Shown: positions 1-64,000 of the stretch, in pieces | How positions within the stretch are numbered: the first letter of the stretch is position 1 | How the letters are laid out: every line of letters begins with the position of its first letter | Source: Asaia siamensis | Lineage (GTDB): Bacteria > Pseudomonadota > Alphaproteobacteria > Acetobacterales > Acetobacteraceae | Reading direction: 5' to 3' | DNA length: 64,000 nucleotides | Assembly: GCF_014635085.1 (NCBI RefSeq) | Contig: NZ_BMCH01000001.1 | Coordinates: 589,151 to 653,150 of the forward strand | Made by a program: the position numbers and the translations under genes | The notes under the pieces: generated by a model | Databases searched by the model: none | What the model was told of the DNA's origin: nothing | The model's input: only the letters and a program-made list of their open reading frames with translations

Positions 1-774
1 TCGCCTTTTGCCTGGTCGCAGCTTCTTGCTTCTCTGGGGCTGATTGTCATGGCGCCGGTTTTCATGGCTGGCTTGCTCCATGATCTTGTCGCAGGGCACG
101 CATGGTTTGCCAGCGTACAGTTCTGGCTGGGTAAATTGCAGGTGCCTGTGCTGGCGCTTGTCGTGCAGCTTGCTCTGGGTGCGATTGCCAATCTGGTCGC
201 TTTCCATTCCACGCGTCTCAAGATCACCCTGCCTTTGCTGATGGCCATACCGAGCCTTCTGGTGCCGGTGGTCTGGGCCCATGGCGTCACGGTGCCTAGG
301 CTTTCAGACGACTGGCTTCTGGGGATGGGCGTCGCTGCGCCCTCCTTCGGCATCATGGCCCTGATTTGTGCTTCGCTCTGGGGCCGTAGTTTCGCCCTGA
401 CCGCAGCTCTCTCCTGGAGCTTTCCCGCGCTGCTCTTGCTCTCCGCTGGATGGGTTCTGAGCCTTTTTCCGGTGAGGCCTGAGGCCTTCCATTCGGCAAT
501 GCTGTTCGGTGCCGTCTTCGCGTTGTTTGGATGTTATTATCGCTGGCAGGAGCAGATCCCGTCGATTGCTGCGCCTCATTGGCTCTGTCGCGTACATCTC
601 GTCGCCATGGGCGTATCGGCTCTGGCCATGATGCCGCTCCTGCCGGTGCTTCAGCGCTGTGGCGAGATCGGCATGATCGTCTCGCTTTTTTGCGTCGCGG
701 TTCTTGGCGCCAGAGCGTTGCTGCCACGGCAGCCCCATTCTGAACCCTCAGCCGTAGAGGCTGATTTCTCATGA
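1..774 (+). CDS. ctaD: Cytochrome oxidase subunit I-like protein, C-terminal part, catalytically degenerate
   Basis: The reading frame is open from the first base of the window and ends at the TGA overlapping ctaB, so the 5' part is missing. It encodes several hydrophobic helices. It can be laid by eye on the C-terminal half of subunit I (CtaD): GHPEVY of CtaD falls on GKLQVP (codons 44-49), and exactly 50 residues later the VWAHH motif falls on VWAHG (codons 91-95). The HFH heme-ligand motif falls on AFH (codons 162-164), before GAVFALF. So the CuB histidine, the cross-linked tyrosine, one histidine of the HH pair and the heme a3 histidine are all replaced. The K-channel lysine is also absent. 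Placement directly before ctaB supports the oxidase origin. It is probably a non-catalytic relic or a repurposed membrane protein. Confidence 0.72.
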   Translation, partial: SPFAWSQLLASLGLIVMAPVFMAGLLHDLVAGHAWFASVQFWLGKLQVPVLALVVQLALGAIANLVAFHSTRLKITLPLLMAIPSLLVPVVWAHGVTVPRLSDDWLLGMGVAAPSFGIMALICASLWGRSFALTAALSWSFPALLLLSAGWVLSLFPVRPEAFHSAMLFGAVFALFGCYYRWQEQIPSIAAPHWLCRVHLVAMGVSALAMMPLLPVLQRCGEIGMIVSLFCVAVLGARALLPRQPHSEPSAVEADFS

Positions 775-1712
775 GTGCTTCCCAGAGCCTTTCCGAAGCG
801 CAGCACAGCTTCGACAGGGAAGAGGGTGCGACTCTCAAGGACTGGCTTGCCCTGCTCAAGCCACGTGTCATCTCGCTGGTGGTCTTCACCGGGGTCGCCG
901 GTATGGCAGTTGCCCCTGTCTGGCCATCCGTCCCGCTGGGGCTGATCGACATGCTGTGCATCTGCGTCGGGGCCGGGGCGGCTGGCGCCATCAACATGTG
1001 GTACGATCGCGATATCGACGCGATCATGAAGCGGACCGCAGTGCGACCTATCCCGGACTCGCGCATGGATGCTGATGGCGCGCTGATTTACGGCATCGTG
1101 CTTTCTCTGGCTTCTGTCGCGCTGCTCTGGCTTGCCAGCAACGCACTCGCAGCGGGCATTCTGGCCTTTTCGATCTTTTTCTATGCCGTGATCTACACGA
1201 TGTGGCTAAAGCGCAGCACGCCGCAGAACATCGTGATCGGTGGGGCGGCTGGGGCTTTCCCGCCCATGATCGGCTGGGCGGCAGCGACAGGCTCGATGAG
1301 CGTTCTGCCTGTTGTCATGTTCGCGATCGTGTTTCTCTGGACGCCGCCGCATTTCTGGTCGCTGTCGCTTTATGCCTGCAAGGATTACACGAAGGCGGGC
1401 ATTCCCATGCTGCCCGTGGTCAAGGGTGCCCGCCATACACGCTGGAATGTGTTCGTCTACACGCTCATTCTGATGGCTGTGTCGTTGGTGCCGTCGTTTC
1501 TGCATCTTTGCGGCATGATCTATACAGTCAGCGCAACTGTGCTCGGGCTCGGATTTATCTACTTCGCTCTGCGCGTACTGCTCGACAAACAGGATGCCCA
1601 AGGCGTCAGTCTTACGGCAGACAAGCCAGCGCGTTATGCCTTCCGGTATTCCCTGGCCTATCTGTTCTTTCTGTTTTCGGCGCTGCTGATCGACCGGGTG
1701 CTTTTCCCATGA
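771..1712 (+). CDS. ctaB: Protoheme IX farnesyltransferase (heme O synthase)
   Basis: CtaB/CyoE is a UbiA-family membrane prenyltransferase that adds a farnesyl group from farnesyl diphosphate to heme b, giving heme o, the cofactor of bo3 oxidase and precursor of heme a. The 313-residue protein has the usual family length and about nine hydrophobic segments. The Asp-rich prenyl-diphosphate site NxxxDxxxD is at residues 75-83 (N75, D79, D83), and a second conserved segment around residues 190-215 holds the Ys and Ds of the family. The ATG overlaps the stop of the upstream oxidase-like gene (ATGA), so the two are translationally coupled. Its likely client now is a quinol oxidase elsewhere in the genome, since the adjacent oxidase subunit is degenerate; that is inference. 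Confidence 0.93.
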   Translation: MSASQSLSEAQHSFDREEGATLKDWLALLKPRVISLVVFTGVAGMAVAPVWPSVPLGLIDMLCICVGAGAAGAINMWYDRDIDAIMKRTAVRPIPDSRMDADGALIYGIVLSLASVALLWLASNALAAGILAFSIFFYAVIYTMWLKRSTPQNIVIGGAAGAFPPMIGWAAATGSMSVLPVVMFAIVFLWTPPHFWSLSLYACKDYTKAGIPMLPVVKGARHTRWNVFVYTLILMAVSLVPSFLHLCGMIYTVSATVLGLGFIYFALRVLLDKQDAQGVSLTADKPARYAFRYSLAYLFFLFSALLIDRVLFP

Positions 1713-1819
1713 AGAAACAAGAAGTCGTCTCCAATCGTCAGGGGCGCATCTTGGGACTGCTTGGCGGTCTTTCGCTCGTGATGGTCTCGCTCTTCGCGCT
1801 GACTTATCTGCGTCTCTGA
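1709..1819 (+). CDS. CoxF-like single-helix protein, 36 residues
   Basis: The ATG overlaps the ctaB stop by four bases (ATGA), and 36 codons follow. The product has a short basic N-terminus (MKKQEVVSNRQGR) and one hydrophobic segment (about residues 14-34). Alphaproteobacterial cox operons often carry such a very small membrane gene directly after ctaB (CoxF family), so position, size and topology fit. Sequence similarity could not be checked. No ctaG or subunit III gene follows. Confidence 0.6.
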   Translation: MKKQEVVSNRQGRILGLLGGLSLVMVSLFALTYLRL

Positions 1820-2449
1820 CCTAGACGGCGCTCACAGGTTCGGGGGCGATAAGTCGTTTCAGAAGTCTCGGCTGAGCTGGGTGGAGAAGAGGTGTGTGCC
1901 TCGCGACGCCTTAAGTCGTTGTTTTCTGGATTTCGGGCGATATCACGTGTCTTCACCGTATATCGTCTGACTTCCTCCGTATCCCGGCTTACTTCCCGAT
2001 TTCAGTGCTGGAGGGGCGAGAGGGAGTTTCGGAAGAAATCATGTTTTTCTCTTCTCATAGGCTGCTCGATACCCGGCTCGGGCCTCTGCATAAGATCCCT
2101 GCAAGGAATTTCGCCCAGCGCATAAACCTGCACGAACTTGTCTTCTTGCAGGGGTAGCGCAGGCAGAGGAAGCGTGGCGCTGGGGAATGCACTCAATTCC
2201 TGGATAGATCGAGAAACTACCATGCCTCCTGCCGCCCCTGTCAGAAAGAGTGGCAGCGGCAAGAGGACTATCGTTGCAATGAAAGGGCGGATCTGGAAAC
2301 GACGCGCCCTGATAAGAGAGCCAGGGCGGGCGAAGAGGTCCGACGTGCCGTCCCTCGAAAGGCAGCACGGGCTCCATGTATCTTGTGACGACGACAGGCC
2401 CATAGCCCGTCCCCTGTGGGGCGAGGGTGAAGCCTCGCCCCAGCGCGTA
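1820..2449. other. Long intergenic region between the cox remnant and the Tim44-domain gene
   Basis: About 630 bases with no convincing gene. It lies where many alphaproteobacteria keep ctaG, ctaE and surf1. The best frame is on the minus strand (2002-2403, listed separately). No tRNA, repeat or clear terminator was seen. Confidence 0.5.
2002..2403 (-). CDS. Possible small membrane protein, unrecognised
   Basis: A 133-codon frame downstream of, and on the same strand as, the Tim44-domain gene. The first 35 residues look like non-coding translation. A single hydrophobic stretch (about residues 40-62) is followed by a Pro/Leu-rich tail. No family was recognised, no good ribosome binding site precedes the first ATG, and it may be spurious or a gene remnant. 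Confidence 0.25.
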   Translation of the reverse strand: MGLSSSQDTWSPCCLSRDGTSDLFARPGSLIRARRFQIRPFIATIVLLPLPLFLTGAAGGMVVSRSIQELSAFPSATLPLPALPLQEDKFVQVYALGEIPCRDLMQRPEPGIEQPMRREKHDFFRNSLSPLQH

Positions 2450-3355
2450 TCAGCCTACCTGCTGGATCGCAGACAGGATCCAGTTGCCGCGCCCGTCGGC
2501 ACGTACGAAAGTCCAGAGTTCTGTCACGGCCTGTCGCTCGGTCTTGCTGCCGTCAATGACATTGCCGAAGGAATCGGTTGTCACGTCATAGAGCGAATAC
2601 TGCATCGCGACGGTCGCATAAGTCATATTGCCCTCGCGCCAGGCTTCGGACAGATCGCCGCGCATGAACTGCACGTCAGACACGATATTGCGCGCGCCAC
2701 GGCTGGCATAATCGGCCAGCTGCTCGCTGAAATACGATACCATCTCGGGCGTCGCCATGGTGGAGAGGGCGCGCATGTTCTGCGCGCTCCAAGCAGCCTG
2801 GATATCCAGCAGAAGCTGCTGGAAATTCTGATAATCGCTGTTGCTCAGGGTGACAGCAGGCGTTCCGGCTCCACTGGAGAAACCCGGTCGCTGTGGTGCT
2901 CCGGCGCCACCGTTGCGACGATTGGCCAGCCAGCGCAGCACCATGACGATCAGAAATCCGAAAATCGCAATCTGGAACAGCAGCCCGATGAAGGAGAGAA
3001 AACCGCCTCCACCGCCGCCGAAGAAACCGTGGCCTGAAAGCATGCCGAACAGACCTGCGCCGACCAGCCCGCCCATGAAGCCGGTCATGAGAGGTCGACG
3101 CTGGGCAAAGCCGGGCTGCCCCATCGGGCGCGAGAAGGGCGCGTTCATCCCAGGTGAGGGCGCGGCAGGTGCATAGCTGCGCTCCATGGGACGTGCGGCA
3201 TAGGGTGCCGTTTGCGTCATGGGTGGCGGAGAATAGGTGCGGCTGCCGCGACTTCCCATGGAGCGTCCACCGCCTGGCCGTGCGTCGGCAGGGGCTGCCA
3301 GAAGCGGGGCCAGAGCCAGGAGCAGGAGGGAGGCACGAAGAATGGGGCGGGACAT
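2450..3355 (-). CDS. Secreted or membrane-anchored Tim44-domain protein
   Basis: The start at 3355 is chosen because AAGGAG lies seven bases upstream; a longer frame exists but adds an unlikely N-terminus. The 301-residue product starts with a signal-like helix ending in AAPADA (about residue 25). A Pro/Gly/Met-rich linker follows, then a glycine zipper region (GGGGGG) and one transmembrane helix near residues 120-145. The C-terminal 130 residues form a Tim44-like domain of NTF2-type fold, ending in WTFVR...GNWILSAIQQ. Bacterial proteins of this group are envelope proteins of poorly known role. It is the last gene of the thrC/M16/pmbA run, 58 bases after pmbA. A second Tim44-domain gene lies at 29354. 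Confidence 0.8.
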   Translation of the reverse strand: MSRPILRASLLLLALAPLLAAPADARPGGGRSMGSRGSRTYSPPPMTQTAPYAARPMERSYAPAAPSPGMNAPFSRPMGQPGFAQRRPLMTGFMGGLVGAGLFGMLSGHGFFGGGGGGFLSFIGLLFQIAIFGFLIVMVLRWLANRRNGGAGAPQRPGFSSGAGTPAVTLSNSDYQNFQQLLLDIQAAWSAQNMRALSTMATPEMVSYFSEQLADYASRGARNIVSDVQFMRGDLSEAWREGNMTYATVAMQYSLYDVTTDSFGNVIDGSKTERQAVTELWTFVRADGRGNWILSAIQQVG

Positions 3356-3413
3356 GAAAACTCCTTGTGAGCGCATTGCGGGTTCAGTCCTCTGTGACTG
3401 AACGGAAAGCGCT

Positions 3414-4754
3414 TCAGCTTCCTGCAACGCTCATTGTGTCAATTCTGAGTGTTGGAGCGTCAACGCCGTGGCGGAACTCAAGATCATCCGCAGCGCGCAG
3501 CGACGCAAACATATCGATGAGATTGCCCGCAATGGTCAGCTCGGCCACCGGTTCGGCCAGCTGGCCGTTACGGATCATGTATCCAGAGGCGCCACGGCTG
3601 TAATCGCCGGTCAGCCCGTTGATGGATGAGCCCATCATCTCGGTTACATAAACACCCTCGACGATATCGGCGAGCAATGCCTCGCGCGACCCGGTGCCGC
3701 CGGTGAGGAAGAAATTGCTGACTGCCGGGGAGGGCGGTCCGCCGACACTGCGCGAGGCACGCCCGTTATTCACCAGACCGAGCTGCATTGCCGAGCGGCT
3801 GTCGAGTATCCAGTCCTGCAGGACCCCGTTTTCGACGAAAGCGAAAGGCGAAGGCAGGAAACCCTCGGCGTCGAATGGCTTCGAGCGCAAACCGCGTGGG
3901 CGTGTCGGGTCGTCGATCACGCTCAGCGCCTCCGGCAGGATGCGTTTGCCGCGATGGGCGGAAAGGAAAGACGTGCCGCGTGCGATCGAGGCGCCATTGA
4001 TGGCCCCTGCCAGATGACCGAGCAGGCTGGCCGAGACACGGCGATCGAACACGACAGGGAAGGCCCCCGTGCGTGGTTTGGCCGGGTTCATGCGGGCCAG
4101 AGCGCGTTCTGCCGCTTCACGACCAAGGCTTTCGGCTGAGTCGAGATCGCTCAGGTGCCGGGCGCTGTGACCGGCATAATCGCGCTGCATGCTCGGGCCT
4201 TCGCCTGCCAGCACGCTGATGCCATTGCTATGGCTCGTCTGAACATAGCGACCGGAAAACCCGCCGCTTTCTGCAAGCGCGATTTCCACCCGGCCGTAAC
4301 CAGCCGAGGCGCCGTTGCTGTTGGTAATGCCGGGAAAACCGAGCGCGATTTCCTCGGCTTCGCGTGCTCTTGCCAGCAGGGCTTCAAGACCAGGAGCTTC
4401 GCCCGCATCGACCAGATCGAGAGAGGCAATGTCGTAGACACCCTGTTGCGCAGGGTCGACGAGGCTTGTGTGGGCGTCTTCAGGCACGACGCGTGCCATG
4501 GCGACAGCCTGCTCGGCCAGTGCCTCGAAGCGGCTTGTGTCGAGCGCAGTGGCTGAGACATTGGCGGCGCGCTTGCCGATAAAGACCCTCAGACCCAGCT
4601 GGATGGTCTCGGAATGCTCGAGCCCTTCCGGAACGCCCCGACGACACATGGCTGAAACCGAGCGCGAGGCTATCAGAAGCGCATCGGCCCGATCGGCCCC
4701 GGCGCGTTTCGCCGCGTCGAGTAGTTGGGAAAGGCGCTCCTGATCCTTGCTCAT
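3414..4754 (-). CDS. pmbA: TldE/PmbA metallopeptidase subunit
   Basis: PmbA (TldE) pairs with TldD in a heterodimeric zinc protease that trims unfolded or modified peptides such as microcin B17 precursors. The 446-residue protein has the expected length and a C-terminal region with the family's glycine-rich strands (GGTGSREALLADIVEGVYVTE, GDYSRGASGYMI near residues 350-395). No HExxxH zinc site is present, which fits TldE rather than TldD. Its ATG overlaps the stop of the M16 peptidase gene by four bases, so both should be made together. tldD is not in the window. In Gluconobacter, TldD has been reported to take part in PQQ synthesis; extending this to the present TldE/M16 pair is inference. 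Confidence 0.9.
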   Translation of the reverse strand: MSKDQERLSQLLDAAKRAGADRADALLIASRSVSAMCRRGVPEGLEHSETIQLGLRVFIGKRAANVSATALDTSRFEALAEQAVAMARVVPEDAHTSLVDPAQQGVYDIASLDLVDAGEAPGLEALLARAREAEEIALGFPGITNSNGASAGYGRVEIALAESGGFSGRYVQTSHSNGISVLAGEGPSMQRDYAGHSARHLSDLDSAESLGREAAERALARMNPAKPRTGAFPVVFDRRVSASLLGHLAGAINGASIARGTSFLSAHRGKRILPEALSVIDDPTRPRGLRSKPFDAEGFLPSPFAFVENGVLQDWILDSRSAMQLGLVNNGRASRSVGGPPSPAVSNFFLTGGTGSREALLADIVEGVYVTEMMGSSINGLTGDYSRGASGYMIRNGQLAEPVAELTIAGNLIDMFASLRAADDLEFRHGVDAPTLRIDTMSVAGS

Positions 4755-6016
4755 GCAACAAGCCTCTGGCTGATGGCGTCAAAAGAGGGAATGGCGCCGA
4801 CCGGGCCGATTGTGGCCAGCGTCGGGCGGGCGCGGAACAGGGTTTCGGCAGCACGGATCATGGCCGCTTCATCGACGGCGTCGATTTTGGCCACGGTCTC
4901 GCTGGTGTCGATGATACGTCCGAAAAGCTGCATCTGGCGTGCAATCTGTTCGCAGCGGCTGCCCGTGCTTTCCAGCGACATCAGCAGCGAGGACTTCACC
5001 TGAGCGCGGGCCCGGGCGATTTCCTCGGCGCTGATTCCGTCAGAGAGACGACGAAGTTCGTCGAGCATGACAGGAACCAGCTCGGCAGCTTCCTGTTCGC
5101 CCGTGCCCGCATAGATGCCGAAAAGACCGCTATCGAGGAAAGGCAGCGCGAAGGAATAGACCGAATAGACCAGCCCCCGCTTTTCTCGGATCTCCTGGAA
5201 GAGGCGCGATGACATGCCGCCACCCAGAACCGTCGAGAGCAGCATGACAGCGTGATAGGCCGGGTCATTATAGCTGACCGACGGAAAACCGAGCACGAGA
5301 TGCGCCTGATCCAGATCGCGGGACTCACGATGCTCGCCCCCGAGATAGGTGCAGCCTTCGCGTTCGGGCGGCTGATGGTCTGGCAGGTCGCGAAAATGCT
5401 CCTGCACCAGATCGAGCACCGCCTCGTGGCGCAGATTGCCAGCGGCCGCGATCACCATGTTGCGCGTGGTATAATGCGTCTGCATATAGCGCATCATGGT
5501 CTCGCGCTTCATTGTCGCAATCAGGCCCTCAGTGCCCAGCGTGGGCCGGCCCATGGGCTGATCGCGGAACGCAGTTTCCTGGAAATTATCGAAAATAATG
5601 TCGTCAGGCGTGTCGTTGGCCTGGCCGATTTCCTGCAGGATCACGCCACGCTCGCGTTCGACCTCCTGCTCGAGAAAGGTGCTGTGGGTCAGGATATCGC
5701 CGATGATATCGATGCCAAGCGGCAGATCTTCCTTCAACAGCTTGACGTAATAGGCCGTTTGCTCGCGCGCGGTATAGGCGTTGATATGACCGCCGACATT
5801 CTCGATTTCCTCGGCAATACGCGCTGCACTGCGGCGTTTGGTACCCTTGAAGGCCATATGTTCGAGAAAATGCGACACGCCGTTTTCTTCGGCGGTTTCA
5901 TTGCGTGTGCCTGTGGCAACATAGGCGCCGAACGAAACGGTTTCGACGCGCTCCATCCTTTCGGTGACGACGGTAAGGCCATTGGGAAGGGTGGTAACGG
6001 TGATCGGATCGGTCAT
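4751..6016 (-). CDS. M16-family zinc peptidase (processing-peptidase-like)
   Basis: The product is a 421-residue pitrilysin-type peptidase. The inverted zinc motif HxxEH is seen as HFLEH at residues 49-53, and the distal zinc glutamate lies in the ERGVILQEI region (about residues 124-132). The C-terminal half carries the family glycine-rich loop LGGGMSSRLFQEIREKRGL (about residues 265-285). It resembles the beta subunit of mitochondrial processing peptidase and the single-domain M16B enzymes of alphaproteobacteria, which usually sit next to thrC as here. The start at 6016 is chosen because MTDPITVTTLPNGL matches family N-termini; a 28-codon upstream extension is possible but unlikely. It overlaps pmbA by four bases. 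Confidence 0.92.
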   Translation of the reverse strand: MTDPITVTTLPNGLTVVTERMERVETVSFGAYVATGTRNETAEENGVSHFLEHMAFKGTKRRSAARIAEEIENVGGHINAYTAREQTAYYVKLLKEDLPLGIDIIGDILTHSTFLEQEVERERGVILQEIGQANDTPDDIIFDNFQETAFRDQPMGRPTLGTEGLIATMKRETMMRYMQTHYTTRNMVIAAAGNLRHEAVLDLVQEHFRDLPDHQPPEREGCTYLGGEHRESRDLDQAHLVLGFPSVSYNDPAYHAVMLLSTVLGGGMSSRLFQEIREKRGLVYSVYSFALPFLDSGLFGIYAGTGEQEAAELVPVMLDELRRLSDGISAEEIARARAQVKSSLLMSLESTGSRCEQIARQMQLFGRIIDTSETVAKIDAVDEAAMIRAAETLFRARPTLATIGPVGAIPSFDAISQRLVA

Positions 6017-6072
6017 CGAGCGGTGATGGTCCTGAAAAACTGAAAGCGGGATCTGACCTGAGATGGCGTGTC

Positions 6073-6096
6073 GAGGGGGCGAATTCCAGCCCCCTC
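6073..6096 (-). terminator. GC-rich hairpin downstream of thrC
   Basis: GAGGGGGC (6073-6080) pairs perfectly with GCCCCCTC (6089-6096) around an 8-base loop. It lies 18 bases beyond the thrC stop and before the M16 gene, so it may end or attenuate thrC transcription. There is no T-run. Confidence 0.5.
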
Positions 6097-6113
6097 CCAC
6101 GATTTGGTCAGGT

Positions 6114-7532
6114 TCAGGCCGTGTGCGTGTGGGCCTTGATATGGCGGCGCACGGCGTCTTCGATAATGTTCAGCTCATTGGCGAGCGTCTCGTAGCGCTC
6201 TTCGCGTGAGAAGAGGTCAGCCAGATGAGGCGGCAGGGCAGGATCGATGCCTGTTGCCTTGCGTACGGCATCGGGGAATTTCGCAGGATGGGCCGTGGCA
6301 GCCACGATCATGGGAATGCCCGGCTCCTGGGCCCTGCGCCCGGCAGCGAGACCGATTGCTGTGTGCGGGTCGGCCAGATAGCCGGAATTGTCGTAAAGGG
6401 CCTTCATTTCGGCGAGGGTCGCCTCGTCATCGAGCATGAGGGCGCCAAAACGCTCTTTGGCCCGCATCCAAGCAGCCTGATCGACCGGCATGTGCCCTGT
6501 CTGGCGGAAGGCCAGCATGGTTGCCTGACAGGCTTGCGGGTCACGATCGAGCATTTCGAAAAGCAGACGCTCGAAATTCGATGAGACCTGAATATCCATC
6601 GACGGTGAGAGACTGGGCTCGACAGCGCGCATCGACATGTCATTGCTGGTCAAAAAGCGCGTGAGAATATCGTTGCGGTTCGAGCCGATGCACAGGCGAC
6701 GGACTGGCAGGCCCATCTGGCTGGCAGCCCAGGCGGCGAGCACATTGCCGAAATTGCCTGTTGGCACTGCAAAGGAGATATCGCGGTCGGGCGCTCCCAT
6801 CATCAGAGCGGCACGCACGTAATAGGGGATCTGGGCTGCAATGCGGGCCCAGTTGATGGAGTTGACCGCCGAGAGCCCGATTTCGTCACGGAAGGGTGTA
6901 TCGGCGAACATTGCCTTCACCATGTCCTGACAATCGTCGAACGTGCCTTCGACGGCGATGTTCAGGATATTGTCATCCTTGACCGTCGTCATCTGACGGC
7001 GCTGCACATCCGAGGTGCGGCCCATCGGGTGAAGGATGGCTACCGAAAGATGCGGGCTGCCACGAAAGGCTTCGATGGCGGCCGAGCCGGTATCGCCAGA
7101 GGTCGCACCGACAATGGTGACGCGCTGGTTGCGCTCTGTCAGCACATGCTCGAAGAGTTGGCCCAGAAGCTGCATCGCCATATCCTTGAAGGCGAGCGTC
7201 GGACCGTGGAACAGCTCCATCGAGAACAGCCCGTTCTCGACCTCCACCAGCGGTGCAATGGCTGCGTGGGAGAACCCGGCATAAGCCTTGGCGCAAAGAC
7301 GCTGCAGCGTCGGCAGATCGATGCTGCCCGCAGCGAAGACAGAGAGGATTTTCGCGGCCAGATCGGGGTAGGAGAGGCTGCGCATGGCGCGCCATTCATC
7401 AGGCGTGAAGCGCGGCCAGGTTTCAGGCATGTACAGCCCACCATCTTCAGCCAGACCAGCGAGAAGAATGTCCGAGAAGGAGCGCGGGCGCGCAGCGCCG
7501 CGAGTGGAACGGTACAGCATGTTAGCCTTCAT
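6114..7532 (-). CDS. thrC: Threonine synthase
   Basis: ThrC is the PLP-dependent enzyme converting O-phospho-L-homoserine to L-threonine. The 472-residue length fits the fungal/alphaproteobacterial class. The PLP lysine lies in GPTLAFKDMAMQ (K116), the phosphate-binding loop in GATSGDTGSAAIEAF (about residues 145-159), and PTGNFGN near residue 258. The start could be the ATG at 7532 or the in-frame ATG at 7520 (MLYRSTRG), which matches typical N-termini better. It is followed on the same strand by the M16 peptidase, a common alphaproteobacterial order. Confidence 0.95.
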   Translation of the reverse strand: MKANMLYRSTRGAARPRSFSDILLAGLAEDGGLYMPETWPRFTPDEWRAMRSLSYPDLAAKILSVFAAGSIDLPTLQRLCAKAYAGFSHAAIAPLVEVENGLFSMELFHGPTLAFKDMAMQLLGQLFEHVLTERNQRVTIVGATSGDTGSAAIEAFRGSPHLSVAILHPMGRTSDVQRRQMTTVKDDNILNIAVEGTFDDCQDMVKAMFADTPFRDEIGLSAVNSINWARIAAQIPYYVRAALMMGAPDRDISFAVPTGNFGNVLAAWAASQMGLPVRRLCIGSNRNDILTRFLTSNDMSMRAVEPSLSPSMDIQVSSNFERLLFEMLDRDPQACQATMLAFRQTGHMPVDQAAWMRAKERFGALMLDDEATLAEMKALYDNSGYLADPHTAIGLAAGRRAQEPGIPMIVAATAHPAKFPDAVRKATGIDPALPPHLADLFSREERYETLANELNIIEDAVRRHIKAHTHTA

Positions 7533-7602
7533 AATTCAGAGACACGATTGGGAAGAATGACGCGACAGGAGAGGAAAGGCGAGGGGGTGACATGAGGGCG
7601 GC

Positions 7603-8682
7603 TCAGGGAAGGTCGATGCGCAAAAGCGTATGGCCTGCCGGAACCCAGATCTGCCCGGATTTGTCATTATTGCCTCGAGACCTTGCCCAGCCAGGAATGC
7701 CGGCCTGAACGAGCTGTGGCGCGACCAGAAGAATATGGGGGAGGCGTGCCGTGTCAAAGCTCAAAAGCCTGCCATTCTCGATATCGGTCAGATAGAGCGT
7801 TGCCTTGTCGTCCAGCGTCATGCCGCTCACGGTTGGCGTCCCGCGCCATTGCGTCACACCCTCCATCTGTTCCGAAGGAGTGACCGAGGGGTCTGTCAGC
7901 AGATCGGTGGAGAGGCGGTAGATCGGGCCTGTCGGCGCCTGCTCGTAGAGCCATTTGCCATTCGTTTCGAGGGCAAGATAGGCGATGTCGCGTGTCAGAG
8001 GGTGGCCATCCGTGCCCATGACCGGATGATGGTCAATCGTGAGCGGCAGGTGGCCACGCGATGTCGGGTAGCCGGCAAAGAAGCGCGTGGCCTGATGGCG
8101 CGCCATATCGACCATGGTGAGCGACACCCCGCCCTCATCAGCCAGATAGGCCGTCTGTCCGTGGACTGCGAGGGTGGTGAACGCTGTGTTCTGCACGATA
8201 GCTTCAGGCGGCAGGTCCAGTTCTGAAAGCACCTTGCCCGAAACCGGGTCGAGATGGATCAGGCGCGGCGGGAACCCGGTTGTCGCCCGGTCAATCAGCC
8301 AGAGAGTACCGCTGTCATCGCGGGCAAGCGCGGAAGGGGCGAAACCTTTAGGGCCGCGCGCCTTGTCGTCCGTGCTGCTCCAGACCAGAATGAGCGGCGT
8401 CGTCTCGCTGGCACCAGCTGGCAGTCGCGCCAGAAACGGGCCGTTTTCATCTGTGTCTGGCTCGCGCAGAAGGATGACACTGCCATCGGCAAGAGGCAGC
8501 GCCTGACGCCAGAGCGCCTTGCCGGGCAGGCTTATGGTCTGGGAGATCCGTGCGGCGGCGGTGTCGGCCAGCCAGGGGCGTTCATGGGCAGCCTGCGCCG
8601 GGGCAGGGCGCAACGTCAGGGCAAGCATGAAAAGCGCTGTGCAACAGGCGGACCGACGCAGTTTGGGAAGAAAAGCGACCAT
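7603..8682 (-). CDS. Secreted Yellow / major royal jelly protein-like beta-propeller
   Basis: A 359-residue protein with a signal peptide (basic LPKLRRS, hydrophobic ALFMLALTL, cleavage near APAQA). The rest reads as a six-bladed propeller of the MRJP/Yellow family: GTLWLIDRAT, LPPEAIVQNTAFTTLAV, AYLADEGG, DHHPVMGTDG and ATLYLTDIENGRL are family-like blade segments. Bacterial members are secreted and mostly uncharacterised. The start is uncertain: AAGGAGG precedes the ATG at 8682 by only one base, while ATGs at 8700 and 8715 lack a good site. It lies after (upstream of) thrC on the same strand and is divergent from the membrane gene at 8813. Confidence 0.75.
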   Translation of the reverse strand: MVAFLPKLRRSACCTALFMLALTLRPAPAQAAHERPWLADTAAARISQTISLPGKALWRQALPLADGSVILLREPDTDENGPFLARLPAGASETTPLILVWSSTDDKARGPKGFAPSALARDDSGTLWLIDRATTGFPPRLIHLDPVSGKVLSELDLPPEAIVQNTAFTTLAVHGQTAYLADEGGVSLTMVDMARHQATRFFAGYPTSRGHLPLTIDHHPVMGTDGHPLTRDIAYLALETNGKWLYEQAPTGPIYRLSTDLLTDPSVTPSEQMEGVTQWRGTPTVSGMTLDDKATLYLTDIENGRLLSFDTARLPHILLVAPQLVQAGIPGWARSRGNNDKSGQIWVPAGHTLLRIDLP

Positions 8683-8812
8683 GCCTCCTTGTAAGCCCAT
8701 TCGGACCCCATGCAAGATTGACTGCGCTTCCCGAGGGGTTTTTTGAACGCTTTGTCGTGTCTTGTGCGCGGGGGCTGCCCTTTTTGTCTCTCTCCTTCAC
8801 ACAAGGTCTGTG

Positions 8813-9163
8813 ATGCTCGCCCTTGCTCTCAAATCGGCCGTGTCTGGCGTGCTGATCGCTGTCGCGTCGACTCTGGCGCGCCGTTATCCCGGCTTTGGCG
8901 CCTTGATTGCCTCGCTGCCTCTCGTATCGGTCATGGGCATGATCTGGCTTTGGGTTGAAAAACCCGATGCAGAGAATATGGCCAATCATGCCGGCGCAAC
9001 CTTCTGGTATGTGCTGCCCTCCTTGCCGATGTTTCTGCTCATTCCAGCCTTGCTGCGCCATGGTCTCGGGTTCTGGCTCGCTCTCGGCCTCGGCTGTCTG
9101 CTGACCATCATGCTCTATCTGGCGGTCACATGGATTGGCCCGCGCTTTGGCCTTGTCTTGTGA
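8813..9163 (+). CDS. Small membrane protein, DUF3147-like
   Basis: The product has 116 residues and four hydrophobic segments, with a basic first loop (STLARRYPGFGALIASLPLVS). Segment layout and the PGFGA...SLPLVS motif resemble the DUF3147 family, which has no known function. The start at 8813 follows AAGG and matches the first hydrophobic helix; an upstream in-frame start is less likely. Confidence 0.65.
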   Translation: MLALALKSAVSGVLIAVASTLARRYPGFGALIASLPLVSVMGMIWLWVEKPDAENMANHAGATFWYVLPSLPMFLLIPALLRHGLGFWLALGLGCLLTIMLYLAVTWIGPRFGLVL

Positions 9164-9220
9164 GCAGAGGGAAGTTGCGGCTCGGTTGTAAGCCCGTGCG
9201 CGAGCCGTCATGATTGGTCG

Positions 9221-10915
9221 ATGACTGTCTACACCTCGCGCATCAATACCGCTCTGGCCCATCTTGCAGGAGGCGACTCCGTTCAGGCGGAGGCCTTGTT
9301 TCGTGCGGTTCTTGCCGAGGCTCCGGATTGTGGAGCGGCCTGGCACGGTCTGGCCTGTGTCGCCCGCCATACAAATCAGCCTCGCACCGCCATTGCTTCC
9401 GTGGCGCACGCGCTCACTCTGGCCGAAGGCGATCATGAGAAGGCCCAGTTTCATCTGACGCTCGCTGCGGCCCTTGATGAGGCGGGGCATCTGCGTGAAG
9501 CTCTCGCCGCCTGTCGGGTTGTGCTGTTGCTCGAACCGCGCGAGTTCAGGGCAAAAGCCTTTCTTTCAGAACTGCTCTATCGAAGCGGGCAGGAGGATGA
9601 AGCAGCGTCGGTTTTTGCCGAAGCGCTCTCACTCGCCAGAGAGCCTGTGTCGCTCCTGATGCGCCATGGGACATTTCTCATGGCTGAGCGCCGTCTCGGT
9701 GCGGCAACCGGGGCTTTTCAGGCGCTTGCGGCGCTCTGCCCTCAGGACGCCATGGCTTTCGCCAATCTCGGCGCGGCCTTCTTCGAGAATGGCGAGATGC
9801 AGGCTGCTCTGGTGGCGCTTGAACAAGCAGTCACTCTCGCAACGCCGAGTGCCCGAACGCTGAACAATCTCGGTCTCGTTTGTCAGGCGCTGGGTCTTTT
9901 TACCAAGGCCGAAGCGGCCTTCGCCCAAGCGGTGAAGCTGGCGCCGGAGGATTGCGTCGTAGCAGTCAACCGGGCCACGCTACTGGCCGAGACGGGCAGG
10001 CGCGATGAGGCAGAAACGGTCTTTCGTACCGTTATGCAGGGGGGCGGGGTGCTGTCGGCGCAGGCGGGCTTCAACCTCTCCATGCTCGCCCTCGCTTCAG
10101 GTAACCTTGCCGAAGGATGGGCGCTTTTTGAATCGCGCCGGGAGGTTCTGGGTCTGACGCCTTTCGAGACACCGTGGCTGGGCGAGACCACGGATGTGCG
10201 TGTGCGGGTCGATGCCGAGCAGGGTCTGGGTGATATGATCCAGTTTCTGCGTTTTGTGCCTGAGGCCGCGCGCCGGGCACCGCTTTTGCTGAATCTGCCC
10301 GAGCAGATACTGTCCTTACTCGACTTCATGCCGGTCATGACGCCGCTGCTCCAGTCGGGGCGGGTCGTGCTTGAAGGCGAAGCGTCTCTCGCTTGCTCCC
10401 TCCTCAGTTTGCCAGCCCTTCTGGGTGTCACTCACATCGATCCGTCGCCCTATCTCGATTTTGGCTCTGTTCGGGAGGCGGGCAGGATCGGTGTGTTCCA
10501 TGCGGGCAACGCGACGTATCGCTTTGATGCCAGACGGTCACTCAAGCCGGAGTTGCTCGCGCCGCTCCTGAGCGTTGCGGATCTGGTTTTTGTCAGTCTT
10601 CAGCAGGACGCAGCACCTGAAGGCATGATGCCGGGGGGTGGCGCAACCCTCGTCGAGACAGCGCATGCCCTGGCGCGCTGCGAGAGGGTGATAGGCGTTG
10701 ATACCATGCTGGCACATCTGGCCGGGGCTATGGGCGTGCCGCTCTGGCTGCTCGACCGTGAGGGTGGAGACTGGCGCTGGCAGGGGCCTGACTGGTATCA
10801 GCAGACACGCATTTTCAGGCCCGAGGGGTTGCTGCCCCCGGCTCAGGCATGGCCCCCGGTGATCGCTCGTGTTGCAGAAGCCCTGCGGGAAAGATCAGGC
10901 TGCGACGGGCTTTGA
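9221..10915 (+). CDS. TPR protein with C-terminal glycosyltransferase-like domain
   Basis: A 564-residue protein. About seven tetratricopeptide repeats fill residues 1-310 (pattern A..LG.a....g....A...f..a..l.P, for example NLGLVCQALGLFTKAEAAFAQ). The C-terminal 250 residues look like the GT-B-type domain found in many TPR proteins of Acetobacteraceae and Rhodospirillaceae. The signatures are AEQGLGDMIQFLRF (about residues 330-343) and CERVIGVDTMLAHLAGAMGVP (about residues 487-507), resembling the nucleotide-sugar region of GT9/GT41-like enzymes. Substrate is unknown; protein or surface glycan glycosylation is a guess. The stop lies inside the 3' end of the convergent glnD gene (21-base overlap). 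Confidence 0.8.
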   Translation: MTVYTSRINTALAHLAGGDSVQAEALFRAVLAEAPDCGAAWHGLACVARHTNQPRTAIASVAHALTLAEGDHEKAQFHLTLAAALDEAGHLREALAACRVVLLLEPREFRAKAFLSELLYRSGQEDEAASVFAEALSLAREPVSLLMRHGTFLMAERRLGAATGAFQALAALCPQDAMAFANLGAAFFENGEMQAALVALEQAVTLATPSARTLNNLGLVCQALGLFTKAEAAFAQAVKLAPEDCVVAVNRATLLAETGRRDEAETVFRTVMQGGGVLSAQAGFNLSMLALASGNLAEGWALFESRREVLGLTPFETPWLGETTDVRVRVDAEQGLGDMIQFLRFVPEAARRAPLLLNLPEQILSLLDFMPVMTPLLQSGRVVLEGEASLACSLLSLPALLGVTHIDPSPYLDFGSVREAGRIGVFHAGNATYRFDARRSLKPELLAPLLSVADLVFVSLQQDAAPEGMMPGGGATLVETAHALARCERVIGVDTMLAHLAGAMGVPLWLLDREGGDWRWQGPDWYQQTRIFRPEGLLPPAQAWPPVIARVAEALRERSGCDGL

Positions 10916-13702
10916 CGGGTGGTTCGTGTCGTCTCCGCTCAGCGTGGCAATAAGCGCCGTGCGGATCTCGGCCATGCGGCTGTCTGATGTGACCTTCAGT
11001 CCGACCAGATCGCGCACATAGAAAACGTCCACGGCGCGCATTCCATAGGTCGTGATATGGGCCGAGGAGATCTGCAATGACTGCTCGCTGATCGTGCGGG
11101 TGATGTCATAAAGCAGGCCGGGGCGATCGCGTCCGTTTATCTCGATGATCGTATGTCTTTCAGAGGCACGATTATCGATCACCACGCGTGAAGGCACATG
11201 GATGGCCCGCATGCGCCGCGCTGTGCGCTGATCTGACAGACGCCCAAGTTCGTCGCCGATGGCGAGGCGGCTTGAGAGCGCCTGTTCAATCAGACTGTTC
11301 AGTCGGACGAGTTGCAGCGGTGTCTCGAAAGCGCGGCCATTGCCGTCCTGCACCCAGAATGTATCGAGGGCCATGCCGTCGCTGAGCGTGTGGATGCGCG
11401 CATCCACAATGGAGGCACCCGCCACGGCAAGCCCGCCCGCGATCTGCGAGAAGAGCCCGGAATGATCGGCGCTGAAAATCGTGATTTCCGTCACGTCGCG
11501 CTGCGGGATGGGCGTTGCCTCGATGGTGAGGGGAGCCGAATGGACTTCGGAGTCCAGCACCAGACGGGCGTGGCGGATATGGGTATCGGCGTCAAAACCG
11601 AGCCAATAACCTGCATAGCCGAGCGATAGAAAATGGTCGGCTTGTTCGTCTGCGATACCCTGCTGGACGAGACCGTCACGGACCAGTTCCTTGGCATGGC
11701 TCACACGCTCGTCGCGTTCTGTTGCGGCAAGGCCACCCTCAAGCACCTCGGCAACGCGTGAATAAAGCTCCCGCAGCAGCGTCGCTTTCCAGGCATTCCA
11801 GACATTGGGGCTGACAGCACGCATATCGGCGATCGTCAGCAGCAGAAGCAGGCGCAGGCGCTCCGGCGACTGGATGATATCTGCAAGATCGAGAATGGTG
11901 CGCGGATCGTCGATATCGCGCCGGAAGGCGGTCTGGCTGAGCAGGAGGTGATGCAGGATCAGCCAGGATACCGTTTCGGTCTCTTCGGCATCGAGGCCGA
12001 GTTGCGGGCAGACCTGCTGGGCAACTTCGGCACCCAGCACAGAATGATCACCCCCGCGCCCCTTGGCGATGTCGTGAAGCAGTGTCGCAACATACATGGC
12101 ACGGCGCGACTGCATGTCCCGTGCCAGTTCGTAAACGAGCGGGATCTCATCGGCCATGGCGCCCGCTTCGATCCAGCCGAGCATGCGCACGGCCTCGATA
12201 TTATGCTCGTCGACTGTATAGATGTGATAGGTGTCGAACTGCATCTGGCCGACGATACGTGACCAGTCCGGCAGCAGCGCCCCCAGAAACCCGGTATCGT
12301 TGAGGATGGTCAGCCAGTCTGCCCCGCTCGGGCGGGCATGCTCGCGGTTCATTTCCGTAGGCTGCATCAGCAGGGCGAGAAAGACCTGCATGGTGAGCGG
12401 GTCTTCGCGCAGCGAGGCAATGCGGCGCTCATTGCGGATGAGCTGCTGAATGGCCGTGGGGTGAAGAACCAGATTTTCGCGAAAGGCGGCATCGAGCATC
12501 TTCACCATCAGGCGGGGCTCGCTGTCGAAGCAGGCCGCATCAGCGGGGGCGATCTGCTCGTTGATCAGACGGAAATGAGTGGCGTCGTCCGCGCTCAGGC
12601 TGGGGCCGTGATAAGGGGCTTCACGAATTGGCCCCTGAAGGCGCTGCATGATGCTGGGCTCGAGAATTCGGCTCAGGCGCATCACCTCACGCGTGGTGAG
12701 GAAATAATGACGCATGAAGCGCTCGACGCCCTGCTGGCGCCCATGGCCCGCATAGCCCATGCGGCCACCAATAACGGGCTGCACGTCAAAAGCGAGACGT
12801 TCATCGGCGCGACCGGCGATGTAATGAAGATGGAGCCTGATGGTCCAGAGGAAGTTCCAGGCGCGTCTGGCGCGGTTGGCTTCCTGTTCGGTCAGAAGAC
12901 CCAGAGTGGTGAAAGCGGGTTCGTGAGGTTTGAGTGTCGATGCCGGGTTCAGACCGTCATTGTCTTGCAGAACCCTGGTCATCCAGTTCAGGGTCTGCAG
13001 GTCGCGCAGGCCGCCGCGCCCTTCCTTGATGTTCGGCTCAACCATGTAAGGGTTGTCGCCGAACCGTTTATGACGTTTCTCGCGTTCATCGATCTTGTCA
13101 TGGATAAAAGAGAGTGCTGCTTCCTCACGCTTGCTGAAGCGGACGCCGAAATCGGCGAAAAGCGTGTCATCCCCCACAATACGCCGGGCATCGAGCAGCG
13201 TGGTGCGTATGGTCAGGTCTTCGCGCGCGGCTTCAAGACAGCCCTCGATCGATCGTGTGGCATGGCCGACCCGTACGCCCAGATCCCACAGGAAATAGAG
13301 CATGTATTCCACCTGAGCGGTGGTCTCGGGGGCGGGGTTCTCGCCTGTCAGAAACAGAAGGTCGATGTCGCTATAGGGCGCCAGAAGCCCGGCGCCGAAT
13401 CCCCCGGTCGCGCAGAGGCATAGTCCTGAATCGGGTGCCCTGGTCATGATGCGCGCCAGTGCAAACAGGCTTGCTATGGCGCCATCCATCAATTGCGCGA
13501 GTGTCGATGCCGCTGCGATGCCCTTGAGCTGGCGCCCTTCGAACAGCCGACGGATCTCGCCCTGGTGACGTCCGATATGGCGGCGGAAAATACTGACGGC
13601 ATCCTCGCGCGATACAGTGCCATCTGCCTGACGCGCACGGTCGAGTGCTGCGGCAAGGGCGGCCTGCATGTCGGTTTCTTGGAGGGAGATCGGTTCGCGC
13701 AT
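10895..13702 (-). CDS. glnD: PII uridylyltransferase / uridylyl-removing enzyme
   Basis: GlnD senses glutamine and uridylylates or deuridylylates PII proteins, linking nitrogen status to glutamine synthetase. The 935-residue protein has the full family architecture. The nucleotidyltransferase site is GGFGAG (100-105) with the metal aspartates D112 and D114 in YSDIDLLFL. A central HD phosphohydrolase domain contains HDIAKGRGGDHS (about residue 545). Two C-terminal ACT domains follow, ITIFSADHSGLFSQIAGGL (about residue 735) and IIEINGRDRPGLLYDITRT (about residue 850). It lies 50 bases after mutS on the same strand. Confidence 0.97.
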   Translation of the reverse strand: MREPISLQETDMQAALAAALDRARQADGTVSREDAVSIFRRHIGRHQGEIRRLFEGRQLKGIAAASTLAQLMDGAIASLFALARIMTRAPDSGLCLCATGGFGAGLLAPYSDIDLLFLTGENPAPETTAQVEYMLYFLWDLGVRVGHATRSIEGCLEAAREDLTIRTTLLDARRIVGDDTLFADFGVRFSKREEAALSFIHDKIDEREKRHKRFGDNPYMVEPNIKEGRGGLRDLQTLNWMTRVLQDNDGLNPASTLKPHEPAFTTLGLLTEQEANRARRAWNFLWTIRLHLHYIAGRADERLAFDVQPVIGGRMGYAGHGRQQGVERFMRHYFLTTREVMRLSRILEPSIMQRLQGPIREAPYHGPSLSADDATHFRLINEQIAPADAACFDSEPRLMVKMLDAAFRENLVLHPTAIQQLIRNERRIASLREDPLTMQVFLALLMQPTEMNREHARPSGADWLTILNDTGFLGALLPDWSRIVGQMQFDTYHIYTVDEHNIEAVRMLGWIEAGAMADEIPLVYELARDMQSRRAMYVATLLHDIAKGRGGDHSVLGAEVAQQVCPQLGLDAEETETVSWLILHHLLLSQTAFRRDIDDPRTILDLADIIQSPERLRLLLLLTIADMRAVSPNVWNAWKATLLRELYSRVAEVLEGGLAATERDERVSHAKELVRDGLVQQGIADEQADHFLSLGYAGYWLGFDADTHIRHARLVLDSEVHSAPLTIEATPIPQRDVTEITIFSADHSGLFSQIAGGLAVAGASIVDARIHTLSDGMALDTFWVQDGNGRAFETPLQLVRLNSLIEQALSSRLAIGDELGRLSDQRTARRMRAIHVPSRVVIDNRASERHTIIEINGRDRPGLLYDITRTISEQSLQISSAHITTYGMRAVDVFYVRDLVGLKVTSDSRMAEIRTALIATLSGDDTNHPSKPVAA

Positions 13703-13751
13703 TAAGATCCGTAACTATGGGGGCGTTGCAGAAAACCAGGAATGACCATCA

Positions 13752-16397
13752 TCAGGTCAAATCGTTCTTTGTTTCAAGCGCAAGTTTGCGTAACGCATAA
13801 AGCGCTTCGAGCGCAGCCTTGGGTGAAAGCGAGTCGGGGTCGAGCGCTTCAAGGGCTTCGCGCAGGCAGTCCGGCTCGTCTGGCGGCGAGGCGATCGTCT
13901 CGAACAAGGGCAGTTGCGGCACGCTTTTGCCCTGATCGCGCTCGAGAGCGGCAAGCAGGCGCGTGGCGCGCTGCACCACGGGCATGGGCACACCGGCAAG
14001 CTGGGCAACATGCACGCCCCAGCTTTTCCGGGCAGAGCCTTTGCGGACTTCATGCTGGAACACGACGTCGCCCTGCCATTCGCGCACAGCCATCGTATAG
14101 GGCGTCAGGCGTGGCATTGAATCAGACAGGCTGCATAGCTCGTGAAAATGGGTCGCGAAAATAGTCCGTGACCCGAGCTGGGAGTGCAGCGCCTCGAGCG
14201 TTGCCCAGGCAATGGCAAGACCATCGAGGGTCGATGTGCCGCGACCGATCTCATCGACAACGACCAGAGAGCGCGGCCCTGCCTGGCGGAGGATGGCGGC
14301 GGTTTCGGTCATCTCGACCATGAAGGTCGAACGACCTCTTGCCAGATCATCGGCAGCGCCGACACGGGAAAACAGCCGGTCGACGATACCGATTCGCGCT
14401 TTTTCCGCCGGAACGGGCAGCCCGGCCTGCGCCAGAATGACGGCCAGAGCCGTCTGACGCAGGAAGGTCGATTTGCCCGCCATGTTCGGCCCCGTCAACA
14501 ACATGACACGCTGTGAGGGGGGAAGGGAGCAGTCATTGGGGATGAAGCGAGTTGCCCGCCCCAAAGCGGCCTCAACCACCGGGTGACGGCAGGATTTGAG
14601 CTCAAACTCCTGATCCTGCGTCATCTCCGGGCTGCACCACGAACCGCCCTGGGCCAGTTTTGCGCAGCCGGTCAGCACGTCGGCCGTGGCAAAAAGTGCG
14701 GCCAGTTCGGGCAGGGCCGGGTGAGAAACGGTTTGGGCGACGAGGGCAGCAAACAGGCGACGCTCGGTGGCCGACGCGCGGTCAGCGGCTTCGAGAATGG
14801 CGCGGTCGAGTTCGAGCAACTCGTCAGTGGTGAACCGCACCAGATTGGCTGTTCCCTGACGGAAGGAAAGCTCAGGCCGATCGCGCAGCTTCGCGCCGTG
14901 CAGCGCTGAGGTCTCAATGATGTAGCCGAGTTGCGCGTGATGCTTGATCTTGAGTGTCGCGACATTGAACTGCTCGGCATAGCGCTGCTGCATGGCGGCA
15001 AGCGTGCGTTTGCTGTCGTCGCGCAGGCCACGATAGCGGTCCAGATCGGCATCGAAGCCGGTCGCGATGGTGCCACCATCCTCGATGCGGGCTGGCAGGC
15101 TCTCGGCCAGCGCCTTTTCCAGCGTGTCCAGCAACGCATCGGCGCGACCATAAAGACCGGCGAAAAGCGAGCGGATGAGGGGCGGTGTGGACTCGGTACA
15201 GAGTGGCTCCAATACCGCAACAAGGGCATCGGCAGCCTGAAGCAGATCGCGCGTCGCTGCCAGATCGCGTGGAAGGCCGCGACCGGTCGAGAGGCGACCG
15301 AGCGCCCGGGCGAGATCGGGCGCTTTCTTGAGAAGAGGTGTCAGGGTTTCGATCAGCCCTGGCTGCCCCGCAATCCAGCGCCAGGCGGCCTGACGCCCCT
15401 GGATCAGTGTCAGCTCGGTTGAGGGGGCAGCAATCCATTGCGCCAGAAGCCGTTGGCCCGCCGCGCTTGCACAGCGATCGACCGAGGCAAGAAGCGTGTG
15501 GGTGGTGGTGCCGTCCCGCGCCTGAACCAGATCGAGGCTGGCGCGTGTTGCCGGATCGAGGCCAAGCGTTTCCGAATCGTCCCGGCGCAGGGGGCGTGCG
15601 ATGCGGGGCATCGTGCCTGCCTGGCTGCGTCTGACATAATCCAGGATCAGGGCACCGGCGCGGATTTCCTCGTCGGTGAAATCGCCCAGTATGCTGATCT
15701 GCGCGACATCGAAAGCCTCGGCCATGCGCGATCGGGCAGTCTCGAGCCCGGGCAGGGTGATGCTGGGGGCGACACGGGCAGAAAACGGGTCAGGCACCAG
15801 CGCGGGATCGGCGAGAATTTCGGATGGGTCGAGCCGTGCGAGCAGTTCTTCGACCTGGTTTTGCGAGAACGCGGCCGTTTCGAAAGACCCCGTCGAGATA
15901 TCGATCCACGCCGCCCCGCAGGGTGCAGAGCCGCGCGTTTTTTTCGCAGGGGTTGCCAGAGCGAGAAGCAGGTTCTGACGACCCGCCTCAAGCAGTTCTT
16001 CCTCTGTCAGTGTGCCGGGGGTCACCAGGCGCACGATGGCGCGGGCGAGCGGGCCCTTCTGGGGTGGTTCCCCCGGTTTTCTTGCCTGTTCGGTCTGCTC
16101 GGCCACCGCCACGCGAAAACCGCGACGTATCAGCCTTGCGAGATAGGCCGGAGCAGCGGCGACCGGCACGCCACACATCGGGATAGGCGTTTCGTTATGC
16201 TTGCCGCGCGTGGTGAGGCTGATATCGAGCGCCATGGCGGCAGTTTCGGCATCGGCAAAAAACAGCTCGTAAAAATCGCCCATACGGAAAAACAGAAGGG
16301 CATCGGGCTCCTGCGCCTTGAGCGCAAACCACTGCGCCATCGCCGGGGTTGCGCCCTCGGAAGATGGGATAATGCCGGTAATCTCCGGGGTCGTCAT
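13752..16397 (-). CDS. mutS: DNA mismatch repair ATPase MutS
   Basis: MutS recognises mismatches and small loops and recruits MutL. About 881 residues with the mismatch-reading Phe-x-Glu motif in GDFYELFF (F42, E44). The Walker A is GPNMAGKST (about residue 636), followed by a signature segment (ARGRSTFMVEMTE) and Walker B VVVDEIGRGTSTLDG. The C-terminal helix-turn-helix is PMPVVQRATRLLAALE. A GTG six codons upstream (16415) is an alternative start; neither has a strong ribosome binding site. The neighbours murJ and glnD form a typical alphaproteobacterial order. Confidence 0.96.
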   Translation of the reverse strand: MTTPEITGIIPSSEGATPAMAQWFALKAQEPDALLFFRMGDFYELFFADAETAAMALDISLTTRGKHNETPIPMCGVPVAAAPAYLARLIRRGFRVAVAEQTEQARKPGEPPQKGPLARAIVRLVTPGTLTEEELLEAGRQNLLLALATPAKKTRGSAPCGAAWIDISTGSFETAAFSQNQVEELLARLDPSEILADPALVPDPFSARVAPSITLPGLETARSRMAEAFDVAQISILGDFTDEEIRAGALILDYVRRSQAGTMPRIARPLRRDDSETLGLDPATRASLDLVQARDGTTTHTLLASVDRCASAAGQRLLAQWIAAPSTELTLIQGRQAAWRWIAGQPGLIETLTPLLKKAPDLARALGRLSTGRGLPRDLAATRDLLQAADALVAVLEPLCTESTPPLIRSLFAGLYGRADALLDTLEKALAESLPARIEDGGTIATGFDADLDRYRGLRDDSKRTLAAMQQRYAEQFNVATLKIKHHAQLGYIIETSALHGAKLRDRPELSFRQGTANLVRFTTDELLELDRAILEAADRASATERRLFAALVAQTVSHPALPELAALFATADVLTGCAKLAQGGSWCSPEMTQDQEFELKSCRHPVVEAALGRATRFIPNDCSLPPSQRVMLLTGPNMAGKSTFLRQTALAVILAQAGLPVPAEKARIGIVDRLFSRVGAADDLARGRSTFMVEMTETAAILRQAGPRSLVVVDEIGRGTSTLDGLAIAWATLEALHSQLGSRTIFATHFHELCSLSDSMPRLTPYTMAVREWQGDVVFQHEVRKGSARKSWGVHVAQLAGVPMPVVQRATRLLAALERDQGKSVPQLPLFETIASPPDEPDCLREALEALDPDSLSPKAALEALYALRKLALETKNDLT

Positions 16398-16550
16398 GAG
16401 GGGGAAACTCGCCACATGAGCGGAATTCTAGCGGCCCTATGCCCGACTGTGAACACCCCGTCATGCCCCGGGCGGCGATGTCACCCAAGCCATGATAATT
16501 TCGCAACGCTTGACGATATGGTCAGGAAATGGGTGCGCGGTGCAGGCGTA

Positions 16551-18110
16551 TCACGGCTGCGCGCCCCGTTTGCGCCGCAGCAGGCGGTTCAGCAGGCGCT
16601 GGGGCTGGCTGATGCCCAACGCCCAGAGCGCCACCAGATAGACAATACCCGCAAGCGCCATCATCAGACCGAGCATGGCCGCCCGGATCAGTCCATGCCA
16701 CATCACGAGGCCGGGGGCGAAGAAGCGAGTGAGCGCAATGGTCACAAGCGCCATCAGCAGCGATGCCGCCATGATGCGCAGCAGGCGCTGCATCAGCGCC
16801 CGATCAGGGCAGAACACATCGCGTCTGTGCAGGATGACAGCCAGAAAACCGAGATTGACGAGTGCTGCGATGGTGCTGGCGAGCGGTGGCCCGACATGGG
16901 CCAGCGGACGATAGAGCATCAGATTAAGTGCAAGATTGAGCGCTATAGTGATGAAGCCGATCTTGACTGGCGTTCTGGTGTCGCCATGGGCGAAAAACCC
17001 GGGGGACAGCACTTTGATCATGATGAAGGCGGGCAGGCCCAGGGCATAGGCGCGCAGCGACTGCGCCGAAGACAGGGCATCTCCTGTGGTGAATTTCCCG
17101 TAGCCGAAAAGCGTTGCCATGATTTCAGGTGCCAGAGCCAGAAGGCCGAAACAGGCGGGGAAGGTGAGAATTGCCGCATAGTCGATGGCGCGGTTGAGCG
17201 TTTGCTGCCCTCCCTTGTTGTCACAGGCCGCGACGTGACGGGTCAGAACCGGAAGGAGCGTCGTGCCCGCAGCGGCCCCCAGTACGCCAAGCGGCAGTTG
17301 ATTTACGCGGTCGGCAAAGTACAGCCACGAGATCGACCCGGCAGGCAGAAGCGTTGAAATGAGCGTATCGACGGTCAGATTGAGCTGTGTCGCGCCCGAG
17401 CCGACAAGCCCGGGCCAGAGGCGGCGCAGCATGTCGCGCATTTCGGGTGTCAGGCGCGGTCTCGGCAGGGAAAGACGCATTCCTGCGCGCCGGACCGACC
17501 AGAGAAGCAGCCCAAGCTGCACAAAACCGGAAAACGTGATGCCGATAGCCGTCCAGGTGGCGGTATCGTTAAAGACCAGTGCGCCAAGCAGAATGGCGGC
17601 TATGCCGACGATGTTGAAAGACACATAGGCCCCGGCAGCCATCGAAAAACGATGCAGCCCATTCAACACCCCCGCCACAAGCGCTGCGGTGCAGATCAGC
17701 AGGAGATAGGGAAAAGTGATGCGTGTCAGGTGAACGGCGAGCTCGAAACGCCCGCCAGCATGATCGAAACCCGGCGCAATCAGTTCGATGATCCAGGGCA
17801 TGAACACCTCGCCCAGGATGGTCACACCAAGCAGCCAGGCGCTCAGGCACCCCAGTGCCTGGGACGCGAAACGCGTCGCATCCTCTTCGCCCCTTGTGGT
17901 CAGGCGCTCGGTGAAAAGCGGGACGAAGGCCGCATTGAAGGCCCCTTCGCCGAAGAGGCGGCGAAACATGTTGGGAAGGCGAAATGCGATCTGATAGGCG
18001 TCCTGAACCGGGCCAGCACCGAGAAACGCCGCAAGAAGCTGGTCGCGCACCAGACCGAGGATACGGGACAGCATGGTCCAACCACCAACGGTGATCAGGT
18101 TACGGAGCAT
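16551..18110 (-). CDS. murJ: Lipid II flippase MurJ
   Basis: MurJ (MviN), a MOP-superfamily membrane protein, flips the peptidoglycan precursor lipid II across the inner membrane. The product is 519 residues with about 14 hydrophobic helices. The N-terminal MLRNLITVGGWTMLSRILGLVRD and the following GAGPVQDAYQIAFRLPNMFRRLFGEGAFNAAFVP are highly typical, including the functional arginines. The start at 18110 is set by this family N-terminus; the frame is open upstream from a TTG but has no clear site there. Confidence 0.96.
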   Translation of the reverse strand: MLRNLITVGGWTMLSRILGLVRDQLLAAFLGAGPVQDAYQIAFRLPNMFRRLFGEGAFNAAFVPLFTERLTTRGEEDATRFASQALGCLSAWLLGVTILGEVFMPWIIELIAPGFDHAGGRFELAVHLTRITFPYLLLICTAALVAGVLNGLHRFSMAAGAYVSFNIVGIAAILLGALVFNDTATWTAIGITFSGFVQLGLLLWSVRRAGMRLSLPRPRLTPEMRDMLRRLWPGLVGSGATQLNLTVDTLISTLLPAGSISWLYFADRVNQLPLGVLGAAAGTTLLPVLTRHVAACDNKGGQQTLNRAIDYAAILTFPACFGLLALAPEIMATLFGYGKFTTGDALSSAQSLRAYALGLPAFIMIKVLSPGFFAHGDTRTPVKIGFITIALNLALNLMLYRPLAHVGPPLASTIAALVNLGFLAVILHRRDVFCPDRALMQRLLRIMAASLLMALVTIALTRFFAPGLVMWHGLIRAAMLGLMMALAGIVYLVALWALGISQPQRLLNRLLRRKRGAQP

Positions 18111-18570
18111 TCCGGGCTTCCAGTCAAAAAACAAACATCAGGAGCGCGCCTGTTTAGACGCAAGCGAGGCGATGTGCCATGGCCAGGCACAGGCTTGTTG
18201 CATTTTGGAAAGACGAGGCTCCAGCTCGGAAAACCGCGCGCCATCAGGAGTTTGTAAATCACGGTAGATTATGGCGGTTTTGCGTCTCTCTGCCTTTTGT
18301 TCACTTCGCAGGTCAGGTTTTTTCACGGACACGCGTCAAAACGTCCTTTCCAGACGCCTCACTGCACGGCGACCTGGCCAGTATGCGTTCCCGATACGGG
18401 CTGATCGTGGAAATTGCGATCCTGTCGGCTCTCTGGCAGAAAGCACTGCGCCCGGGCGGTTGCCGGGATGCCGGGTCTCCTTATTTGTGCCAGCAGGTGC
18501 AAACGGTGAGATTCAGCGCATAACGCGAGCAGCGCGCTTTTCTGCACCAGAGCTATCGAGGCACACGGAT
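18111..18570. other. Intergenic region between murJ and the LysE-type exporter
   Basis: A divergent, 460-base stretch expected to hold both promoters. An 8-base inverted repeat, AAAACCGC (18230-18237) and GCGGTTTT (18274-18281), spans a 36-base spacer. Frames through it do not look like protein. Confidence 0.4.
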
Positions 18571-19209
18571 ATGAGCCCCATCATTCTTTCTCTGACGAGT
18601 TTTGTTCTCGCTGCGGGTGTCTTCACACTGGTGCCGGGTCTCGATACCGCCTTCGTGCTGCGCACCAGCACCGTGTCAGGTGTGCGCACCGGTTTTTGTG
18701 CAGCGCTTGGCATTACGCTCGGGCTTTTCGTCTGGGGGCTGGGCGCGGCTTTTGGTCTGACAGCACTGCTCGCAGCATCGACGATCGGCTTTCTGATCGT
18801 CAAATGGGTCGGCGCGCTCTATCTTTTCTGGATTGGTGTGCGCTTGCTGATCCGTCCTCGCACGGCCGCTCAGGCGGTCGAATCAGGGGGGCGTGTCAAT
18901 CGTCTGTCGGGCGCGCAATGCTTCCGTCAGGGCCTGCTGACCAACCTCCTGAACCCCAAGGTCGGCATTTTCTTCATTACCTTTCTGCCGCAATTCATTC
19001 CACACGAAGCCAATGTGGTGACGTTCTCGCTACTGCTGGCGGGTATTCAGGTGCTGCTGACCTTGAGCTGGTTCTCGCTGCTCATTGTTATGACGGCGCC
19101 TCTGGGCGCCTTCCTGTCGCGCCCTTCCATCGTCAGGACGCTGGACCGTGCGACAGGGGGGATTTTCGTGGCGTTCGGCCTGAAGCTGGCACTTGAGCGC
19201 CAGGGCTGA
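18571..19209 (+). CDS. LysE/RhtB-family amino acid exporter
   Basis: 212 residues with about six hydrophobic helices. The family motif follows the first helix (LVPGLDTAFVLRTSTVSGVRTGFCAALGITLG, about residues 20-50). The central NLLNPKVGIFFITFLPQF (about residues 125-143) is diagnostic for RhtB/LysE exporters, which export homoserine, threonine, lysine or related metabolites. Substrate cannot be read from sequence. The start is at ATGAGCCCC, directly before the first helix. Confidence 0.88.
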   Translation: MSPIILSLTSFVLAAGVFTLVPGLDTAFVLRTSTVSGVRTGFCAALGITLGLFVWGLGAAFGLTALLAASTIGFLIVKWVGALYLFWIGVRLLIRPRTAAQAVESGGRVNRLSGAQCFRQGLLTNLLNPKVGIFFITFLPQFIPHEANVVTFSLLLAGIQVLLTLSWFSLLIVMTAPLGAFLSRPSIVRTLDRATGGIFVAFGLKLALERQG

Positions 19210-19237
19210 AAGGGCGCCCCTTGGCTGCCTCTCTCTT

Positions 19238-19726
19238 TCAGCGATCCATCATGGCGCGCTGGATCGAGGCTTTCATCCGGCCTGAATCGGGCGACGTCAG
19301 GGGCGTGAACCAGTTGGTCAGCTTGCCGTCTCGTGACACGACATATTTATAGAAATTCCAGCGTGGCAGAGACAGCATCCCCCCTTGCGCGGCAAGCCAG
19401 CGGAAGAGCGGGATGGCGTCTTTGCCCTTCACATGCGATTTTGCAGCCATGGGGAAGCTGACCCCGTAATTGCGTGAGCAGCTGGTCTGGATCTCGGAGG
19501 CCGTGCCCGGCTCCTGCTGTCCAAAATCATTGCTCGGCACACCAAGCACGACCAGACCGTTCTTGCCATAATGGCTCCAGAGGTGCTGAAGCCCCTCATA
19601 TTGCGGTGTAAAACCGCATTTCGAGGCCGTGTTGGCGATCAGGACGACCTTGCCCTTGAAATCTGCCATTGAAATGGGTTCGCCGCAGAGGGCCGGGATG
19701 TCGAGATCGTAGAAGCTGCTGGTCAT
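19238..19726 (-). CDS. Glutathione peroxidase-family thiol peroxidase
   Basis: 162 residues, standard for the family. The peroxidatic cysteine is in NTASKCGFTPQYEGL (about C36), the catalytic glutamine and tryptophan regions are FGQQEPG (about residue 73) and WNFYKYVV (about residue 125). A cysteine at about residue 84 (TSCSRNYGVSFP) may act as a resolving residue, so thioredoxin could be the real reductant. It is convergent with the LysE gene, with 28 bases between the stops. The start at 19726 matches the family N-terminus MTSSFYDLDIP. Confidence 0.92.
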   Translation of the reverse strand: MTSSFYDLDIPALCGEPISMADFKGKVVLIANTASKCGFTPQYEGLQHLWSHYGKNGLVVLGVPSNDFGQQEPGTASEIQTSCSRNYGVSFPMAAKSHVKGKDAIPLFRWLAAQGGMLSLPRWNFYKYVVSRDGKLTNWFTPLTSPDSGRMKASIQRAMMDR

Positions 19727-19938
19727 GATATTCCGTCGCGCCGTGTCGTAAGCCGGATCTTCAATGTGGCTTTCCACTGGACACTACGCAAGCATCCCGA
19801 CAGAGTGTATCTTTCCGTTTCGCCAACGGTACGTCCCGCTCGCCGGGGAAGTGGCGTTCCAGGGCGTTGTTAACAAAGAGGTTTTCTGTTTCGGGATCGA
19901 TACCCGAGCGGAAACGGTCAGAGAATGAAGGCGCATTG

Positions 19939-21180
19939 ATGTCGCTGCGCGGTGTGATCGGTATTGCGGTGCTCGTGGCGCTGGGTGTTCTTTTGTCGAG
20001 CAATCGCAAAGCTATCGATTACCGTCAGGCAGCCATAGCCCTCGCGCTGCAATGTGCGATCGGTGCGCTGGCGCTTTTTGTGCCCTGGGGGCGTCGATTC
20101 TTCGGGATGCTGGCAGATGGGGTGGGAGATGTTCTGTCCTACGGTCAGGTTGGCACGCATTTTCTTTTTGGCGGTCTGGTCAGCCCGAAAATGGAGACGC
20201 TTTTCGGTCAGGATAGCTTTGTCTTCGCGTTTCAGGTGTTGCCTGCCATTGTTTATGTCTCTGCCATTATCGCCCTGCTTTATCACTGGGGCGTAATGCA
20301 GGCCATTGCGCGTGCGGTGGGGCAGGGGCTGCGCCGCCTGCTTGGTACAAGCGCGCTGGAATCCTTTTCGGCCGTCATGACGGTGTTTCTCGGCCAGAGC
20401 GAAATGCCCGTCGTCTTGCGCCCCTATATGGGGAAGCTGCGACGCTCCGAGCTGTTTACCATCATGAGTTCCGGCACGGCATCGGTCTCAGGCTCGGTGC
20501 TGGCCGGTTATGCGGGGCTTGGTGTGCCAATGCATTATCTGCTCGCAGCGTCCTTCATGGCCATTCCGGGAGGGCTGCTTTTTTCCAAGCTTCTTTGGCC
20601 GATGCCGGAAGACGCCCATGCCGGGCACGAACCCATGCCCAGGGCTGTGCTGGAAACCAGTGGTGTTTTCGATGCGCTTGCAGAGGGAGCCATGAGTGGT
20701 GCCCGGGTCGCTTTTGCGGTCGGGGCCGTGCTGGTGGCTTTTGTGGGTATCACGGCATTGCTCGATGGGTTGCTGCACGGGCTCGGGTCTTTGGTGCATT
20801 TGCCTGGGCTCAGTCTCTCGACCGTTCTTGGCACGTTGATGGCCCCTCTTGCCTGGCTGATCGGCATTCCCTGGTCAGAGGCGTCGCTGATTGGCGGTTT
20901 TCTGGGGCAGAAAATCGCCTTCAATGAATTTGTGGCCTATGTGAGCCTCTCGCCGCTCATTCATGCCCACACCCTCTCAGGGCACGATCTGGCTATCGTC
21001 TCTGTCGCCTTGTGCGGTTTCTCGAATTTTTCGAGTGTCGGCATCCTTATTGGCGGGTTCGGCAGCGTCGCGCCCGAGCGCCGTACCGAGATCGCCACCA
21101 TTGCGTCGCGCTGCGTAATTGCGGGCACGTTGTCCAACCTCATGAGCGCGGCTATCACGGGGCTGTTTATTGCGGCCTGA
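19939..21180 (+). CDS. NupC-family concentrative nucleoside transporter
   Basis: 413 residues with about nine to ten hydrophobic helices. The family signatures are GQSEMPVVLRPYMGKLRRSELFTIMSSGTASVSGSVLAGYAGLGVP (about residues 154-200) and KIAFNEFVAYVSLSPL (about residues 320-335), plus LCGFSNFSSVGILIGG near residue 360. These proteins take up nucleosides using an ion gradient. The start at 19939 (MSLRGVIG) is preferred over a frame extending 24 codons upstream into a charged region. Confidence 0.92.
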   Translation: MSLRGVIGIAVLVALGVLLSSNRKAIDYRQAAIALALQCAIGALALFVPWGRRFFGMLADGVGDVLSYGQVGTHFLFGGLVSPKMETLFGQDSFVFAFQVLPAIVYVSAIIALLYHWGVMQAIARAVGQGLRRLLGTSALESFSAVMTVFLGQSEMPVVLRPYMGKLRRSELFTIMSSGTASVSGSVLAGYAGLGVPMHYLLAASFMAIPGGLLFSKLLWPMPEDAHAGHEPMPRAVLETSGVFDALAEGAMSGARVAFAVGAVLVAFVGITALLDGLLHGLGSLVHLPGLSLSTVLGTLMAPLAWLIGIPWSEASLIGGFLGQKIAFNEFVAYVSLSPLIHAHTLSGHDLAIVSVALCGFSNFSSVGILIGGFGSVAPERRTEIATIASRCVIAGTLSNLMSAAITGLFIAA

Positions 21181-21195
21181 CGCCTGCTTGTTCAG

Positions 21196-21255
21196 TTACT
21201 CCCTCTACCGGGCGAAGCGGCCCGGAGCGTAACAGGTGATAACAGCAGGGAGTAA
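21196..21255 (+). promoter_or_regulatory. Foldable leader upstream of the aquaporin gene
   Basis: TTACTCCCT (21196-21204) is perfectly complementary to AGGGAGTAA (21247-21255). Inside lies a perfect hairpin CCGGGC/GCCCGG (21208-21213 with 21220-21225). The 3' arm of the outer stem contains the purine-rich AGGGAG and ends nine bases before the ATG at 21265, so folding could hide a ribosome binding site. It could equally be a terminator-like structure for the NupC gene, whose stop is 16 bases upstream; no T-run follows. Confidence 0.45.
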
Positions 21256-21264
21256 GTCAGGGTC

Positions 21265-22164
21265 ATGGGAGAACACCCGGTAGCTGAACAGCGACCGCAT
21301 GCGCTCTATCCGCACCCCGAAGACAGGCCGCTTTCGGGCCTGCCAGCACCGGGTCATGCACTGCACCCGAGGCTTTATGTCTGTGAATTCTGGGCAACGG
21401 CTTTGCTGCTAATTGGCGGTATCTGCAGCAATGTTGCCATCGGCTCACCACTCAGTCCCGTCGCGAAGGCGCTGGCGCACTGGCCCAATCTTCTGACAGC
21501 ACTTGAAGGTCTCGTTTTCGGTCTGAGCGCGACAATGGCGGCCCTGTCGCCTTTCGGTCGTGTCAGCGGTGCACATATGAGCCCGTCGATCAGTCTGGCC
21601 TTTTGTCTCGGTAAGCGGCTGGCAGTGACGGATATGCTCTTCTACATGTTTGCGCAGCTTGCTGGTGCTGTTCTTGGCACCGGACTTGTCGCTGCCAGCG
21701 GTCTGATCTGGCCTCGATGGGGGCAGTGGTGTGATGCTGGCCACTTCGCATCGACCATACCGTGGCCGTTGGCGCCGTCCTGGTGGGCTTTTATCGGCGA
21801 GATCTGCACAACGGCTATTCTGGTGGCAGTGGTGTTGACCTGTGGCGCCCGTCAGGCGCTACGTCCCTTTGCCGCCTGGATGACCGGGCCAGTATTTTTC
21901 GTGCTGAACCCCTTTGAGGCCTGGCTTTCAGGAGACAGCACGAATCTCGCCCGTAGCCTAGGACCAGCCCTGTTCAGTGGTGCCTGGCAGGATTTCTGGG
22001 TGTATCTATGCGGCCCTTTTGCCGGGGCCGCCGTCATGCTGTTTCTGATAAGGGCCGAAGCGTTTGGGCGCGTTCATCTTCATGAAGCCCGGCTGGCCTA
22101 TTTCGGCCATGATGGCCGAGCCCCCTATTTCTGGCCGCATCTGTTGCGACGCTGGTTCGGCTGA
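21265..22164 (+). CDS. MIP/aquaporin-family channel with altered NPA boxes
   Basis: 299 residues with six predicted membrane helices and the two half-membrane loops of the aquaporin fold. Loop B reads SGAHMSPS, where most members have SGAHxNPA. Loop E reads STNLARSLGPAL instead of xxNPARSxGPAL. The arginine of the selectivity filter is kept, but both asparagine-proline-alanine boxes are changed (SPS and NLA). Long hydrophilic N- and C-terminal tails are present. It might conduct glycerol, acid, ammonia or another small solute; substrate is not predictable. It follows the NupC gene by 84 bases that can form a stem-loop. Confidence 0.82.
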   Translation: MGEHPVAEQRPHALYPHPEDRPLSGLPAPGHALHPRLYVCEFWATALLLIGGICSNVAIGSPLSPVAKALAHWPNLLTALEGLVFGLSATMAALSPFGRVSGAHMSPSISLAFCLGKRLAVTDMLFYMFAQLAGAVLGTGLVAASGLIWPRWGQWCDAGHFASTIPWPLAPSWWAFIGEICTTAILVAVVLTCGARQALRPFAAWMTGPVFFVLNPFEAWLSGDSTNLARSLGPALFSGAWQDFWVYLCGPFAGAAVMLFLIRAEAFGRVHLHEARLAYFGHDGRAPYFWPHLLRRWFG

Positions 22165-22193
22165 CGGGGAGTTCGCCTGACCCACCGGCGTGG

Positions 22194-22219
22194 GACGGCC
22201 CGCAGGAGGGCGGTCCGTC
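22194..22219. terminator. Hairpin between convergent aquaporin and methyltransferase genes
   Basis: GACGGCCCGC (22194-22203) pairs with GCGGTCCGTC (22210-22219) with one mismatch around a 6-base loop. The position between two convergent stops fits a two-way terminator; there is no strong T-run. Confidence 0.5.
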
Positions 22220-22237
22220 AGGCCGAAGATCAGGCTG

Positions 22238-22951
22238 TCAGGAAGACGGCTGTGCGCTGCGTATGATCATGGCCTGGGTGGTCGGCAACTCGATGACATG
22301 CTCCGGCTTGTCGGCCAGGAATTCCGCAAAGGCCTGCGAAACACCATCGATGATCGAATAATCATGGGTCAGGATGATGCCACCCGGAATCATGCGCGGG
22401 TAGAAATAGGCTAGACCCGCCAGTGTTGCCTCATAGAGATCGACGTCGAGATGCACGAAGCTGTAGCGCTCATCGCCCAGATCAGCAGCTGAATCCGGAA
22501 AGAAACCGGGGTGGAAGGCCACATTCTCATAGCCTGCCAGCTTGCGTTTGACGCTCTCAAGCGTGCCGCAGAACTCGCCCTTGATGAAAACCTTGCCTTC
22601 TTTCCCCTTGGGGTCGGGCAGACCCTCGAACGTGTCGAAGAGATGCAGCGTGCGATGCGCCTTGACCATGCAGAGCAGCTCTGCCGACGCGCCGCGATAG
22701 ACGCCGAATTCGGCCAGATCGCCCTCATAGACAGACTGGGCCTGAGCCAGTTCATGAAGCACGAAGGCCTCGTCACTGCTCAGAAGGGAGTCCGTGCCCG
22801 CGCGGGCCTTGCTGAGGCGTCGCAAGGTGACCGGGTGCTTGTGCCCGCTCAGCAGGCGCATCTGCATGGCGCTATGCACACCGAAGGTGAGGAAACGCAC
22901 GAAACGGTTCCGGCTCACGAAACGGCGCATGGCCTCATTACGCATCCACAT
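22238..22951 (-). CDS. TylF/MycF-type O-methyltransferase
   Basis: 237 residues. The TylF-family fold is visible in DLAEFGVYRGASAELLCMV (SAM-binding loop, about residues 78-96), LHLFDTFEGLPDP (about 101-113) and FVHLDVDLYEATLAGLAYFYPRMIPGGIILTHDYS (metal and SAM region, about 165-200). Family members methylate sugar hydroxyls of macrolides or of cell-surface glycans, so a polysaccharide or lipid sugar is the likely target. It starts 24 bases after gpsA on the same strand and may be the tail of that operon. Confidence 0.85.
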   Translation of the reverse strand: MWMRNEAMRRFVSRNRFVRFLTFGVHSAMQMRLLSGHKHPVTLRRLSKARAGTDSLLSSDEAFVLHELAQAQSVYEGDLAEFGVYRGASAELLCMVKAHRTLHLFDTFEGLPDPKGKEGKVFIKGEFCGTLESVKRKLAGYENVAFHPGFFPDSAADLGDERYSFVHLDVDLYEATLAGLAYFYPRMIPGGIILTHDYSIIDGVSQAFAEFLADKPEHVIELPTTQAMIIRSAQPSS

Positions 22952-22975
22952 GGTCTTGTCCTTTTCGGCTTCTTT

Positions 22976-23944
22976 TCATTCGACCGTGATTGGCCGTTCG
23001 AGGAGCGATTTCCTTGCCTGGGCAAGATCTATGGCGCCATCCAGAAAGGCGGAAACGGTCTCGACGATCGGCATGGAGATCCCCAGCTTTGTGGCCGTGG
23101 CGGCGAGAGCCGGGGCGGTGGCTACCCCTTCAGCGACAGTGCTGCGTGTTTTTAGGATGTCGGCGAGGGTGGCCCCCTGACCGAGTTCGAGCCCGAGACT
23201 GTAATTGCGCGAGCCCGCTCCGGTGCAGGTCAGAATAAGATCGCCCAGACCGCTCAGTCCGGCAATCGTGGCAGCGCGTCCCCCCATGGCGGATGCCAGG
23301 CGCCCGATCTCGACGATGGCACGGGTAATCAGGGCGGCGCGGGCATTCTCGCCCAGTCCTGCCCCGATAGCGATGCCCGCCCCGATGGCCACCACATTTT
23401 TGGCGGCGCCTGCAATCTGCACGCCGATCGGATCGTCGCTCGCATAGAGCCTGAAATGAGGGGAAGAGAGCATCGAGACATAGCGATGGGCGTCGTCCAG
23501 AGACTCGGCCGCGATCGTCGCGGCCGCGGGTGCTCCCCTGGCAACCTCGATTGCAAAATTCGGCCCGGAGAGAACAGCGCAGGGCCGCCCGGGCTGTGTT
23601 TCGGCTAGGATATCCAGCGGCAGAGCGCCAGTGCCAAGCTCAAGCCCCTTGCAACAGGCAATGAGCGGCGCGTTTCCGGGGAGTCTTGGTGCAATCTCTC
23701 TCAGGGTCTGCATGGGCACGACGATGAGCATGAGATCGGCATGTTCGGGTAGTGTCGTGACCAGCTCGACCGTATCGGGCAGTGTCACGGCTGGAAGGCG
23801 GGGCAGGGCGCGGCACCCTGCGGGAACGGGAGAGCGAGACCAGAGCGACACACGGGCTCCGGTTCGCGATGCGGCACAGGCAAGGGCGATGCCCCAGGCC
23901 CCGGCCCCGATAACGGCAATATGGGGGACGTTGGCTGACATCAT
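22976..23944 (-). CDS. gpsA: Glycerol-3-phosphate dehydrogenase [NAD(P)+]
   Basis: GpsA reduces dihydroxyacetone phosphate to sn-glycerol 3-phosphate for phospholipid synthesis. The 322-residue protein begins with the Rossmann loop IGAGAWGIALA (about residues 11-21). CKGLELGTGALPLDI (about residue 110) and AGAAKNVVAIGAGIAIG (about residue 187), with the catalytic lysine, identify the family. The SGLGDLILTCTGAGSRNYSLG segment (about residue 245) is also diagnostic. Its ATG overlaps the rlmJ stop (ATGA). Confidence 0.96.
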   Translation of the reverse strand: MMSANVPHIAVIGAGAWGIALACAASRTGARVSLWSRSPVPAGCRALPRLPAVTLPDTVELVTTLPEHADLMLIVVPMQTLREIAPRLPGNAPLIACCKGLELGTGALPLDILAETQPGRPCAVLSGPNFAIEVARGAPAAATIAAESLDDAHRYVSMLSSPHFRLYASDDPIGVQIAGAAKNVVAIGAGIAIGAGLGENARAALITRAIVEIGRLASAMGGRAATIAGLSGLGDLILTCTGAGSRNYSLGLELGQGATLADILKTRSTVAEGVATAPALAATATKLGISMPIVETVSAFLDGAIDLAQARKSLLERPITVE

Positions 23945-24774
23945 TCTTCCACGATCCGTCTGATTTCAACGCTGCCTTCTCCATCGGGCGCAAGGACCGG
24001 CAGAAGCGCGTCGAGCAAGGTCTGGGCCTGTTCCTCAAAGCGATAGGGAGGAGAAGCCACCAGCAGCCCGCAGCCATTCAGGCGTGTCGGATCGGTAGGG
24101 GGGCGCAGCAGCAGACTGCAATCGAGCAGATCACGCAAGCCGGCATCGCGCAGTGAAGCATGGAATTGCCGCACCGGCGCGCGATGCTTGATGGGATACC
24201 ACGCTGCGACAATGCCCATTGGGAAGAGCTTGCGGCTCGTCTGGATTGCGTCAGCCAGCCTTGCGAATTCATCGCCCTGTTCAAAAGGCGGGTCTATCAG
24301 GATCAGGCCGCGTTTGAGGTCACGCGGCGGCAGAAAGGCCTTGAGCGCGCCATAGCCATCACGCTCATGCACGGCAACCTGACTCTGCTGACGGAAATTG
24401 CGCCTGAGAGTCGACGCATCTTCCGGATGCAATTCGCAGCAGATCAGTCGATCCTGCGGACGCAGCAGCGACGCAATGAGGCTTGGTGAGCCAGGATAGC
24501 GGGCAGGCGCGCCCAGTGCCTCGATGCTGGTCAGGTAATCAACCAGTTCCTCCGGCCCCTCTGGGATCGTCTCGAACCGGCCAATACCATCGCGCCATTC
24601 GCCGGTCTTCTGGGCCTCGATTGAATCGAGATCATAAACGCCGCAGCCGGAATGTGTGTCGAGCACGCAGAAGCCAGCTGGCTTGCGCAGAAGGTGGCGC
24701 AGGATGACGAGCATCAGTCCGTGCTTCATCATGTCGGCAAAATTGCCCGCGTGATAGGCGTGGCGGTAATTCAA
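23941..24774 (-). CDS. rlmJ: 23S rRNA (adenine-2030-N6)-methyltransferase
   Basis: RlmJ methylates A2030 of 23S rRNA. 277 residues, starting with the very typical MNYRHAYHAGNFADMMKH. The SAM region CVLDTHSGCGVYDL is at about residues 36-49, and the catalytic DPPF motif (IDPPFEQGDEF) at about residue 162. The ATG overlaps the hemD stop by four bases, and gpsA follows with the same overlap. Confidence 0.94.
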   Translation of the reverse strand: MNYRHAYHAGNFADMMKHGLMLVILRHLLRKPAGFCVLDTHSGCGVYDLDSIEAQKTGEWRDGIGRFETIPEGPEELVDYLTSIEALGAPARYPGSPSLIASLLRPQDRLICCELHPEDASTLRRNFRQQSQVAVHERDGYGALKAFLPPRDLKRGLILIDPPFEQGDEFARLADAIQTSRKLFPMGIVAAWYPIKHRAPVRQFHASLRDAGLRDLLDCSLLLRPPTDPTRLNGCGLLVASPPYRFEEQAQTLLDALLPVLAPDGEGSVEIRRIVEE

Positions 24775-25517
24775 GGCGCGATTTGCCTCCCTGCAATATC
24801 TATGTCGCTTGTCGGAAGGGGGCCGAGAAGAGCGAGAAGGGCTTGTTGTTCCGGACGAGGGGCGATGGCGATCTGGCTGAAGGGGGCTGCGTCAAGCGTT
24901 CTGCCGATGGCGGGAGAAAGCGCCAGAGCGCGAACCGAACCTAGCAGCCTACGCTCGGCGCCGAAAGCATCGAGAAAGGCGCGTGCCGTGGCCGCTGAAT
25001 AAAACAGGATCGCCGCCACGCGTTCCTGTTCGATAAGGCTGCGTGCTGCCGGGGTGAGGGCGCCGGTCGTCTCGGTGCGATAAACGACACGGCGTGTGAC
25101 ATGCCAGCCATTCATCCTGAGCTCGATCGCAAGCTCTCCGCCAAGTTTCTCACCTGTGGCAAGCAGCACCCTGTTGCGTATGCCAGCCTTGCCGAGATGG
25201 CCAACCAGAGAGTGTGCCGTGCCCTCGGCGTAATCGACATTGGTAAAGCCCAGCGTTCTGGCGCGCTCAGCCGTACGTGCCCCGACCGCTGTGAGGGGTG
25301 TTGTAAAGGGGAGGGCTGCCTGCAACGCCTGAAGACTCTGGCCACTCGTTATGACCACCCGGTCGACCGCGCCTGACGGCTTCATGGGCAGGGGGTGAAC
25401 CCGGAGCATTGGAGCCAGGCAGGGCTCCCATCCCAGACGCTCCAGCGCCAGGCCAGTATCGCTCAGCCCCGGCTCAGGGCGGGTGACCAGAACCGTGCGT
25501 CGTAAGAGGTCAGCCAT
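24771..25517 (-). CDS. hemD: Uroporphyrinogen-III synthase
   Basis: HemD closes and inverts ring D of hydroxymethylbilane to give uroporphyrinogen III. 248 residues, usual length. The family is weakly conserved, but the N-terminal VLVTRPEPGLSDTGLALERLGWEPCLAPML, VVITSGQSLQALQ (about residue 54), AVGARTAERARTLGF (about residue 77) and ILFYSAATARAF (about residue 170) are clear. The ATG at 25517 lies within the last codons of hemC (8-base overlap), which fixes the start. Confidence 0.93.
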   Translation of the reverse strand: MADLLRRTVLVTRPEPGLSDTGLALERLGWEPCLAPMLRVHPLPMKPSGAVDRVVITSGQSLQALQAALPFTTPLTAVGARTAERARTLGFTNVDYAEGTAHSLVGHLGKAGIRNRVLLATGEKLGGELAIELRMNGWHVTRRVVYRTETTGALTPAARSLIEQERVAAILFYSAATARAFLDAFGAERRLLGSVRALALSPAIGRTLDAAPFSQIAIAPRPEQQALLALLGPLPTSDIDIAGRQIAP

Positions 25518-26628
25518 GATCCTGGAAGATATCGTCAGGAGAATCGGCGCGCAGGGACAGGCCCAGCTCGCGCCCCAGACGCAGAGCCTCGGTTGGCTCG
25601 CCGCAGATCTCGCGCTGGAGATGGAACGAACCATCCTCGCGCGCCACAAGTCCGGTCAGAACCAGCTCACGATCGCCGAAATGCCCCCTGCCGCCCGGCT
25701 GGGCTTTGGTGCGCAGGCGCGCATAGCCACCGATCGGGGTGCGGCACGAGCCGTCGAGCACCTCCAGCAGGGCACGCTCTGCCGTGGCAACGGCGCGGGC
25801 TTCGGGGTCTTCGATGGCGGAAAGCAGATCGAGCAGCTCGCGATCTTCCTCGCGCACGGTCACGCCGACAATGCCCTGACCGGCAGCGGGGATCATTAGG
25901 GCAGGGTCGAGAATCAGATCGGCACGATCTTCCATGCCCAGACGGCGCAGTCCGGCCAGAGCGAGCAATGTCGCATCGCAGGCACCGCCTGCCAGCTTGT
26001 CGAGACGGGTCTGCACGTTGCCACGCAGAAGGCCAAAGCGCAGATCGGGACGGCGATGCAGCAGCTGGGCCTGACGTCTGACCGAAGCGCAGCCGATATG
26101 GGCGCCGAAAGGCAGGGCATCGAGCGGAGAATGCCCCTCGGCAACGAGCGCCTTGGCCTTCTCACGCAGGGCAGGGCTCAGAATCAGCACGTCGCGTGCA
26201 TCTTCACGCTTGAGCGTGCAGGCGAGCGTCAGACCAGCGGGAAGGGTGGTTTCGAGGTCCTTGAGGCTGTGGACGGCAAAGTCGATCTGCCGGGCAAGAA
26301 GCGCCTCGTGGATCTCCTTGGCGAACAGCCCCTTGCCGCCGATCTCGGCGAGGAGACGGGACTGCACCTGATCACCTGTCGTATTGATCGGGTGTTCCTG
26401 AAACGCGCCCATGTCGCGCAGAAGTGGGCAGAAGCGGGTCAGGCGGGTCAGGAAGGCGCGCGTCTGGACCAGGGCGAGCGGCGACCCGCGCGTGCCGACA
26501 CGCAAGGGCAGGGAGTGACGTGAGGTGGGGGGATGAGGCGAGGCCTGACGGCGCATGGCTTCGGCAGCGACCTGTTGTAATTGCAGGCTCTGGGACATGA
26601 GCGCTTCGGGCATCGTCATCTGTTTCAT
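25510..26628 (-). CDS. hemC: Hydroxymethylbilane synthase (porphobilinogen deaminase)
   Basis: HemC polymerises four porphobilinogens on its dipyrromethane cofactor. The core begins at LPLRVGTRGSPLALVQT and includes GGKGLFAKEIHEALL, DFAVHSLKDLE, CASVRRQAQLL, FGLLRGNVQTRLDKL and the cofactor cysteine in LDGSCRTPIGGYA. The ATG at 26628 gives 372 residues, with about 40 residues before the core. Later ATGs at 26613 and 26598 are possible starts, and none has a strong ribosome binding site. First gene of the hemC-hemD-rlmJ-gpsA run, divergent from tsaD. Confidence 0.94.
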   Translation of the reverse strand: MKQMTMPEALMSQSLQLQQVAAEAMRRQASPHPPTSRHSLPLRVGTRGSPLALVQTRAFLTRLTRFCPLLRDMGAFQEHPINTTGDQVQSRLLAEIGGKGLFAKEIHEALLARQIDFAVHSLKDLETTLPAGLTLACTLKREDARDVLILSPALREKAKALVAEGHSPLDALPFGAHIGCASVRRQAQLLHRRPDLRFGLLRGNVQTRLDKLAGGACDATLLALAGLRRLGMEDRADLILDPALMIPAAGQGIVGVTVREEDRELLDLLSAIEDPEARAVATAERALLEVLDGSCRTPIGGYARLRTKAQPGGRGHFGDRELVLTGLVAREDGSFHLQREICGEPTEALRLGRELGLSLRADSPDDIFQDHG

Positions 26629-26707
26629 GGCTGATCTTGCTACTCCACCGCGTGACCCGTGAAAAGAGACGGCTCGCATCATGCGTTGCATCGGGTTATC
26701 AGGGGCG

Positions 26708-27790
26708 ATGGCGATTTTTTCCTTAACCTCACCCATTCTCGCGATTGAAACGACCTGCGACGAGACCGCATGCGCCATTCTCAGCCCTGAGGGGGCCATT
26801 CTGGCCGAGACGGTTCATACCCAGTCCGGCCATGCGGCTCTGGGGGGTGTTGTGCCCGAAATCGCTGCGCGTGCCCATCTGGCGCTGCTCCCTGATATCG
26901 TGGCGGAAACGCTGGGAAAATCAGGTCTGGCACTCGCGGAGGTCGGGGCTTTTGCCGCCTGCACCGGACCTGGGCTGATCGGTGGTCTGATTGTCGGCAG
27001 CAACTACGCGAAAGGGCTTGCCGTCGCTCTGGGTCGGCCGTTCCTGGCGGTCAATCATATAGAGGCCCATGCGCTTACCGCTCGTCTGCCGGGTCTGTTC
27101 GCGCATGATATTAAATTTCCGTATCTTTTGCTGCTTGTCTCCGGTGGCCATTGTCAGTGCATCGCCGTGAAAGGTATCGGGGATTACGAAAAACTAGGTG
27201 GCACGATCGACGATGCCGCCGGTGAGGCTTTCGACAAGGTTGCCAAGATGCTTGGCCTCGGCTGGCCCGGTGGTCCGGCCCTGGAAAGACTGGCGCGCGA
27301 GGGACACTCTGATGCGGTTGCCTTGCCGCGACCGCTGATGGGGCGCGAGGGGTGTGATTTCTCATTCTCGGGCCTCAAGACGGCGGTCGCCAGACAGATC
27401 GCCCCCTACGGAATGGAGGCACTGCCACGCCCGGTTGCTGCCGATATCGCCGCAAGTTTCCAGCGCTGCGTGTGCGATGTCATGGCGGACAGGGCGCGTC
27501 ACGCGCTTGCCTTGCTCCCGAAGGCGCAGAGCCTTGTCGTTGCTGGCGGTGTCGCAGCCAATGGGGCCATTCGCACGGCTCTCGAAGCCTTGGCTGACGA
27601 AGCGGGTATTCCTTTTGTGGCACCTCCTCTCCGGTTCTGTACGGATAATGCCGTCATGGTTGGCTGGGCCGCTCTTGAGACGATCCGGGCGTATCAGGAT
27701 GCCGGTCAGGCGCTTGAGGACGGCATTCCAACGGCGCCAAGGCCTCGTTGGCCGCTGACCGAAATGGTCCCGCCCGGGAACGCCATGTAA
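26708..27790 (+). CDS. tsaD: tRNA N6-adenosine threonylcarbamoyltransferase
   Basis: TsaD transfers the threonylcarbamoyl group to A37 of ANN-decoding tRNAs, with TsaB and TsaE. 360 residues from the ATG at 26708; an in-frame ATG nine codons upstream (26681) is an alternative. The metal-binding histidines are H117 and H121 in VNHIEAH. LAIETTCDETACA (about residue 11), LLLVSGGHCQ and GGTIDDAAGEAFDKVAKMLGL (about residues 163-183) are family signatures. The divergent pairing with hemC is standard in alphaproteobacteria. Confidence 0.97.
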   Translation: MAIFSLTSPILAIETTCDETACAILSPEGAILAETVHTQSGHAALGGVVPEIAARAHLALLPDIVAETLGKSGLALAEVGAFAACTGPGLIGGLIVGSNYAKGLAVALGRPFLAVNHIEAHALTARLPGLFAHDIKFPYLLLLVSGGHCQCIAVKGIGDYEKLGGTIDDAAGEAFDKVAKMLGLGWPGGPALERLAREGHSDAVALPRPLMGREGCDFSFSGLKTAVARQIAPYGMEALPRPVAADIAASFQRCVCDVMADRARHALALLPKAQSLVVAGGVAANGAIRTALEALADEAGIPFVAPPLRFCTDNAVMVGWAALETIRAYQDAGQALEDGIPTAPRPRWPLTEMVPPGNAM

Positions 27791-27869
27791 AGCGCATCTC
27801 TTGTCGGGTGTTCCCTTAGCGGAAAACCTGCTTATCTGCGGTCAAAAGCAAGGAAAAAAGGAAGCTGCC

Positions 27870-28064
27870 GTGACAAGAGAAGATGACGCCTGGTTCAATG
27901 CCGATGAAACGGCGAATGAAATGGAAGAACAGGCGGGTATTGCGGAGCCAGCGCAAACGGTAAGCAGCTTTCTGTTTTCGATTATCCTGCCCTGTCTGGT
28001 TGTGGGCGTTCTTTTGATTGTTACGCTTTGGTGGTTGATCGACAGGTTTCACCTGCTCGGCTGA
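27870..28064 (+). CDS. Small single-helix membrane protein, unrecognised
   Basis: The GTG at 27870 is chosen because AAGGA sits six bases upstream. 64 residues follow: an acidic N-terminal half (VTREDDAWFNADETANEMEEQ) and one transmembrane helix (about residues 32-54) followed by WWLIDRFHLLG. An earlier in-frame TTG (27801) would extend it without a ribosome binding site. It lies 79 bases after tsaD and before tRNA-Ser. Function unknown. Confidence 0.6.
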   Translation: MTREDDAWFNADETANEMEEQAGIAEPAQTVSSFLFSIILPCLVVGVLLIVTLWWLIDRFHLLG

Positions 28065-28175
28065 ATTCGCTCGGGCGTCTCTCTCGAAAAATGGTTCTGC
28101 CAGCCCTCTTGCACAGACGTGCGAAAAGAGGCAAAGAGGCGGCTCTTGCCGCAGAGAGTTCGCTCCTGCGATGCG

Positions 28176-28265
<90 letters not shown>

Positions 28266-28606
28266 TGAGCTGGGAAAGAGCGTTCTGACGCTACGTTCGC
28301 AGTGTTCCTTCTTCCCGTAGGATCGTTCAACGGCACGACAGATTCTGACGAGGGTAGCCCGGTCAGTACGTTTTGCTGTTCGGCTCTTTGCCGGTACCGC
28401 GTAATTTTCTCCCAAGGGCCCTTGATACGCTGAGATGTATCCAGAGAGTCATCGGCTGATTTTCAGATTGGCGTAGTTGGCATTCTGCCCGCCAAATGCG
28501 TGCTCTCGCGAATGGGACGGTTCAGTCAGAGTGACTGCCTTTCATGACCCGGCGAGCGTCACGGTGGAACCTGTCAGGCGGTCTTGCCGCCTGACAGAAA
28601 GTATCT
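28266..28606. other. Intergenic region between tRNA-Ser and secB
   Basis: About 340 bases with no plausible gene. Only the hairpin at its right end (28571-28597) stands out. Confidence 0.5.
28571..28597 (-). terminator. Perfect 11-bp hairpin downstream of secB
   Basis: CTGTCAGGCGG (28571-28581) pairs perfectly with CCGCCTGACAG (28587-28597) around a 5-base loop, starting 10 bases past the secB stop. It lacks a T-run in the direction of secB, so intrinsic termination is likely but not certain. Confidence 0.6.
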
Positions 28607-29125
28607 TCAGGCGTTGCCTGCGGTCTCGGGGAACTGCTGGGCGCGCTTGGCCTGCCAGAGTGCAACGAAATCGATCGGCTGCAGCACGATCGGCGGGAAG
28701 CCGCCATCGCGCGTGACATCGCTGATGATGCTGCGCACATACGGGAAGATGAGGCGCGGCACTTCAACGAGGAGGATCGGCTCAACCAGTTCTGCCGGGG
28801 CATCGGTCAGGGTGACGATGGCGGCATAGGTCAGTTCAGCAATGAACACGGTACGGCCAGGCTGGCCACCTTCGTTCTCGGGCGATTCTGTTGCTTCGGC
28901 GCGGATGGCGAGGGCCACCTCGAAAACCGGCTGGGCTTCTTCAAGGCGGTTGGCCTGCACGTCGATATTGACGGAGATCTGCGGTGCCGAGCGAAGGGTT
29001 GCGAAAATTGCGGCGCCTGCCGGAACCTCGAAAGAGAGATCCTTGGTGTATTGCAGGTTGACCGACAGGGGCAGGGCAGGCGGGTTACCCTGCTCGGTTG
29101 CCGGGTTCTGGGCGGTATCGGACAT
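28607..29125 (-). CDS. secB: Protein-export chaperone SecB
   Basis: SecB keeps preproteins unfolded and delivers them to SecA. 172 residues with the family core: LQYTKDLSFEVPA (about residue 25), ISVNIDVQANRL (about residue 50), FIAELTYAAIV (about residue 95) and LIFPYVRSIISDVTRDGGFPPIVLQPIDFVALW (about residues 123-156). The start at 29125 (MSDTAQNPATE) is preferred to one four codons earlier. Confidence 0.96.
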   Translation of the reverse strand: MSDTAQNPATEQGNPPALPLSVNLQYTKDLSFEVPAGAAIFATLRSAPQISVNIDVQANRLEEAQPVFEVALAIRAEATESPENEGGQPGRTVFIAELTYAAIVTLTDAPAELVEPILLVEVPRLIFPYVRSIISDVTRDGGFPPIVLQPIDFVALWQAKRAQQFPETAGNA

Positions 29126-29353
29126 GGAGCCTCGCAATCAGAGTCATATTACACACAGCCGAAATCGGCTGCATTTCGTGCCTTCAAGCCGGTAGCATGA
29201 TCCCTTTCACACGCCAACTCTTCGTCAGTTTCTGCGCGATTGTGACCACGATCCGGCTCTGGCGCCCTGTGGGGGTGTTGTGCGGTCGGTGAAGCCGCTC
29301 TACCAAGGGGGCATGCCCTTCGAGATCAAGAATAGCAAGAAGCTGAAATCGTG

Positions 29354-30040
29354 ATGTCATTCCTAGAGAACATTCCGTACGACATCGTCATCTTTGCGTT
29401 GTTGAGCCTCGTCCTGGTCTGGCGCCTGCGCGCCGTACTTGGCCGGCGGGTCGATGTCGGTGGGCAGGAAGCTGCCGGGCCCATGCCCATGCCGCAAGGG
29501 CAAGGAAGAGTTGACGTGCCTCAGCCTGTGGTCGAGGAACCGAGCGCGCGCTTCGACATTCCCCAGCCCTCCACGCGCGTGGGGCAGATTCTGGGCGAGA
29601 TTGCCGTGTCCCAGCCTGGCTTCAGGTCGGAAGTTTTTCTGGAAAACACGCAAAAGGCTTTTCGCGCTGTCGTGGCAGCTTTTGCAGAGGGTGATCGCGC
29701 AACCCTGCGTAGCTATCTGACGCCGGATGCTTTCGCCGGGTTTGACGCGGCTATTGTGGCTCGCGAAGCGGCGCAGCAGAAGCAGCGCACCGAAATCGTA
29801 GGGATCAACAGCCTCGCAATCGTCGACGCATTTTTCAGTCGTATCAATGGACATGAAAAAGCCCGGATTGATGTGCAGATCGTCTCGCGTCAGATCAGTA
29901 TCCTGAACGATGTCGATGGTCAGCCTTTGATCGGGACCGAATCTGTCACAGAGTTTTCAGATCTGTGGCAGTTCGAAAGCGAAAGCGGCCCCGGTCTGCC
30001 GCCCTCGACCTGGCATCTGGCTGCGGCACGCGCAGCCTGA
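29354..30040 (+). CDS. Tim44-domain membrane protein
   Basis: 228 residues with an N-terminal membrane helix (IPYDIVIFALLSLVLVWRL, about residues 7-25), a Pro/Gly-rich linker and a C-terminal Tim44-like domain (about residues 75-225). The domain is recognisable from FLENTQKAFRAVVAAFAEGDRATLRSYLTPDAFAGFDAAI and the closing SDLWQFESESG...STWHLAAARAA. The order secB (divergent), Tim44, mltA is conserved in alphaproteobacteria. The ATG at 29354 directly follows a GTG (29351), which could also be used. Bacterial roles are unclear; there is no TIM23 translocase. Confidence 0.88.
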   Translation: MSFLENIPYDIVIFALLSLVLVWRLRAVLGRRVDVGGQEAAGPMPMPQGQGRVDVPQPVVEEPSARFDIPQPSTRVGQILGEIAVSQPGFRSEVFLENTQKAFRAVVAAFAEGDRATLRSYLTPDAFAGFDAAIVAREAAQQKQRTEIVGINSLAIVDAFFSRINGHEKARIDVQIVSRQISILNDVDGQPLIGTESVTEFSDLWQFESESGPGLPPSTWHLAAARAA

Positions 30041-30127
30041 CATCGTGACGTCAGGAAGCCGGAACGCCTCCTGACATTGCTCCAGAAAAGCTGCGTCTTG
30101 CGGGACGCACGACAAACTCGGTTTGCC

Positions 30128-31282
30128 ATGAACATAGTTTCTCGTCTTTCCCTTGGGCTCAGCCTTGCCCTTCTCTCATCCTGTGCCGAGCCGCAATCGG
30201 AAGCCCCACTCCAGCTTACGCCGCTTACCTATGCCATGCTTGATGGCTGGTCGGCCGAGAGCCCGGAGACCCTGCTGCCGCAGCTGCGCACGGAATGTCA
30301 GCGCCTCATGCGCCTGCCGCCCGAAACCCATCTGGGAGGTGCTGCGGGCACAATTCCTAATGGCAGTATTGCCGGTGAGTGGCACGGAGCCTGCACAGCG
30401 CTTCAGAGCGTTGAAAACACGCGCGACGCAGCGCGCAGATATTTCGAGCAATGGTTTGCGCCTTATCTCGTTTCGAATGACGCGTTGTTTACCGGCTATT
30501 ATGAGCCGCAGATTTATGCATCGTCGGTCAGGACAGAGGCGTTCCAGACCCCACTCTATGAGCAGCCTAACGATCTGATCCACACCAGGGATACGGCTGG
30601 TGACTGGGTGACGGGGCGGTGGGAAGGCGGCAAATTCGTCCCCTATTACACCCGGGCTGAAATCGATCATGGAGCGCTGTCCGGGCGTGGGCTCGAAATC
30701 GCCTGGCTGCGTTCGCCTGAAGATCTGTTCTTTCTGCAGATCCAAGGCTCAGGCCGCCTCGTCATGACAGATGGCTCGGTGCGTCGTGTCGGCTTTGCCG
30801 CCAAGAACGGCGCGCCCTATGTGCCGATCGGGCGCGTTCTGGTCAGAAATGGCGAGATGGCGGCCGAGGACGTCTCGCTGCAAAGCCTCAAGAACTGGCT
30901 TGCTGCTCATCCCGACAGGGCGCAGGACGTCATGGAGCAGAACCCGGACTACGTGTTTTTCAAACGTGTCGATACGATTCCGCTGGACCGTGGGGCGCCA
31001 GGCGCCATGGGCGTGCCGCTCACGCCCGGGCGTTCTGTTGCTATTGACCGCAGCCTGCTGCCGATGGGGGCACCGATCTGGGTTGATACCCATTTGCCTG
31101 AGGCAAATGGCGGTGAGGGGCACTGGATGCATCTCACCTTTGGTCAGGATGTCGGGAGCGACATCAAGGGCGCTGATCATGCCGATCTATTCACGGGCTG
31201 GGGCGAAGACGCTGAACGCCTGGCAGGCAAGATGCGCAGCCATGGTCGCATGATCGTTCTGTTGCCACACCCGCCAGCCTGA
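30128..31282 (+). CDS. mltA: Membrane-bound lytic murein transglycosylase A
   Basis: MltA cleaves peptidoglycan glycan strands with formation of 1,6-anhydroMurNAc. 384 residues with a lipoprotein signal (LSLALLSSC, lipid cysteine at about residue 19). Family segments are FTGYYEPQIYAS (about residue 123), FFLQIQGSGRL (about residue 200), PYVPIGRVLV, and the C-terminal 3D domain with SVAIDRSLLPMGAPIWVDT and QDVGSDIKGADHADLFTGWG, which contains the catalytic aspartates. The ATG of the downstream methyltransferase gene overlaps its stop (TGATG). Confidence 0.95.
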   Translation: MNIVSRLSLGLSLALLSSCAEPQSEAPLQLTPLTYAMLDGWSAESPETLLPQLRTECQRLMRLPPETHLGGAAGTIPNGSIAGEWHGACTALQSVENTRDAARRYFEQWFAPYLVSNDALFTGYYEPQIYASSVRTEAFQTPLYEQPNDLIHTRDTAGDWVTGRWEGGKFVPYYTRAEIDHGALSGRGLEIAWLRSPEDLFFLQIQGSGRLVMTDGSVRRVGFAAKNGAPYVPIGRVLVRNGEMAAEDVSLQSLKNWLAAHPDRAQDVMEQNPDYVFFKRVDTIPLDRGAPGAMGVPLTPGRSVAIDRSLLPMGAPIWVDTHLPEANGGEGHWMHLTFGQDVGSDIKGADHADLFTGWGEDAERLAGKMRSHGRMIVLLPHPPA

Positions 31283-32142
31283 TGACGCAGGAAAAAGTCA
31301 GGGCAAGGCGAGAAGCGATAGGTCGTCATGCCCTGATCAGGGGTGACGCCATGAATGTTATGCGCCGCATGGAGAGCGCATCGGTCGATATCGTCGTCAC
31401 CTCGCCGCCCTATAATATCGGGATTGCCTACCGCACCTATAAAGACAGTCTGGCCGAGCAGGATTATATCGGCTGGATGCAGACGGTTTGTGCCCAGATC
31501 GCGCGTCTGCTGAAGCCCGGGGGCTCGTTCTTCCTCAATGTTGCCGGGTCATCCTCGCAGCCCTGGTTGCCCTTCGAACTGATCACCCGGCTGCGTGACC
31601 TGTTTGTCCTGCAGAACCATATTGTGTGGATCAAATCGGTGTCGATTGAAGAGAAGACTTACGGCCATTTCAAACCGGTCAATTCGACGCGTTTCATCAA
31701 TCATAATCACGAGCATATCTTTCATCTGACCCATAAGGGGGATGTCAGATTGCAGCGTCTGGCTGCGGGTGTTCCCTTTACCGACAAGACCAATATCTCG
31801 CGCCGCCGTCATGCCGTGGACCGTCGCTGTCGCGGCAACACGTGGTTCATCCCCTATGAAACCGTGCGGCACAAGCGCGAGAAATTCCTGCATCCCGGTA
31901 CTTTTCCTGTGGCTCTGCCCACAGCGTGCATGACCCTTCACGGCTATGATGAGAATACGGTGCTTCTGGACCCGTTCATGGGAACGGGTACGAGCCTCGT
32001 CGCCGCGCAGGAACTCGGCGTGCGAGGGGTGGGTATCGATATCGATACCCGTTATGTCGCTGTCGCACGACGCCGTCTCCGCCGTAGTCTGGACGAGGAG
32101 CTGGATCTCGACGGTGATCTGAATGGGTCTCCCTACGAGTAG
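31282..32142 (+). CDS. Solitary beta-class DNA methyltransferase
   Basis: 286 residues. The catalytic motif IV, TSPPYN (residues 40-45), comes before the SAM-binding motif I, DPFMGTGTSLVAA (about residues 230-242), the order of beta-class amino-methyltransferases. The SPPY form is common in N4-cytosine enzymes but also occurs in N6-adenine ones, so the modified base is open. A short basic segment between the motifs (about residues 170-195) may be the target recognition region. No restriction gene is nearby, so it is probably an epigenetic or housekeeping methyltransferase. It is coupled to mltA by a one-base stop/start overlap. It lacks the DPPYN of CcrM. Confidence 0.88.
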   Translation: MTQEKVRARREAIGRHALIRGDAMNVMRRMESASVDIVVTSPPYNIGIAYRTYKDSLAEQDYIGWMQTVCAQIARLLKPGGSFFLNVAGSSSQPWLPFELITRLRDLFVLQNHIVWIKSVSIEEKTYGHFKPVNSTRFINHNHEHIFHLTHKGDVRLQRLAAGVPFTDKTNISRRRHAVDRRCRGNTWFIPYETVRHKREKFLHPGTFPVALPTACMTLHGYDENTVLLDPFMGTGTSLVAAQELGVRGVGIDIDTRYVAVARRRLRRSLDEELDLDGDLNGSPYE

Positions 32143-32288
32143 CCGATATCTGTCACACGAGCTGCGACATAACCGCGCTATGTTTGTATCGGTAAAACCG
32201 TTCAATCTGATCGGAAACATCACTTAGACATGCTGTGTCGTAAACGTCATGGTGCGCGCATTTATGTTTGCGATCAGGAGAAGAGCGG

Positions 32289-33764
32289 TTGCTTGAAGCT
32301 GCCAGGAAGAAACGTCTCGTTAGAAACGGTATTGCGGGACTGGTTGTGGCAGCTGCGCTCGCCTATGGCGGGACAATCGCTTTTCTGACCCGGTTTGATC
32401 ATCAGGGCGCGCCACGACTGCCAACAAACAGCGCGACATGGCATGATCCCAAGGCACTTGCTGCGTTCAATGCGCTTGGAGAGGCACGCTGTGATTACTG
32501 TCACACGCGCACGGCTGATCTCCCCTTCTATTTCAAACTGCCTTTTGCCAATCAGATCATGAAGCGTGATCTGGTTGCGGGCCAGCGTCATTTCCGTATC
32601 GACCCGATCATCGCTGCGTTCCAGACGGGCAAGCCGCCCTCGGTTGAGCAGCTCTCCCGTATCGAAGAGGTCATTCAGCAGAACAGGATGCCGCCCGCTG
32701 CCTATCTGCTGATGCATCCTCACGCCTACATGACCGAGAAATCGCGCAGCGACGTGCTGGCATGGATTACCGATCAGCGCCGCCGCTATTACGCGACGCC
32801 CGGTGTGGCGCCGCAATTTGCAGGTGAGGTCATTCAGCCAATCCCGGAAAATGTCCCGGTAGACTGGACGAAGGCCGAACTGGGCCGTCAGCTCTTTTTC
32901 GACCGTCGTCTCTCTGGCGACGGCAAGATGAATTGCGCAAGCTGCCACGGGCTCGACAAGGGGGGCGTTGATAACCTCGTCACGGCGACCGGTATCAGCG
33001 GCCAGAAGGGACCGATCAATGTGCCTACAGTCTATAACGCCGTGTTCAGTATCGCCCAGTTCTGGAATGGCCGTGCAGCCGATCTGGCTGCCCAGGCGGC
33101 GGGGCCAGTGACGAACCCGGTGGAGATGGGTGCCCATGACTGGGAGGGGGTGGCAGCGATTATCGATGCAGTGCCGGAATACCGCACGGCTTTTGCAAGT
33201 CTGTATGGGGCAGGTGCTGTCAATCAGAAGACTGTCACGAACGCGATTGCCGAATATGAAAAGACCCTGATCACGCCAGACAGTCCTTTCGATCTCTACC
33301 TGAAGGGTGACAACAGCGCGATTACAGCGCAGGAAAAGCGTGGTTATGAACGGTTCAAGGCCATCGGCTGCTCCGGTTGCCACAGCGGTGTTGCCGTTGG
33401 TGGTGATGCGTATGAGGTCATGGGCCTTGAGGGACCGTATTTCAGCGAGCGCAAGGCTGGTCTGACTGATGTCGATTCCGGGCGCGAGAGCTTTACTCAC
33501 GCCATTGAGGATCACCAGAGATTCAAGGTGCCAAATCTGCGCAATATCGCCTTGACCGCACCGTATTTTCACGATGGAAGCGTCGCAACTCTTGATGAGG
33601 CAGTGCGTCTAATGGCGCGATACCAGACGCCCTATCCTGACCTTCCCAAGCGCGATGTTGATGATATTGTGGCGTTTCTCAAGACACTGACCGGCAAATA
33701 TCAGGGTGTACCGCTCCAGCAGGTCGTCGCAGAGCCGCCCCTCAAGGCACCTGAGGCGCAATAA
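32289..33764 (+). CDS. Membrane-anchored tri-heme cytochrome c peroxidase
   Basis: The TTG at 32289 is chosen because AGGAG ends eight bases before it. 491 residues: an N-terminal membrane anchor (about residues 12-35) and three c-type heme sites, CDYCH (68-72), CASCH (216-220) and CSGCH (361-365). The C-terminal two-heme part matches the MauG/diheme peroxidase family (NCASCHGLDKGG, GPINVPTVYNAVF, QFWNGRA, KVPNLRNIALTAPYFHDGSVATLDEAV). The extra N-terminal heme domain resembles E. coli YhjA, a quinol-linked peroxidase reducing H2O2 in the periplasm. Acetic acid bacteria produce much periplasmic H2O2-generating oxidation, so detoxification at the quinol pool is plausible. Confidence 0.88.
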   Translation: MLEAARKKRLVRNGIAGLVVAAALAYGGTIAFLTRFDHQGAPRLPTNSATWHDPKALAAFNALGEARCDYCHTRTADLPFYFKLPFANQIMKRDLVAGQRHFRIDPIIAAFQTGKPPSVEQLSRIEEVIQQNRMPPAAYLLMHPHAYMTEKSRSDVLAWITDQRRRYYATPGVAPQFAGEVIQPIPENVPVDWTKAELGRQLFFDRRLSGDGKMNCASCHGLDKGGVDNLVTATGISGQKGPINVPTVYNAVFSIAQFWNGRAADLAAQAAGPVTNPVEMGAHDWEGVAAIIDAVPEYRTAFASLYGAGAVNQKTVTNAIAEYEKTLITPDSPFDLYLKGDNSAITAQEKRGYERFKAIGCSGCHSGVAVGGDAYEVMGLEGPYFSERKAGLTDVDSGRESFTHAIEDHQRFKVPNLRNIALTAPYFHDGSVATLDEAVRLMARYQTPYPDLPKRDVDDIVAFLKTLTGKYQGVPLQQVVAEPPLKAPEAQ

Positions 33765-33807
33765 GAGCGATGGATCGGGTTCTGATGCGCTTGAGTAAGG
33801 AGAAACC

Positions 33808-34410
33808 GTGGTCCGACGCGATCTGAGCGCCGAGGAGGAGAGCCTCTGGAAGGCTTTCACCCGATCGATTCTGCCGATGCGGGGGCATCAGCTTTCGTCC
33901 GCGCGCAAGCGGCGAGGCACGGTGCAGAAGGTTGCGACTGGCCTGTCTGCTGCTCCGGTCCAGAGTGGGACGGTGGACGAAGCAACAACGCAGAAAATCC
34001 TGCGGGTGAGGGAGGTTCTGAGGCCCGCAGCCACACTTTCAAGGCCCGCCCGCGTTCAGGACCGGCTCGAAATCAATGGGCGACAGCCTGGCCTCGATAC
34101 GACGTCATGGAATGCCCTCGCCAGCGGCAAGATGAAGCCGCAGAAGCGTCTGGATCTTCACGGGCATTTTGCACAGGATGCTTTCCATAAATTCCACCAC
34201 TTTCTGCATGCAAGCAGCGCCCAGGGCATAAGGTGCGTCGAGGTAATCACCGGGCTGGGCAGCGGGCAGGAAGGGGGGGTAATTCGCCAGGAACTCCCTC
34301 ACTGGCTCGAGCGTGGCGATTTGCGTCCGCTGGTTCTGGCCGTTGTCCATACGCATAAGCGGAACAAGGGCGCCGTGCGTATCCTGCTCCGGGCGCGTAA
34401 CCGGGTCTGA
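33808..34410 (+). CDS. Smr-domain protein (MutS2 C-terminal-like)
   Basis: GTG start with AAGGAG five bases upstream. 200 residues; the C-terminal half (about residues 110-198) is an Smr domain with LDLHGHFAQDAFHKFHHFL and ITGLGSGQEGGVIRQELPHWL, a fold with nicking or RNA endonuclease activity. In many alphaproteobacteria this gene directly follows mltA; here a DNA methyltransferase and a peroxidase lie between them. It is convergent with the TctC-like gene. Confidence 0.9.
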   Translation: MVRRDLSAEEESLWKAFTRSILPMRGHQLSSARKRRGTVQKVATGLSAAPVQSGTVDEATTQKILRVREVLRPAATLSRPARVQDRLEINGRQPGLDTTSWNALASGKMKPQKRLDLHGHFAQDAFHKFHHFLHASSAQGIRCVEVITGLGSGQEGGVIRQELPHWLERGDLRPLVLAVVHTHKRNKGAVRILLRARNRV

Positions 34411-34426
34411 ACCCTGCGCTCCATAC

Positions 34427-35554
34427 TCAGGTAGGACGCGTTTCCTGACCCTGGCGCCATCTCGGCTGGTTGTTGTTGATCCAGCGACGCAGCGCCAGCA
34501 GCGCCGTCAGTTCAGGCTCAAGCTGATTGAGAAGGGGTGCTGCATCAGCACCCGCTGTTATTGTGAGATGCTGGCTGTCATTCCAGCTTTTGAGCGCAGG
34601 ATCATTGACCGCTTCCTGCGCCGCATGACGCCAGCGTGCCACTGCCAGAGGCGGGGTCAACATGGGCAGGGCAAGCACGAGGGCCGATGCGGCGGCATTG
34701 GCGACAGCGAGCCAGGATTGATACAGAGCGCCACTCGGCGCATGGCCGCGCGCCATTAGATAGGTTGCCTCGAAATCGGGCACACCAGGGATGACGGGGC
34801 CGGAGTAGAATATCGGCTTGATACCCTGAGGTGCCGAGGCGATATCGGCTGACAGGTCGTCGCCCGGGCCCGGTGTCAGCTGGACAGCATCGACATCGCC
34901 ATTCTTGAGCGCGTCGAGGGCCGCCTTCTTGGTTGCATAACCGGAAACCGGCAGGGGATGCAGCCCGAGAAGCGATAGTCCCAGCAGGCTTGCAAGTTCG
35001 ACCCCCGTCGGGTGAGAAACCGCGAGCCGCACTGGCCGATCATGAAAAAGCCCGCTCAGGCGCGAACGGATCGTGCGGTGTAGTTCGGCGCGGGCAATGG
35101 TGACCACCGGACGGCGTGCCATGATAAGGGCTGCCCAGCGGGAAAAATCGAAATGAACACGCCCATCCCCGGCGAGCGATGCGATCAAGGCAGCGCCAGG
35201 AGCCAGAATGGTTGTGCCGCCATCGGCTTCGGGACTGACTGTGTCGAACAGATTGGCTGCGGTAACGCCATCGCGCCCGAGGTCGTAATGGGTGGCAATC
35301 GGAGAGGGCGCGGCGAGGCCTTTCGCCAGCGCCGTTGCCAGAATGGGTGCTACCTGACCCGGCAGGGAATCCGGACCGCCACCGATGATCAGTTTGGGGG
35401 CATCGATGGCAGAAGACGCGGCCTCGGCGCGCTCATCGTCTTCCCAGGCACGGGCAGGGCAGATGGCGGCCAGATTGGAGGCGGCAAGGGCGGAAAGCAG
35501 TGTACGACGTGTCAGGGATCGACCGGCCGTGAAAGGCATTAGCTTCGTACGCAC
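34427..35554 (-). CDS. Periplasmic TctC/Bug-like binding protein
   Basis: 375 residues from a GTG with GGGA upstream; an ATG five codons later (35539) is possible. The N-terminus carries a twin-arginine-like signal (SLTRRTLLSALAAS, cleavage near PARA). The mature protein reads like a tripartite tricarboxylate transporter binding protein: GPDSLPGQVAPILATALAKGL at the start, an ILAPGAALIASLAGDGRV segment, and LKNGDVDAVQLTPG in the middle. Similarity to the family is moderate, and no tctA/tctB membrane genes are adjacent, so the ligand and partner are unknown. Confidence 0.55.
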   Translation of the reverse strand: MRTKLMPFTAGRSLTRRTLLSALAASNLAAICPARAWEDDERAEAASSAIDAPKLIIGGGPDSLPGQVAPILATALAKGLAAPSPIATHYDLGRDGVTAANLFDTVSPEADGGTTILAPGAALIASLAGDGRVHFDFSRWAALIMARRPVVTIARAELHRTIRSRLSGLFHDRPVRLAVSHPTGVELASLLGLSLLGLHPLPVSGYATKKAALDALKNGDVDAVQLTPGPGDDLSADIASAPQGIKPIFYSGPVIPGVPDFEATYLMARGHAPSGALYQSWLAVANAAASALVLALPMLTPPLAVARWRHAAQEAVNDPALKSWNDSQHLTITAGADAAPLLNQLEPELTALLALRRWINNNQPRWRQGQETRPT

Positions 35555-35629
35555 TTCTTTCCCTTTACCGCCAGATCGTCCGGCCTGGGCGTTAAGCCAG
35601 ACGATTGCGGCTAAATAGTGACCCCTCGA

Positions 35630-36571
35630 TCAGGGCCATTTCACCTCTGGGGGCATGCTCATCAGAATGGCTTCGGTATTGCCGCCAGTCTTGAGCCCGA
35701 ACACCGTACCACGGTCGTGGATAAGATTGAACTCGACATATCGCCCTCTGCGAATGAGCTGCGCATCGCGCTCGGCTTCGGTCCAGGGCTGCATCATGCG
35801 GGCACGCACGGCGCGGGGATAGGCCTCGTAGAAGGCAAGTCCGACATCCTTGGTGAAGGCAAAGTCGTTCTGAACGTCGCCGCTGTCGAAATGGTCGTAG
35901 AAAATGCCGCCCAGTCCGCGCGGTTCACTTCGGTGATGCAGGTAGAAATACTCGTCGCACCAGGCCTTGAACCGCTCATAATAAGCGGGGTCATGACGCA
36001 TGCAGGCATCGCGAAACGTCTTGTGGAAATCCGCTGCATCCGCCTTGGCTTCCTCGCTATCGGGGAAGATCGGCGTGATGTCGCCGCCACCGCCAAACCA
36101 GCCATTGCTCGTGATGATCATGCGCGTATTGAAATGCGCAGCGCTCACATGCGGGTTGCATGGATGGGCGACCAGCGAGATGCCGGTAGCGAAAAAGCGC
36201 GGATCGACATCGGCACCGGGCATGCTCTTGCGGAATTCCGGCGAGAACTCACCCCAGACCGTCGAGACATTGACGCCGACCTTCTCGAACACACGTCCGC
36301 GCATGACCGACATGACACCGCTGCCATGCAGATTGCTGTTCGTGTCTTCGCTTCTGTCCCAGGCTGTGCGTTCGAAGCGACCGGCTTCGGTCTTGTCGCG
36401 CAGTACGGGGGAGTTCTTCGCGACTGCCTCGTCTTCGATCGCCTCATAGGAGGCGCAGATCCTGTCGCGCAGGGTCTCGAACCAGTGCCGTGCTGTCTCT
36501 TTGAAAGAGTCATGAGGCACATGATCACGAATGAGGGTGCCGAATGTCTTCGGATCCAAGGTCTCGCTCAT
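35630..36571 (-). CDS. hemF: Oxygen-dependent coproporphyrinogen III oxidase
   Basis: HemF oxidatively decarboxylates coproporphyrinogen III to protoporphyrinogen IX in aerobic heme synthesis. 313 residues, with the family core: GGGVM-type loop ([11 protein letters not shown]), [25 protein letters not shown] (about residues 130-154), [41 protein letters not shown] and [39 protein letters not shown] at the C-terminus. The start at 36571 has GGAG seven bases upstream. Confidence 0.97.
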
Positions 36572-36748
36572 CGCAAGCTCCACATTCTGTTCCAGCCGGT
36601 CTTCCGCCAGCCTGAGTGCTGGAGCCTATAGCAAAACTGGCCGATTGAAACCATGACAGCGCGCATGAAAACACTGACAGGTTGCGAAGCGTGTCAATCT
36701 GGTGTTCCTGAGCATTCTGTTGGCGACAATGCGAAAAGGCAGCTTTGC

Positions 36749-37636
36749 ATGACTGAAGACGTGACAATCGAGCCTGTAATCGGCCTTATCGGCGGTTCGG
36801 GGCTCTATGATATCGACGGGCTGGAAGAAAAGGAATGGCGTCGGGTCGAGACCCCCTGGGGCGAGCCTTCCGATGAGCTGCTTTTCGGCCGCCTGAATGG
36901 CGTGCGCTGCGTGTTCCTGCCGCGTCATGGCCGTGGGCATCCCATCCCACCGTCAGAGCTGAATTTCCGTGCCAATATCGACGCGTTGAAGCGCTCCGGT
37001 GTGACCGATATCGTCTCTCTTTCCGCAGTGGGTTCGCTGCGTGAAGACCTGCCGCCGGGCCAGTTCGTGCTGGTCGACCAGTTCATCGATCGCTCTTTCG
37101 CTCGCGAAAAAAGCTTTTTCGGTCGTGGCTGCGTGGCTCATGTAGGCATGGCTGACCCGGTCTCTGCCCGTATGGGTGACGTGATTGCCAAGCAGGCCGC
37201 AAAGATCGGCGTCGAGATGGTGCGTGGCGGGACCTATCTGGTGATGGAAGGGCCGCAATTCTCCACCCGCGCCGAAAGCGAATTGTACCGCCAGTGGGGC
37301 TGTTCGGTAATCGGCATGACCAACATGCCGGAGGCCAAGCTCGCTCGTGAAGCCGAAATGTGCTATGCGAGCATCGCCATGGTGACCGATTACGATTGCT
37401 GGCACGACGACCATGACTCGGTGACGGTGGACGCCGTGGTTGCCGTCATGACGCAGAATGCTGCCAAGGCGCGTGCGCTGGTCAAGGCCATCATACCGGA
37501 GCTCGGGCGCAAGCGCGGTCTCTGCCCCTCAGGCGCCGAGCGCGCCCTCGATCACGCTATCATAACGGCGCCGGGATCGCGTGATCGTCAGCTTCTCGAC
37601 AAGCTCGATGCCGTCGCCGGGCGCGTGCTGCGCTGA
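36749..37636 (+). CDS. mtnP: S-methyl-5'-thioadenosine phosphorylase
   Basis: MtnP splits methylthioadenosine with phosphate into adenine and methylthioribose 1-phosphate in methionine salvage. 295 residues starting after AAGG. The family motifs are GLIGGSGLYDIDGL (about residues 12-25), FLPRHGRGHPIPPSELNFRANIDAL (about 57-81), GGTYLVMEGPQFSTRAESELYR (about 155-176) and NMPEAKLAREAEMCYASIAMVTDYDCWHDDHDSV (about 192-225). A frame extends upstream, but the part before 36749 does not fit the family. Confidence 0.95.
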   Translation: MTEDVTIEPVIGLIGGSGLYDIDGLEEKEWRRVETPWGEPSDELLFGRLNGVRCVFLPRHGRGHPIPPSELNFRANIDALKRSGVTDIVSLSAVGSLREDLPPGQFVLVDQFIDRSFAREKSFFGRGCVAHVGMADPVSARMGDVIAKQAAKIGVEMVRGGTYLVMEGPQFSTRAESELYRQWGCSVIGMTNMPEAKLAREAEMCYASIAMVTDYDCWHDDHDSVTVDAVVAVMTQNAAKARALVKAIIPELGRKRGLCPSGAERALDHAIITAPGSRDRQLLDKLDAVAGRVLR

Positions 37637-37651
37637 GAAGCTGCGGCGGGT

Positions 37652-37679
37652 GGGATAAAGGCATCCGAGCCTTTATCCC
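37652..37679. terminator. Hairpin between convergent mtnP and DUF2934 genes
   Basis: GGGATAAAGGC (37652-37662) pairs perfectly with GCCTTTATCCC (37669-37679) around a 6-base loop. Its position 16 bases after mtnP and 14 bases beyond the convergent stop fits a shared terminator. Confidence 0.7.
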
Positions 37680-37692
37680 CGCTCCTGATCTG

Positions 37693-38022
37693 TCAGGACG
37701 ACTCGTTTTCCTTTTCGGGGAAGTGCTCGCGGTAGCCCTGATCGGTCTGTCGTTCAGGAAATTCTCCCAGATTCTTCTGGATTTCGGCATTTTCCACCTG
37801 AACATCGGCAAATTCAGGCTCTGGCAGATCTTTGACCGGAATTTCACCGGCATGAGGATTCTCCTCCATACCGATGATTTCAGATGCGTTCTCGAGATAG
37901 GCGTCGGCACCGCAGCCGGGCTTGCCATCGGCTTCCCATAGTTCCTGCGCCTTGGCCTTTATACGGGCGTCGCGCTCGGGGCTGTCGACCAGCGGATTTA
38001 CGGGAGTTTTATCTGCAGACAT
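37693..38022 (-). CDS. Small acidic DUF2934-like protein
   Basis: 109 residues, acidic, no membrane segment. Residues 17-45 (ERDARIKAKAQELWEADGKPGCGADAYLENA) match the pattern of the DUF2934 family (Arg-Ile...Ala..LWE..G.P.G....W..A), of unknown function. The C-terminal half is disordered-looking. It is on the same strand as, and just after, the dienelactone hydrolase gene (17-base gap). Confidence 0.7.
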   Translation of the reverse strand: MSADKTPVNPLVDSPERDARIKAKAQELWEADGKPGCGADAYLENASEIIGMEENPHAGEIPVKDLPEPEFADVQVENAEIQKNLGEFPERQTDQGYREHFPEKENESS

Positions 38023-38039
38023 TGTAGCGCTTTCGGTTG

Positions 38040-38714
38040 TCAGAGATGGGTTGCAAAAAACGCCATGCTGCGCTCATGGGCGAGGTCGCGGGCGTTCTTG
38101 TTGAAACTCGGGCGGTCGTCACAGCCGAAACCATGTCCGGCATCGTCATAGACAAAGATCTCGACCTCGGGCCGGTTCTCGCGAATGGTGTTGATATCGG
38201 TATGCGGGATATGGTCATCCTCGCCACCGAAATGGAGCTGAACCGGGCAATGGGGCTTCTCATGGCTCAGGGCGGCAATACCGCCCCCATACCAAGCGGC
38301 GGCGGCGGCAAATTCACGCGTGCGCGTGGCAGCTTCCCATGTCACCAGTCCACCCCAGCAGAAGCCGAGAATGCCGACTTTCTGATGGCCGTGGCGGTTG
38401 AGGGCATGGGCACTGGCCGTGATATCGGCCAGGAGTCCGTCAGGGTTGATCCGGGCGCGCAGGTCGAGGCCTGTCTGCATGCCCTCGCCATCATAAGGCA
38501 GAACCGCATCGCGTCTGGCGCGATCGAACAAGGCTGGCGCAATGACATGATAGCCGTGCCTGTCAGCCAGTTCGTCGCAGACAGCACGGATATGGTCTGT
38601 CAGGCCGAAAATTTCCTGCAACACGACCAGTGCGCGACTGGCAGTCGGCTCTCCTGCCTCGTAGGCTGCGAAATGATGGGTGTCCGAAGCCGTAAGGGAT
38701 ATCAGGCGTCCCAT
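38040..38714 (-). CDS. Dienelactone hydrolase-family enzyme
   Basis: 224 residues of alpha/beta-hydrolase fold. The cysteine nucleophile is in GILGFCWGGLV (about C120), the acid in HFGGEDDHIP (about residue 172), and the histidine in YDDAGHGFGCDDRPSF (about residue 202). Such enzymes hydrolyse dienelactones or similar esters. The start at 38714 follows GGAGG at eight bases; the long upstream frame is antisense to the DUF4169 gene and is ignored. Confidence 0.9.
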   Translation of the reverse strand: MGRLISLTASDTHHFAAYEAGEPTASRALVVLQEIFGLTDHIRAVCDELADRHGYHVIAPALFDRARRDAVLPYDGEGMQTGLDLRARINPDGLLADITASAHALNRHGHQKVGILGFCWGGLVTWEAATRTREFAAAAAWYGGGIAALSHEKPHCPVQLHFGGEDDHIPHTDINTIRENRPEVEIFVYDDAGHGFGCDDRPSFNKNARDLAHERSMAFFATHL

Positions 38715-38766
38715 GGACCGACCCTCCTTCTTTCTTGTTCGTTCAAAGGCAGGATCAACGATCACC

Positions 38767-39000
38767 ATGACTGAAATCGTCAATCTGCGTCGAGTGCGCA
38801 AACGTCTGGCGCGCGAGAAGGATGCTCGCAAGGCCGAGGAAAACCGGGCCCTGTTCGGTCGCACCCGGGGGGAGCGCCTGAAGTCTGAAGCCGAAAGCAG
38901 CCGTCTGACACGCGAACTTGATGGTGCGAAGCTCGACAGTCGGGACAGCGCGAGTGACGCTTCGATGAAAAACAGCATTTGCACCGTCGACGACACTTGA
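38767..39000 (+). CDS. DUF4169-like small basic protein
   Basis: 77 residues, strongly charged and helical. The N-terminus MTEIVNLRRVRKRLAREKDARKAEENRALFGRTRGER is typical of the DUF4169 family found in alphaproteobacteria; function unknown. It is divergent from the dienelactone hydrolase gene, with 52 bases between starts. Confidence 0.8.
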   Translation: MTEIVNLRRVRKRLAREKDARKAEENRALFGRTRGERLKSEAESSRLTRELDGAKLDSRDSASDASMKNSICTVDDT

Positions 39001-39026
39001 CGATAGGCGAGGGCTCTCCTACCTCT

Positions 39027-39053
39027 TTGGCACTCTCGTATCGGGAGTGCTAA
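39027..39053 (+). promoter_or_regulatory. CIRCE operator (HrcA binding site)
   Basis: TTGGCACTC (39027-39035), nine bases, then GAGTGCTAA (39045-39053). This matches the consensus TTAGCACTC-N9-GAGTGCTAA with one change, and lies 85 bases upstream of groES. HrcA repression with heat induction of groESL is the known role; hrcA is not in the window. Confidence 0.95.
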
Positions 39054-39138
39054 CGCGCTGCGGCTAAGCGGGCGCGCAAACCGGCGGCGTTGCTTTTGAG
39101 CAAGGACGCCGCCTTAGAGAAAAGTGGAGCGATCCATA

Positions 39139-39429
39139 ATGACAAATTTTCGGCCTTTGCATGACCGTGTCGTCGTTCGTCGCCTTGAGGGCGAGCAGAA
39201 GACGGCCGGTGGCATCATCATTCCGGACACCGCCAAGGAAAAGCCGATGGAAGGCGAAGTCGTCTCCGTAGGTTCGGGCGCCCGTAATGAGCAGGGTCAG
39301 CTCGTGGCACTGGACGTCAAGGCTGGCGACCGTGTGCTGTTCGGCAAGTGGTCCGGCACCGAGGTGAAGATCAATGGCGAAGAGCTGCTGATCATGAAGG
39401 AAAGCGACATCATGGGTGTGATCGGCTGA
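39139..39429 (+). CDS. groES: Co-chaperonin GroES
   Basis: 96 residues, standard length. Begins [33 protein letters not shown], containing the mobile loop that docks on GroEL (about residues 16-32), and ends [20 protein letters not shown] nine bases upstream supports the start at 39139. It is followed by groEL after 51 bases and preceded by a CIRCE element. Confidence 0.98.
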
Positions 39430-39459
39430 TTTTCCAGCCTCCCCGTTATCGCAAACTGA

Positions 39460-41124
<1,665 letters not shown>

Positions 41125-41156
41125 TCCAGCGCCTTTCCATCAAGGTTACAAAAGAG

Positions 41157-41187
41157 CCGCCCTGCCGAAAGGCAGGGCGGTTTTTTT
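41157..41187 (+). terminator. Intrinsic terminator of groESL
   Basis: A perfect 10-bp stem CCGCCCTGCC/GGCAGGGCGG (41157-41166 and 41171-41180) with a GAAA tetraloop, followed by seven Ts (41181-41187), 33 bases after the groEL stop. Confidence 0.97.
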
Positions 41188-41485
41188 ATGTCTGGATGCC
41201 TGGCTTCTGTGAGGATCTGACGTGGTTCAGGAGTTCGCGCATTGCCACCTGCAAGACGGACGTCGGCGTTGCCGGGTGAGTATGTGATGCTGATGAATGG
41301 TGTGGAGGACGGGCGGCGTGGCGCCGCGTTTCTGTCGCGATGAGGGCGGGTGATCTACCTGGTCGCCCTGGAGGCAGGATGAAAACCCAAAGGGAAGAAC
41401 AGCCCCTCCGAAAGAGTGGGGCTGCTCCCTCAAGAGAGGATTCCTCGAAGCTCCGCAGCCATTGGCCGTCGAAGTTTCTGGTGGG
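41188..41485. other. Intergenic region between groEL and the SPFH gene
   Basis: About 300 bases between convergent genes; no gene, tRNA or clear repeat recognised. Confidence 0.5.
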
Positions 41486-42394
41486 TTATTTCTGGGCTGA
41501 CTCCATCGTGCCGATAAAGGGCAGCGGGGCGCCTGCGCTCAGATAGGTCGGCATTGTGCCAGTCCAGCGATCCAGCGCTTTTTGCTGGAGCAGGGAAGGG
41601 GTCAGCGATTGAGAGACCAAAGTATTGGCCTTGGCCTGAGCCTGGGACGTCACAAGCAGGGCCTGAGCCTGACCCTGGGCTGTGGCAACAGCTGCGTCTG
41701 CCTGCGCCTTGGCCTGGACAACCTGAGCCTGAGCTGAGATCTGCGTCTGCTGCAGGGTGTATTGTGCCTGCAATGCCTGCTGCTGGGCGACCTGTTTCGC
41801 TTCGATGGCCTGCGCATAGGCGTGGGAAAAAGCGAAATTGGCCGTGTTCACCGACTCAATGCTCAGATGATAGGGCAGCAGGGATTTGATGATCAGTTCC
41901 TTGATCTGGCCATCCACAAGGTCACGCTTCGTGATCAGCTCTTCAGCGTTGTAATTGGCCGTGATGGCTTTCACGTCGTTCGACACTGTGGGCTCAATGA
42001 TACGATGGGCGAGCGTTTCGAGATTGCGGAAATCGCGGAAAAATCCCGGAGCGTCGGCAGAGGCGATGTGAAATGTGACCGAAACCGACGTGTGCACATC
42101 CTGCAGATCATGCGTTGCAGCCTGCTCATGAGAGGTAATCGTCTGAGGCTGGGTCGAAACAGAAACGACCTTTTGATAAACTGGCAGCACGATATGCAGA
42201 CCGGGTTCCAGCGCGCTGGGCTGGACAGAACCGAAATTGGTCAGAATGCCGCAATAGCCTGAAGAAATCTGATAGAATGGGTTAAGTATCGCGATAATCG
42301 CGATTGCGCCTACGGCGAAGCCACCAAATTTCAGGACGGTCGGAGAAAAGCGTGCGGGCGGCGTTGGAAAATTTATCACGTTTTTTTGCCTCAT
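41486..42394 (-). CDS. SPFH/prohibitin-like membrane protein
   Basis: 302 residues: a cytoplasmic tail, one transmembrane helix (FGGFAVGAIAIIAIL, about residues 24-38), then a band-7/prohibitin domain (VQPSALEPGLHIVLPVYQKVVSVSTQPQTI, about residues 55-85, on to about 200). A glutamine/alanine-rich coiled coil follows (about residues 195-265, QALQAQYTLQQTQISAQAQ). Prohibitin-type proteins form large rings at the inner membrane and regulate membrane proteases such as FtsH. Ring formation here is inferred from the family. No strong ribosome binding site is seen. Confidence 0.85.
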   Translation of the reverse strand: MRQKNVINFPTPPARFSPTVLKFGGFAVGAIAIIAILNPFYQISSGYCGILTNFGSVQPSALEPGLHIVLPVYQKVVSVSTQPQTITSHEQAATHDLQDVHTSVSVTFHIASADAPGFFRDFRNLETLAHRIIEPTVSNDVKAITANYNAEELITKRDLVDGQIKELIIKSLLPYHLSIESVNTANFAFSHAYAQAIEAKQVAQQQALQAQYTLQQTQISAQAQVVQAKAQADAAVATAQGQAQALLVTSQAQAKANTLVSQSLTPSLLQQKALDRWTGTMPTYLSAGAPLPFIGTMESAQK

Positions 42395-42585
42395 CAGATC
42401 AGTGACCGATCAGTTCTTGGGCAGGACGATACGCTGCCGTATCCGTTAATATGGAGGCGAAGTCTCTATACTGTCAAAAAGAATCGGAATAGACCAATTT
42501 CCCATTCTTATTGAAGCATGACTGTTCCGTTTCTTTTCTTTTTTCGGAGCTAGTCAAAAAACCTTCATGAAGAGCAACACTGTCT

Positions 42586-42668
42586 CTCGATTTCGACAAG
42601 GCGTTGCTTGCGTCAGAGGCTGCCACCGGCGCCGATGACGCGATGGCAGGGGATGAAATGGGCGATCT
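42586..42668 (-). pseudogene. Decayed duplicate of the ada 3' end
   Basis: Read on the minus strand, this 83-base stretch gives IAHFIPCHRVIGAGGSL, a stop, then RKQRLVEIER. This matches the C-terminus of the intact Ada protein encoded at 46487-47569 (IALLIPCHRVIGADGSL...WRKQRLIEIER). Compared with the intact copy (46535-46638) it has about 6 mismatches and a 21-base deletion, and the Trp codon TGG has become the stop TGA. The methyl-acceptor motif PCHRV is kept, but no promoter or N-terminal part remains. Its left boundary in gene direction coincides with the stop codon of the M48 peptidase gene. Confidence 0.88.
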
Positions 42669-44124
42669 AGTTTTTCTCCATCGCCGAGCATTGTCCGGCC
42701 AGATTATCCTCTCCCAGTCCTTCGCAGATTGCGCTGAGTTTGAGCACGGAGACGCCGTCTTTTGCCTGCCTTGCATTCTTGATGCGATAGGGCAGGAAAC
42801 CGGTATTACCCATCGCCTCTTCTTCTTTGGCCATGTACGTTTCGGCCTCTCCGGTCTTGCCTGCAGCGGACAGAGTGTTGCCCCATGCGACAGCAATCGG
42901 AAAGGTTACATCATCGCGTTCCGCAGCAGCGGCAAGCAGCTTTTCTGCCTGGTTTTTCTGGCCGGTCTGCACGGCAACCTGATAGGTCATAAGTGCATAA
43001 TAGGCACTGCCAGAGGCGGGTTGCGCAATGTGAGCAAGTGTCTGATGAGCCTGCCCCCACTGCGATTGTCCGATCAGCGATGCGGCCCGCTCCAGTTGAT
43101 CTGTCCCCTTGAGGAGAGCAGTCACGGGTGAACTGGTGACCCAGTGCTGTAGCGGCTTTCGGGCGAGAGCTACATGAGCACGAACGGGATAGGCCTGCCG
43201 CAGATAGGCGGCGAGCGCGAGTCGTCGCTCTCTGGCATGAGGATGCTGCTGCGCTACGGCTCTGAGGGCATCGACAATGGCTCCATCGAGGTTGTCGCCT
43301 GCTTTGGCCGTGAAGGTAACTGAGTCTGCGTTGAAACTCTTGCCAGTCTTTTGCTCGAGTTGTGCCTGACGCGCGACATCCTGATCTTCGGAACTGATCA
43401 ATACATCCATGACATCGGTTGCAGCACTTACGGAGTATCCTGCCCGTGCCATCAGATCGACGGCGAGTGCATCGGCTTCCTCTTCCTGCCCGCGTGACCA
43501 CGATGGAAACAGCGTCGTATCCAGAAAGGCCTTGGCACCCATCGACGACACGAGTGCTTTAGACACGGCGTCAGTTGCACCGATGCCTGCGGAGGCCCGC
43601 CCAATCACCGAACCCCACTTCATGGCACTGAAAGCGTAGTTTTTCCGTGCTTTGCTCTCACGCTGGGCTGCTGTGTGCCCCAGAAGGATGTGGGAGAGTT
43701 CGTGGGCAAGAACGAAGGCGAGCGCATCTTCCTTCTGAATTTCAGGTGTATCGTGGAAATAACGTATCAAACCGGTGTTGAGAAAGATTGCTCCCCCGAC
43801 CGAAACGTCTGAGGTAAAGGCCGTGTCGGGTGTCAGCCATACGCGTGCATCCGGACGGGGACCCGACCAGGAGGCCAGAAGGCGGTCTACGATGGCCTGA
43901 GGGTAATCCGATACCTCGGGGGCCTCGATAACACCTGAGGCAAGGGTGTTGGCCGGTGTCAGAAGGCCTTGCACAGTGGTTGACTGAGCATAATCCTGCG
44001 AAGGGTGGATCTGGTCGATCAGCCGACCGTTGGTTGGGACGCCGCCTCCGTTTCCGCTGTCGCACGCAGCAAGTGCCAGGGTTGTCAGAAGGGCAGTCGA
44101 GAGCAAGGCAGGGCGTTTCATCAT
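42667..44124 (-). CDS. M48-family zinc metallopeptidase lipoprotein with TPR-like tail
   Basis: 485 residues. The lipoprotein signal ends LALAAC (lipid cysteine about residue 21). The peptidase domain has the zinc motif HELSH (LAHELSHILLGH, about residues 140-151) and the third-ligand glutamate in QEEEADALAVDLMARAGY (about residue 213). The C-terminal 200 residues are helical and repeat-like (ARERRLALAAYL, AERDDVTFPIAVAWGNTLSAAGKTGEAETYM), as in the periplasmic BepA/YfgC-type peptidases. Those degrade or assist misassembled outer-membrane proteins. The stop overlaps the ada remnant. The upstream gene's stop lies directly against this start. Confidence 0.88.
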   Translation of the reverse strand: MMKRPALLSTALLTTLALAACDSGNGGGVPTNGRLIDQIHPSQDYAQSTTVQGLLTPANTLASGVIEAPEVSDYPQAIVDRLLASWSGPRPDARVWLTPDTAFTSDVSVGGAIFLNTGLIRYFHDTPEIQKEDALAFVLAHELSHILLGHTAAQRESKARKNYAFSAMKWGSVIGRASAGIGATDAVSKALVSSMGAKAFLDTTLFPSWSRGQEEEADALAVDLMARAGYSVSAATDVMDVLISSEDQDVARQAQLEQKTGKSFNADSVTFTAKAGDNLDGAIVDALRAVAQQHPHARERRLALAAYLRQAYPVRAHVALARKPLQHWVTSSPVTALLKGTDQLERAASLIGQSQWGQAHQTLAHIAQPASGSAYYALMTYQVAVQTGQKNQAEKLLAAAAERDDVTFPIAVAWGNTLSAAGKTGEAETYMAKEEEAMGNTGFLPYRIKNARQAKDGVSVLKLSAICEGLGEDNLAGQCSAMEKN

Positions 44125-44532
44125 TCAGCTTCCGTGGCAATTTCGACCGAGGTTGTTGGTGCTGCCACCGATTTCATCAGCAGAGGCTGCGCCTATTTGC
44201 ACGCATTGAGTGGGTGTCGGCGCGACTGCCCTGATATTGGCTTCGACAGAGTCTTCAGTGACGTAGACGAGTCCCTTATCGGTCTCGACAGCGAGCATGT
44301 CCGTTTCGGTGTCTTTGGCGACGATGCGATGTCCGGTCAGCGAAGCCGCCTCAATCTGTGTCTGGGGCAACCCATTGTGGTCGTAGGTCTGGATTGAGGG
44401 GGTGTGATAGGTCCCTGTAATGACTGGGGCGTCTGCAGCCGAGGCAACGCCGGACCAGCCCGCGCACAGGCCAAACAAGAGGGGAGAGAGAGCTGCACGT
44501 GTCAGCTTGCGGGCGAAATGCCTGTTTGACAT
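44125..44532 (-). CDS. Small secreted protein of the CHASE2/M48 cassette, unrecognised
   Basis: 135 residues from an ATG with AAGGAG six bases upstream. A signal peptide (basic RHFARKLTR, hydrophobic LSPLLFGLCAGWSG, cleavage near ASA) precedes a mature part of about 100 residues. This has a repeated-looking beta pattern (IQTYDHNGLPQTQIEAASLTGHRIVAKDTETDMLAVETDKGLVYVTEDSV) suggestive of an SH3-like or PepSY-like small barrel. Two cysteines occur in the C-terminal 30 residues and may form a disulfide. Its stop abuts the M48 start, so the two are coupled. Function unknown. Confidence 0.75.
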   Translation of the reverse strand: MSNRHFARKLTRAALSPLLFGLCAGWSGVASAADAPVITGTYHTPSIQTYDHNGLPQTQIEAASLTGHRIVAKDTETDMLAVETDKGLVYVTEDSVEANIRAVAPTPTQCVQIGAASADEIGGSTNNLGRNCHGS

Positions 44533-44608
44533 GGATATCTCCTTTCATCAGGTCTGGTGAAGAATGCTCTCGCTGCGGATACCGGCTGCTTCAAACAAAG
44601 CCGGTTCG

Positions 44609-46285
44609 CTATGCATGGCGAGAGAGCGCGCGGCGTCCTGCCGAGTAGATCGAAACTGGCAGGTCGATCACCCGGTTCAGAAGTCGACAAAGAGGCTGGA
44701 CAAACCGGTTTCGCTCCTCCTCTTCCTCGACGCCGGCTGCGAGCCAGAGCAGGAGCAGACCGATCCAGTCTGCATTGGGCCATCTGGGGCCTGCTTCGTT
44801 GAGTGCGAAACCGATGGCGGAAAGACTGGCGAGGAAGCACAACTGAGAGAGAAGGCCACGCTGCTTTTCTTCCTCTTCGGCGCGCGCCGCACGTGCCATG
44901 GGCAAGGCCCAGGCGCCGAGGAACAGGAATGTCACGAACAGCCAGATAACGAACTGATCGATCAACATGGCCCGGGTGGCGCTCTGAAAAGAAGGTATGG
45001 CAACGATAAGAAACGCGCCTAGCGCGCAGGCCACAGCCCGTTTGCGTATGCTGGTTCTGGCGTGATGCTTGTAATTATTCTGTGCGCCCAAGGCGGCAAG
45101 GACGTCGAACTGCTCTTTCTGCTGGGCTGGTTTCATGCGCATGACGAGCGCTACGCTGCAGACGAGCCAGATGAGCGCCTCAAGTAACTCGGCCTTGTCG
45201 AGACGTAACCACCCTATCTGTCCCATTTCGGGCGGCTCATGGAAATAGCGCGCGCCATAGGTCACGAGATTGTCGAAAGCCATGGCATGAGTGACGACGC
45301 CCGGAACCCGCCCAAGCAGGGGTACTATGGAATCATCGTGCTGATCGCGGATGTCAGATCCGTAAAATACCGCGCGATCGGCAAGAAGCGTGGCAAGGGC
45401 AGGGCTGCCTGACGGTGTGCCTCGGCCGCTATGCCCAAGTTGCTCTGCGCCAATTACCAGAGGATAGAAAGCGAACTGCCTTTCGCTGCCTCGAGAATGC
45501 AGAAACAGATAGGTCAGGGCGAGGCGTGAGGCTGCGGTAAGGCGGGCGCAGGGGCCTTCGTTCCAGATGGCACAGCTGTTTTGCCAGTAACCGGATTGGT
45601 CGCTGACAATATCCTGCGCGGGATCGGAGCTCAGCCCCCATCTGATAACCATCGGGCGGGTAAACGCTTCTTCCTGAACGTCTCCACAACGCGTCGACCA
45701 GGCCTGATGACACAACGTATTGTAGAGCGCCCAGGCCGGATTTACTGCAACAGGAGCTTCTCCTGTTTCCCGGGTTTCCATGCCCTCTTCCATGAGAGGG
45801 TAGCTTCCAGAGGTTTCGAGTCCATTGCTATAGACCTGAAGCGGTCTGAGGATGGGCGGAAGGGCAGGCTGCTGGTCTCCTGCTTCCCCCCTTGCAAAGA
45901 GCAGAGGCACCTTCATCGAGTGAGCTCTGGCGATAAGAGGGGCGAAACTCTCAAGTGTCTCGCCTGGAAGTTCACGCATCATGCGAAAATCGACGAAAAT
46001 CGCAGCGGGATGTGCGTCGAGTATCTGATTAAGGATGGCTATATGACGGGCGTATGAAAGAGGGAAAGCAGTCCCGAAACGTTTGAGGCTTGCGTCGTTC
46101 ACCTCAACAACGGCGACGTGTCGGTGCGTGTCAGGGCTCTGGGCGCCATAAAATGGTGTGGTAAGAGCGTTGAATAAGCCAGCCGAGGTCTGCTTCGTTG
46201 CGCTTTCAAGACCAAGCGGGTCGAGCACCTTATAGATGATGAAGAAAACCACCATCGCGATAACGTAAACAAGGCGCATACGCAT
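44609..46285 (-). CDS. CHASE2-domain sensor-like membrane protein without output domain
   Basis: 558 residues from the ATG at 46285 (GAGGGG about seven bases upstream); an ATG at 46324 is an alternative. One N-terminal helix (YVIAMVVFFIIYKVL) is followed by a periplasmic CHASE2 domain: VAVVEVNDASLKRFG (about residue 58), FPLSYARHIAILNQILDAHPAAIFVDFRM (about residue 75) and a TLLADRAVFYGSDIRDQHDDSIVPLLGRVPGVVTHAMAFDNLV closing block (about residues 310-352). About four C-terminal helices follow. No kinase, cyclase, GGDEF or other output domain is present, which is unusual for CHASE2 proteins. It precedes the small secreted protein and the M48 lipoprotein and probably signals to, or scaffolds, them. 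Confidence 0.8.
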   Translation of the reverse strand: MRMRLVYVIAMVVFFIIYKVLDPLGLESATKQTSAGLFNALTTPFYGAQSPDTHRHVAVVEVNDASLKRFGTAFPLSYARHIAILNQILDAHPAAIFVDFRMMRELPGETLESFAPLIARAHSMKVPLLFARGEAGDQQPALPPILRPLQVYSNGLETSGSYPLMEEGMETRETGEAPVAVNPAWALYNTLCHQAWSTRCGDVQEEAFTRPMVIRWGLSSDPAQDIVSDQSGYWQNSCAIWNEGPCARLTAASRLALTYLFLHSRGSERQFAFYPLVIGAEQLGHSGRGTPSGSPALATLLADRAVFYGSDIRDQHDDSIVPLLGRVPGVVTHAMAFDNLVTYGARYFHEPPEMGQIGWLRLDKAELLEALIWLVCSVALVMRMKPAQQKEQFDVLAALGAQNNYKHHARTSIRKRAVACALGAFLIVAIPSFQSATRAMLIDQFVIWLFVTFLFLGAWALPMARAARAEEEEKQRGLLSQLCFLASLSAIGFALNEAGPRWPNADWIGLLLLWLAAGVEEEEERNRFVQPLCRLLNRVIDLPVSIYSAGRRALSRHA

Positions 46286-46486
46286 CAACGCGCCCCTCGT
46301 GGAAGCCGGTCCCCGTTTTCTCATTCCACCCGCTCAAGCTCGTTGCCCCGTCAGCTCATCAGCGCGGCGTCAGGCGTATCAACATATTTTGACACGTTTC
46401 AGCAAAGCTTGGTCACGTTATATTGACGTTTGCAATAGATTCTAGCGATGGAGTCAGGAAATCGTGTGATGCGTTGCAACTTTGCC

Positions 46487-47569
46487 TCACCAAGAGCCAG
46501 TGATGTTTGGCTGTACGCATGGTCGATAGGATCGCTCGATTTCGATAAGGCGTTGCTTGCGCCAAAGGCCGCCACCATAGCCGGTGAGGCTGCCATCGGC
46601 GCCGATGACGCGATGGCAGGGGATAAGAAGGGCGATCTGATTGGCACCATTGGCGCGCGCGACGGCCCGCACGGCGCCCGGCTGGCCAAGTTGACGCGCG
46701 ATATCGGCATAGCTGCGTGTCTCCCCGACAGGGATATCGCGCAAAAGGCGATGCACCTCGCGAGTGAACCCGGTGCCCTGCGGGGCAAGAGGGGTCAGGA
46801 ACGCCGCCGAACGCCCGGCAAAATACGCTGCAAGCTCCTCACGAACCAGTTCAGTCGGGGCGGGTGTGCCGAGGCCGAGAGGGGCCTTGAGGTTTTTCTG
46901 AAGCGTCTTGAGTTCGCCGGGCAGGGCCTTGCGGTCGACGAATTCGAGGAGATGGAGATGTGTTGCGCTGGAGACGGCAATCATGTCACCCAGCGATGTC
47001 GGGACCCAGCTTGCCTGCAGCAAGCCGCCCGGCTTGAGGCTGGCGGGCGCAGCTCCCAGAAGTCTCGAAAAAGCCTCCCTGAAGGCGCTGGGGGAGGCAA
47101 AGCCTGAGTCGAGCTGGGCCTCTATGACCCGCTCACCCTCGGTAAGGGACAAGAAGCCCTCTCGCAGGCGGTACTGCCGTGCCATGTCGAGAAACGTCAT
47201 GTCGAAATAGCGCTTGAAGCTCCGTCGAATTGTAGACAGATCATAGCCAAGCGCAGTGACGTCGCTTTCCTTCCAGCGTCGCCCCGGTTCGGCCTCCAGC
47301 AGGGCGAGCAGCCGTGCGACGGCTGGATCATTGGCGGTGGCGCTGCGGAGCGGATGGCATCTCTTGCAGGCCCGAAATCCGGCTTCGAGGCATTCCCGCA
47401 CGCTGGATCGAAAAACGCAGTTGGTGGAGAGCGGCTTGCGCGCCGGGCAGGTCAGGCGACAGAAAATACCGGTTGTGCCAACACAGACAAACACGCTCCC
47501 GTCGTAACGCGCATCGCGAGCGACAAGGGCATCATAGAGCGTGTCATGGGAGGGGAGAGGGAAGAGCAT
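46487..47569 (-). CDS. ada: Bifunctional Ada: DNA repair methyltransferase and transcriptional activator
   Basis: 360 residues with all Ada parts. The N-terminal zinc/methyl-phosphotriester domain has Cys37, Cys41, Cys68 and Cys71 (FCRLTCPARKP, FRACKRCHPL). An AraC-type DNA-binding domain covers about residues 80-175 (RSFKRYFDMTFLDMARQYRL, ASPSAFREAFSRLLG). The O6-methylguanine methyltransferase domain has its acceptor Cys318 in IPCHRVIGADGSL. GGGLWRKQRLIEIER closes the fold. On methylation it activates its own and other repair genes. The 3' end is duplicated at 42586-42668. Confidence 0.96.
   Translation of the reverse strand: MLFPLPSHDTLYDALVARDARYDGSVFVCVGTTGIFCRLTCPARKPLSTNCVFRSSVRECLEAGFRACKRCHPLRSATANDPAVARLLALLEAEPGRRWKESDVTALGYDLSTIRRSFKRYFDMTFLDMARQYRLREGFLSLTEGERVIEAQLDSGFASPSAFREAFSRLLGAAPASLKPGGLLQASWVPTSLGDMIAVSSATHLHLLEFVDRKALPGELKTLQKNLKAPLGLGTPAPTELVREELAAYFAGRSAAFLTPLAPQGTGFTREVHRLLRDIPVGETRSYADIARQLGQPGAVRAVARANGANQIALLIPCHRVIGADGSLTGYGGGLWRKQRLIEIERSYRPCVQPNITGSW
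46535..46638. repeat. Intact copy of the ada-derived direct repeat
   Basis: 104 bases inside the 3' end of ada, matched by the 83-base decayed copy at 42586-42668 in the same orientation. The two copies bracket the CHASE2 / small protein / M48 genes. Outside these limits the flanking sequences differ. Confidence 0.85.
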
Positions 47570-47635
47570 GGTTCTTCCCTATCATCTGATGAATTGACGC
47601 TGCGCCGGAAATCGGGCGTTTCATCCGATACAGGT

Positions 47636-47658
47636 CTGATCAATGGCTTGATGATCAG
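47636..47658. repeat. Inverted repeat between pdc and ada
   Basis: CTGATCA (47636-47642) and TGATCAG (47652-47658) form a perfect 7-base inverted repeat around nine bases, 41 bases beyond the pdc stop and 66 bases upstream of ada. It could be an operator for ada or a weak terminator of pdc. Confidence 0.4.
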
Positions 47659-47699
47659 GCCTGCATAATGAGTCCTGCTGGATGAGGCCTTGGGTCGGC

Positions 47700-49376
47700 T
47701 CAGTTCGTCACGGGTGGCCGCGCGTTGGTCTTGGCCACTTCCTTGCCCCAGCGTACCAGATCGTCGGTGCAATCCTCACGGTCGAGGGTGCATTCGATCA
47801 GGGTCGGGCCGCGCCGGTTCTGCCTTGCCTTGTCGATCGCTTCTGCAAGCTCGCCAGCCGTATTGGCCCTGAGGCCCAGCCCGTGGCCTTCAGACGCATT
47901 GAAGGCATTGATGAGACCCGCATAATCCCAGTTCTGAATATAATTATACGGACCATCATGGATCTTGATCTCGATGACATAGCCCCGGTTGTTGATCAGG
48001 AAAATAATGACCGGCAGCTCGTAACGGATCATCTGCGCTACTTCCTGCGCGGTCAGCTGGAATGACCCGTCTCCCACCATCACGATATGCTGCCGCTCTG
48101 GCGAGCCAGTAGCATTGCCAAAGGCCGAGGGGACCGACCACCCGATATGGCCCCATTGCATTTCGAGTTCGACACGGGCCTTGGCGGGCAGGTGCAAACG
48201 CACGGCGTTGAACCAGCTATCGCCGGTCTCTGCTGTCAGCGTTGTATCAGCCGTCACAAGAGCCCCGATCTGACGCATCATCTCGTCATTGGTCAGCTTG
48301 GCCTCCGCGGGCAGCGGTGTAGAAACTGGCAGAGAGAGGGCGGAGTTGTCGGCGCTCAGGGGGCGTCGTGGCGCCTGCTCGCTCAGGGCGGTCACGAACG
48401 AGCGCAGATCGACACCGCCGAAGTGTGTTCCAGCAACGACCACATCGTCAGGGTTGACCAGAGCGACTTTCTCGCCTCTGGGCCATGCTTCCCAGCCAAC
48501 GGTTGAATAATCATTGAATACCGGGCCGAGGCATAGAATGGCATCCGCGTTGTCGATGAGCGCTTCTGCACCGGGCGAACTGACATTGCCCCAGTAGACG
48601 CCGCGATATCCGGGGTGGTCTTCGGGAAAAAATCCCTTCGCTGCCGCCGTGATGGTCACGGCACATCCAAGGCGATCTGCCAGTTTCACCGCTGCATCAA
48701 GGCCATGGGCGGCGCGCAGCTTGCTCCCGACAAGAATGACAACCTGTTCGCGTTTTTCCAGAAAGGACAAGGTCGCTGCGACTGCCTGATCGAGCGTCGT
48801 ATTGCAGGCAGGCTTGCGAGGCAGAAGCGCCTCTATGGGGCCGGGTTCGGGGCATTCGAGATCGGCCACGTTGCACGGAATTTCGAGATAGACCGGCTTG
48901 CTCAGGGCAAGGGCACGCTCGATCACATGATCGATTTTGGCAGGGGCGTCTTCGGCAGAAAACAGCCGCTCGGCGGCAACCGTGACATGGCGGACCATCT
49001 CGAACTGATAGCCATAATCGGACGTGCCGAGAGTATGGTGCAGTATCCGGCCTGTGCCATGGTCATTTGTATTGGGGGCGCCTGAGACGAGAATTACGGG
49101 CAGGTTTTCAGCGTGGGCGCCACCAAGCGCGTTGATGGCAGACAGGGCGCCGACGCTGAAGGTCACGACTGCGCAGGCTGCGCCTTTCGCCCGTGCATAG
49201 CCTTCGGCTGCGAAGCCGCAATTCAGCTCGTTGCAGCAATAGACCTGTTCCAGCCCGTCCTGAGCCAGAAGCTGGTCGAGAAGGACGAGATTGTAGTCTC
49301 CCGCGACAGCAAAGTGATGGTCGACGCCGATCTGTGTCAGGCGTTTTGCGAGATAGCCACCGATAGTCGTGCTCAT
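47700..49376 (-). CDS. pdc: Pyruvate decarboxylase
   Basis: Pdc is the ThDP- and Mg-dependent enzyme converting pyruvate to acetaldehyde and CO2; in acetic acid bacteria it feeds acetaldehyde to acetate formation during growth on lactate or pyruvate. 558 residues, the bacterial Pdc length. It starts [36 protein letters not shown]; the activating glutamate is in [17 protein letters not shown] (about E50). HH in GRILHHTLG (about residue 113) is the catalytic histidine pair. The ThDP motif runs from GDGSFQ to NNRGY (about residues 435-466). The start at 49376 is fixed by the family N-terminus. A LysR gene is divergent, 96 bases away. Confidence 0.97.
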
Positions 49377-49448
49377 GGAAGTCAGGCGTCCTTCTGGTGT
49401 GTGTCGATTGTGTCGTAGTTTGTCCTTGGTCCTGTTCTGCGTCCAATA

Positions 49449-49470
49449 TATGTTTGGGCCCTCTTTCATA
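49449..49470. promoter_or_regulatory. Candidate LysR operator in the pdc intergenic region
   Basis: TATG (49449-49452) and CATA (49467-49470) form an interrupted palindrome around a central GGGCCC, just upstream of the LysR start and about 75 bases upstream of pdc. LysR-type regulators usually bind such A/T-rich dyads in the divergent promoter. Confidence 0.35.
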
Positions 49471-49472
49471 CT

Positions 49473-50378
49473 TTGAGGATATGGATCATCGACCTGAGAC
49501 GTTGGCGCTATCTGGTGACAATTGCCGAGGCCGGCAGTTTCACGCGCGCGGCCGAACTGCTGCATATGGAACAACCGCCGCTCAGCCAGCAGATCAAGGC
49601 GATGGAGCGCGAGCTCGGTCTTGTGCTCTTCGTGCGGTCACGATCAGGTGCAGTGCCAACCGAGGCCGGGGCCGCGCTGGTCGAGCGGGCCCGGGTCCTG
49701 ATCGGGCTTGAGCGTGAGGTCACCTCACTGGCGCGGGGGCTGTCACGCGGCGAGCAGGGCAGGCTGCGCATCGGTCTTGCGGGCGCGGTTTCCCTTCTGC
49801 CTCTGGTGCCGGGCGCAATACGGGCATTTCGCGAGCGCTGGCCGGATGTCATCATTACGCTTGAGGAAAGCAATACGCCTGCTCTGTGTGACGCGCTTCA
49901 TGACCGACGCATCGACGTTGCGATCGTGCGCCCTCCGGCGCCCGTCCAGACACTCATCGTGCGCCCCCTGCTTGAGGAAGCGACGGTGATCGCGCTCCCG
50001 AAGGGCCATGCAGAAGCCTCTCACCGGGGTGTCAGGCTTGAGGCCTTGCGGGATGAACCGATGATCCTGTTCGAGCGTGCGCTCGGTCCGGGGTTCTATG
50101 ACGCGATTATCATGGCCTGCGGTCACGCGGGTTTCGTGCCGCATATAGGCCAGTCGGCACCGCAGATCATCGCGACGGTTTCTCTCGTCGCTGCGGGGCT
50201 GGGTGTCTCGATCGTGCCGCAATGTCTCAGCCAGATCCATGCAGAGGGGGTGAGTTATCACCCGATCATAGGGTCTGCGCCCAAGGCAGCGCTTGCTGTG
50301 GCGATGATCGATGGCCCGGTTTCCCTTCCTGTGCAGCGCTTCGAGACAATGCTCAGAGAGGCAGCCGCTGCTTTGTGA
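49473..50378 (+). CDS. LysR-type regulator divergent from pdc
   Basis: 301 residues: N-terminal winged helix ([42 protein letters not shown], about residues 8-50) and a C-terminal periplasmic-binding-like effector domain. The start is uncertain: no ATG fits the frame, so the TTG at 49473 is proposed without a good ribosome binding site. Divergent placement suggests control of pdc, perhaps responding to pyruvate or lactate; that is inference. Confidence 0.88.
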
Positions 50379-50390
50379 AGGCGGTGCTTT

Positions 50391-51293
50391 TTATGGGGTG
50401 TGCTGCCTGAAAAACTCTGAAAACAGTTCTCTGGCCCAGTCCATGAAGACGCGCACACGCGGGGCCAGCTGGCGGTTGCTGGGATAGAGCAGCGAGAGAG
50501 GCGTGGGGGCAGGCGGATAGTCGGACAGCACCTCCACCAGCCCGCCCGTAACGAGATCTTCCTCAAAGCGGTATCGTGGCGCCTGGGCGAGACCGAGACC
50601 GAGACGCGCCGCTTCCACGCAGGTTTCGGCTCCGGAAACCAGCAGTCGGGCAGGGATAAGCCGTTCGACAAGGCCATTTCGGGTTGTGAATTCGAGCGGC
50701 AGGACCTGTCTGGTGCGCGAGGACAGAAAGGCGATCATCTGATGGCCGTCCAGATCGTCCGGCGAGGCCGGGATGCCGTGCTGCGCCAGGTAGGCGGGGC
50801 TCGCTACGGTAACCTCATGCAGAACCCCGAGCGGCCTCACGATCATGTCGCTATCGGGCAGGGGGCCGCCGCGTATGACGCAATCGACCCCTTCACGCAG
50901 CAGGTTGACCAGCCTCTCTCCTTCGCCGAGATGCACGTTCAGGCCCGGATAGCGCGAGAAGAAATCGGGCAGGGCCGGAAGCAGGATCGTTCGTGCCAGG
51001 TGGCCGACAGTGTCGACCCGTATCGTGCCGGAGAGGGCACCACCAATCATGCTGTCTGCCTCCTCAAGCGCGGTCAGAATGGACTGGCAGCGCTGATAAT
51101 AGAGAAGGCCTTCTTCCGTCGGCTGCACGTGGCGGGTCGACCGTTGCAGCAATCGCGTGCCGAGACGTTGCTCCAGCGCCTGAATGGCCGCCGTCGCAGC
51201 TGGGCGCGAAACGCTTAGATCATGCGCAGCTGCGGTGAAGCTGCCGCGCTCGACCACGCGCATGAAAAGGGTGAGCGAGGTCAGTCTGTCCAT
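50391..51293 (-). CDS. LysR-type regulator
   Basis: 300 residues, start at 51293 (MDRLTSLTLFMRVVERGSFTAAAHDLSVSRPAATAAIQALEQRLGTRLLQRSTRHVQPTEEG read as the DNA-binding domain at residues 1-62). The effector domain follows (about residues 90-295). It is divergent from the SDR gene at 51397 with 103 bases between, so that SDR is its likely target. Confidence 0.92.
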   Translation of the reverse strand: MDRLTSLTLFMRVVERGSFTAAAHDLSVSRPAATAAIQALEQRLGTRLLQRSTRHVQPTEEGLLYYQRCQSILTALEEADSMIGGALSGTIRVDTVGHLARTILLPALPDFFSRYPGLNVHLGEGERLVNLLREGVDCVIRGGPLPDSDMIVRPLGVLHEVTVASPAYLAQHGIPASPDDLDGHQMIAFLSSRTRQVLPLEFTTRNGLVERLIPARLLVSGAETCVEAARLGLGLAQAPRYRFEEDLVTGGLVEVLSDYPPAPTPLSLLYPSNRQLAPRVRVFMDWARELFSEFFRQHTP

Positions 51294-51396
51294 AAGGATT
51301 GTTCCGTGATGCGGAACAATCCTGACAGGAAACACTGGCTTATCGCAAGCTCATGCCCATGATGATCTGTGCCTGTCGAGAAAACAGGAGATCGCA

Positions 51397-52158
51397 ATGA
51401 CCACTATCCAGAAAATTGCCGTCATCACGGGTGGCAGTCGTGGCCTGGGAAGAGCCAGCGTCGAGGCTCTGGCCCGGCGCGGTATCGGGGCCGTCTTCAC
51501 CTACAAAAGCAATCGCGCGGCGGCTGACGAGGTGCTGGCCATTCTGCGCGATGCCGGAGTGCCGGGTCAGGCATTGGCGCTGGATGTCGCCGATGCGTCT
51601 TCCTTTCCCGCTTTCGCAGGAAAGCTGCGCGAGACGCTCGCCGGATGGGGCCTCACGCATTTCGATTATCTGGTGAACATGGCAGGGTCGTCCCATACGG
51701 GAACGCTGACCGATACAAGCGAGGCGGAATTCGATCGTATCTATGCAGAGCATCTCAAAGGGCCGTTTTTCCTCACCCAGGCTGTGCTGCCTTTGCTGCG
51801 TGATGGCGGGCGCATCGTGAATATCTCTTCCGGGCTGACGCGCATCATCTATCCGGGGCGGATCGTCTATGGATCGATGAAGACCGCTGTCGAGACCATG
51901 ACCCGCTATATGGCCAAGGAGCTTGGCCCGAGAGGGATCACGGTCAATACGGTGGCCCCTGGCGCCATTCAGACCGATTTCTCGGGCGGTATGGTGCGTG
52001 ATAACCCGGAAATCAACCGGCATATCGCACAGAATACCGCCCTCGGCCGCGTTGGCCTGCCCGAAGACGTTGGCCCGATGATCGCTGCGCTGCTGTCAGA
52101 GGATAACCGCTGGGTCAACGCACAGCGTATTGAGGTGTCTGGCGGCCAGTCGCTCTGA
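51397..52158 (+). CDS. Short-chain dehydrogenase/reductase
   Basis: 253 residues. The NAD(P)-binding TGGSRGLG is at about residues 10-17, the NxAG motif at NMAG (about residue 93), and the catalytic Ser, Tyr and Lys in NISSGL and VYGSMK (about residues 143 and 156-161). PGAIQTDFSGG is typical of classical SDRs. Substrate unknown. It is divergent from the LysR gene and convergent with a second SDR gene. Confidence 0.92.
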   Translation: MTTIQKIAVITGGSRGLGRASVEALARRGIGAVFTYKSNRAAADEVLAILRDAGVPGQALALDVADASSFPAFAGKLRETLAGWGLTHFDYLVNMAGSSHTGTLTDTSEAEFDRIYAEHLKGPFFLTQAVLPLLRDGGRIVNISSGLTRIIYPGRIVYGSMKTAVETMTRYMAKELGPRGITVNTVAPGAIQTDFSGGMVRDNPEINRHIAQNTALGRVGLPEDVGPMIAALLSEDNRWVNAQRIEVSGGQSL

Positions 52159-52191
52159 CTGACCTCTCGGAGCATCAGAGGGCCGTGATCG

Positions 52192-52974
52192 TCACGATTG
52201 CAGGCGCGTCAGTCGGGCATGACGCGCCGCCTTGACGGGCTCTGGCGTGACCCGGTTGTCGCGCACCATTTGTCTCGTGGCTTCATCACCGCCCACGACG
52301 TGATCGTCGTCATTCATGAGCGCCTCGAAGGCCTGGCGGGCGACAACGGTCTTGTCGTTCTTGGGGCCCTGATCGATGGCGCTGGTGCCCATCCCCGCAT
52401 TCTTGTGAAAGCGGCTATTGGTCGTCCCGGGCAGGAATGCCGTGACGGACACATTCTTCTCTCTGAGTTCCTCTCTCAGGGATTCAGCAAACATGAAGCC
52501 GAACGCCTTGGAGGGGCCATATACCGTCTCATAGGGCGTCGGCATCGTGGCTGAGACGGAAGAGGTGATGAGAATACGGCCTTCGCCGTTTGCCACCATA
52601 TGGCGCGCCACGTTCTTGGCCATGTGAACGGTGCCGGTAATGTTGATGGCGATCACCCTGAGATCGTCTTTCAGGTCAGTATCGACAAAGGCGCCGCCCA
52701 GACCGATCCCGACATTCAGGGCCGCGATTTCCACCTTGCGCCCAAGGGCGAGAACGAATTGCCAGAAACTCTCGACACCTTCGCCTTGTGAGGCATCAGC
52801 CCGGTGCGGGTAAGCTGCGGCGCCTTGTGCTTCAATCGTTCTGGCTGCGTCGAAAACCTGGGCGCTCGAGCCCGAGATCGCCACATCATACCCGTTTCGG
52901 GCGAACTGAAGGGCCAGCTCAAGACCGATGCCTGAAGATCCACCTGTTACCAGGGCCAGAGGTCTTGCCGTCAT
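52192..52974 (-). CDS. Short-chain dehydrogenase/reductase
   Basis: 260 residues. Cofactor loop TGGSSGIG (about residues 10-17), NVGIG in place of the usual NNAG (about residue 87), and catalytic Ser (ITSSVSA), Tyr and Lys in YGPSKAFGF (about residues 153-157). The unusual C-terminal part (FLPGTTNSRFHKNAGMGTSAIDQ) resembles DltE/short-chain reductases of the YxxxK class acting on unknown substrates. Divergent from the LysR gene at 53090. Confidence 0.9.
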   Translation of the reverse strand: MTARPLALVTGGSSGIGLELALQFARNGYDVAISGSSAQVFDAARTIEAQGAAAYPHRADASQGEGVESFWQFVLALGRKVEIAALNVGIGLGGAFVDTDLKDDLRVIAINITGTVHMAKNVARHMVANGEGRILITSSVSATMPTPYETVYGPSKAFGFMFAESLREELREKNVSVTAFLPGTTNSRFHKNAGMGTSAIDQGPKNDKTVVARQAFEALMNDDDHVVGGDEATRQMVRDNRVTPEPVKAARHARLTRLQS

Positions 52975-53089
52975 GAAATATCTCCTGTTGCACATGATCC
53001 TGTCGATCGCTCCAGAAGACGCGTTACGGCGCCATGGAGTTTACTGAGCAGAATTTGACTGATTGATGATCTTGATTCAGGAATGGTTC

Positions 53090-54001
53090 ATGGAACCGAT
53101 CAGCAAGGATAGTCTCGAGGTCTTTGTCGCCATTGCGCGGGCGGGCAGCTTTGCGCGGGCGGCCCTGCAACGGGGTGTTACGGGCTCGGCTCTGAGCCAC
53201 GCCATGACCCAGCTTGAGCGTCGGCTGGGTGTCCGTCTGTTTCATCGCACGACGCGACAGGTCCGGCTGACGGGGGCCGGGGAAATGCTGCTGGCCGAAA
53301 TCGCGCCGCGCTTTGCAGAAATCGACGCGACACTCGCACAGCTCGATGAGTTTCGGTTGGCACCTGCAGGGCGTGTGCGCGTGACCGTACTTCGTGACGC
53401 AGCGACCCTTCTCTTGGCGCCCCGGCTTGCGGATTTTGCTTCCCGCTATCCCGGCATAGAGCTCGACATCACGGTCGATGACCGGTTTGTCGATGTCATT
53501 TCTGAAGGGTTCGACGCAGGGATTCGGTATGGCGGGACGGTTCCTGATGGCATGATCGCAGCCCGTCTGAGCGATAAACTTCGCTGGGTGATTGTCGGAG
53601 CACCGTCCTATCTCGACAGAATGGGCCGCCCCGAAACGCCTGAAGCCTTGATGCAGCATCACTGTATCCGCATCCGCACCGGCACGGGGCGCCTCTATCC
53701 CTGGGAACTGGGCGATGGCGAAGCCTGTGTCGAGATCGATGTGCCAGGACAGATCGTCCTGGGCGATACGGAATTGTCCCTTGCCTATGCCCTTTCCGGG
53801 GGCGGGCTTTTCTATTGCCTGCATGATCGTGCCCGCGCGTTCATCGAGCGTGGTGATCTTGAAGTCGTGCTTTCCGAATGGGCCTCAACCGGCGAGGGAT
53901 TCTGCGCCTATTATCTCTCGCGGCGTCATGTGCCCTCTGCCCTCAAGGTATTCCTCGATTTTTTCAAAACCGGGCCAGCTTCCTCGCTGGCGCCACGCTG
54001 A
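53090..54001 (+). CDS. LysR-type regulator
   Basis: 303 residues, start at ATG 53090 with AGGA about eight bases upstream. Winged-helix domain LEVFVAIARAGSFARAALQRGVTGSALSHAMTQLERRLGVRLFHRTTRQVRLTGAG (about residues 8-63) and a substrate domain with ITVDDRFVDVISEGFDAGIRYGG typical of the CrgA/DmlR-like group. It is divergent from the SDR gene at 52974 (115 bases apart), which it probably regulates. Confidence 0.92.
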   Translation: MEPISKDSLEVFVAIARAGSFARAALQRGVTGSALSHAMTQLERRLGVRLFHRTTRQVRLTGAGEMLLAEIAPRFAEIDATLAQLDEFRLAPAGRVRVTVLRDAATLLLAPRLADFASRYPGIELDITVDDRFVDVISEGFDAGIRYGGTVPDGMIAARLSDKLRWVIVGAPSYLDRMGRPETPEALMQHHCIRIRTGTGRLYPWELGDGEACVEIDVPGQIVLGDTELSLAYALSGGGLFYCLHDRARAFIERGDLEVVLSEWASTGEGFCAYYLSRRHVPSALKVFLDFFKTGPASSLAPR

Positions 54002-54380
54002 TCGTTTCTGCGACGACGGCGTCGTCTGTCTTTTCTGAAAGATCGGGCTGCTCAGACGCTTCCTGCCCGGTCAAGGGAACGATCTGAAAATGAAACGAAG
54101 AGCGCTGTCGCTATCGGGGGGATCGTTCGCACGATTTCCCCGGTCGGATCGATTCAGCCTGCTTGTCGTCGAATTTCGATCTGGAACGGAATGTTTCTCA
54201 AGGGTAATTTCGATCTCCTAAAGTAATATATGTGTTCGCATTACAACGTAGGTAAGTAACGATGTGATAAAAATACAATGATATGAATCGGGGAATGTCG
54301 AAGTGAAATAAGACACTGGACCTGATTTCGTTTGTGAAATCTTTTCGTCTCCAGAACGCCTTTTGGAGGTCGAAAACACT
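54002..54380. other. AT-rich leader region upstream of the TonB-dependent receptor
   Basis: About 380 bases with no gene; clearly more AT-rich than the surroundings between 54170 and 54320. An 11-base direct repeat AATTTCGATCT occurs at 54172-54182 and 54206-54216. This is the likely promoter and regulatory region of the receptor; no Fur or other known operator was identified. Confidence 0.45.
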
Positions 54381-57338
54381 ATGAAGATGATCAGGAACAA
54401 GCGACGACTACTGCTTGTCTCCACGCTCGGCGCCGGACTTGCTCTGGGTCACGCGCAGACTGCCCATGCGGCACAATCTGCTACGGCTCCGGCTCACAAG
54501 ACGCATAAGCGTGTGGCGAAGAAGGCAGCGCCGTCTGTTGCCCGCCAGCAGGCCACAACCGCTCCCGCAGCCGGCGCCGCGCCGCTGGTTCAGCCGGCGG
54601 CGCGCACGGTATCGGCACAGCGCAATGCCTTTGCCCCTGTTGCAGACAGCCTTTCGCGCGGTGGCAGCGAAAATATCGTCGTGACGGGTTCTGCTCTGAG
54701 CACCTCGAACAACGCCAATGCCAACCCGGTGCAGATCGTTACGGCCAAGCAGATCATGCAGACCGGCGCAAGCACGGTTGGTGACTATCTGCAGCGCCTG
54801 CCTTCTGTTGGTTCATCCGGCACCTATAACTCGCAGACCAATGGTACCGGCGGTTCTTCCTGCGTCGATCTGCGCAATCTCGGGCAGAACCGTACGCTGG
54901 TGCTGATTGACGGCAAGCGCACGACGCTCAACGGCAATAACAGCTGCGTCGATCTGAACACGATCAACGTCTTTCAGGTTGCAAGCATCGAAATCCTGAA
55001 AGATGGCGGTTCGGAGCTTTACGGCGCTGACGCTGTGGCCGGTGTGATCAACATCAAGATGCGCCACGACCTCAACGATGCGAACATTACCGTCAAGGGT
55101 GGCATCTCCGATGTTGGCGATGGCCAGACGGGTCAGATCTCTGGTTACAAGGGCTGGAATTTCGACCACGGCAAGGGCAACGTCACCCTGTTTGGTTCGT
55201 ACATGACGTCCAGCGGCATCATGCAGCGCAACCGCGCCTGGTCGCGTAACGTGCAGACCAACGATCCGGTCGACGCCTCCGATCTGTTGTTCGGTTCATC
55301 CATTCCGACCACCGGCAAGTATTTTACAGATTCCGGTACCTATATCCCGAATGCCAGCGGCTCGGGATATCACACCGCGACGTCAGCCGACCGCTATAAT
55401 TACGGTTCGCAGCAATCCCTCACCAACTCGCTGCAGAACTCGACGCTGTCTTTCGATGCGCATTACGACGTGAACAAGCATTTCACGCCCTATGCCAATT
55501 TCCAGTACAGCCATCGCACATCCAGCACGATGCTGGCCCCTGAGCCGATGACGGGCAGCATCTATCCGTCCAATCTGCCGTCGAGCCTCGTTATCCCTGC
55601 TGACGCGCCTTACAACACGTTTGGCGAAGACGTGCTGATGTACAAGCGCTATGGCGAATGGGGTAACCGTCGTACCGAAACCGCTACCGACACCTATACG
55701 GCCATTGCTGGCGCCAAGGGCGAAATCACCCATGGCTGGATGTATGACCTGTCCTACACCTATGGCTGGAACCAGGTAACATCGCAGATGTCCGGTGTGG
55801 GCAACTACGCCAAGCTGCTTCAGGAATACGGGCTGCAGCAGGTCGATCCGACCGATTCCAGCAGCGCTCTGGTCTATAATCCTTCGGTCTGCCAGGCCTC
55901 TTCCGGTTGCGTGCTTTCCGATCCGTTCAAGCCTCTTTCCTCGGCTGCTGCGGCGTACTCCAACTACACCAGCCACGATCATTACTATTATCAGCTGCGT
56001 GACCTGAACCTGCGCATGCATAACAACCATGTCGCGACCATGCCCTGGAAGGGCGGTGGCGATCTGGGCTTCGCGCTGGGTATGGAACATCGTGGCGAGC
56101 AGCTGGCCTATCACCCCGATGCCGTCGTGGCTTCCGGTGATACGCTCACCAACTCGGCCTCCTACACCGGTGGCGGGTTCAACGTCACGGAAGGTTATCT
56201 CGAGGGCAAGGCCACGCTGCTTCGTGATGTGTTTCTCGCCAAGGATCTGACCATCGATGCGCAGGGGCGTTATTCGTCCTACAGCACCTTCGGTGGCACC
56301 AAGAACTGGAAGGCCTCAATCAACTGGGCGCCGATCCGCGATATCCGGTTCCGTGCAACCATCGGCAGCTCCTATCGTCAGCCGAACGTCTATGAACTCT
56401 ATTCGGGTGGCAGCCTTGGCTATGCTTCGGCAACCGATCCGTGCGCGCAGGCAAGCTCCTATGGTTCGCTGTCGGCGAATGTCGTCGCAAATTGCGCCAA
56501 GCAAGGGATCAACACCTCGACCTTCGTCGCGGCCAATTCGGGTCAGGTGCCGACGCTCTATGGTGGTAATGCATCGCTGAAGCCGGAAACGGGCCGTACC
56601 TACACGATCGGCACGGTCATCACGCCACGCTGGGTGCCGGGTCTGTCGGCTTCGGTTGAATACTGGCACTACACGATCAAGAACATGATCTCCTATCTGA
56701 GCTCGCAGTATATTCTTGACCAGTGCTACACGGGTGCCAGCTCAAGCTATTGCAACAATATCACGCGTGTTTCCGGCACCAGCCAGCTCAATTCGGTGAC
56801 CGATTATTACGCCAATATCGGTGGCCTGCGCACGAGCGGTATCGATTTCGATCTCGATTATCGCATCCGTGTGACGCGCAAGGACGTGGTGACGCTGGGC
56901 AACAACTTCCAGCAGCTCATCAGCTATCTGCAGCAGAACGAGCCGGGCGGTCAGTGGTACAACTATGCCGGTCGTTTGATGTATCAGTCGGGTACGGGCC
57001 AGCCGCGCGTGCGCGACTACGCCACGCTCAACTGGCAGCATGGCAACTGGGGCGTCACCTATATGCTCAAATATACGGGTGGCATGGTCTGGAACAACGG
57101 ATCGCAGGATCTCAGCACGGCGCTCGGCTATGGCCGCTACAAGACGCCCGGCATTTTCTCACATGATCTGACGGTCAATTACCGCCTCAACCGCTGGAAC
57201 TTTACCGGTGGTGTCAACAACCTGTTCGACAAGCAACCGCCTTTCGTGGCCGATGCCTCAACGAACAGTGCCGCAGGGCTTTATGGCGATCTCTATATGG
57301 GCCGCTATGTCTTCCTGCAGGCTGGCGTGAACTTCTGA
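54381..57338 (+). CDS. TonB-dependent outer membrane receptor
   Basis: 985 residues, start at ATG 54381 with GGAGGT about ten bases upstream. A signal peptide (basic KMIRNKRRLLL, cleavage near AQTAHA) is followed by a Lys/Ala/Pro-rich linker (about residues 35-95). The TonB box ENIVVTG and plug domain (GASTVGDYLQRLP, LVLIDGKR, IEILKDGGSELYGADAVAGVINIKM) lie at about residues 98-230. The 22-strand barrel ends in the aromatic C-terminus FLQAGVNF. The NVLFDKQPP-type last motif is present as VNNLFDKQPPFVAD. The type resembles Sphingomonas/AAB receptors for carbohydrates, peptides or siderophores; ligand unknown. Confidence 0.95.
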   Translation: MKMIRNKRRLLLVSTLGAGLALGHAQTAHAAQSATAPAHKTHKRVAKKAAPSVARQQATTAPAAGAAPLVQPAARTVSAQRNAFAPVADSLSRGGSENIVVTGSALSTSNNANANPVQIVTAKQIMQTGASTVGDYLQRLPSVGSSGTYNSQTNGTGGSSCVDLRNLGQNRTLVLIDGKRTTLNGNNSCVDLNTINVFQVASIEILKDGGSELYGADAVAGVINIKMRHDLNDANITVKGGISDVGDGQTGQISGYKGWNFDHGKGNVTLFGSYMTSSGIMQRNRAWSRNVQTNDPVDASDLLFGSSIPTTGKYFTDSGTYIPNASGSGYHTATSADRYNYGSQQSLTNSLQNSTLSFDAHYDVNKHFTPYANFQYSHRTSSTMLAPEPMTGSIYPSNLPSSLVIPADAPYNTFGEDVLMYKRYGEWGNRRTETATDTYTAIAGAKGEITHGWMYDLSYTYGWNQVTSQMSGVGNYAKLLQEYGLQQVDPTDSSSALVYNPSVCQASSGCVLSDPFKPLSSAAAAYSNYTSHDHYYYQLRDLNLRMHNNHVATMPWKGGGDLGFALGMEHRGEQLAYHPDAVVASGDTLTNSASYTGGGFNVTEGYLEGKATLLRDVFLAKDLTIDAQGRYSSYSTFGGTKNWKASINWAPIRDIRFRATIGSSYRQPNVYELYSGGSLGYASATDPCAQASSYGSLSANVVANCAKQGINTSTFVAANSGQVPTLYGGNASLKPETGRTYTIGTVITPRWVPGLSASVEYWHYTIKNMISYLSSQYILDQCYTGASSSYCNNITRVSGTSQLNSVTDYYANIGGLRTSGIDFDLDYRIRVTRKDVVTLGNNFQQLISYLQQNEPGGQWYNYAGRLMYQSGTGQPRVRDYATLNWQHGNWGVTYMLKYTGGMVWNNGSQDLSTALGYGRYKTPGIFSHDLTVNYRLNRWNFTGGVNNLFDKQPPFVADASTNSAAGLYGDLYMGRYVFLQAGVNF

Positions 57339-57344
57339 TGTTTC

Positions 57345-57370
57345 CTCCCGGCGCGTTACTGCGTCGGGAG
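57345..57370 (+). terminator. First hairpin after the receptor gene
   Basis: CTCCCGGCGC (57345-57354) pairs with GCGTCGGGAG (57361-57370), with one G-T pair, around a 6-base loop, seven bases after the stop. No T-run follows directly. Confidence 0.5.
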
Positions 57371-57396
57371 AAACCGGCCTTGCGCTATGAGGCAAG

Positions 57397-57436
57397 CGGG
57401 AGAGGCGGCTGCAAGGCCGCTCTCCCGTTTGTCGTT
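57397..57436 (+). terminator. Second hairpin and T-rich tail after the receptor gene
   Basis: CGGGAGAGGCGGC (57397-57409) pairs with GCCGCTCTCCCG (57416-57427) with one bulged G, followed by TTTGTCGTTT. Likely the main intrinsic terminator of the receptor gene. Confidence 0.75.
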
Positions 57437-57437
57437 T

Positions 57438-57463
57438 CCGACGTTTTATTCCGACGTTTTATT
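57438..57463. repeat. Two tandem 13-bp repeats
   Basis: CCGACGTTTTATT occurs twice in direct succession (57438-57450, 57451-57463), just after the terminator and before the convergent gene's stop. Probably replication slippage. Confidence 0.8.
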
Positions 57464-57478
57464 CCGGCGGTGCCTTGG

Positions 57479-57949
57479 TCAGTCTGAGCTCGATCCGACG
57501 AGGATACCGGCGCTCGCGTCGCTTTGGAACAGATAGGCGAAGTCCCGGAAGACCGGGTATGCGGGATGTCCGGTTTCCAGCCAGAATGCTTCGATCGTGT
57601 CGGCGGCTTCTACCAAATGCCGAACCTCATTCTCGAGATTCTCGAGCAATGCAAGAAACCTGTCGGACTGGATTGATGCCGCCGCTGGCCCACCATATTT
57701 GTCCCAATACATCAGGTTGCTCTTCAGAGTGGGCCAGACGGATGCTTTCTCGGCTTTCTGAATGCCACCCAGTTTTGCCGATGACCCTAGCGCTGCCTTG
57801 ATGATGATATCCCTGCCGACGGATGCCGGTAGGGACACGTCATAATATTTGAGGAAAACGCTGTAATTGAAGGCGTCCTCTTCTAGGCGGTCGACAAGGT
57901 CGTTCAGGATTTGCTGGTTCATATCAATCCGGATCTGCTGGACAGTCAC
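57479..57949 (-). CDS. Hypothetical helical protein next to a glycosyltransferase
   Basis: 156 residues from a GTG with GAGG five bases upstream; an ATG at 57922 is possible. The sequence is helical and acidic (LNDLVDRLEEDAFNYSVFLKYYDVSLPASVGRDIIIKAAL, ENLENEVRHLVEAADTIEAFW), with no signal or membrane segment. No family recognised. It follows the glycosyltransferase gene on the same strand after about 105 bases. Confidence 0.65.
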   Translation of the reverse strand: MTVQQIRIDMNQQILNDLVDRLEEDAFNYSVFLKYYDVSLPASVGRDIIIKAALGSSAKLGGIQKAEKASVWPTLKSNLMYWDKYGGPAAASIQSDRFLALLENLENEVRHLVEAADTIEAFWLETGHPAYPVFRDFAYLFQSDASAGILVGSSSD

Positions 57950-58055
57950 TGTTGCCTCGCAGAAATCTGTTCCAGTGTGGGTTTACTCTACCTCCAAGCT
58001 GGACGCGCATTTCCAGCTATCGGGGCAAGAAAACTACCCCGCGTTTGGACAGGCT

Positions 58056-59120
58056 TTAGCAGAGATAGGAATCATTCCCCGTCACGAGCGGGCCGCGAGC
58101 TTCGCGGTAATTACTGCCGCTCCGGTCGCGATGGTTTTCCACGGTCGAATAGAGAAGGCCGTCAGCCTCAGAATCAAAGACACGATGGGCGTGCTGCGTA
58201 AGGACAGGATAAATCGCCTTGGTATAGGCGTGCGGGCCGGTGATATTGAAGGTGGTGACAGCACCGACACCATGCACCTCAGGGCGATAGCTCAATATCT
58301 TTGTCATGACGAGCTGGATTACCCGTCTCAGAAAAGGATGGCCGGGGCGGGAGATCAGAAACCATTGCTGATATTCTCCACCCGCCACATAGGCGATGGA
58401 GGCGCCACGGCCCCAGCCTGCGTAGCGGCCCGAGCCTGACATGTTCCATTGTGAGAGCAGATACTGGTCATCTGGTCGCAGGATCGTGTCGAGCGGGCGC
58501 GACATGGATGATTTGAGGTCGAGATAGACCCCGCCCAGGCGATAGATCAGCAGATAGCGGAAAAAATCCGCTTTTGCCGCGCCATATTCGGCGCCGATCA
58601 TCAGGTAGATTTTCAACACCTCCCAGCCGTAATGCTCCGAGATGAACTGAAAGCGTGACGCTTCATCCCAGATATGGACAGCCCAGCCGGGATTGAGTTC
58701 TGTCGTTCTCGTGATGTTGGCAACGAGGGCCGGGTCGAGCGTGTTGCGGTCGTTACAGATGAAATGCAGCAATCGGGGAATGGCCCCGGATGCGTCAGAG
58801 GCTGGAGCGAGTAAAGGGAAGCGCTTCAGAAGCAGACAGGAGAGTTCGCTCCAGGACGGTCGGGTCATTTCGTGGTCCCGTGTGCCATCTGGCGCGTGTG
58901 AATAGAGCGCACCTTGCGCGTCCAGCAGCTGATAGACGCCTGGGCGCAGTGCTGCGAGCTGAAAAGAGGATGGCGCGTTGATCAGGTGTTTCTCTTTGAT
59001 GCCGAGCAATCCTGCATGACCTCGTTCCAGCACGATGCCGGTGAGCGCTGCATCGGACGAAATATCTTCGGAAGTGATGAGCGCATCACCGAACATCGTG
59101 ATCAGGGCCGTCTCGGTCAT
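58056..59120 (-). CDS. GT32-like glycosyltransferase (DXD sugar-binding region)
   Basis: 354 residues from ATG 59120, with AAGGAG seven bases upstream. The region IPRLLHFICNDR...LNPGWAVHIWDE (about residues 107-145) and AAKADFFRYLLIYRLGGVYLDLKSSMSRPLD (about residues 180-212) match the sugar-binding family that includes OCH1 and bacterial capsule/LPS transferases. The usual DxD reads DLK here. The 100 residues before this are unlike other members and unrecognised. A surface-glycan role is likely. Confidence 0.8.
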   Translation of the reverse strand: MTETALITMFGDALITSEDISSDAALTGIVLERGHAGLLGIKEKHLINAPSSFQLAALRPGVYQLLDAQGALYSHAPDGTRDHEMTRPSWSELSCLLLKRFPLLAPASDASGAIPRLLHFICNDRNTLDPALVANITRTTELNPGWAVHIWDEASRFQFISEHYGWEVLKIYLMIGAEYGAAKADFFRYLLIYRLGGVYLDLKSSMSRPLDTILRPDDQYLLSQWNMSGSGRYAGWGRGASIAYVAGGEYQQWFLISRPGHPFLRRVIQLVMTKILSYRPEVHGVGAVTTFNITGPHAYTKAIYPVLTQHAHRVFDSEADGLLYSTVENHRDRSGSNYREARGPLVTGNDSYLC

Positions 59121-59133
59121 TACCTTGCTCCTT

Positions 59134-62022
59134 TCACATATCAGGTCCGGGCAGCATCGCTGCAGGGTCGGCGGGCAGAAAAGCGCCGATCTGGCGCACG
59201 GCTTCGGCCAGGCTGACGCGTTCGACGGCGACGCCTTCAGGAAAGGCCGAAAGCAGACGTGAAGGCATGCGCCGGTCGAGAATGACAAAGACGCCCCGGT
59301 CATCCCCTTTGCGGATCAGACGGCCGAAAGCCTGTCGCAGTCTCATGCGGGTCAGGCGGTCATCATAGTCGCGCGGGTCGTCGGGAGAGAGGGCCCTGCG
59401 TCTCTCGCGATGCAGGATGTCGGGCCGTGGCCAGGGGGTTCTTTCGAATACGACGAGGCGCAGGGCCTGACCGGGCACATCCACGCCGTCTCGCATGGCA
59501 TCAGTGCCGAGCAGGCAGGAATGAAGCTCGGTGCGGAAGATATCGACCAGAGTGGCATTATCCATGGTGTCGACATGTTGGGCATAGAGTGGCAATCCGG
59601 CCTCTTCGAGAGGCGCTGCAATGCGCTGGTGCACGGCGCGCAGGCGCGAGATGGCCGTAAACAGACCCAGCGCGCCACCCTGAGAGGCCAGAAACAGCAG
59701 GCGATAAGCGCCGGCCAAAGCGTCGAGATCGTTTTGCGGCACGTCGGTCACGATCAGCGCGCGCGTCTGATGCGCGTAATCGAACGGGCTGAGCAGTGAG
59801 GCGCGGAAGGGCGGCTTGATGAAGTGCGGGGTTCCAAGCCGCATTTCTGCCGCAAGCCAGCTTTGCTCTACCTGACGGGGATCTGGCGCGTTCGGGCCTG
59901 AGACGGGTGTCTGATCCCGTAACGTTGCCGAGGTAATGAGCATGCCATGCGCCGGTCCCTGCATGACCGAGGCAAAAGGAATAGTGGGGTCGCGCCAGTG
60001 GCGATGCAGCCCGATATCGGTCTCACCCTGCCTGCCGGAAACATATTCCGTGCGTATCAGATCGATGAACGATCCTTCCGGACTATCCTCCTCGCTCAGC
60101 ACCGTGTCGAGCATCGCAATCCAGCCTTCGACACGGGCGATGGCGCGGCGCCTGAGCGAGCGGATCATGGCCTCTATGCGCAGACGCTGGGCGGCTTCGA
60201 GCGCGTCATCGGGCTCGCTCAGCAGGGATTTCAGGCGCTCGACCAGGGTTTGCAGCGGATTAAGCAAGCGGCGTAACGCGGTATCCAGAGGCTCTGTCGC
60301 CTCGCGCAGGGCCTCGCCTGCGGGATGCAGCCCGCATTCTGATGAATCCTGCCCTTGCGTACCGATGCGCCTAGCTTCGAGCTGCGCCCTGAGGGCCTGG
60401 AAGAACTGCTCCGAAGGATTGGCGATAAGGTCGGGCACGCTGGGCTGGGGGGCATTGTCCTCGCCGTTCAGCCGACCGAGCCAGCCGGGCGCGGGCAGGG
60501 CATGGGCCGCGCCCAGTATGGCTTCGAGCGGTGCATCCAGAACGGGAGAGGTGGCAACAAGATCCTCAAGGCGGCGGCGCAGACCGCGCGCACGTGAGCG
60601 GCTTCCTTCGGCGCCGAGCAGCCAGCGCCGGAGTTCTGCCGCTTCAAGTCCCGAAAGGGCGAGGGAGAAGGCACTATCTGCCGCTTCGGGCAGATGATGC
60701 CCCTCATCGAAGAAGTAGCGCGTTGGAAGCTGGTCCTCATCCGGCACATCATCACGGGCCAGGCTGGACCAGCTGGCCTGGGAGAGAACCAGCGCGTGGT
60801 TGGCAATGACCAGACGTGCGCCCCTTGCACGGCGGATGGAGTGCTCGACAAAGCAGGTCTGGTAATGCGGGCAGGCGCCATGGATGCATTCGCCGCGACG
60901 ATCGGCCATGCCGAACAGAACGCTGCCGCCGAAAATATCCCCGAACCAGCCGGGCAGATCGCCGCCCATGAGATCGCCATCCTCGGTGGCCTCCGCCCAG
61001 CGTGCGAGCATCGAGAGACCGATCAGTGCTGCAGGGGAGGGTGAGGGGCGTGAGGCGAGCGTATTGACCGCGTCTTCCATGTTCAGCAGGCAGAGATAGT
61101 TTTCGCGTCCCTTGCGCAGCACGACGGCCTCACGACGCTCTGCATCGTCAGGATAAAGGCGCCGGAGTTCCTGCTCGATTTGGCGCTGCAGATGGCGCGT
61201 ATAGGTCGAGACCCAGACAGGGCCATCATTCTGCTCGGCCCAGACACTGGCGGGGGCGATATAGCCCAGTGTCTTGCCTGTGCCTGTACCGGCTTCTGCC
61301 AGAACGATCTCGGGAATGCCTGCGCCTTCTCTCGGGGCAAGGGCTTGCGTTACCGCCGAGGCATAATCGGCCTGACCCGGTCGTGTCTCTGCGCCCTCAC
61401 CAAGAATGCGCGTCAGGCGCGCTCTTGCTTCCGCGGGAGCCACCGGTCGGCTGCCCGGCGGCGGTCTCTGGGCCATTTCCTCCCATCGGGGCAGCCGACG
61501 CCAGACGCGCAGGGCCTCGTAAGGGTGACGATGCTGGCTTGGATGGGCCTCCAGAGCGTCTTCCACGAAGCTGGCCCAGGCCCATCCTGCGCGGGAAAGC
61601 AGAGGCAGAAGGCTGCGTAGCGTTTCGACTTCTCGCGACGTGACCATGGAGTCGAGGGCCTGCCGAAGCTTCTCGAGCAGGAGAAGGAGAAAATCTGCCT
61701 CGCAATGCTCGGGCGGGGTGAGGCCAAGGGCCAGCCCCATGCCGCGCGGTGTCGGCACGACGGCGCGCGTTGGAAAGAGAAAGAGGAAAAGCTCGAGCAG
61801 ATCAAACCAGGGAACGACCTGTCCCGGTGGGGTCAGCCCCAGACGCCTGATCGTTGCAGGGCCATGGATCAGAAGGGGCGCAGGCAGGGTTGCGAGCAAC
61901 GACGTCGCCTCCTGAGCCTCAAGCGACAGGATTTCGCCATCCGGCGTCAGGATCGAGGCACGAGCGCGTGTTGAGATCAGGGCGGGGGCATCGTAAGGCG
62001 AGGCGCGAGAAGGCGTGGGCAT
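59134..62022 (-). CDS. DinG/XPD-like Fe-S ATP-dependent DNA helicase
   Basis: 962 residues. An N-terminal alphaproteobacterial domain (about residues 1-200) precedes the helicase core. Walker A is EAGTGTGKT (about residue 245), DEGHHLPEA (DExH box) is at about residue 437, and the Fe-S cysteines (GECIHGACPHYQTCF) are at about residues 383-397. C-terminal motifs include LLITSATL (about residue 695), DAMRDGVDVPGQALRLVVFERTPW and RMRLRQAFGRLIRKGDDRGVFVILDRR. DinG-type 5'-3' helicases resolve R-loops and other structures. Directly upstream of the glycosyltransferase gene (13-base gap), same strand. Confidence 0.92.
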   Translation of the reverse strand: MPTPSRASPYDAPALISTRARASILTPDGEILSLEAQEATSLLATLPAPLLIHGPATIRRLGLTPPGQVVPWFDLLELFLFLFPTRAVVPTPRGMGLALGLTPPEHCEADFLLLLLEKLRQALDSMVTSREVETLRSLLPLLSRAGWAWASFVEDALEAHPSQHRHPYEALRVWRRLPRWEEMAQRPPPGSRPVAPAEARARLTRILGEGAETRPGQADYASAVTQALAPREGAGIPEIVLAEAGTGTGKTLGYIAPASVWAEQNDGPVWVSTYTRHLQRQIEQELRRLYPDDAERREAVVLRKGRENYLCLLNMEDAVNTLASRPSPSPAALIGLSMLARWAEATEDGDLMGGDLPGWFGDIFGGSVLFGMADRRGECIHGACPHYQTCFVEHSIRRARGARLVIANHALVLSQASWSSLARDDVPDEDQLPTRYFFDEGHHLPEAADSAFSLALSGLEAAELRRWLLGAEGSRSRARGLRRRLEDLVATSPVLDAPLEAILGAAHALPAPGWLGRLNGEDNAPQPSVPDLIANPSEQFFQALRAQLEARRIGTQGQDSSECGLHPAGEALREATEPLDTALRRLLNPLQTLVERLKSLLSEPDDALEAAQRLRIEAMIRSLRRRAIARVEGWIAMLDTVLSEEDSPEGSFIDLIRTEYVSGRQGETDIGLHRHWRDPTIPFASVMQGPAHGMLITSATLRDQTPVSGPNAPDPRQVEQSWLAAEMRLGTPHFIKPPFRASLLSPFDYAHQTRALIVTDVPQNDLDALAGAYRLLFLASQGGALGLFTAISRLRAVHQRIAAPLEEAGLPLYAQHVDTMDNATLVDIFRTELHSCLLGTDAMRDGVDVPGQALRLVVFERTPWPRPDILHRERRRALSPDDPRDYDDRLTRMRLRQAFGRLIRKGDDRGVFVILDRRMPSRLLSAFPEGVAVERVSLAEAVRQIGAFLPADPAAMLPGPDM

Positions 62023-62199
62023 CGCTGTCAGTCTAGACGTTAGAGGGGCGTACTACCAGCGAGGGAACGTCTCTGAGTTCGTTCGAAGCGTCTGCCTGGC
62101 TAAAGCCAAGGGAACCCGCGTCAAAAACAGCTATTCAGGAAGGGTGTAACGCCATGTTGCTTGACCGGGCGAGGAACTATTTCTAGTTTTCATCCGATC

Positions 62200-63825
62200 A
62201 TGTCCGACAGCATTCAAAACAACGCCCCGCTCCCTCCTGATGCTCCTGCGCTGCCAAAAGCCTGGCCGTTCGAGGAGGCGCGAAAAATCGCGGCCCATGT
62301 CGAGGCACGCGGTGGCGAGGCGCCTGCTCTGCTCGAGACCGGTTATGGCCCCTCTGGCCTGCCCCATATCGGGACGTTTGGCGAGGTTGCCCGCACTACG
62401 TGGGTGCGTCAGGCCTATGAGCAGCTTACAGGCCGCAAGACGCGTCTACTGGCGTTCTCTGACGACATGGATGCCCTGCGCAAGGTGCCGGGCAACGTGC
62501 CGAACCAGGAGATGCTGACGCAGCATCTCGGTCTGCCGCTCAGCCGCATCCCTGACCCGTTCGGCAAATTCGAGAGTTTTTCGGCGCATAACAACGCCAT
62601 GCTGTGCGAATTCCTGGATCGCTTCGGCTTCGATTACGAATTTGCATCGGCGACCGATTATTACACCTCCGGCGTTTTCGATGCAGCTTTGCGCCGTATG
62701 CTCGAGGTGCATGATGAAGTCGTGGCGACCATCGCTCCGACACTCGGTGCCGAGCGCCGCGCCACCTATTCGCCCGTGCTTCCCATTCATCCCCGCACCG
62801 GTCAGGTCATGCAGGTGCCTGTCATCAAGGTTGACCCCGACGCCGCCACGGTGGCCTGGAAAGACCCGGAGACAGGGGAGACATTCGAGACCTCCGTTCT
62901 GGGCGGTCACGCCAAGATGCAGTGGAAGGCCGACTGGGCCATGCGCTGGTTCGCGCTGGGCGTCGATTACGAAATGTCGGGCAAGGACCTGATCGACAGC
63001 GTGAAGCTGTCGAGCAAGATCTGCCGTATTCTCGGCAAGGCACCGCCTGCCGGGCTGACCTACGAGCTGTTCCTTGATCAGAACGCGCAGAAGATCAGCA
63101 AGTCCAAGGGCAACGGGCTTTCGATTGATGAGTGGCTGCATTACGCACCGCCCGAGAGTCTGGCGCAGTACATGTTCAACCAGCCGACGCGCGCCAAGCG
63201 TCTGTTTTTTGACGTGATTCCGCGGGCTATGGACGAATATCTGGCCAATCTGGACAAGGCGGTCGAGACGCAGGACCCGCTGGTTCTGCAGGCAAACCCG
63301 GCCTGGTTCATTCATGGCGGTGAAATCGATAGCGGTCTGTCGAGCCCGGTCTCTTTCACGGCGTTGCTCAACCTGGCTTCGGTTGCCAATGCCGAAACCA
63401 GCGACACGCTCTGGAAATTCCTTCGTCGTTATGATCCCTCGCTTTCGCCCGAGACTCATCCTTATGTCGACCGTCTGGTCGGCCATGCGCTGGTCTATTT
63501 CAAGGAATTCGTTCGTCCGGCCAAGACGTTCCGTGCGCCGACCGATCTGGAGCGCGTGGCACTGCAGGATCTGGCAGACGCCTTGAAACAGGCCGATGCG
63601 AGCCTATCTCCGGTTGAAGTTCAGGACATCGTCTTTGAAATCGGCAAGAAGCATCAGATCCAGCCGCTGCGCGCGTGGTTCGGGTGCCTCTATGAAGTGC
63701 TTCTGGGTCAGACTGAAGGGCCGCGTTTCGGTATCTTCGCCTCACTTTTCGGTCTGCCGGAAACCGTGGCGCTGATCGAAGGGGCGCTTGCCCGCGACGC
63801 CCATGTCGAGGAAGCGGTTCAGTGA
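62200..63825 (+). CDS. lysS: Class I lysyl-tRNA synthetase
   Basis: 541 residues. The class I signatures are HIGT (residues 56-59, in GPSGLPHIGTFGEVARTTWV) and KISKS (about residues 298-302), with DDMDALRKVPGN (about residue 87) and GGHAKMQWKADWAMRWFALGVDYEMSGKDLIDS between. This archaeal-type enzyme replaces the class II LysRS in many alphaproteobacteria. The start at 62200 is chosen from the family N-terminus; an in-frame start 13 codons upstream is less likely. Confidence 0.96.
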   Translation: MSDSIQNNAPLPPDAPALPKAWPFEEARKIAAHVEARGGEAPALLETGYGPSGLPHIGTFGEVARTTWVRQAYEQLTGRKTRLLAFSDDMDALRKVPGNVPNQEMLTQHLGLPLSRIPDPFGKFESFSAHNNAMLCEFLDRFGFDYEFASATDYYTSGVFDAALRRMLEVHDEVVATIAPTLGAERRATYSPVLPIHPRTGQVMQVPVIKVDPDAATVAWKDPETGETFETSVLGGHAKMQWKADWAMRWFALGVDYEMSGKDLIDSVKLSSKICRILGKAPPAGLTYELFLDQNAQKISKSKGNGLSIDEWLHYAPPESLAQYMFNQPTRAKRLFFDVIPRAMDEYLANLDKAVETQDPLVLQANPAWFIHGGEIDSGLSSPVSFTALLNLASVANAETSDTLWKFLRRYDPSLSPETHPYVDRLVGHALVYFKEFVRPAKTFRAPTDLERVALQDLADALKQADASLSPVEVQDIVFEIGKKHQIQPLRAWFGCLYEVLLGQTEGPRFGIFASLFGLPETVALIEGALARDAHVEEAVQ

Positions 63826-63861
63826 GAAAGAGAGACGATCGTCAGCCTTAATCGAGGGTTC

Positions 63862-64000
63862 ATGACCGTTCAGGAACAGACAACATCCTGCTGTGAAGAA
63901 GGCGAGGCGAAGCAGGCCAGCCCATGGCGTCGGCTGGCCTGCCGCCTTCCGGCGCTGGTCGGCCTCGTTCTGCTTGTGGCGGCGATCTTTGTTATCCAGA
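63862..64000 (+). CDS. N-terminus of a membrane protein, possibly MprF
   Basis: 46 codons run to the window end. A Glu/Ser/Gln-rich tail (MTVQEQTTSCCEEGEAKQA) is followed by a basic WRRLACRLP and a hydrophobic helix (ALVGLVLLVAAIFVI). This resembles the first helix of lysyl-phosphatidylglycerol synthase/flippase proteins, which use Lys-tRNA. Position 36 bases after lysS fits. The call is weak because most of the gene is outside the window. Confidence 0.4.
   Translation, partial: MTVQEQTTSCCEEGEAKQASPWRRLACRLPALVGLVLLVAAIFVIQ

Follow-up and report, generated by a model that had tools for sequence, protein, structure and literature searches.

Why would a bacterium keep a cytochrome oxidase subunit I gene that has shed the residues of its catalytic centre, and keep it joined to the gene for heme O synthase? 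The question is raised by a locus of Asaia siamensis (Acetobacteraceae) at the left edge of the DNA analysed here, a 64,000-nucleotide stretch of contig NZ_BMCH01000001.1 (positions 589,151 to 653,150) referred to below as the window. The gene product is termed derived CtaD, as distinct from the genuine CtaD of aa3 oxidases. An earlier note on this DNA had proposed that it is a maintained non-catalytic protein and not a random relic.

Gene layout and neighborhood

The derived ctaD gene is cut by the edge of the window, which holds the last 257 of its 402 codons; the first 145 lie upstream (genome C1:588716-589150). The full frame (G000:C1:588716-589924; L003:8566-9774) has a TTG start with AGGA upstream, and neither a stop codon nor a frameshift was found within its 402 codons in the window genome, the upstream part included. 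Its TGA stop shares the tetranucleotide ATGA (771-774) with the start of ctaB at 771, in agreement with the earlier description of an open, non-decaying frame coupled to ctaB. The short ORF that follows ctaB has no Pfam match and is presumably coxF, judged by resemblance and by position. This ORF is also recognizable in the other Asaia genomes and in several near genera, at the site that coxF occupies in aa3 operons.

Table 1. Features of the derived ctaD locus in the window
Feature	Position	Strand	Basis
Derived CtaD, a ctaD-derived non-catalytic subunit I homologue, codons 146-402 and stop	1..774	+	Open frame, profile match to COX1 chains
Trp150 codon, one of four invariant family residues	13..15	+	106/106 rows
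V193-P-V-L-A197, the HPEVY position (Val for the CuB His, Ala for the cross-linked Tyr)	142..156	+	Alignment and profile
W237-A-H239-G240, the WAHH position (first His kept, second His to Gly, Trp237 invariant)	274..285	+	Alignment
A307-F-H309, the HFH position (heme a3 His lost, low-spin His309, codon 490-492, kept)	484..492	+	Alignment
ctaB, heme O synthase	771..1712	+	NF003349 330.9 bits (cut-off 246), TIGR01473 318.8 bits (cut-off 210.3)
Single-helix ORF of 36 codons at the coxF position	1709..1819	+	ATGA overlap (1709-1712) with ctaB

Derived CtaD loci show the order gshB-pmtA-ctaD-ctaB, with the derived gene in the ctaD position (27 genomes, five named Asaia genomes and G013; in L063 the position of the derived gene was taken from separate evidence). 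The order in aa3-bearing relatives is pmtA-ctaC-ctaD-ctaB-ctaG-ctaE-surf1, where pmtA was found in 4 of 7 loci and ctaC was recognized by its CuA motif in all five loci looked at. Comparison of the two orders indicates that ctaC, ctaG, ctaE and surf1 went, whereas ctaD and ctaB stayed. ctaB adjoins the derived gene in all 107 loci, and no match to ctaE, ctaG or surf1 was obtained near it in the loci searched; a catalytic subunit would be encoded with subunits II, III and Cox11, and derived CtaD is not. For A. pasteurianus, too, a publication lists ctaD and ctaB as neighbors (PMC5158111). The gap between pmtA and derived ctaD is about 100 bases in Asaia. gshB and a gene for a PmtA-like methyltransferase (L003:6194-8464) lie upstream in every neighborhood looked at, a long-lived linkage.

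Sample of derived CtaD proteins

Members of the family were chosen as profile matches with short frames, and long 5' read-through was trimmed ahead of alignment. The resulting set has at least 107 rows from at least 103 genomes, among the profile matches listed and those found beside ctaB. The 107 rows amount to 103 genomes (102 intact) because four named Asaia rows duplicate those of G259, G286, G192 and G327. The intact set of 106 rows leaves out a frameshifted draft of Asaia platycodi (L035, copy L135/G307), the species that is the closest named relative of the window genome, at 88% identity over the best segment. Because genuine CtaD also scores against the bare profile A1, the matches of this profile in 380 of 397 genomes are not a count of derived CtaD. 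A class-wide search at E 1e-80 gave matches in 2 of 385 genomes, both Acetobacteraceae; this cut-off is too strict for weak or diverged members and missed at least G122 and G056, both of which have the gene.

Descent from the aa3 oxidase subunit I

The Asaia protein alone barely matches the Pfam COX1 model (E 0.11), and no NCBIfam model matched it at E 0.01 or better. The family profile, when compared with the PDB, found aa3-type COX1 chains as its best matches (E 2.2e-69, 237.7 bits versus about 120 bits for bo3 subunit I). An AlphaFold2 model has 12 helices at a mean pLDDT of 56, a low confidence that results from an input alignment limited to Asaia proteins. With this low-confidence model, Foldseek ranked COX1 first (TM 0.62-0.70), and all 23 matches below 0.001 were subunit I of cytochrome c or bo3 oxidases. 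Both the 12-helix fold and the sequence homology place derived CtaD in the heme-copper oxidase superfamily.

In a tree of 42 rows, 29 derived CtaD fall on one side of a 100/100 branch, beside seven genuine CtaD. A Pfam scan of 31 members found PF00115 in 22 and DUF6463, weakly, in one; no match to PF05940 (NnrS) was found among the 31, which are thus outside NnrS and any other named family of heme-copper oxidase homologues (HCOH). Homology to subunit I is certain by the family profile, and derived CtaD is an in-place descendant of the aa3 subunit I gene ctaD, with a single origin.

Ligands lost and kept

Ligand states of the Asaia protein were read against seven genuine Acetobacteraceae CtaD in a multiple alignment. 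As background, H94 and H413 of the Paracoccus enzyme bind heme a. In the Asaia row the first CuB His is replaced by Val, the cross-linked Tyr by Ala and the K-channel Lys by Ile, the HH pair reads HG, and the heme a3 His is Ala. The earlier note had lined up GHPEVY without gaps, at a spacing of 50 residues to VWAHH, and this register proved off by a few residues; the multiple alignment and the HMM place the site later. Since the Pro of HPEVY aligns with Pro194 in VPVLA, the CuB His becomes Val and the Tyr becomes Ala; the note was right that both are lost and wrong that they became Lys and Pro. Its other readings, namely Gly for one His of the HH pair, Ala for the heme a3 His, a missing K-channel Lys and a retained second His of HFH, agree with the full-gene alignment, which leads to the same conclusion of a subunit I without catalytic ligands despite the register shift.

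The losses extend over the family. The first CuB His, the cross-linked Tyr and the K-channel Lys are present in none of the 106 intact rows, the heme a3 His in 2 and the third CuB His in 10. The second CuB His (residue 239, the first His of HH) occurs in 50 rows and the Glu of HPEVY in 60; survival of these two in some lineages only implies that ligand loss was partly stepwise. Less diverged relatives read SGPEVA at the HPEVY site. Thus, of the six His ligands of a catalytic A-family subunit I, only the two low-spin ones are universal, and the Tyr and Lys that such a subunit also needs are absent throughout. As read from the aligned residues, derived CtaD is a protein without the oxygen-reducing centre and the K channel.

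The two low-spin ligands have the opposite fate. His51 of TM2, whose codon lies upstream of the window, and His309 of TM10, the second His of HFH, are each present in all 106 intact rows (102 genomes). Mean pairwise identity is about 31%, and among 367 well-filled columns just four never vary (His51, Trp150, Trp237 and His309); in a 99-row version the same four alone were kept throughout among 238 columns invariant in genuine CtaD. The probability that two named columns both fall within 4 of 238 by chance is 0.0002, ignoring relatedness. In the Paracoccus numbering of 3ehb, the kept pair corresponds to H94 and H413, and the other sites to H276, Y280, H325, H326, K354 and H411.

The surroundings of the pocket have changed as well. 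None of 32 rows retains the Arg pair for the heme propionates (31 have a gap there), and 30 of the 32 lack the formyl Arg, which counts against a normal heme a site. Trp119, found in 30 of 32 rows where all seven genuine CtaD have Ala, looks like a new, family-specific constraint.

Maintenance and selection

The frame of derived CtaD is open in 102 of 103 genomes. The frameshift in the Asaia platycodi draft (about 6225-6237 in L035) puts the first 79 codons in another frame and may reflect either a mistake in the assembly or a genuine break; this first segment encodes the TM2 His when translated in its own frame. For the 45 closest pairs (dS 0.11-0.52), omega ranged from 0.057 to 0.261 (NG86), and these close pairs are under purifying selection. 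The 21 Asaia pairs gave 0.086-0.184 at dS values near saturation (0.98-2.24, NG86), compared with 0.024-0.061 for ctaB over the 20 Asaia pairs computed. When all 433 pairs at dS 0.1-1.0 were taken together, omega had a median of 0.41 and a maximum of 1.07; this set includes distant pairs for which NG86 is unreliable. CAT and CAC both encode the invariant ligands, at 67/39 for His51 and 85/21 for His309; the codons have thus changed without any change of residue. On the strength of selection and ligand invariance, a random relic was rejected. The proposal of a maintained non-catalytic protein holds, with 102 intact genomes, close-pair omega of 0.06-0.26 and kept synteny.

Oxidase and assembly genes across genomes

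Neither Cox11 nor SURF1 was found in 27 genomes with derived CtaD, though all 27 carry at least one long COX1-family gene. CtaA is present in nine of them, Asaia not included, and absent from 18. The seven aa3 genomes with Cox11 have both SURF1 (7/7) and CtaA (7/7). A search for heme A synthase (PF02628) gave no match in the window genome or in two other Asaia genomes, which makes heme A unlikely in Asaia; heme O or heme B is the more likely cofactor there. The earlier idea of a surviving heme site is strengthened, as both low-spin ligands are invariant and not just one, but its naming of heme a is unlikely to hold for Asaia. Heme A was also rejected as a general cofactor of the family on the absence of CtaA from those 18 genomes.

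The window genome has two further COX1-family genes of 664 and 696 codons, which form one clade with other bo3-length frames. For A. bogorensis, one report describes two cyoABCD operons, with cyoE and surf1 not beside them (PMC4596401). In G126 a second COX1-family gene (G126:C1:787601-788944) has a TAG inside the matched stretch and is perhaps a recent pseudogene of a second bo3 operon.

Seventeen Acetobacteraceae genomes had no profile match. Of the six looked at, five gave neither a ctaB over the cut-off nor a CyoB-like match; in the sixth, G031, ctaB lies at a contig end and derived CtaD was not found there. G029, G116, G066, G070 and G210, which have neither ctaB over the cut-off nor CyoB, are small, nearly complete genomes, and in three of them the sole PF00115 match is a long frame of about 785-833 codons. 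A single deletion across the coupled operon could account for the joint loss of derived ctaD and ctaB.

Proposed function and alternatives

Every intact copy examined keeps both low-spin His and adjoins ctaB, which suggests a heme-handling helper. That derived CtaD binds heme is, on this evidence, likely. For the fuller reading, a maintained membrane protein that carries a single bis-His heme and serves CtaB-linked handling of heme O for the bo3 oxidase, we put the probability at roughly 0.5.

The course of events reads as follows. As the ancestor of the acetic acid bacteria abandoned the aa3 oxidase, ctaC, ctaG (cox11), ctaE and surf1 dropped out of the operon, while ctaD and ctaB stayed. Derived CtaD shed the oxygen-reducing centre and the K channel and retained the 12-helix fold with its low-spin His pair. 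It would present a single bis-His heme pocket. The heme would most likely be heme O from CtaB in Asaia and possibly heme A where CtaA exists. CtaB, translated in step with derived CtaD, would make heme O in the same membrane; derived CtaD may take or buffer the new heme beside CtaB and hand it to CyoB of the bo3 ubiquinol oxidase, and in this way partly stand in for the SURF1 that these genomes lack. A stronger version is tentative and rather doubtful: a single event would have converted an oxidase subunit to a single-heme carrier, an apo-oxidase mimic that docks heme O at CtaB, passes it to CyoB and replaces SURF1 across the acetic acid bacteria.

Several points limit this proposal. It does not account for the invariant Trp150 and Trp237. 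The loss of the propionate and formyl Arg residues, the low confidence of the model, the omega values over all 433 pairs and the single deletion that could explain joint loss with ctaB also weigh against it. E. coli makes bo3 oxidase and is not known to have SURF1 or a protein like derived CtaD for this. CtaB function has reportedly been shown in E. coli, where derived CtaD is absent. The ctaB and ctaA remnants are both described as functional (PMC6915089), so derived CtaD is not needed for CtaB catalysis.

Among the alternatives, derived CtaD might be a single-heme redox or ligand-binding membrane protein of the NnrS kind, acting on quinol, NO or other small molecules, with ctaB merely supplying the heme. 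It would share with NnrS and other HCOH the 12-helix architecture and two conserved His, and both ligands are indeed invariant; however, this does not predict linkage to ctaB in every locus examined, nor the absence of derived CtaD from the five examined genomes in which a ctaB over the cut-off and a CyoB-like match are missing as well, and the conserved neighborhood holds no redox partner gene among the named queries searched. We regard it as unlikely. Also unlikely is the published suggestion of a structural stabilizer of CtaB without heme. The ATGA coupling and the ctaB linkage fit it, yet a scaffold needs no heme ligands and both are among the four invariant columns, and its premise that all cofactor ligands were lost does not hold. 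A far less probable role is in the bo3 oxidase itself, as an accessory subunit or a scaffold for its assembly, bound to CyoB rather than to CtaB; the five examined genomes without derived CtaD and CtaB also have no CyoB-like match, but the gene is linked to ctaB and not to cyo, and the E. coli bo3 structures are not known to include such a subunit. Finally, a relic decaying slowly under translational coupling to ctaB would suit the high divergence, the loss of most ancestral conserved columns and the one frameshifted draft, and is very improbable against the open frames, close-pair omega, two invariant ligands and family-specific Trp119 described above.

Relation to known systems

Derived CtaD has in common with CtaD/COX1 the operon position, the best profile matches, the 12 helices and both low-spin heme ligands. 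It differs by the absence of the CuB ligand set, the heme a3 ligand, the Tyr, the K-channel Lys and the propionate Arg pair, by its length (about 400-480 codons versus about 530-570) and by an operon without the partner subunits II and III. With HCOH such as NnrS it would share the heme-copper oxidase fold and two conserved His, with room for one heme. Pei reportedly described these homologues in 2014 as having two conserved His and probably one heme. The HCOH families are ancient and tied to NO chemistry. A protein of this kind is therefore not without precedent; in contrast to HCOH, derived CtaD arose within one bacterial family from genuine ctaD and is tied to ctaB. A search of the window genome for NnrS gave no match, with a control that also matched nowhere.

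In Acetobacter, Matsutani is said to have found in 2014 that ctaD function was lost through accumulated mutations. The gene itself is already known: the "deranged COX1-like protein" of Acetobacter belongs to the same family with the same ctaB linkage, and a published account states that all cofactor-binding residues are lost (PMC10715153). In contrast to that account, both low-spin ligands are invariant in 102 genomes and selection has been measured; the reading that all cofactor ligands were lost is thus corrected, as two low-spin His are invariant. No publication on the retained heme ligands or on a function for derived CtaD was found in the open-licence literature. New here are the invariance of the heme pair, the evidence of selection, the breadth of the family and the SURF1/Cox11 context.

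SURF1 offers a functional parallel. In Paracoccus, SURF1 is a heme A-binding protein with a presumed chaperone role for this heme (PMC9145763); the proposed likeness would lie in holding new heme between synthase and oxidase and in His ligation of that heme. The SURF1 fold is unrelated to derived CtaD, and SURF1 is absent from all 27 genomes tested. The route of heme O and heme A from the synthase into oxidase subunit I is not yet settled (PMC9145763). For one laboratory acetic acid bacterium, Gluconobacter oxydans, a collection of transposon knockouts has been made in strain B58 (PMC12041372). Derived CtaD provides a natural experiment on this route, as a stripped relative of subunit I stands beside heme O synthase where SURF1 is absent, and the question is testable in tractable bacteria.

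Follow-up and report, generated by a model that had tools for sequence, protein, structure and literature searches.

A three-gene CHASE2/M48 operon beside ada in Asaia siamensis, probably imported through homology in the ada 3' end

In the window, i.e., the whole analysed stretch of 64,000 nucleotides from Asaia siamensis, three genes encoding a CHASE2-domain membrane protein, a small secreted protein and an M48 metalloprotease lipoprotein are enclosed between the 3' end of an intact ada gene and a second, decayed copy of that end. Comparison of both junctions with other Asaia genomes suggests that this module was probably imported by RecA-type recombination anchored in the ada 3' end on one side and by an illegitimate join at the M48 stop codon on the other. 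The mechanism is of an already known kind; the operon is uncharacterised. An earlier note, made from the letters of this DNA, had described the duplicated gene end and had proposed either insertion of an element that rebuilds the 3' end of a gene or a tandem duplication followed by deletion. The features of the locus are as follows.

41486-42394, minus strand: SPFH/Band 7 gene, the ancestral ada neighbour in module-free species (PF01145; synteny in L031-L036)
42395-42585, minus strand: original ada tail (ERQCCSS*), with the spacer between ada and SPFH, from the module-free ancestor (z = 13.5 to G006 and G007)
42583-42668, minus strand: decayed and displaced 3' end of ada, 86 nt, with a 21-nt deletion and a W-to-stop change
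42667-44124, minus strand: M48 metalloprotease lipoprotein, 485 aa, HELSH motif, BepA-like (PF01435, E 3.4e-19)
44125-44532, minus strand: small secreted protein, 135 aa, with 2 invariant cysteines in an 11-homolog alignment
44609-46324, minus strand: CHASE2-domain membrane protein, 571 aa, without a cytoplasmic output domain (PF05226, E 1.6e-10, sole Pfam match)
46325-46535, minus strand: ada C-terminal tail and ada-CHASE2 spacer, which travel with the module (z = 22 to G001, 16.5 to G008)
46487-47569, minus strand: intact ada, 360 aa (Pfam: AdaA Zn-binding, AraC HTH and methyltransferase domains)
46532-46638, minus strand: intact repeat copy, ada codons for ...PCHRVIGADGSLTGYGGGLWRKQRLIEIER (blastn E 6.8e-19 to the remnant)

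The duplicated ada end and the locus across Asaia

The decayed ada copy reported in the earlier note is real, since it was found by blastn within the window (42583-42668 against 46532-46638, same strand, E = 6.8e-19) and the same pair was returned by a repeat search of the window. The copies lie in direct orientation 3.95 kb apart, enclose exactly three genes, and differ by 7 mismatches over 86 nt and by one 21-nt gap, a deletion in the remnant that sits between GCCT repeats; their longest perfect run is 28 nt. Over the 83 nt that had been compared in the earlier note, 6 mismatches give an identity of 92.8%, in agreement with its figure of about 93 percent. In the ada frame the remnant reads IAHFIPCHRVIGAGGSL*RKQRLVEIERQCCSS* and is therefore dead, and in the part shared with the intact copy its changes are mostly protein-damaging (L to H, D to G, W to stop and I to V). 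It was also recovered by a genome-wide ada search (G000:C1:631730-631873, E 2.1e-5, with TGA and TAG inside). An origin from an ogt gene, which the earlier note had named as an outcome that would speak against it, does not fit these data; the remnant matches this ada with an E value of 5e-18, far better than any other ada gene tested, and the separate ogt gene of the window genome is only 45% identical to ada at the protein level. The repeat begins within the M48 stop codon (42667-42669), and its border is therefore exactly the end of the M48 gene. Past the ATCGAG codons the two ada copies are fully unlike, and each resembles a different set of relatives.

Nine Asaia genomes were compared, i.e., the window genome and eight relatives, which include A. 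platycodi JCM 25414 (G006), A. prunellae JCM 25354 (G007), Asaia sp. W19 (G008) and A. bogorensis GD-01 (G003). Six of these eight relatives lack the module, and the contrary pattern that the earlier note had considered, with the module in all relatives and no remnant, is not found. The search for empty sites that it had proposed was informative: ada lies directly beside SPFH, which is followed by groEL, in five of the six module-free relatives (A. platycodi, A. prunellae, A. bogorensis and two more), and a module-free locus of the recipient type is thus present in close relatives of the window genome (L031, L032). In G005, ada abuts groEL and SPFH is missing (L037:10498-10576), a further rearrangement of the same interval.

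The other two relatives, Asaia sp. W19 and G001, carry the module, in the slot that it has in the window, and this slot is common to three lineages. The gene order is lysR2-ada-module-SPFH-groEL in Asaia sp. W19, and lysR2, a decayed ada, the module, an IS-like stretch and groEL in G001. A search downstream of M48 found no ada repeat in either genome. What is left of ada in G001 is a decayed stretch upstream of CHASE2 in which a (GGCTAT)n repeat has expanded (L084:10522-11246); no intact ada was found in this genome, which is 88% complete. The IS-transposase-like stretch of G001 lies between M48 and groEL (L084:6016-6876), where most other species have SPFH.

By rpoB, parE and gyrB, the closest relative of the window genome is A. 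platycodi (91.5% over 7.3 kb). Between ada and lysR2, the window carries pdc, encoding pyruvate decarboxylase, and a lysR gene (47700-50378); pdc and this lysR1 were found beside ada only in the window genome, A. platycodi and A. prunellae. The groEL gene (39481-41124) is nearer to the bogorensis group, with 97.0% identity to G004 versus 94.0% to A. platycodi, which contradicts parE and gyrB and is another sign of recombination near the ada locus.

Ancestry of the two junctions and a proposed mechanism

The intact ada tail, from about 46535 to the stop codon, is of the module-carrier type and resembles only those of G001 and Asaia sp. W19. In local alignments, this tail together with the ada-CHASE2 spacer gave z scores of 22 to G001 and 16.5 to Asaia sp. 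W19, and background level against the six module-free species. By comparison, the remnant tail with its spacer to SPFH gave z = 13.5 to A. platycodi and A. prunellae, with all other species at background; this match is short at the tail itself and strongest nearer SPFH, in the sequence upstream of that gene. At clade-separating sites the remnant agrees with the intact copy as far as alignment column 1034; from column 1035 on, its state is that of platycodi/prunellae. Since the tails and spacers belong to different lineages, the remnant is the end that ada had originally in the module-free lineage, now displaced, and the tail of the working ada is that of the module lineage. A mosaic test along ada indicated a platycodi-like middle with other-like ends (permutation p 0.01); as ancestral states may have been retained at these ends, the test was not used as proof.

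Tandem duplication of ada and the three genes, followed by deletion, would account for the direct orientation and high identity of the copies, but the sequences past them are unrelated, and each is orthologous to the ada-downstream region of a different lineage. This second proposal of the earlier note is in its simple form refuted by the differing tails, and we give almost no credence to any version of it.

The reading that we favour involves a module-free Asaia chromosome, with ada next to SPFH, and DNA of a module-carrying Asaia in the order ada-CHASE2-small protein gene-M48. On the first side, a homologous join in the ada 3' end would keep ada whole and would give it the last codons of the carrier and the carrier's spacer to CHASE2. 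On the second side, the M48 stop codon would have been joined illegitimately to a point in the shared ada sequence 107 nt short of its end, so that the ada end of the recipient would be left stranded before SPFH as a pseudogene fragment. Both junctions have the structure expected from such joins: the tail switches at column 1035, after shared ada sequence, and the sequence downstream of M48 in the other carriers (AACTGA...) has no shared run with ada at that point, where no microhomology could be demonstrated. The simplest route would be circularisation of the fragment after entry and a single crossover in ada; a second would be homology-facilitated illegitimate recombination (HFIR) of a linear fragment, and a site-specific recombinase would not be required. 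We infer a gain, by way of a circular or a linear intermediate, from an unsampled donor, which would be an Asaia whose ada has the tail ...ERSYRPCVQPNITGSW. Recent transfer directly from the species of G001 is ruled out, as the module genes are only 74-77% identical to those of this nearest carrier.

Integrative islands target tRNA genes or other gene ends, and the architecture observed here, with a rebuilt gene end, a displaced old end and direct repeats at the two borders, is classical for a site-specific element that has since lost its integrase. Against this, no integrase is visible in the segment, as the earlier note had remarked, and no transposase either; it contains the CHASE2, small protein and M48 genes only, and beside it lie ada, pdc, SPFH and groESL. 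Moreover, the start of the repeat is in the M48 stop codon, not at an att site outside the cargo, an att-type repeat is missing in the two other carriers, where no ada match lies downstream of M48, and a search for the operon elsewhere placed it at unrelated loci in other genera. A search for plasmid matches to the CHASE2 protein found none. The sole tRNA of the window is at 28 kb, far from the module. An integrative element is thus very unlikely, and of the first proposal in the earlier note the inserted DNA, the rebuilt ada end and the displaced old end stand, whereas the self-contained mobile element does not.

Age of the join and exchange at the ada-SPFH slot

Dead remnant and intact ada differ at 6 positions in 83 nt (about 7%), whereas ada of the window genome and of A. 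platycodi shows 53% divergence at fourfold sites, suggesting that the join is much younger than the split between these species and in line with the fairly recent event proposed earlier. Most of the changes are on the remnant side, which is what decay following the event would produce. Gene conversion could, however, have kept the copies alike, and the young age is given with this qualification.

These values bear on the possibility that the arrangement ada-module-remnant was already present in the ancestor of the window strain, A. platycodi and A. prunellae, and that recombination between the ada copies later deleted the module in both sisters, leaving the remnant tail on their ada. Such a history predicts the same tail and spacer matches, and is consistent with the presence of one slot in three deep lineages and with a module divergence that ordinary genes also show. 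At fourfold sites, the module of the window genome is indeed no less diverged from that of G001 (JC about 0.9) than is ordinary for ada in the genus, and the module sequence alone therefore does not force a transfer from outside the lineage. The remnant would, however, have to predate the split and still be only 7% different from the intact copy, against 53% at ada fourfold sites, which would need repeated gene conversion; a join younger than the split argues against a remnant inherited by both and then lost with the module in the sisters. A polymorphic ancestor, with module loss in both sisters, retains some small probability. Taking both sides into consideration, ancient presence and loss is improbable, and import into a module-free chromosome is preferred.

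A second carrier shows recombination-like breakpoints. Asaia sp. W19 and its sister G004 are about 97% identical through lysR2 and the start of ada; at about 270 nt into ada the identity drops, to 78-91%; the first 150 nt of SPFH still stand at about 85%, after which values of 96-99% are regained. Since the ada tail and SPFH upstream sequence of G004 are common to G002 and G003, which are likewise module-free, Asaia sp. W19 is the changed one. By these identity profiles, its module lies within a segment swapped by homologous recombination, with borders inside ada and SPFH, and the module can thus move via homologous recombination in flanking genes.

Use of the ada-SPFH slot on two or more occasions in the genus is probable. 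More tentatively, the interval could be a recurrent exchange slot in Asaia, in which the module would always be accompanied by its own ada tail and would enter and leave via recombination in flanking genes, the end of a housekeeping gene being a standing, recombinase-free anchor. If so, it would resemble Rhs loci or T6SS tips, but for an envelope-protease operon.

The three-gene operon and comparison with known systems

The CHASE2 protein was found in 13 of the 397 genomes of the family (6 of 102 genera), and each of the 13 has an M48 gene on the same strand at a distance of no more than about 1 kb; the pair also occurs in two genomes of another family. Operon neighbours vary between genera. 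By its distribution and gene order, the module is a conserved, patchy operon. The M48 protein scores above the cut-off of PF01435, its zinc residues (H141, E142, H145, E214 and D218) are invariant in 11 homologs, and its best match among solved structures is BepA (PDB 6ait, E 3.5e-12). It resembles this M48 beta-barrel assembly-enhancing protease over the protease and part of the repeat region, but its score with the BepA equivalog model is only 62.6 bits, far under the cut-off of 570, and its CHASE2 and small-protein partners are its own. A Pfam search with the small secreted protein gave no match; its predicted structure, only partly confident, has its best PDB match at E 0.08, and matches are mostly SH3-like barrels, suggesting a possible SH3-like beta domain. 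These features together point to a putative envelope protein-quality or sensing operon. A defence-system role was considered and is unsupported, as PADLOC gives only a marginal Lit match (E 0.004). Base composition gave no strong foreign signal, with G+C mostly 55-59% in the module versus 58-63% around it. A block of the ada-CHASE2 spacer (46370-46440, GTCAAnnnAACGTGACnAA..TTT) is kept in all three Asaia carriers and may represent the operon promoter or a regulator site. In the literature searched, a CHASE2 domain was not paired with a metalloprotease in any paper, and the module represents an undescribed three-gene envelope operon that is strictly conserved, and rare and patchy, in acetic acid bacteria.

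With its empty sites and second carrier, the locus is a clean natural example of the way in which accessory operons can pass from one bacterial species to another in the absence of integrases, and it retains a datable scar. The integrative elements that rebuild 3' ends share with it the intact rebuilt gene and the displaced 3' remnant as a direct repeat; unlike these, the Asaia module has no integrase, and no att repeat is conserved in other carriers. A closer parallel to the proposed import is found in an E. coli lacZ test of incoming DNA with one homologous end, in which 56 of 60 recombinants carried partial target duplications (109-950 bp in the 14 sequenced) explained by circularisation and a single crossover, and 4 recombinants were explained by homology-facilitated illegitimate recombination (PMC3240628). 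The Asaia locus resembles these products in its single homologous anchor and in the direct partial duplication of the target gene, which is 107 bp in Asaia, but they come from a laboratory assay, whereas the Asaia event is natural, older and inferred from sequence. In Vibrio cholerae, HFIR has been described at T6SS effector-immunity arrays and Rhs loci, with orphan (displaced) gene ends (PMC5361080). There, as in Asaia, a constant upstream anchor is followed by a new downstream module, and the old downstream part is pushed further down; in Asaia, by contrast, the anchor is a DNA-repair gene kept intact, no toxin or immunity genes are present and the displaced piece is dead.
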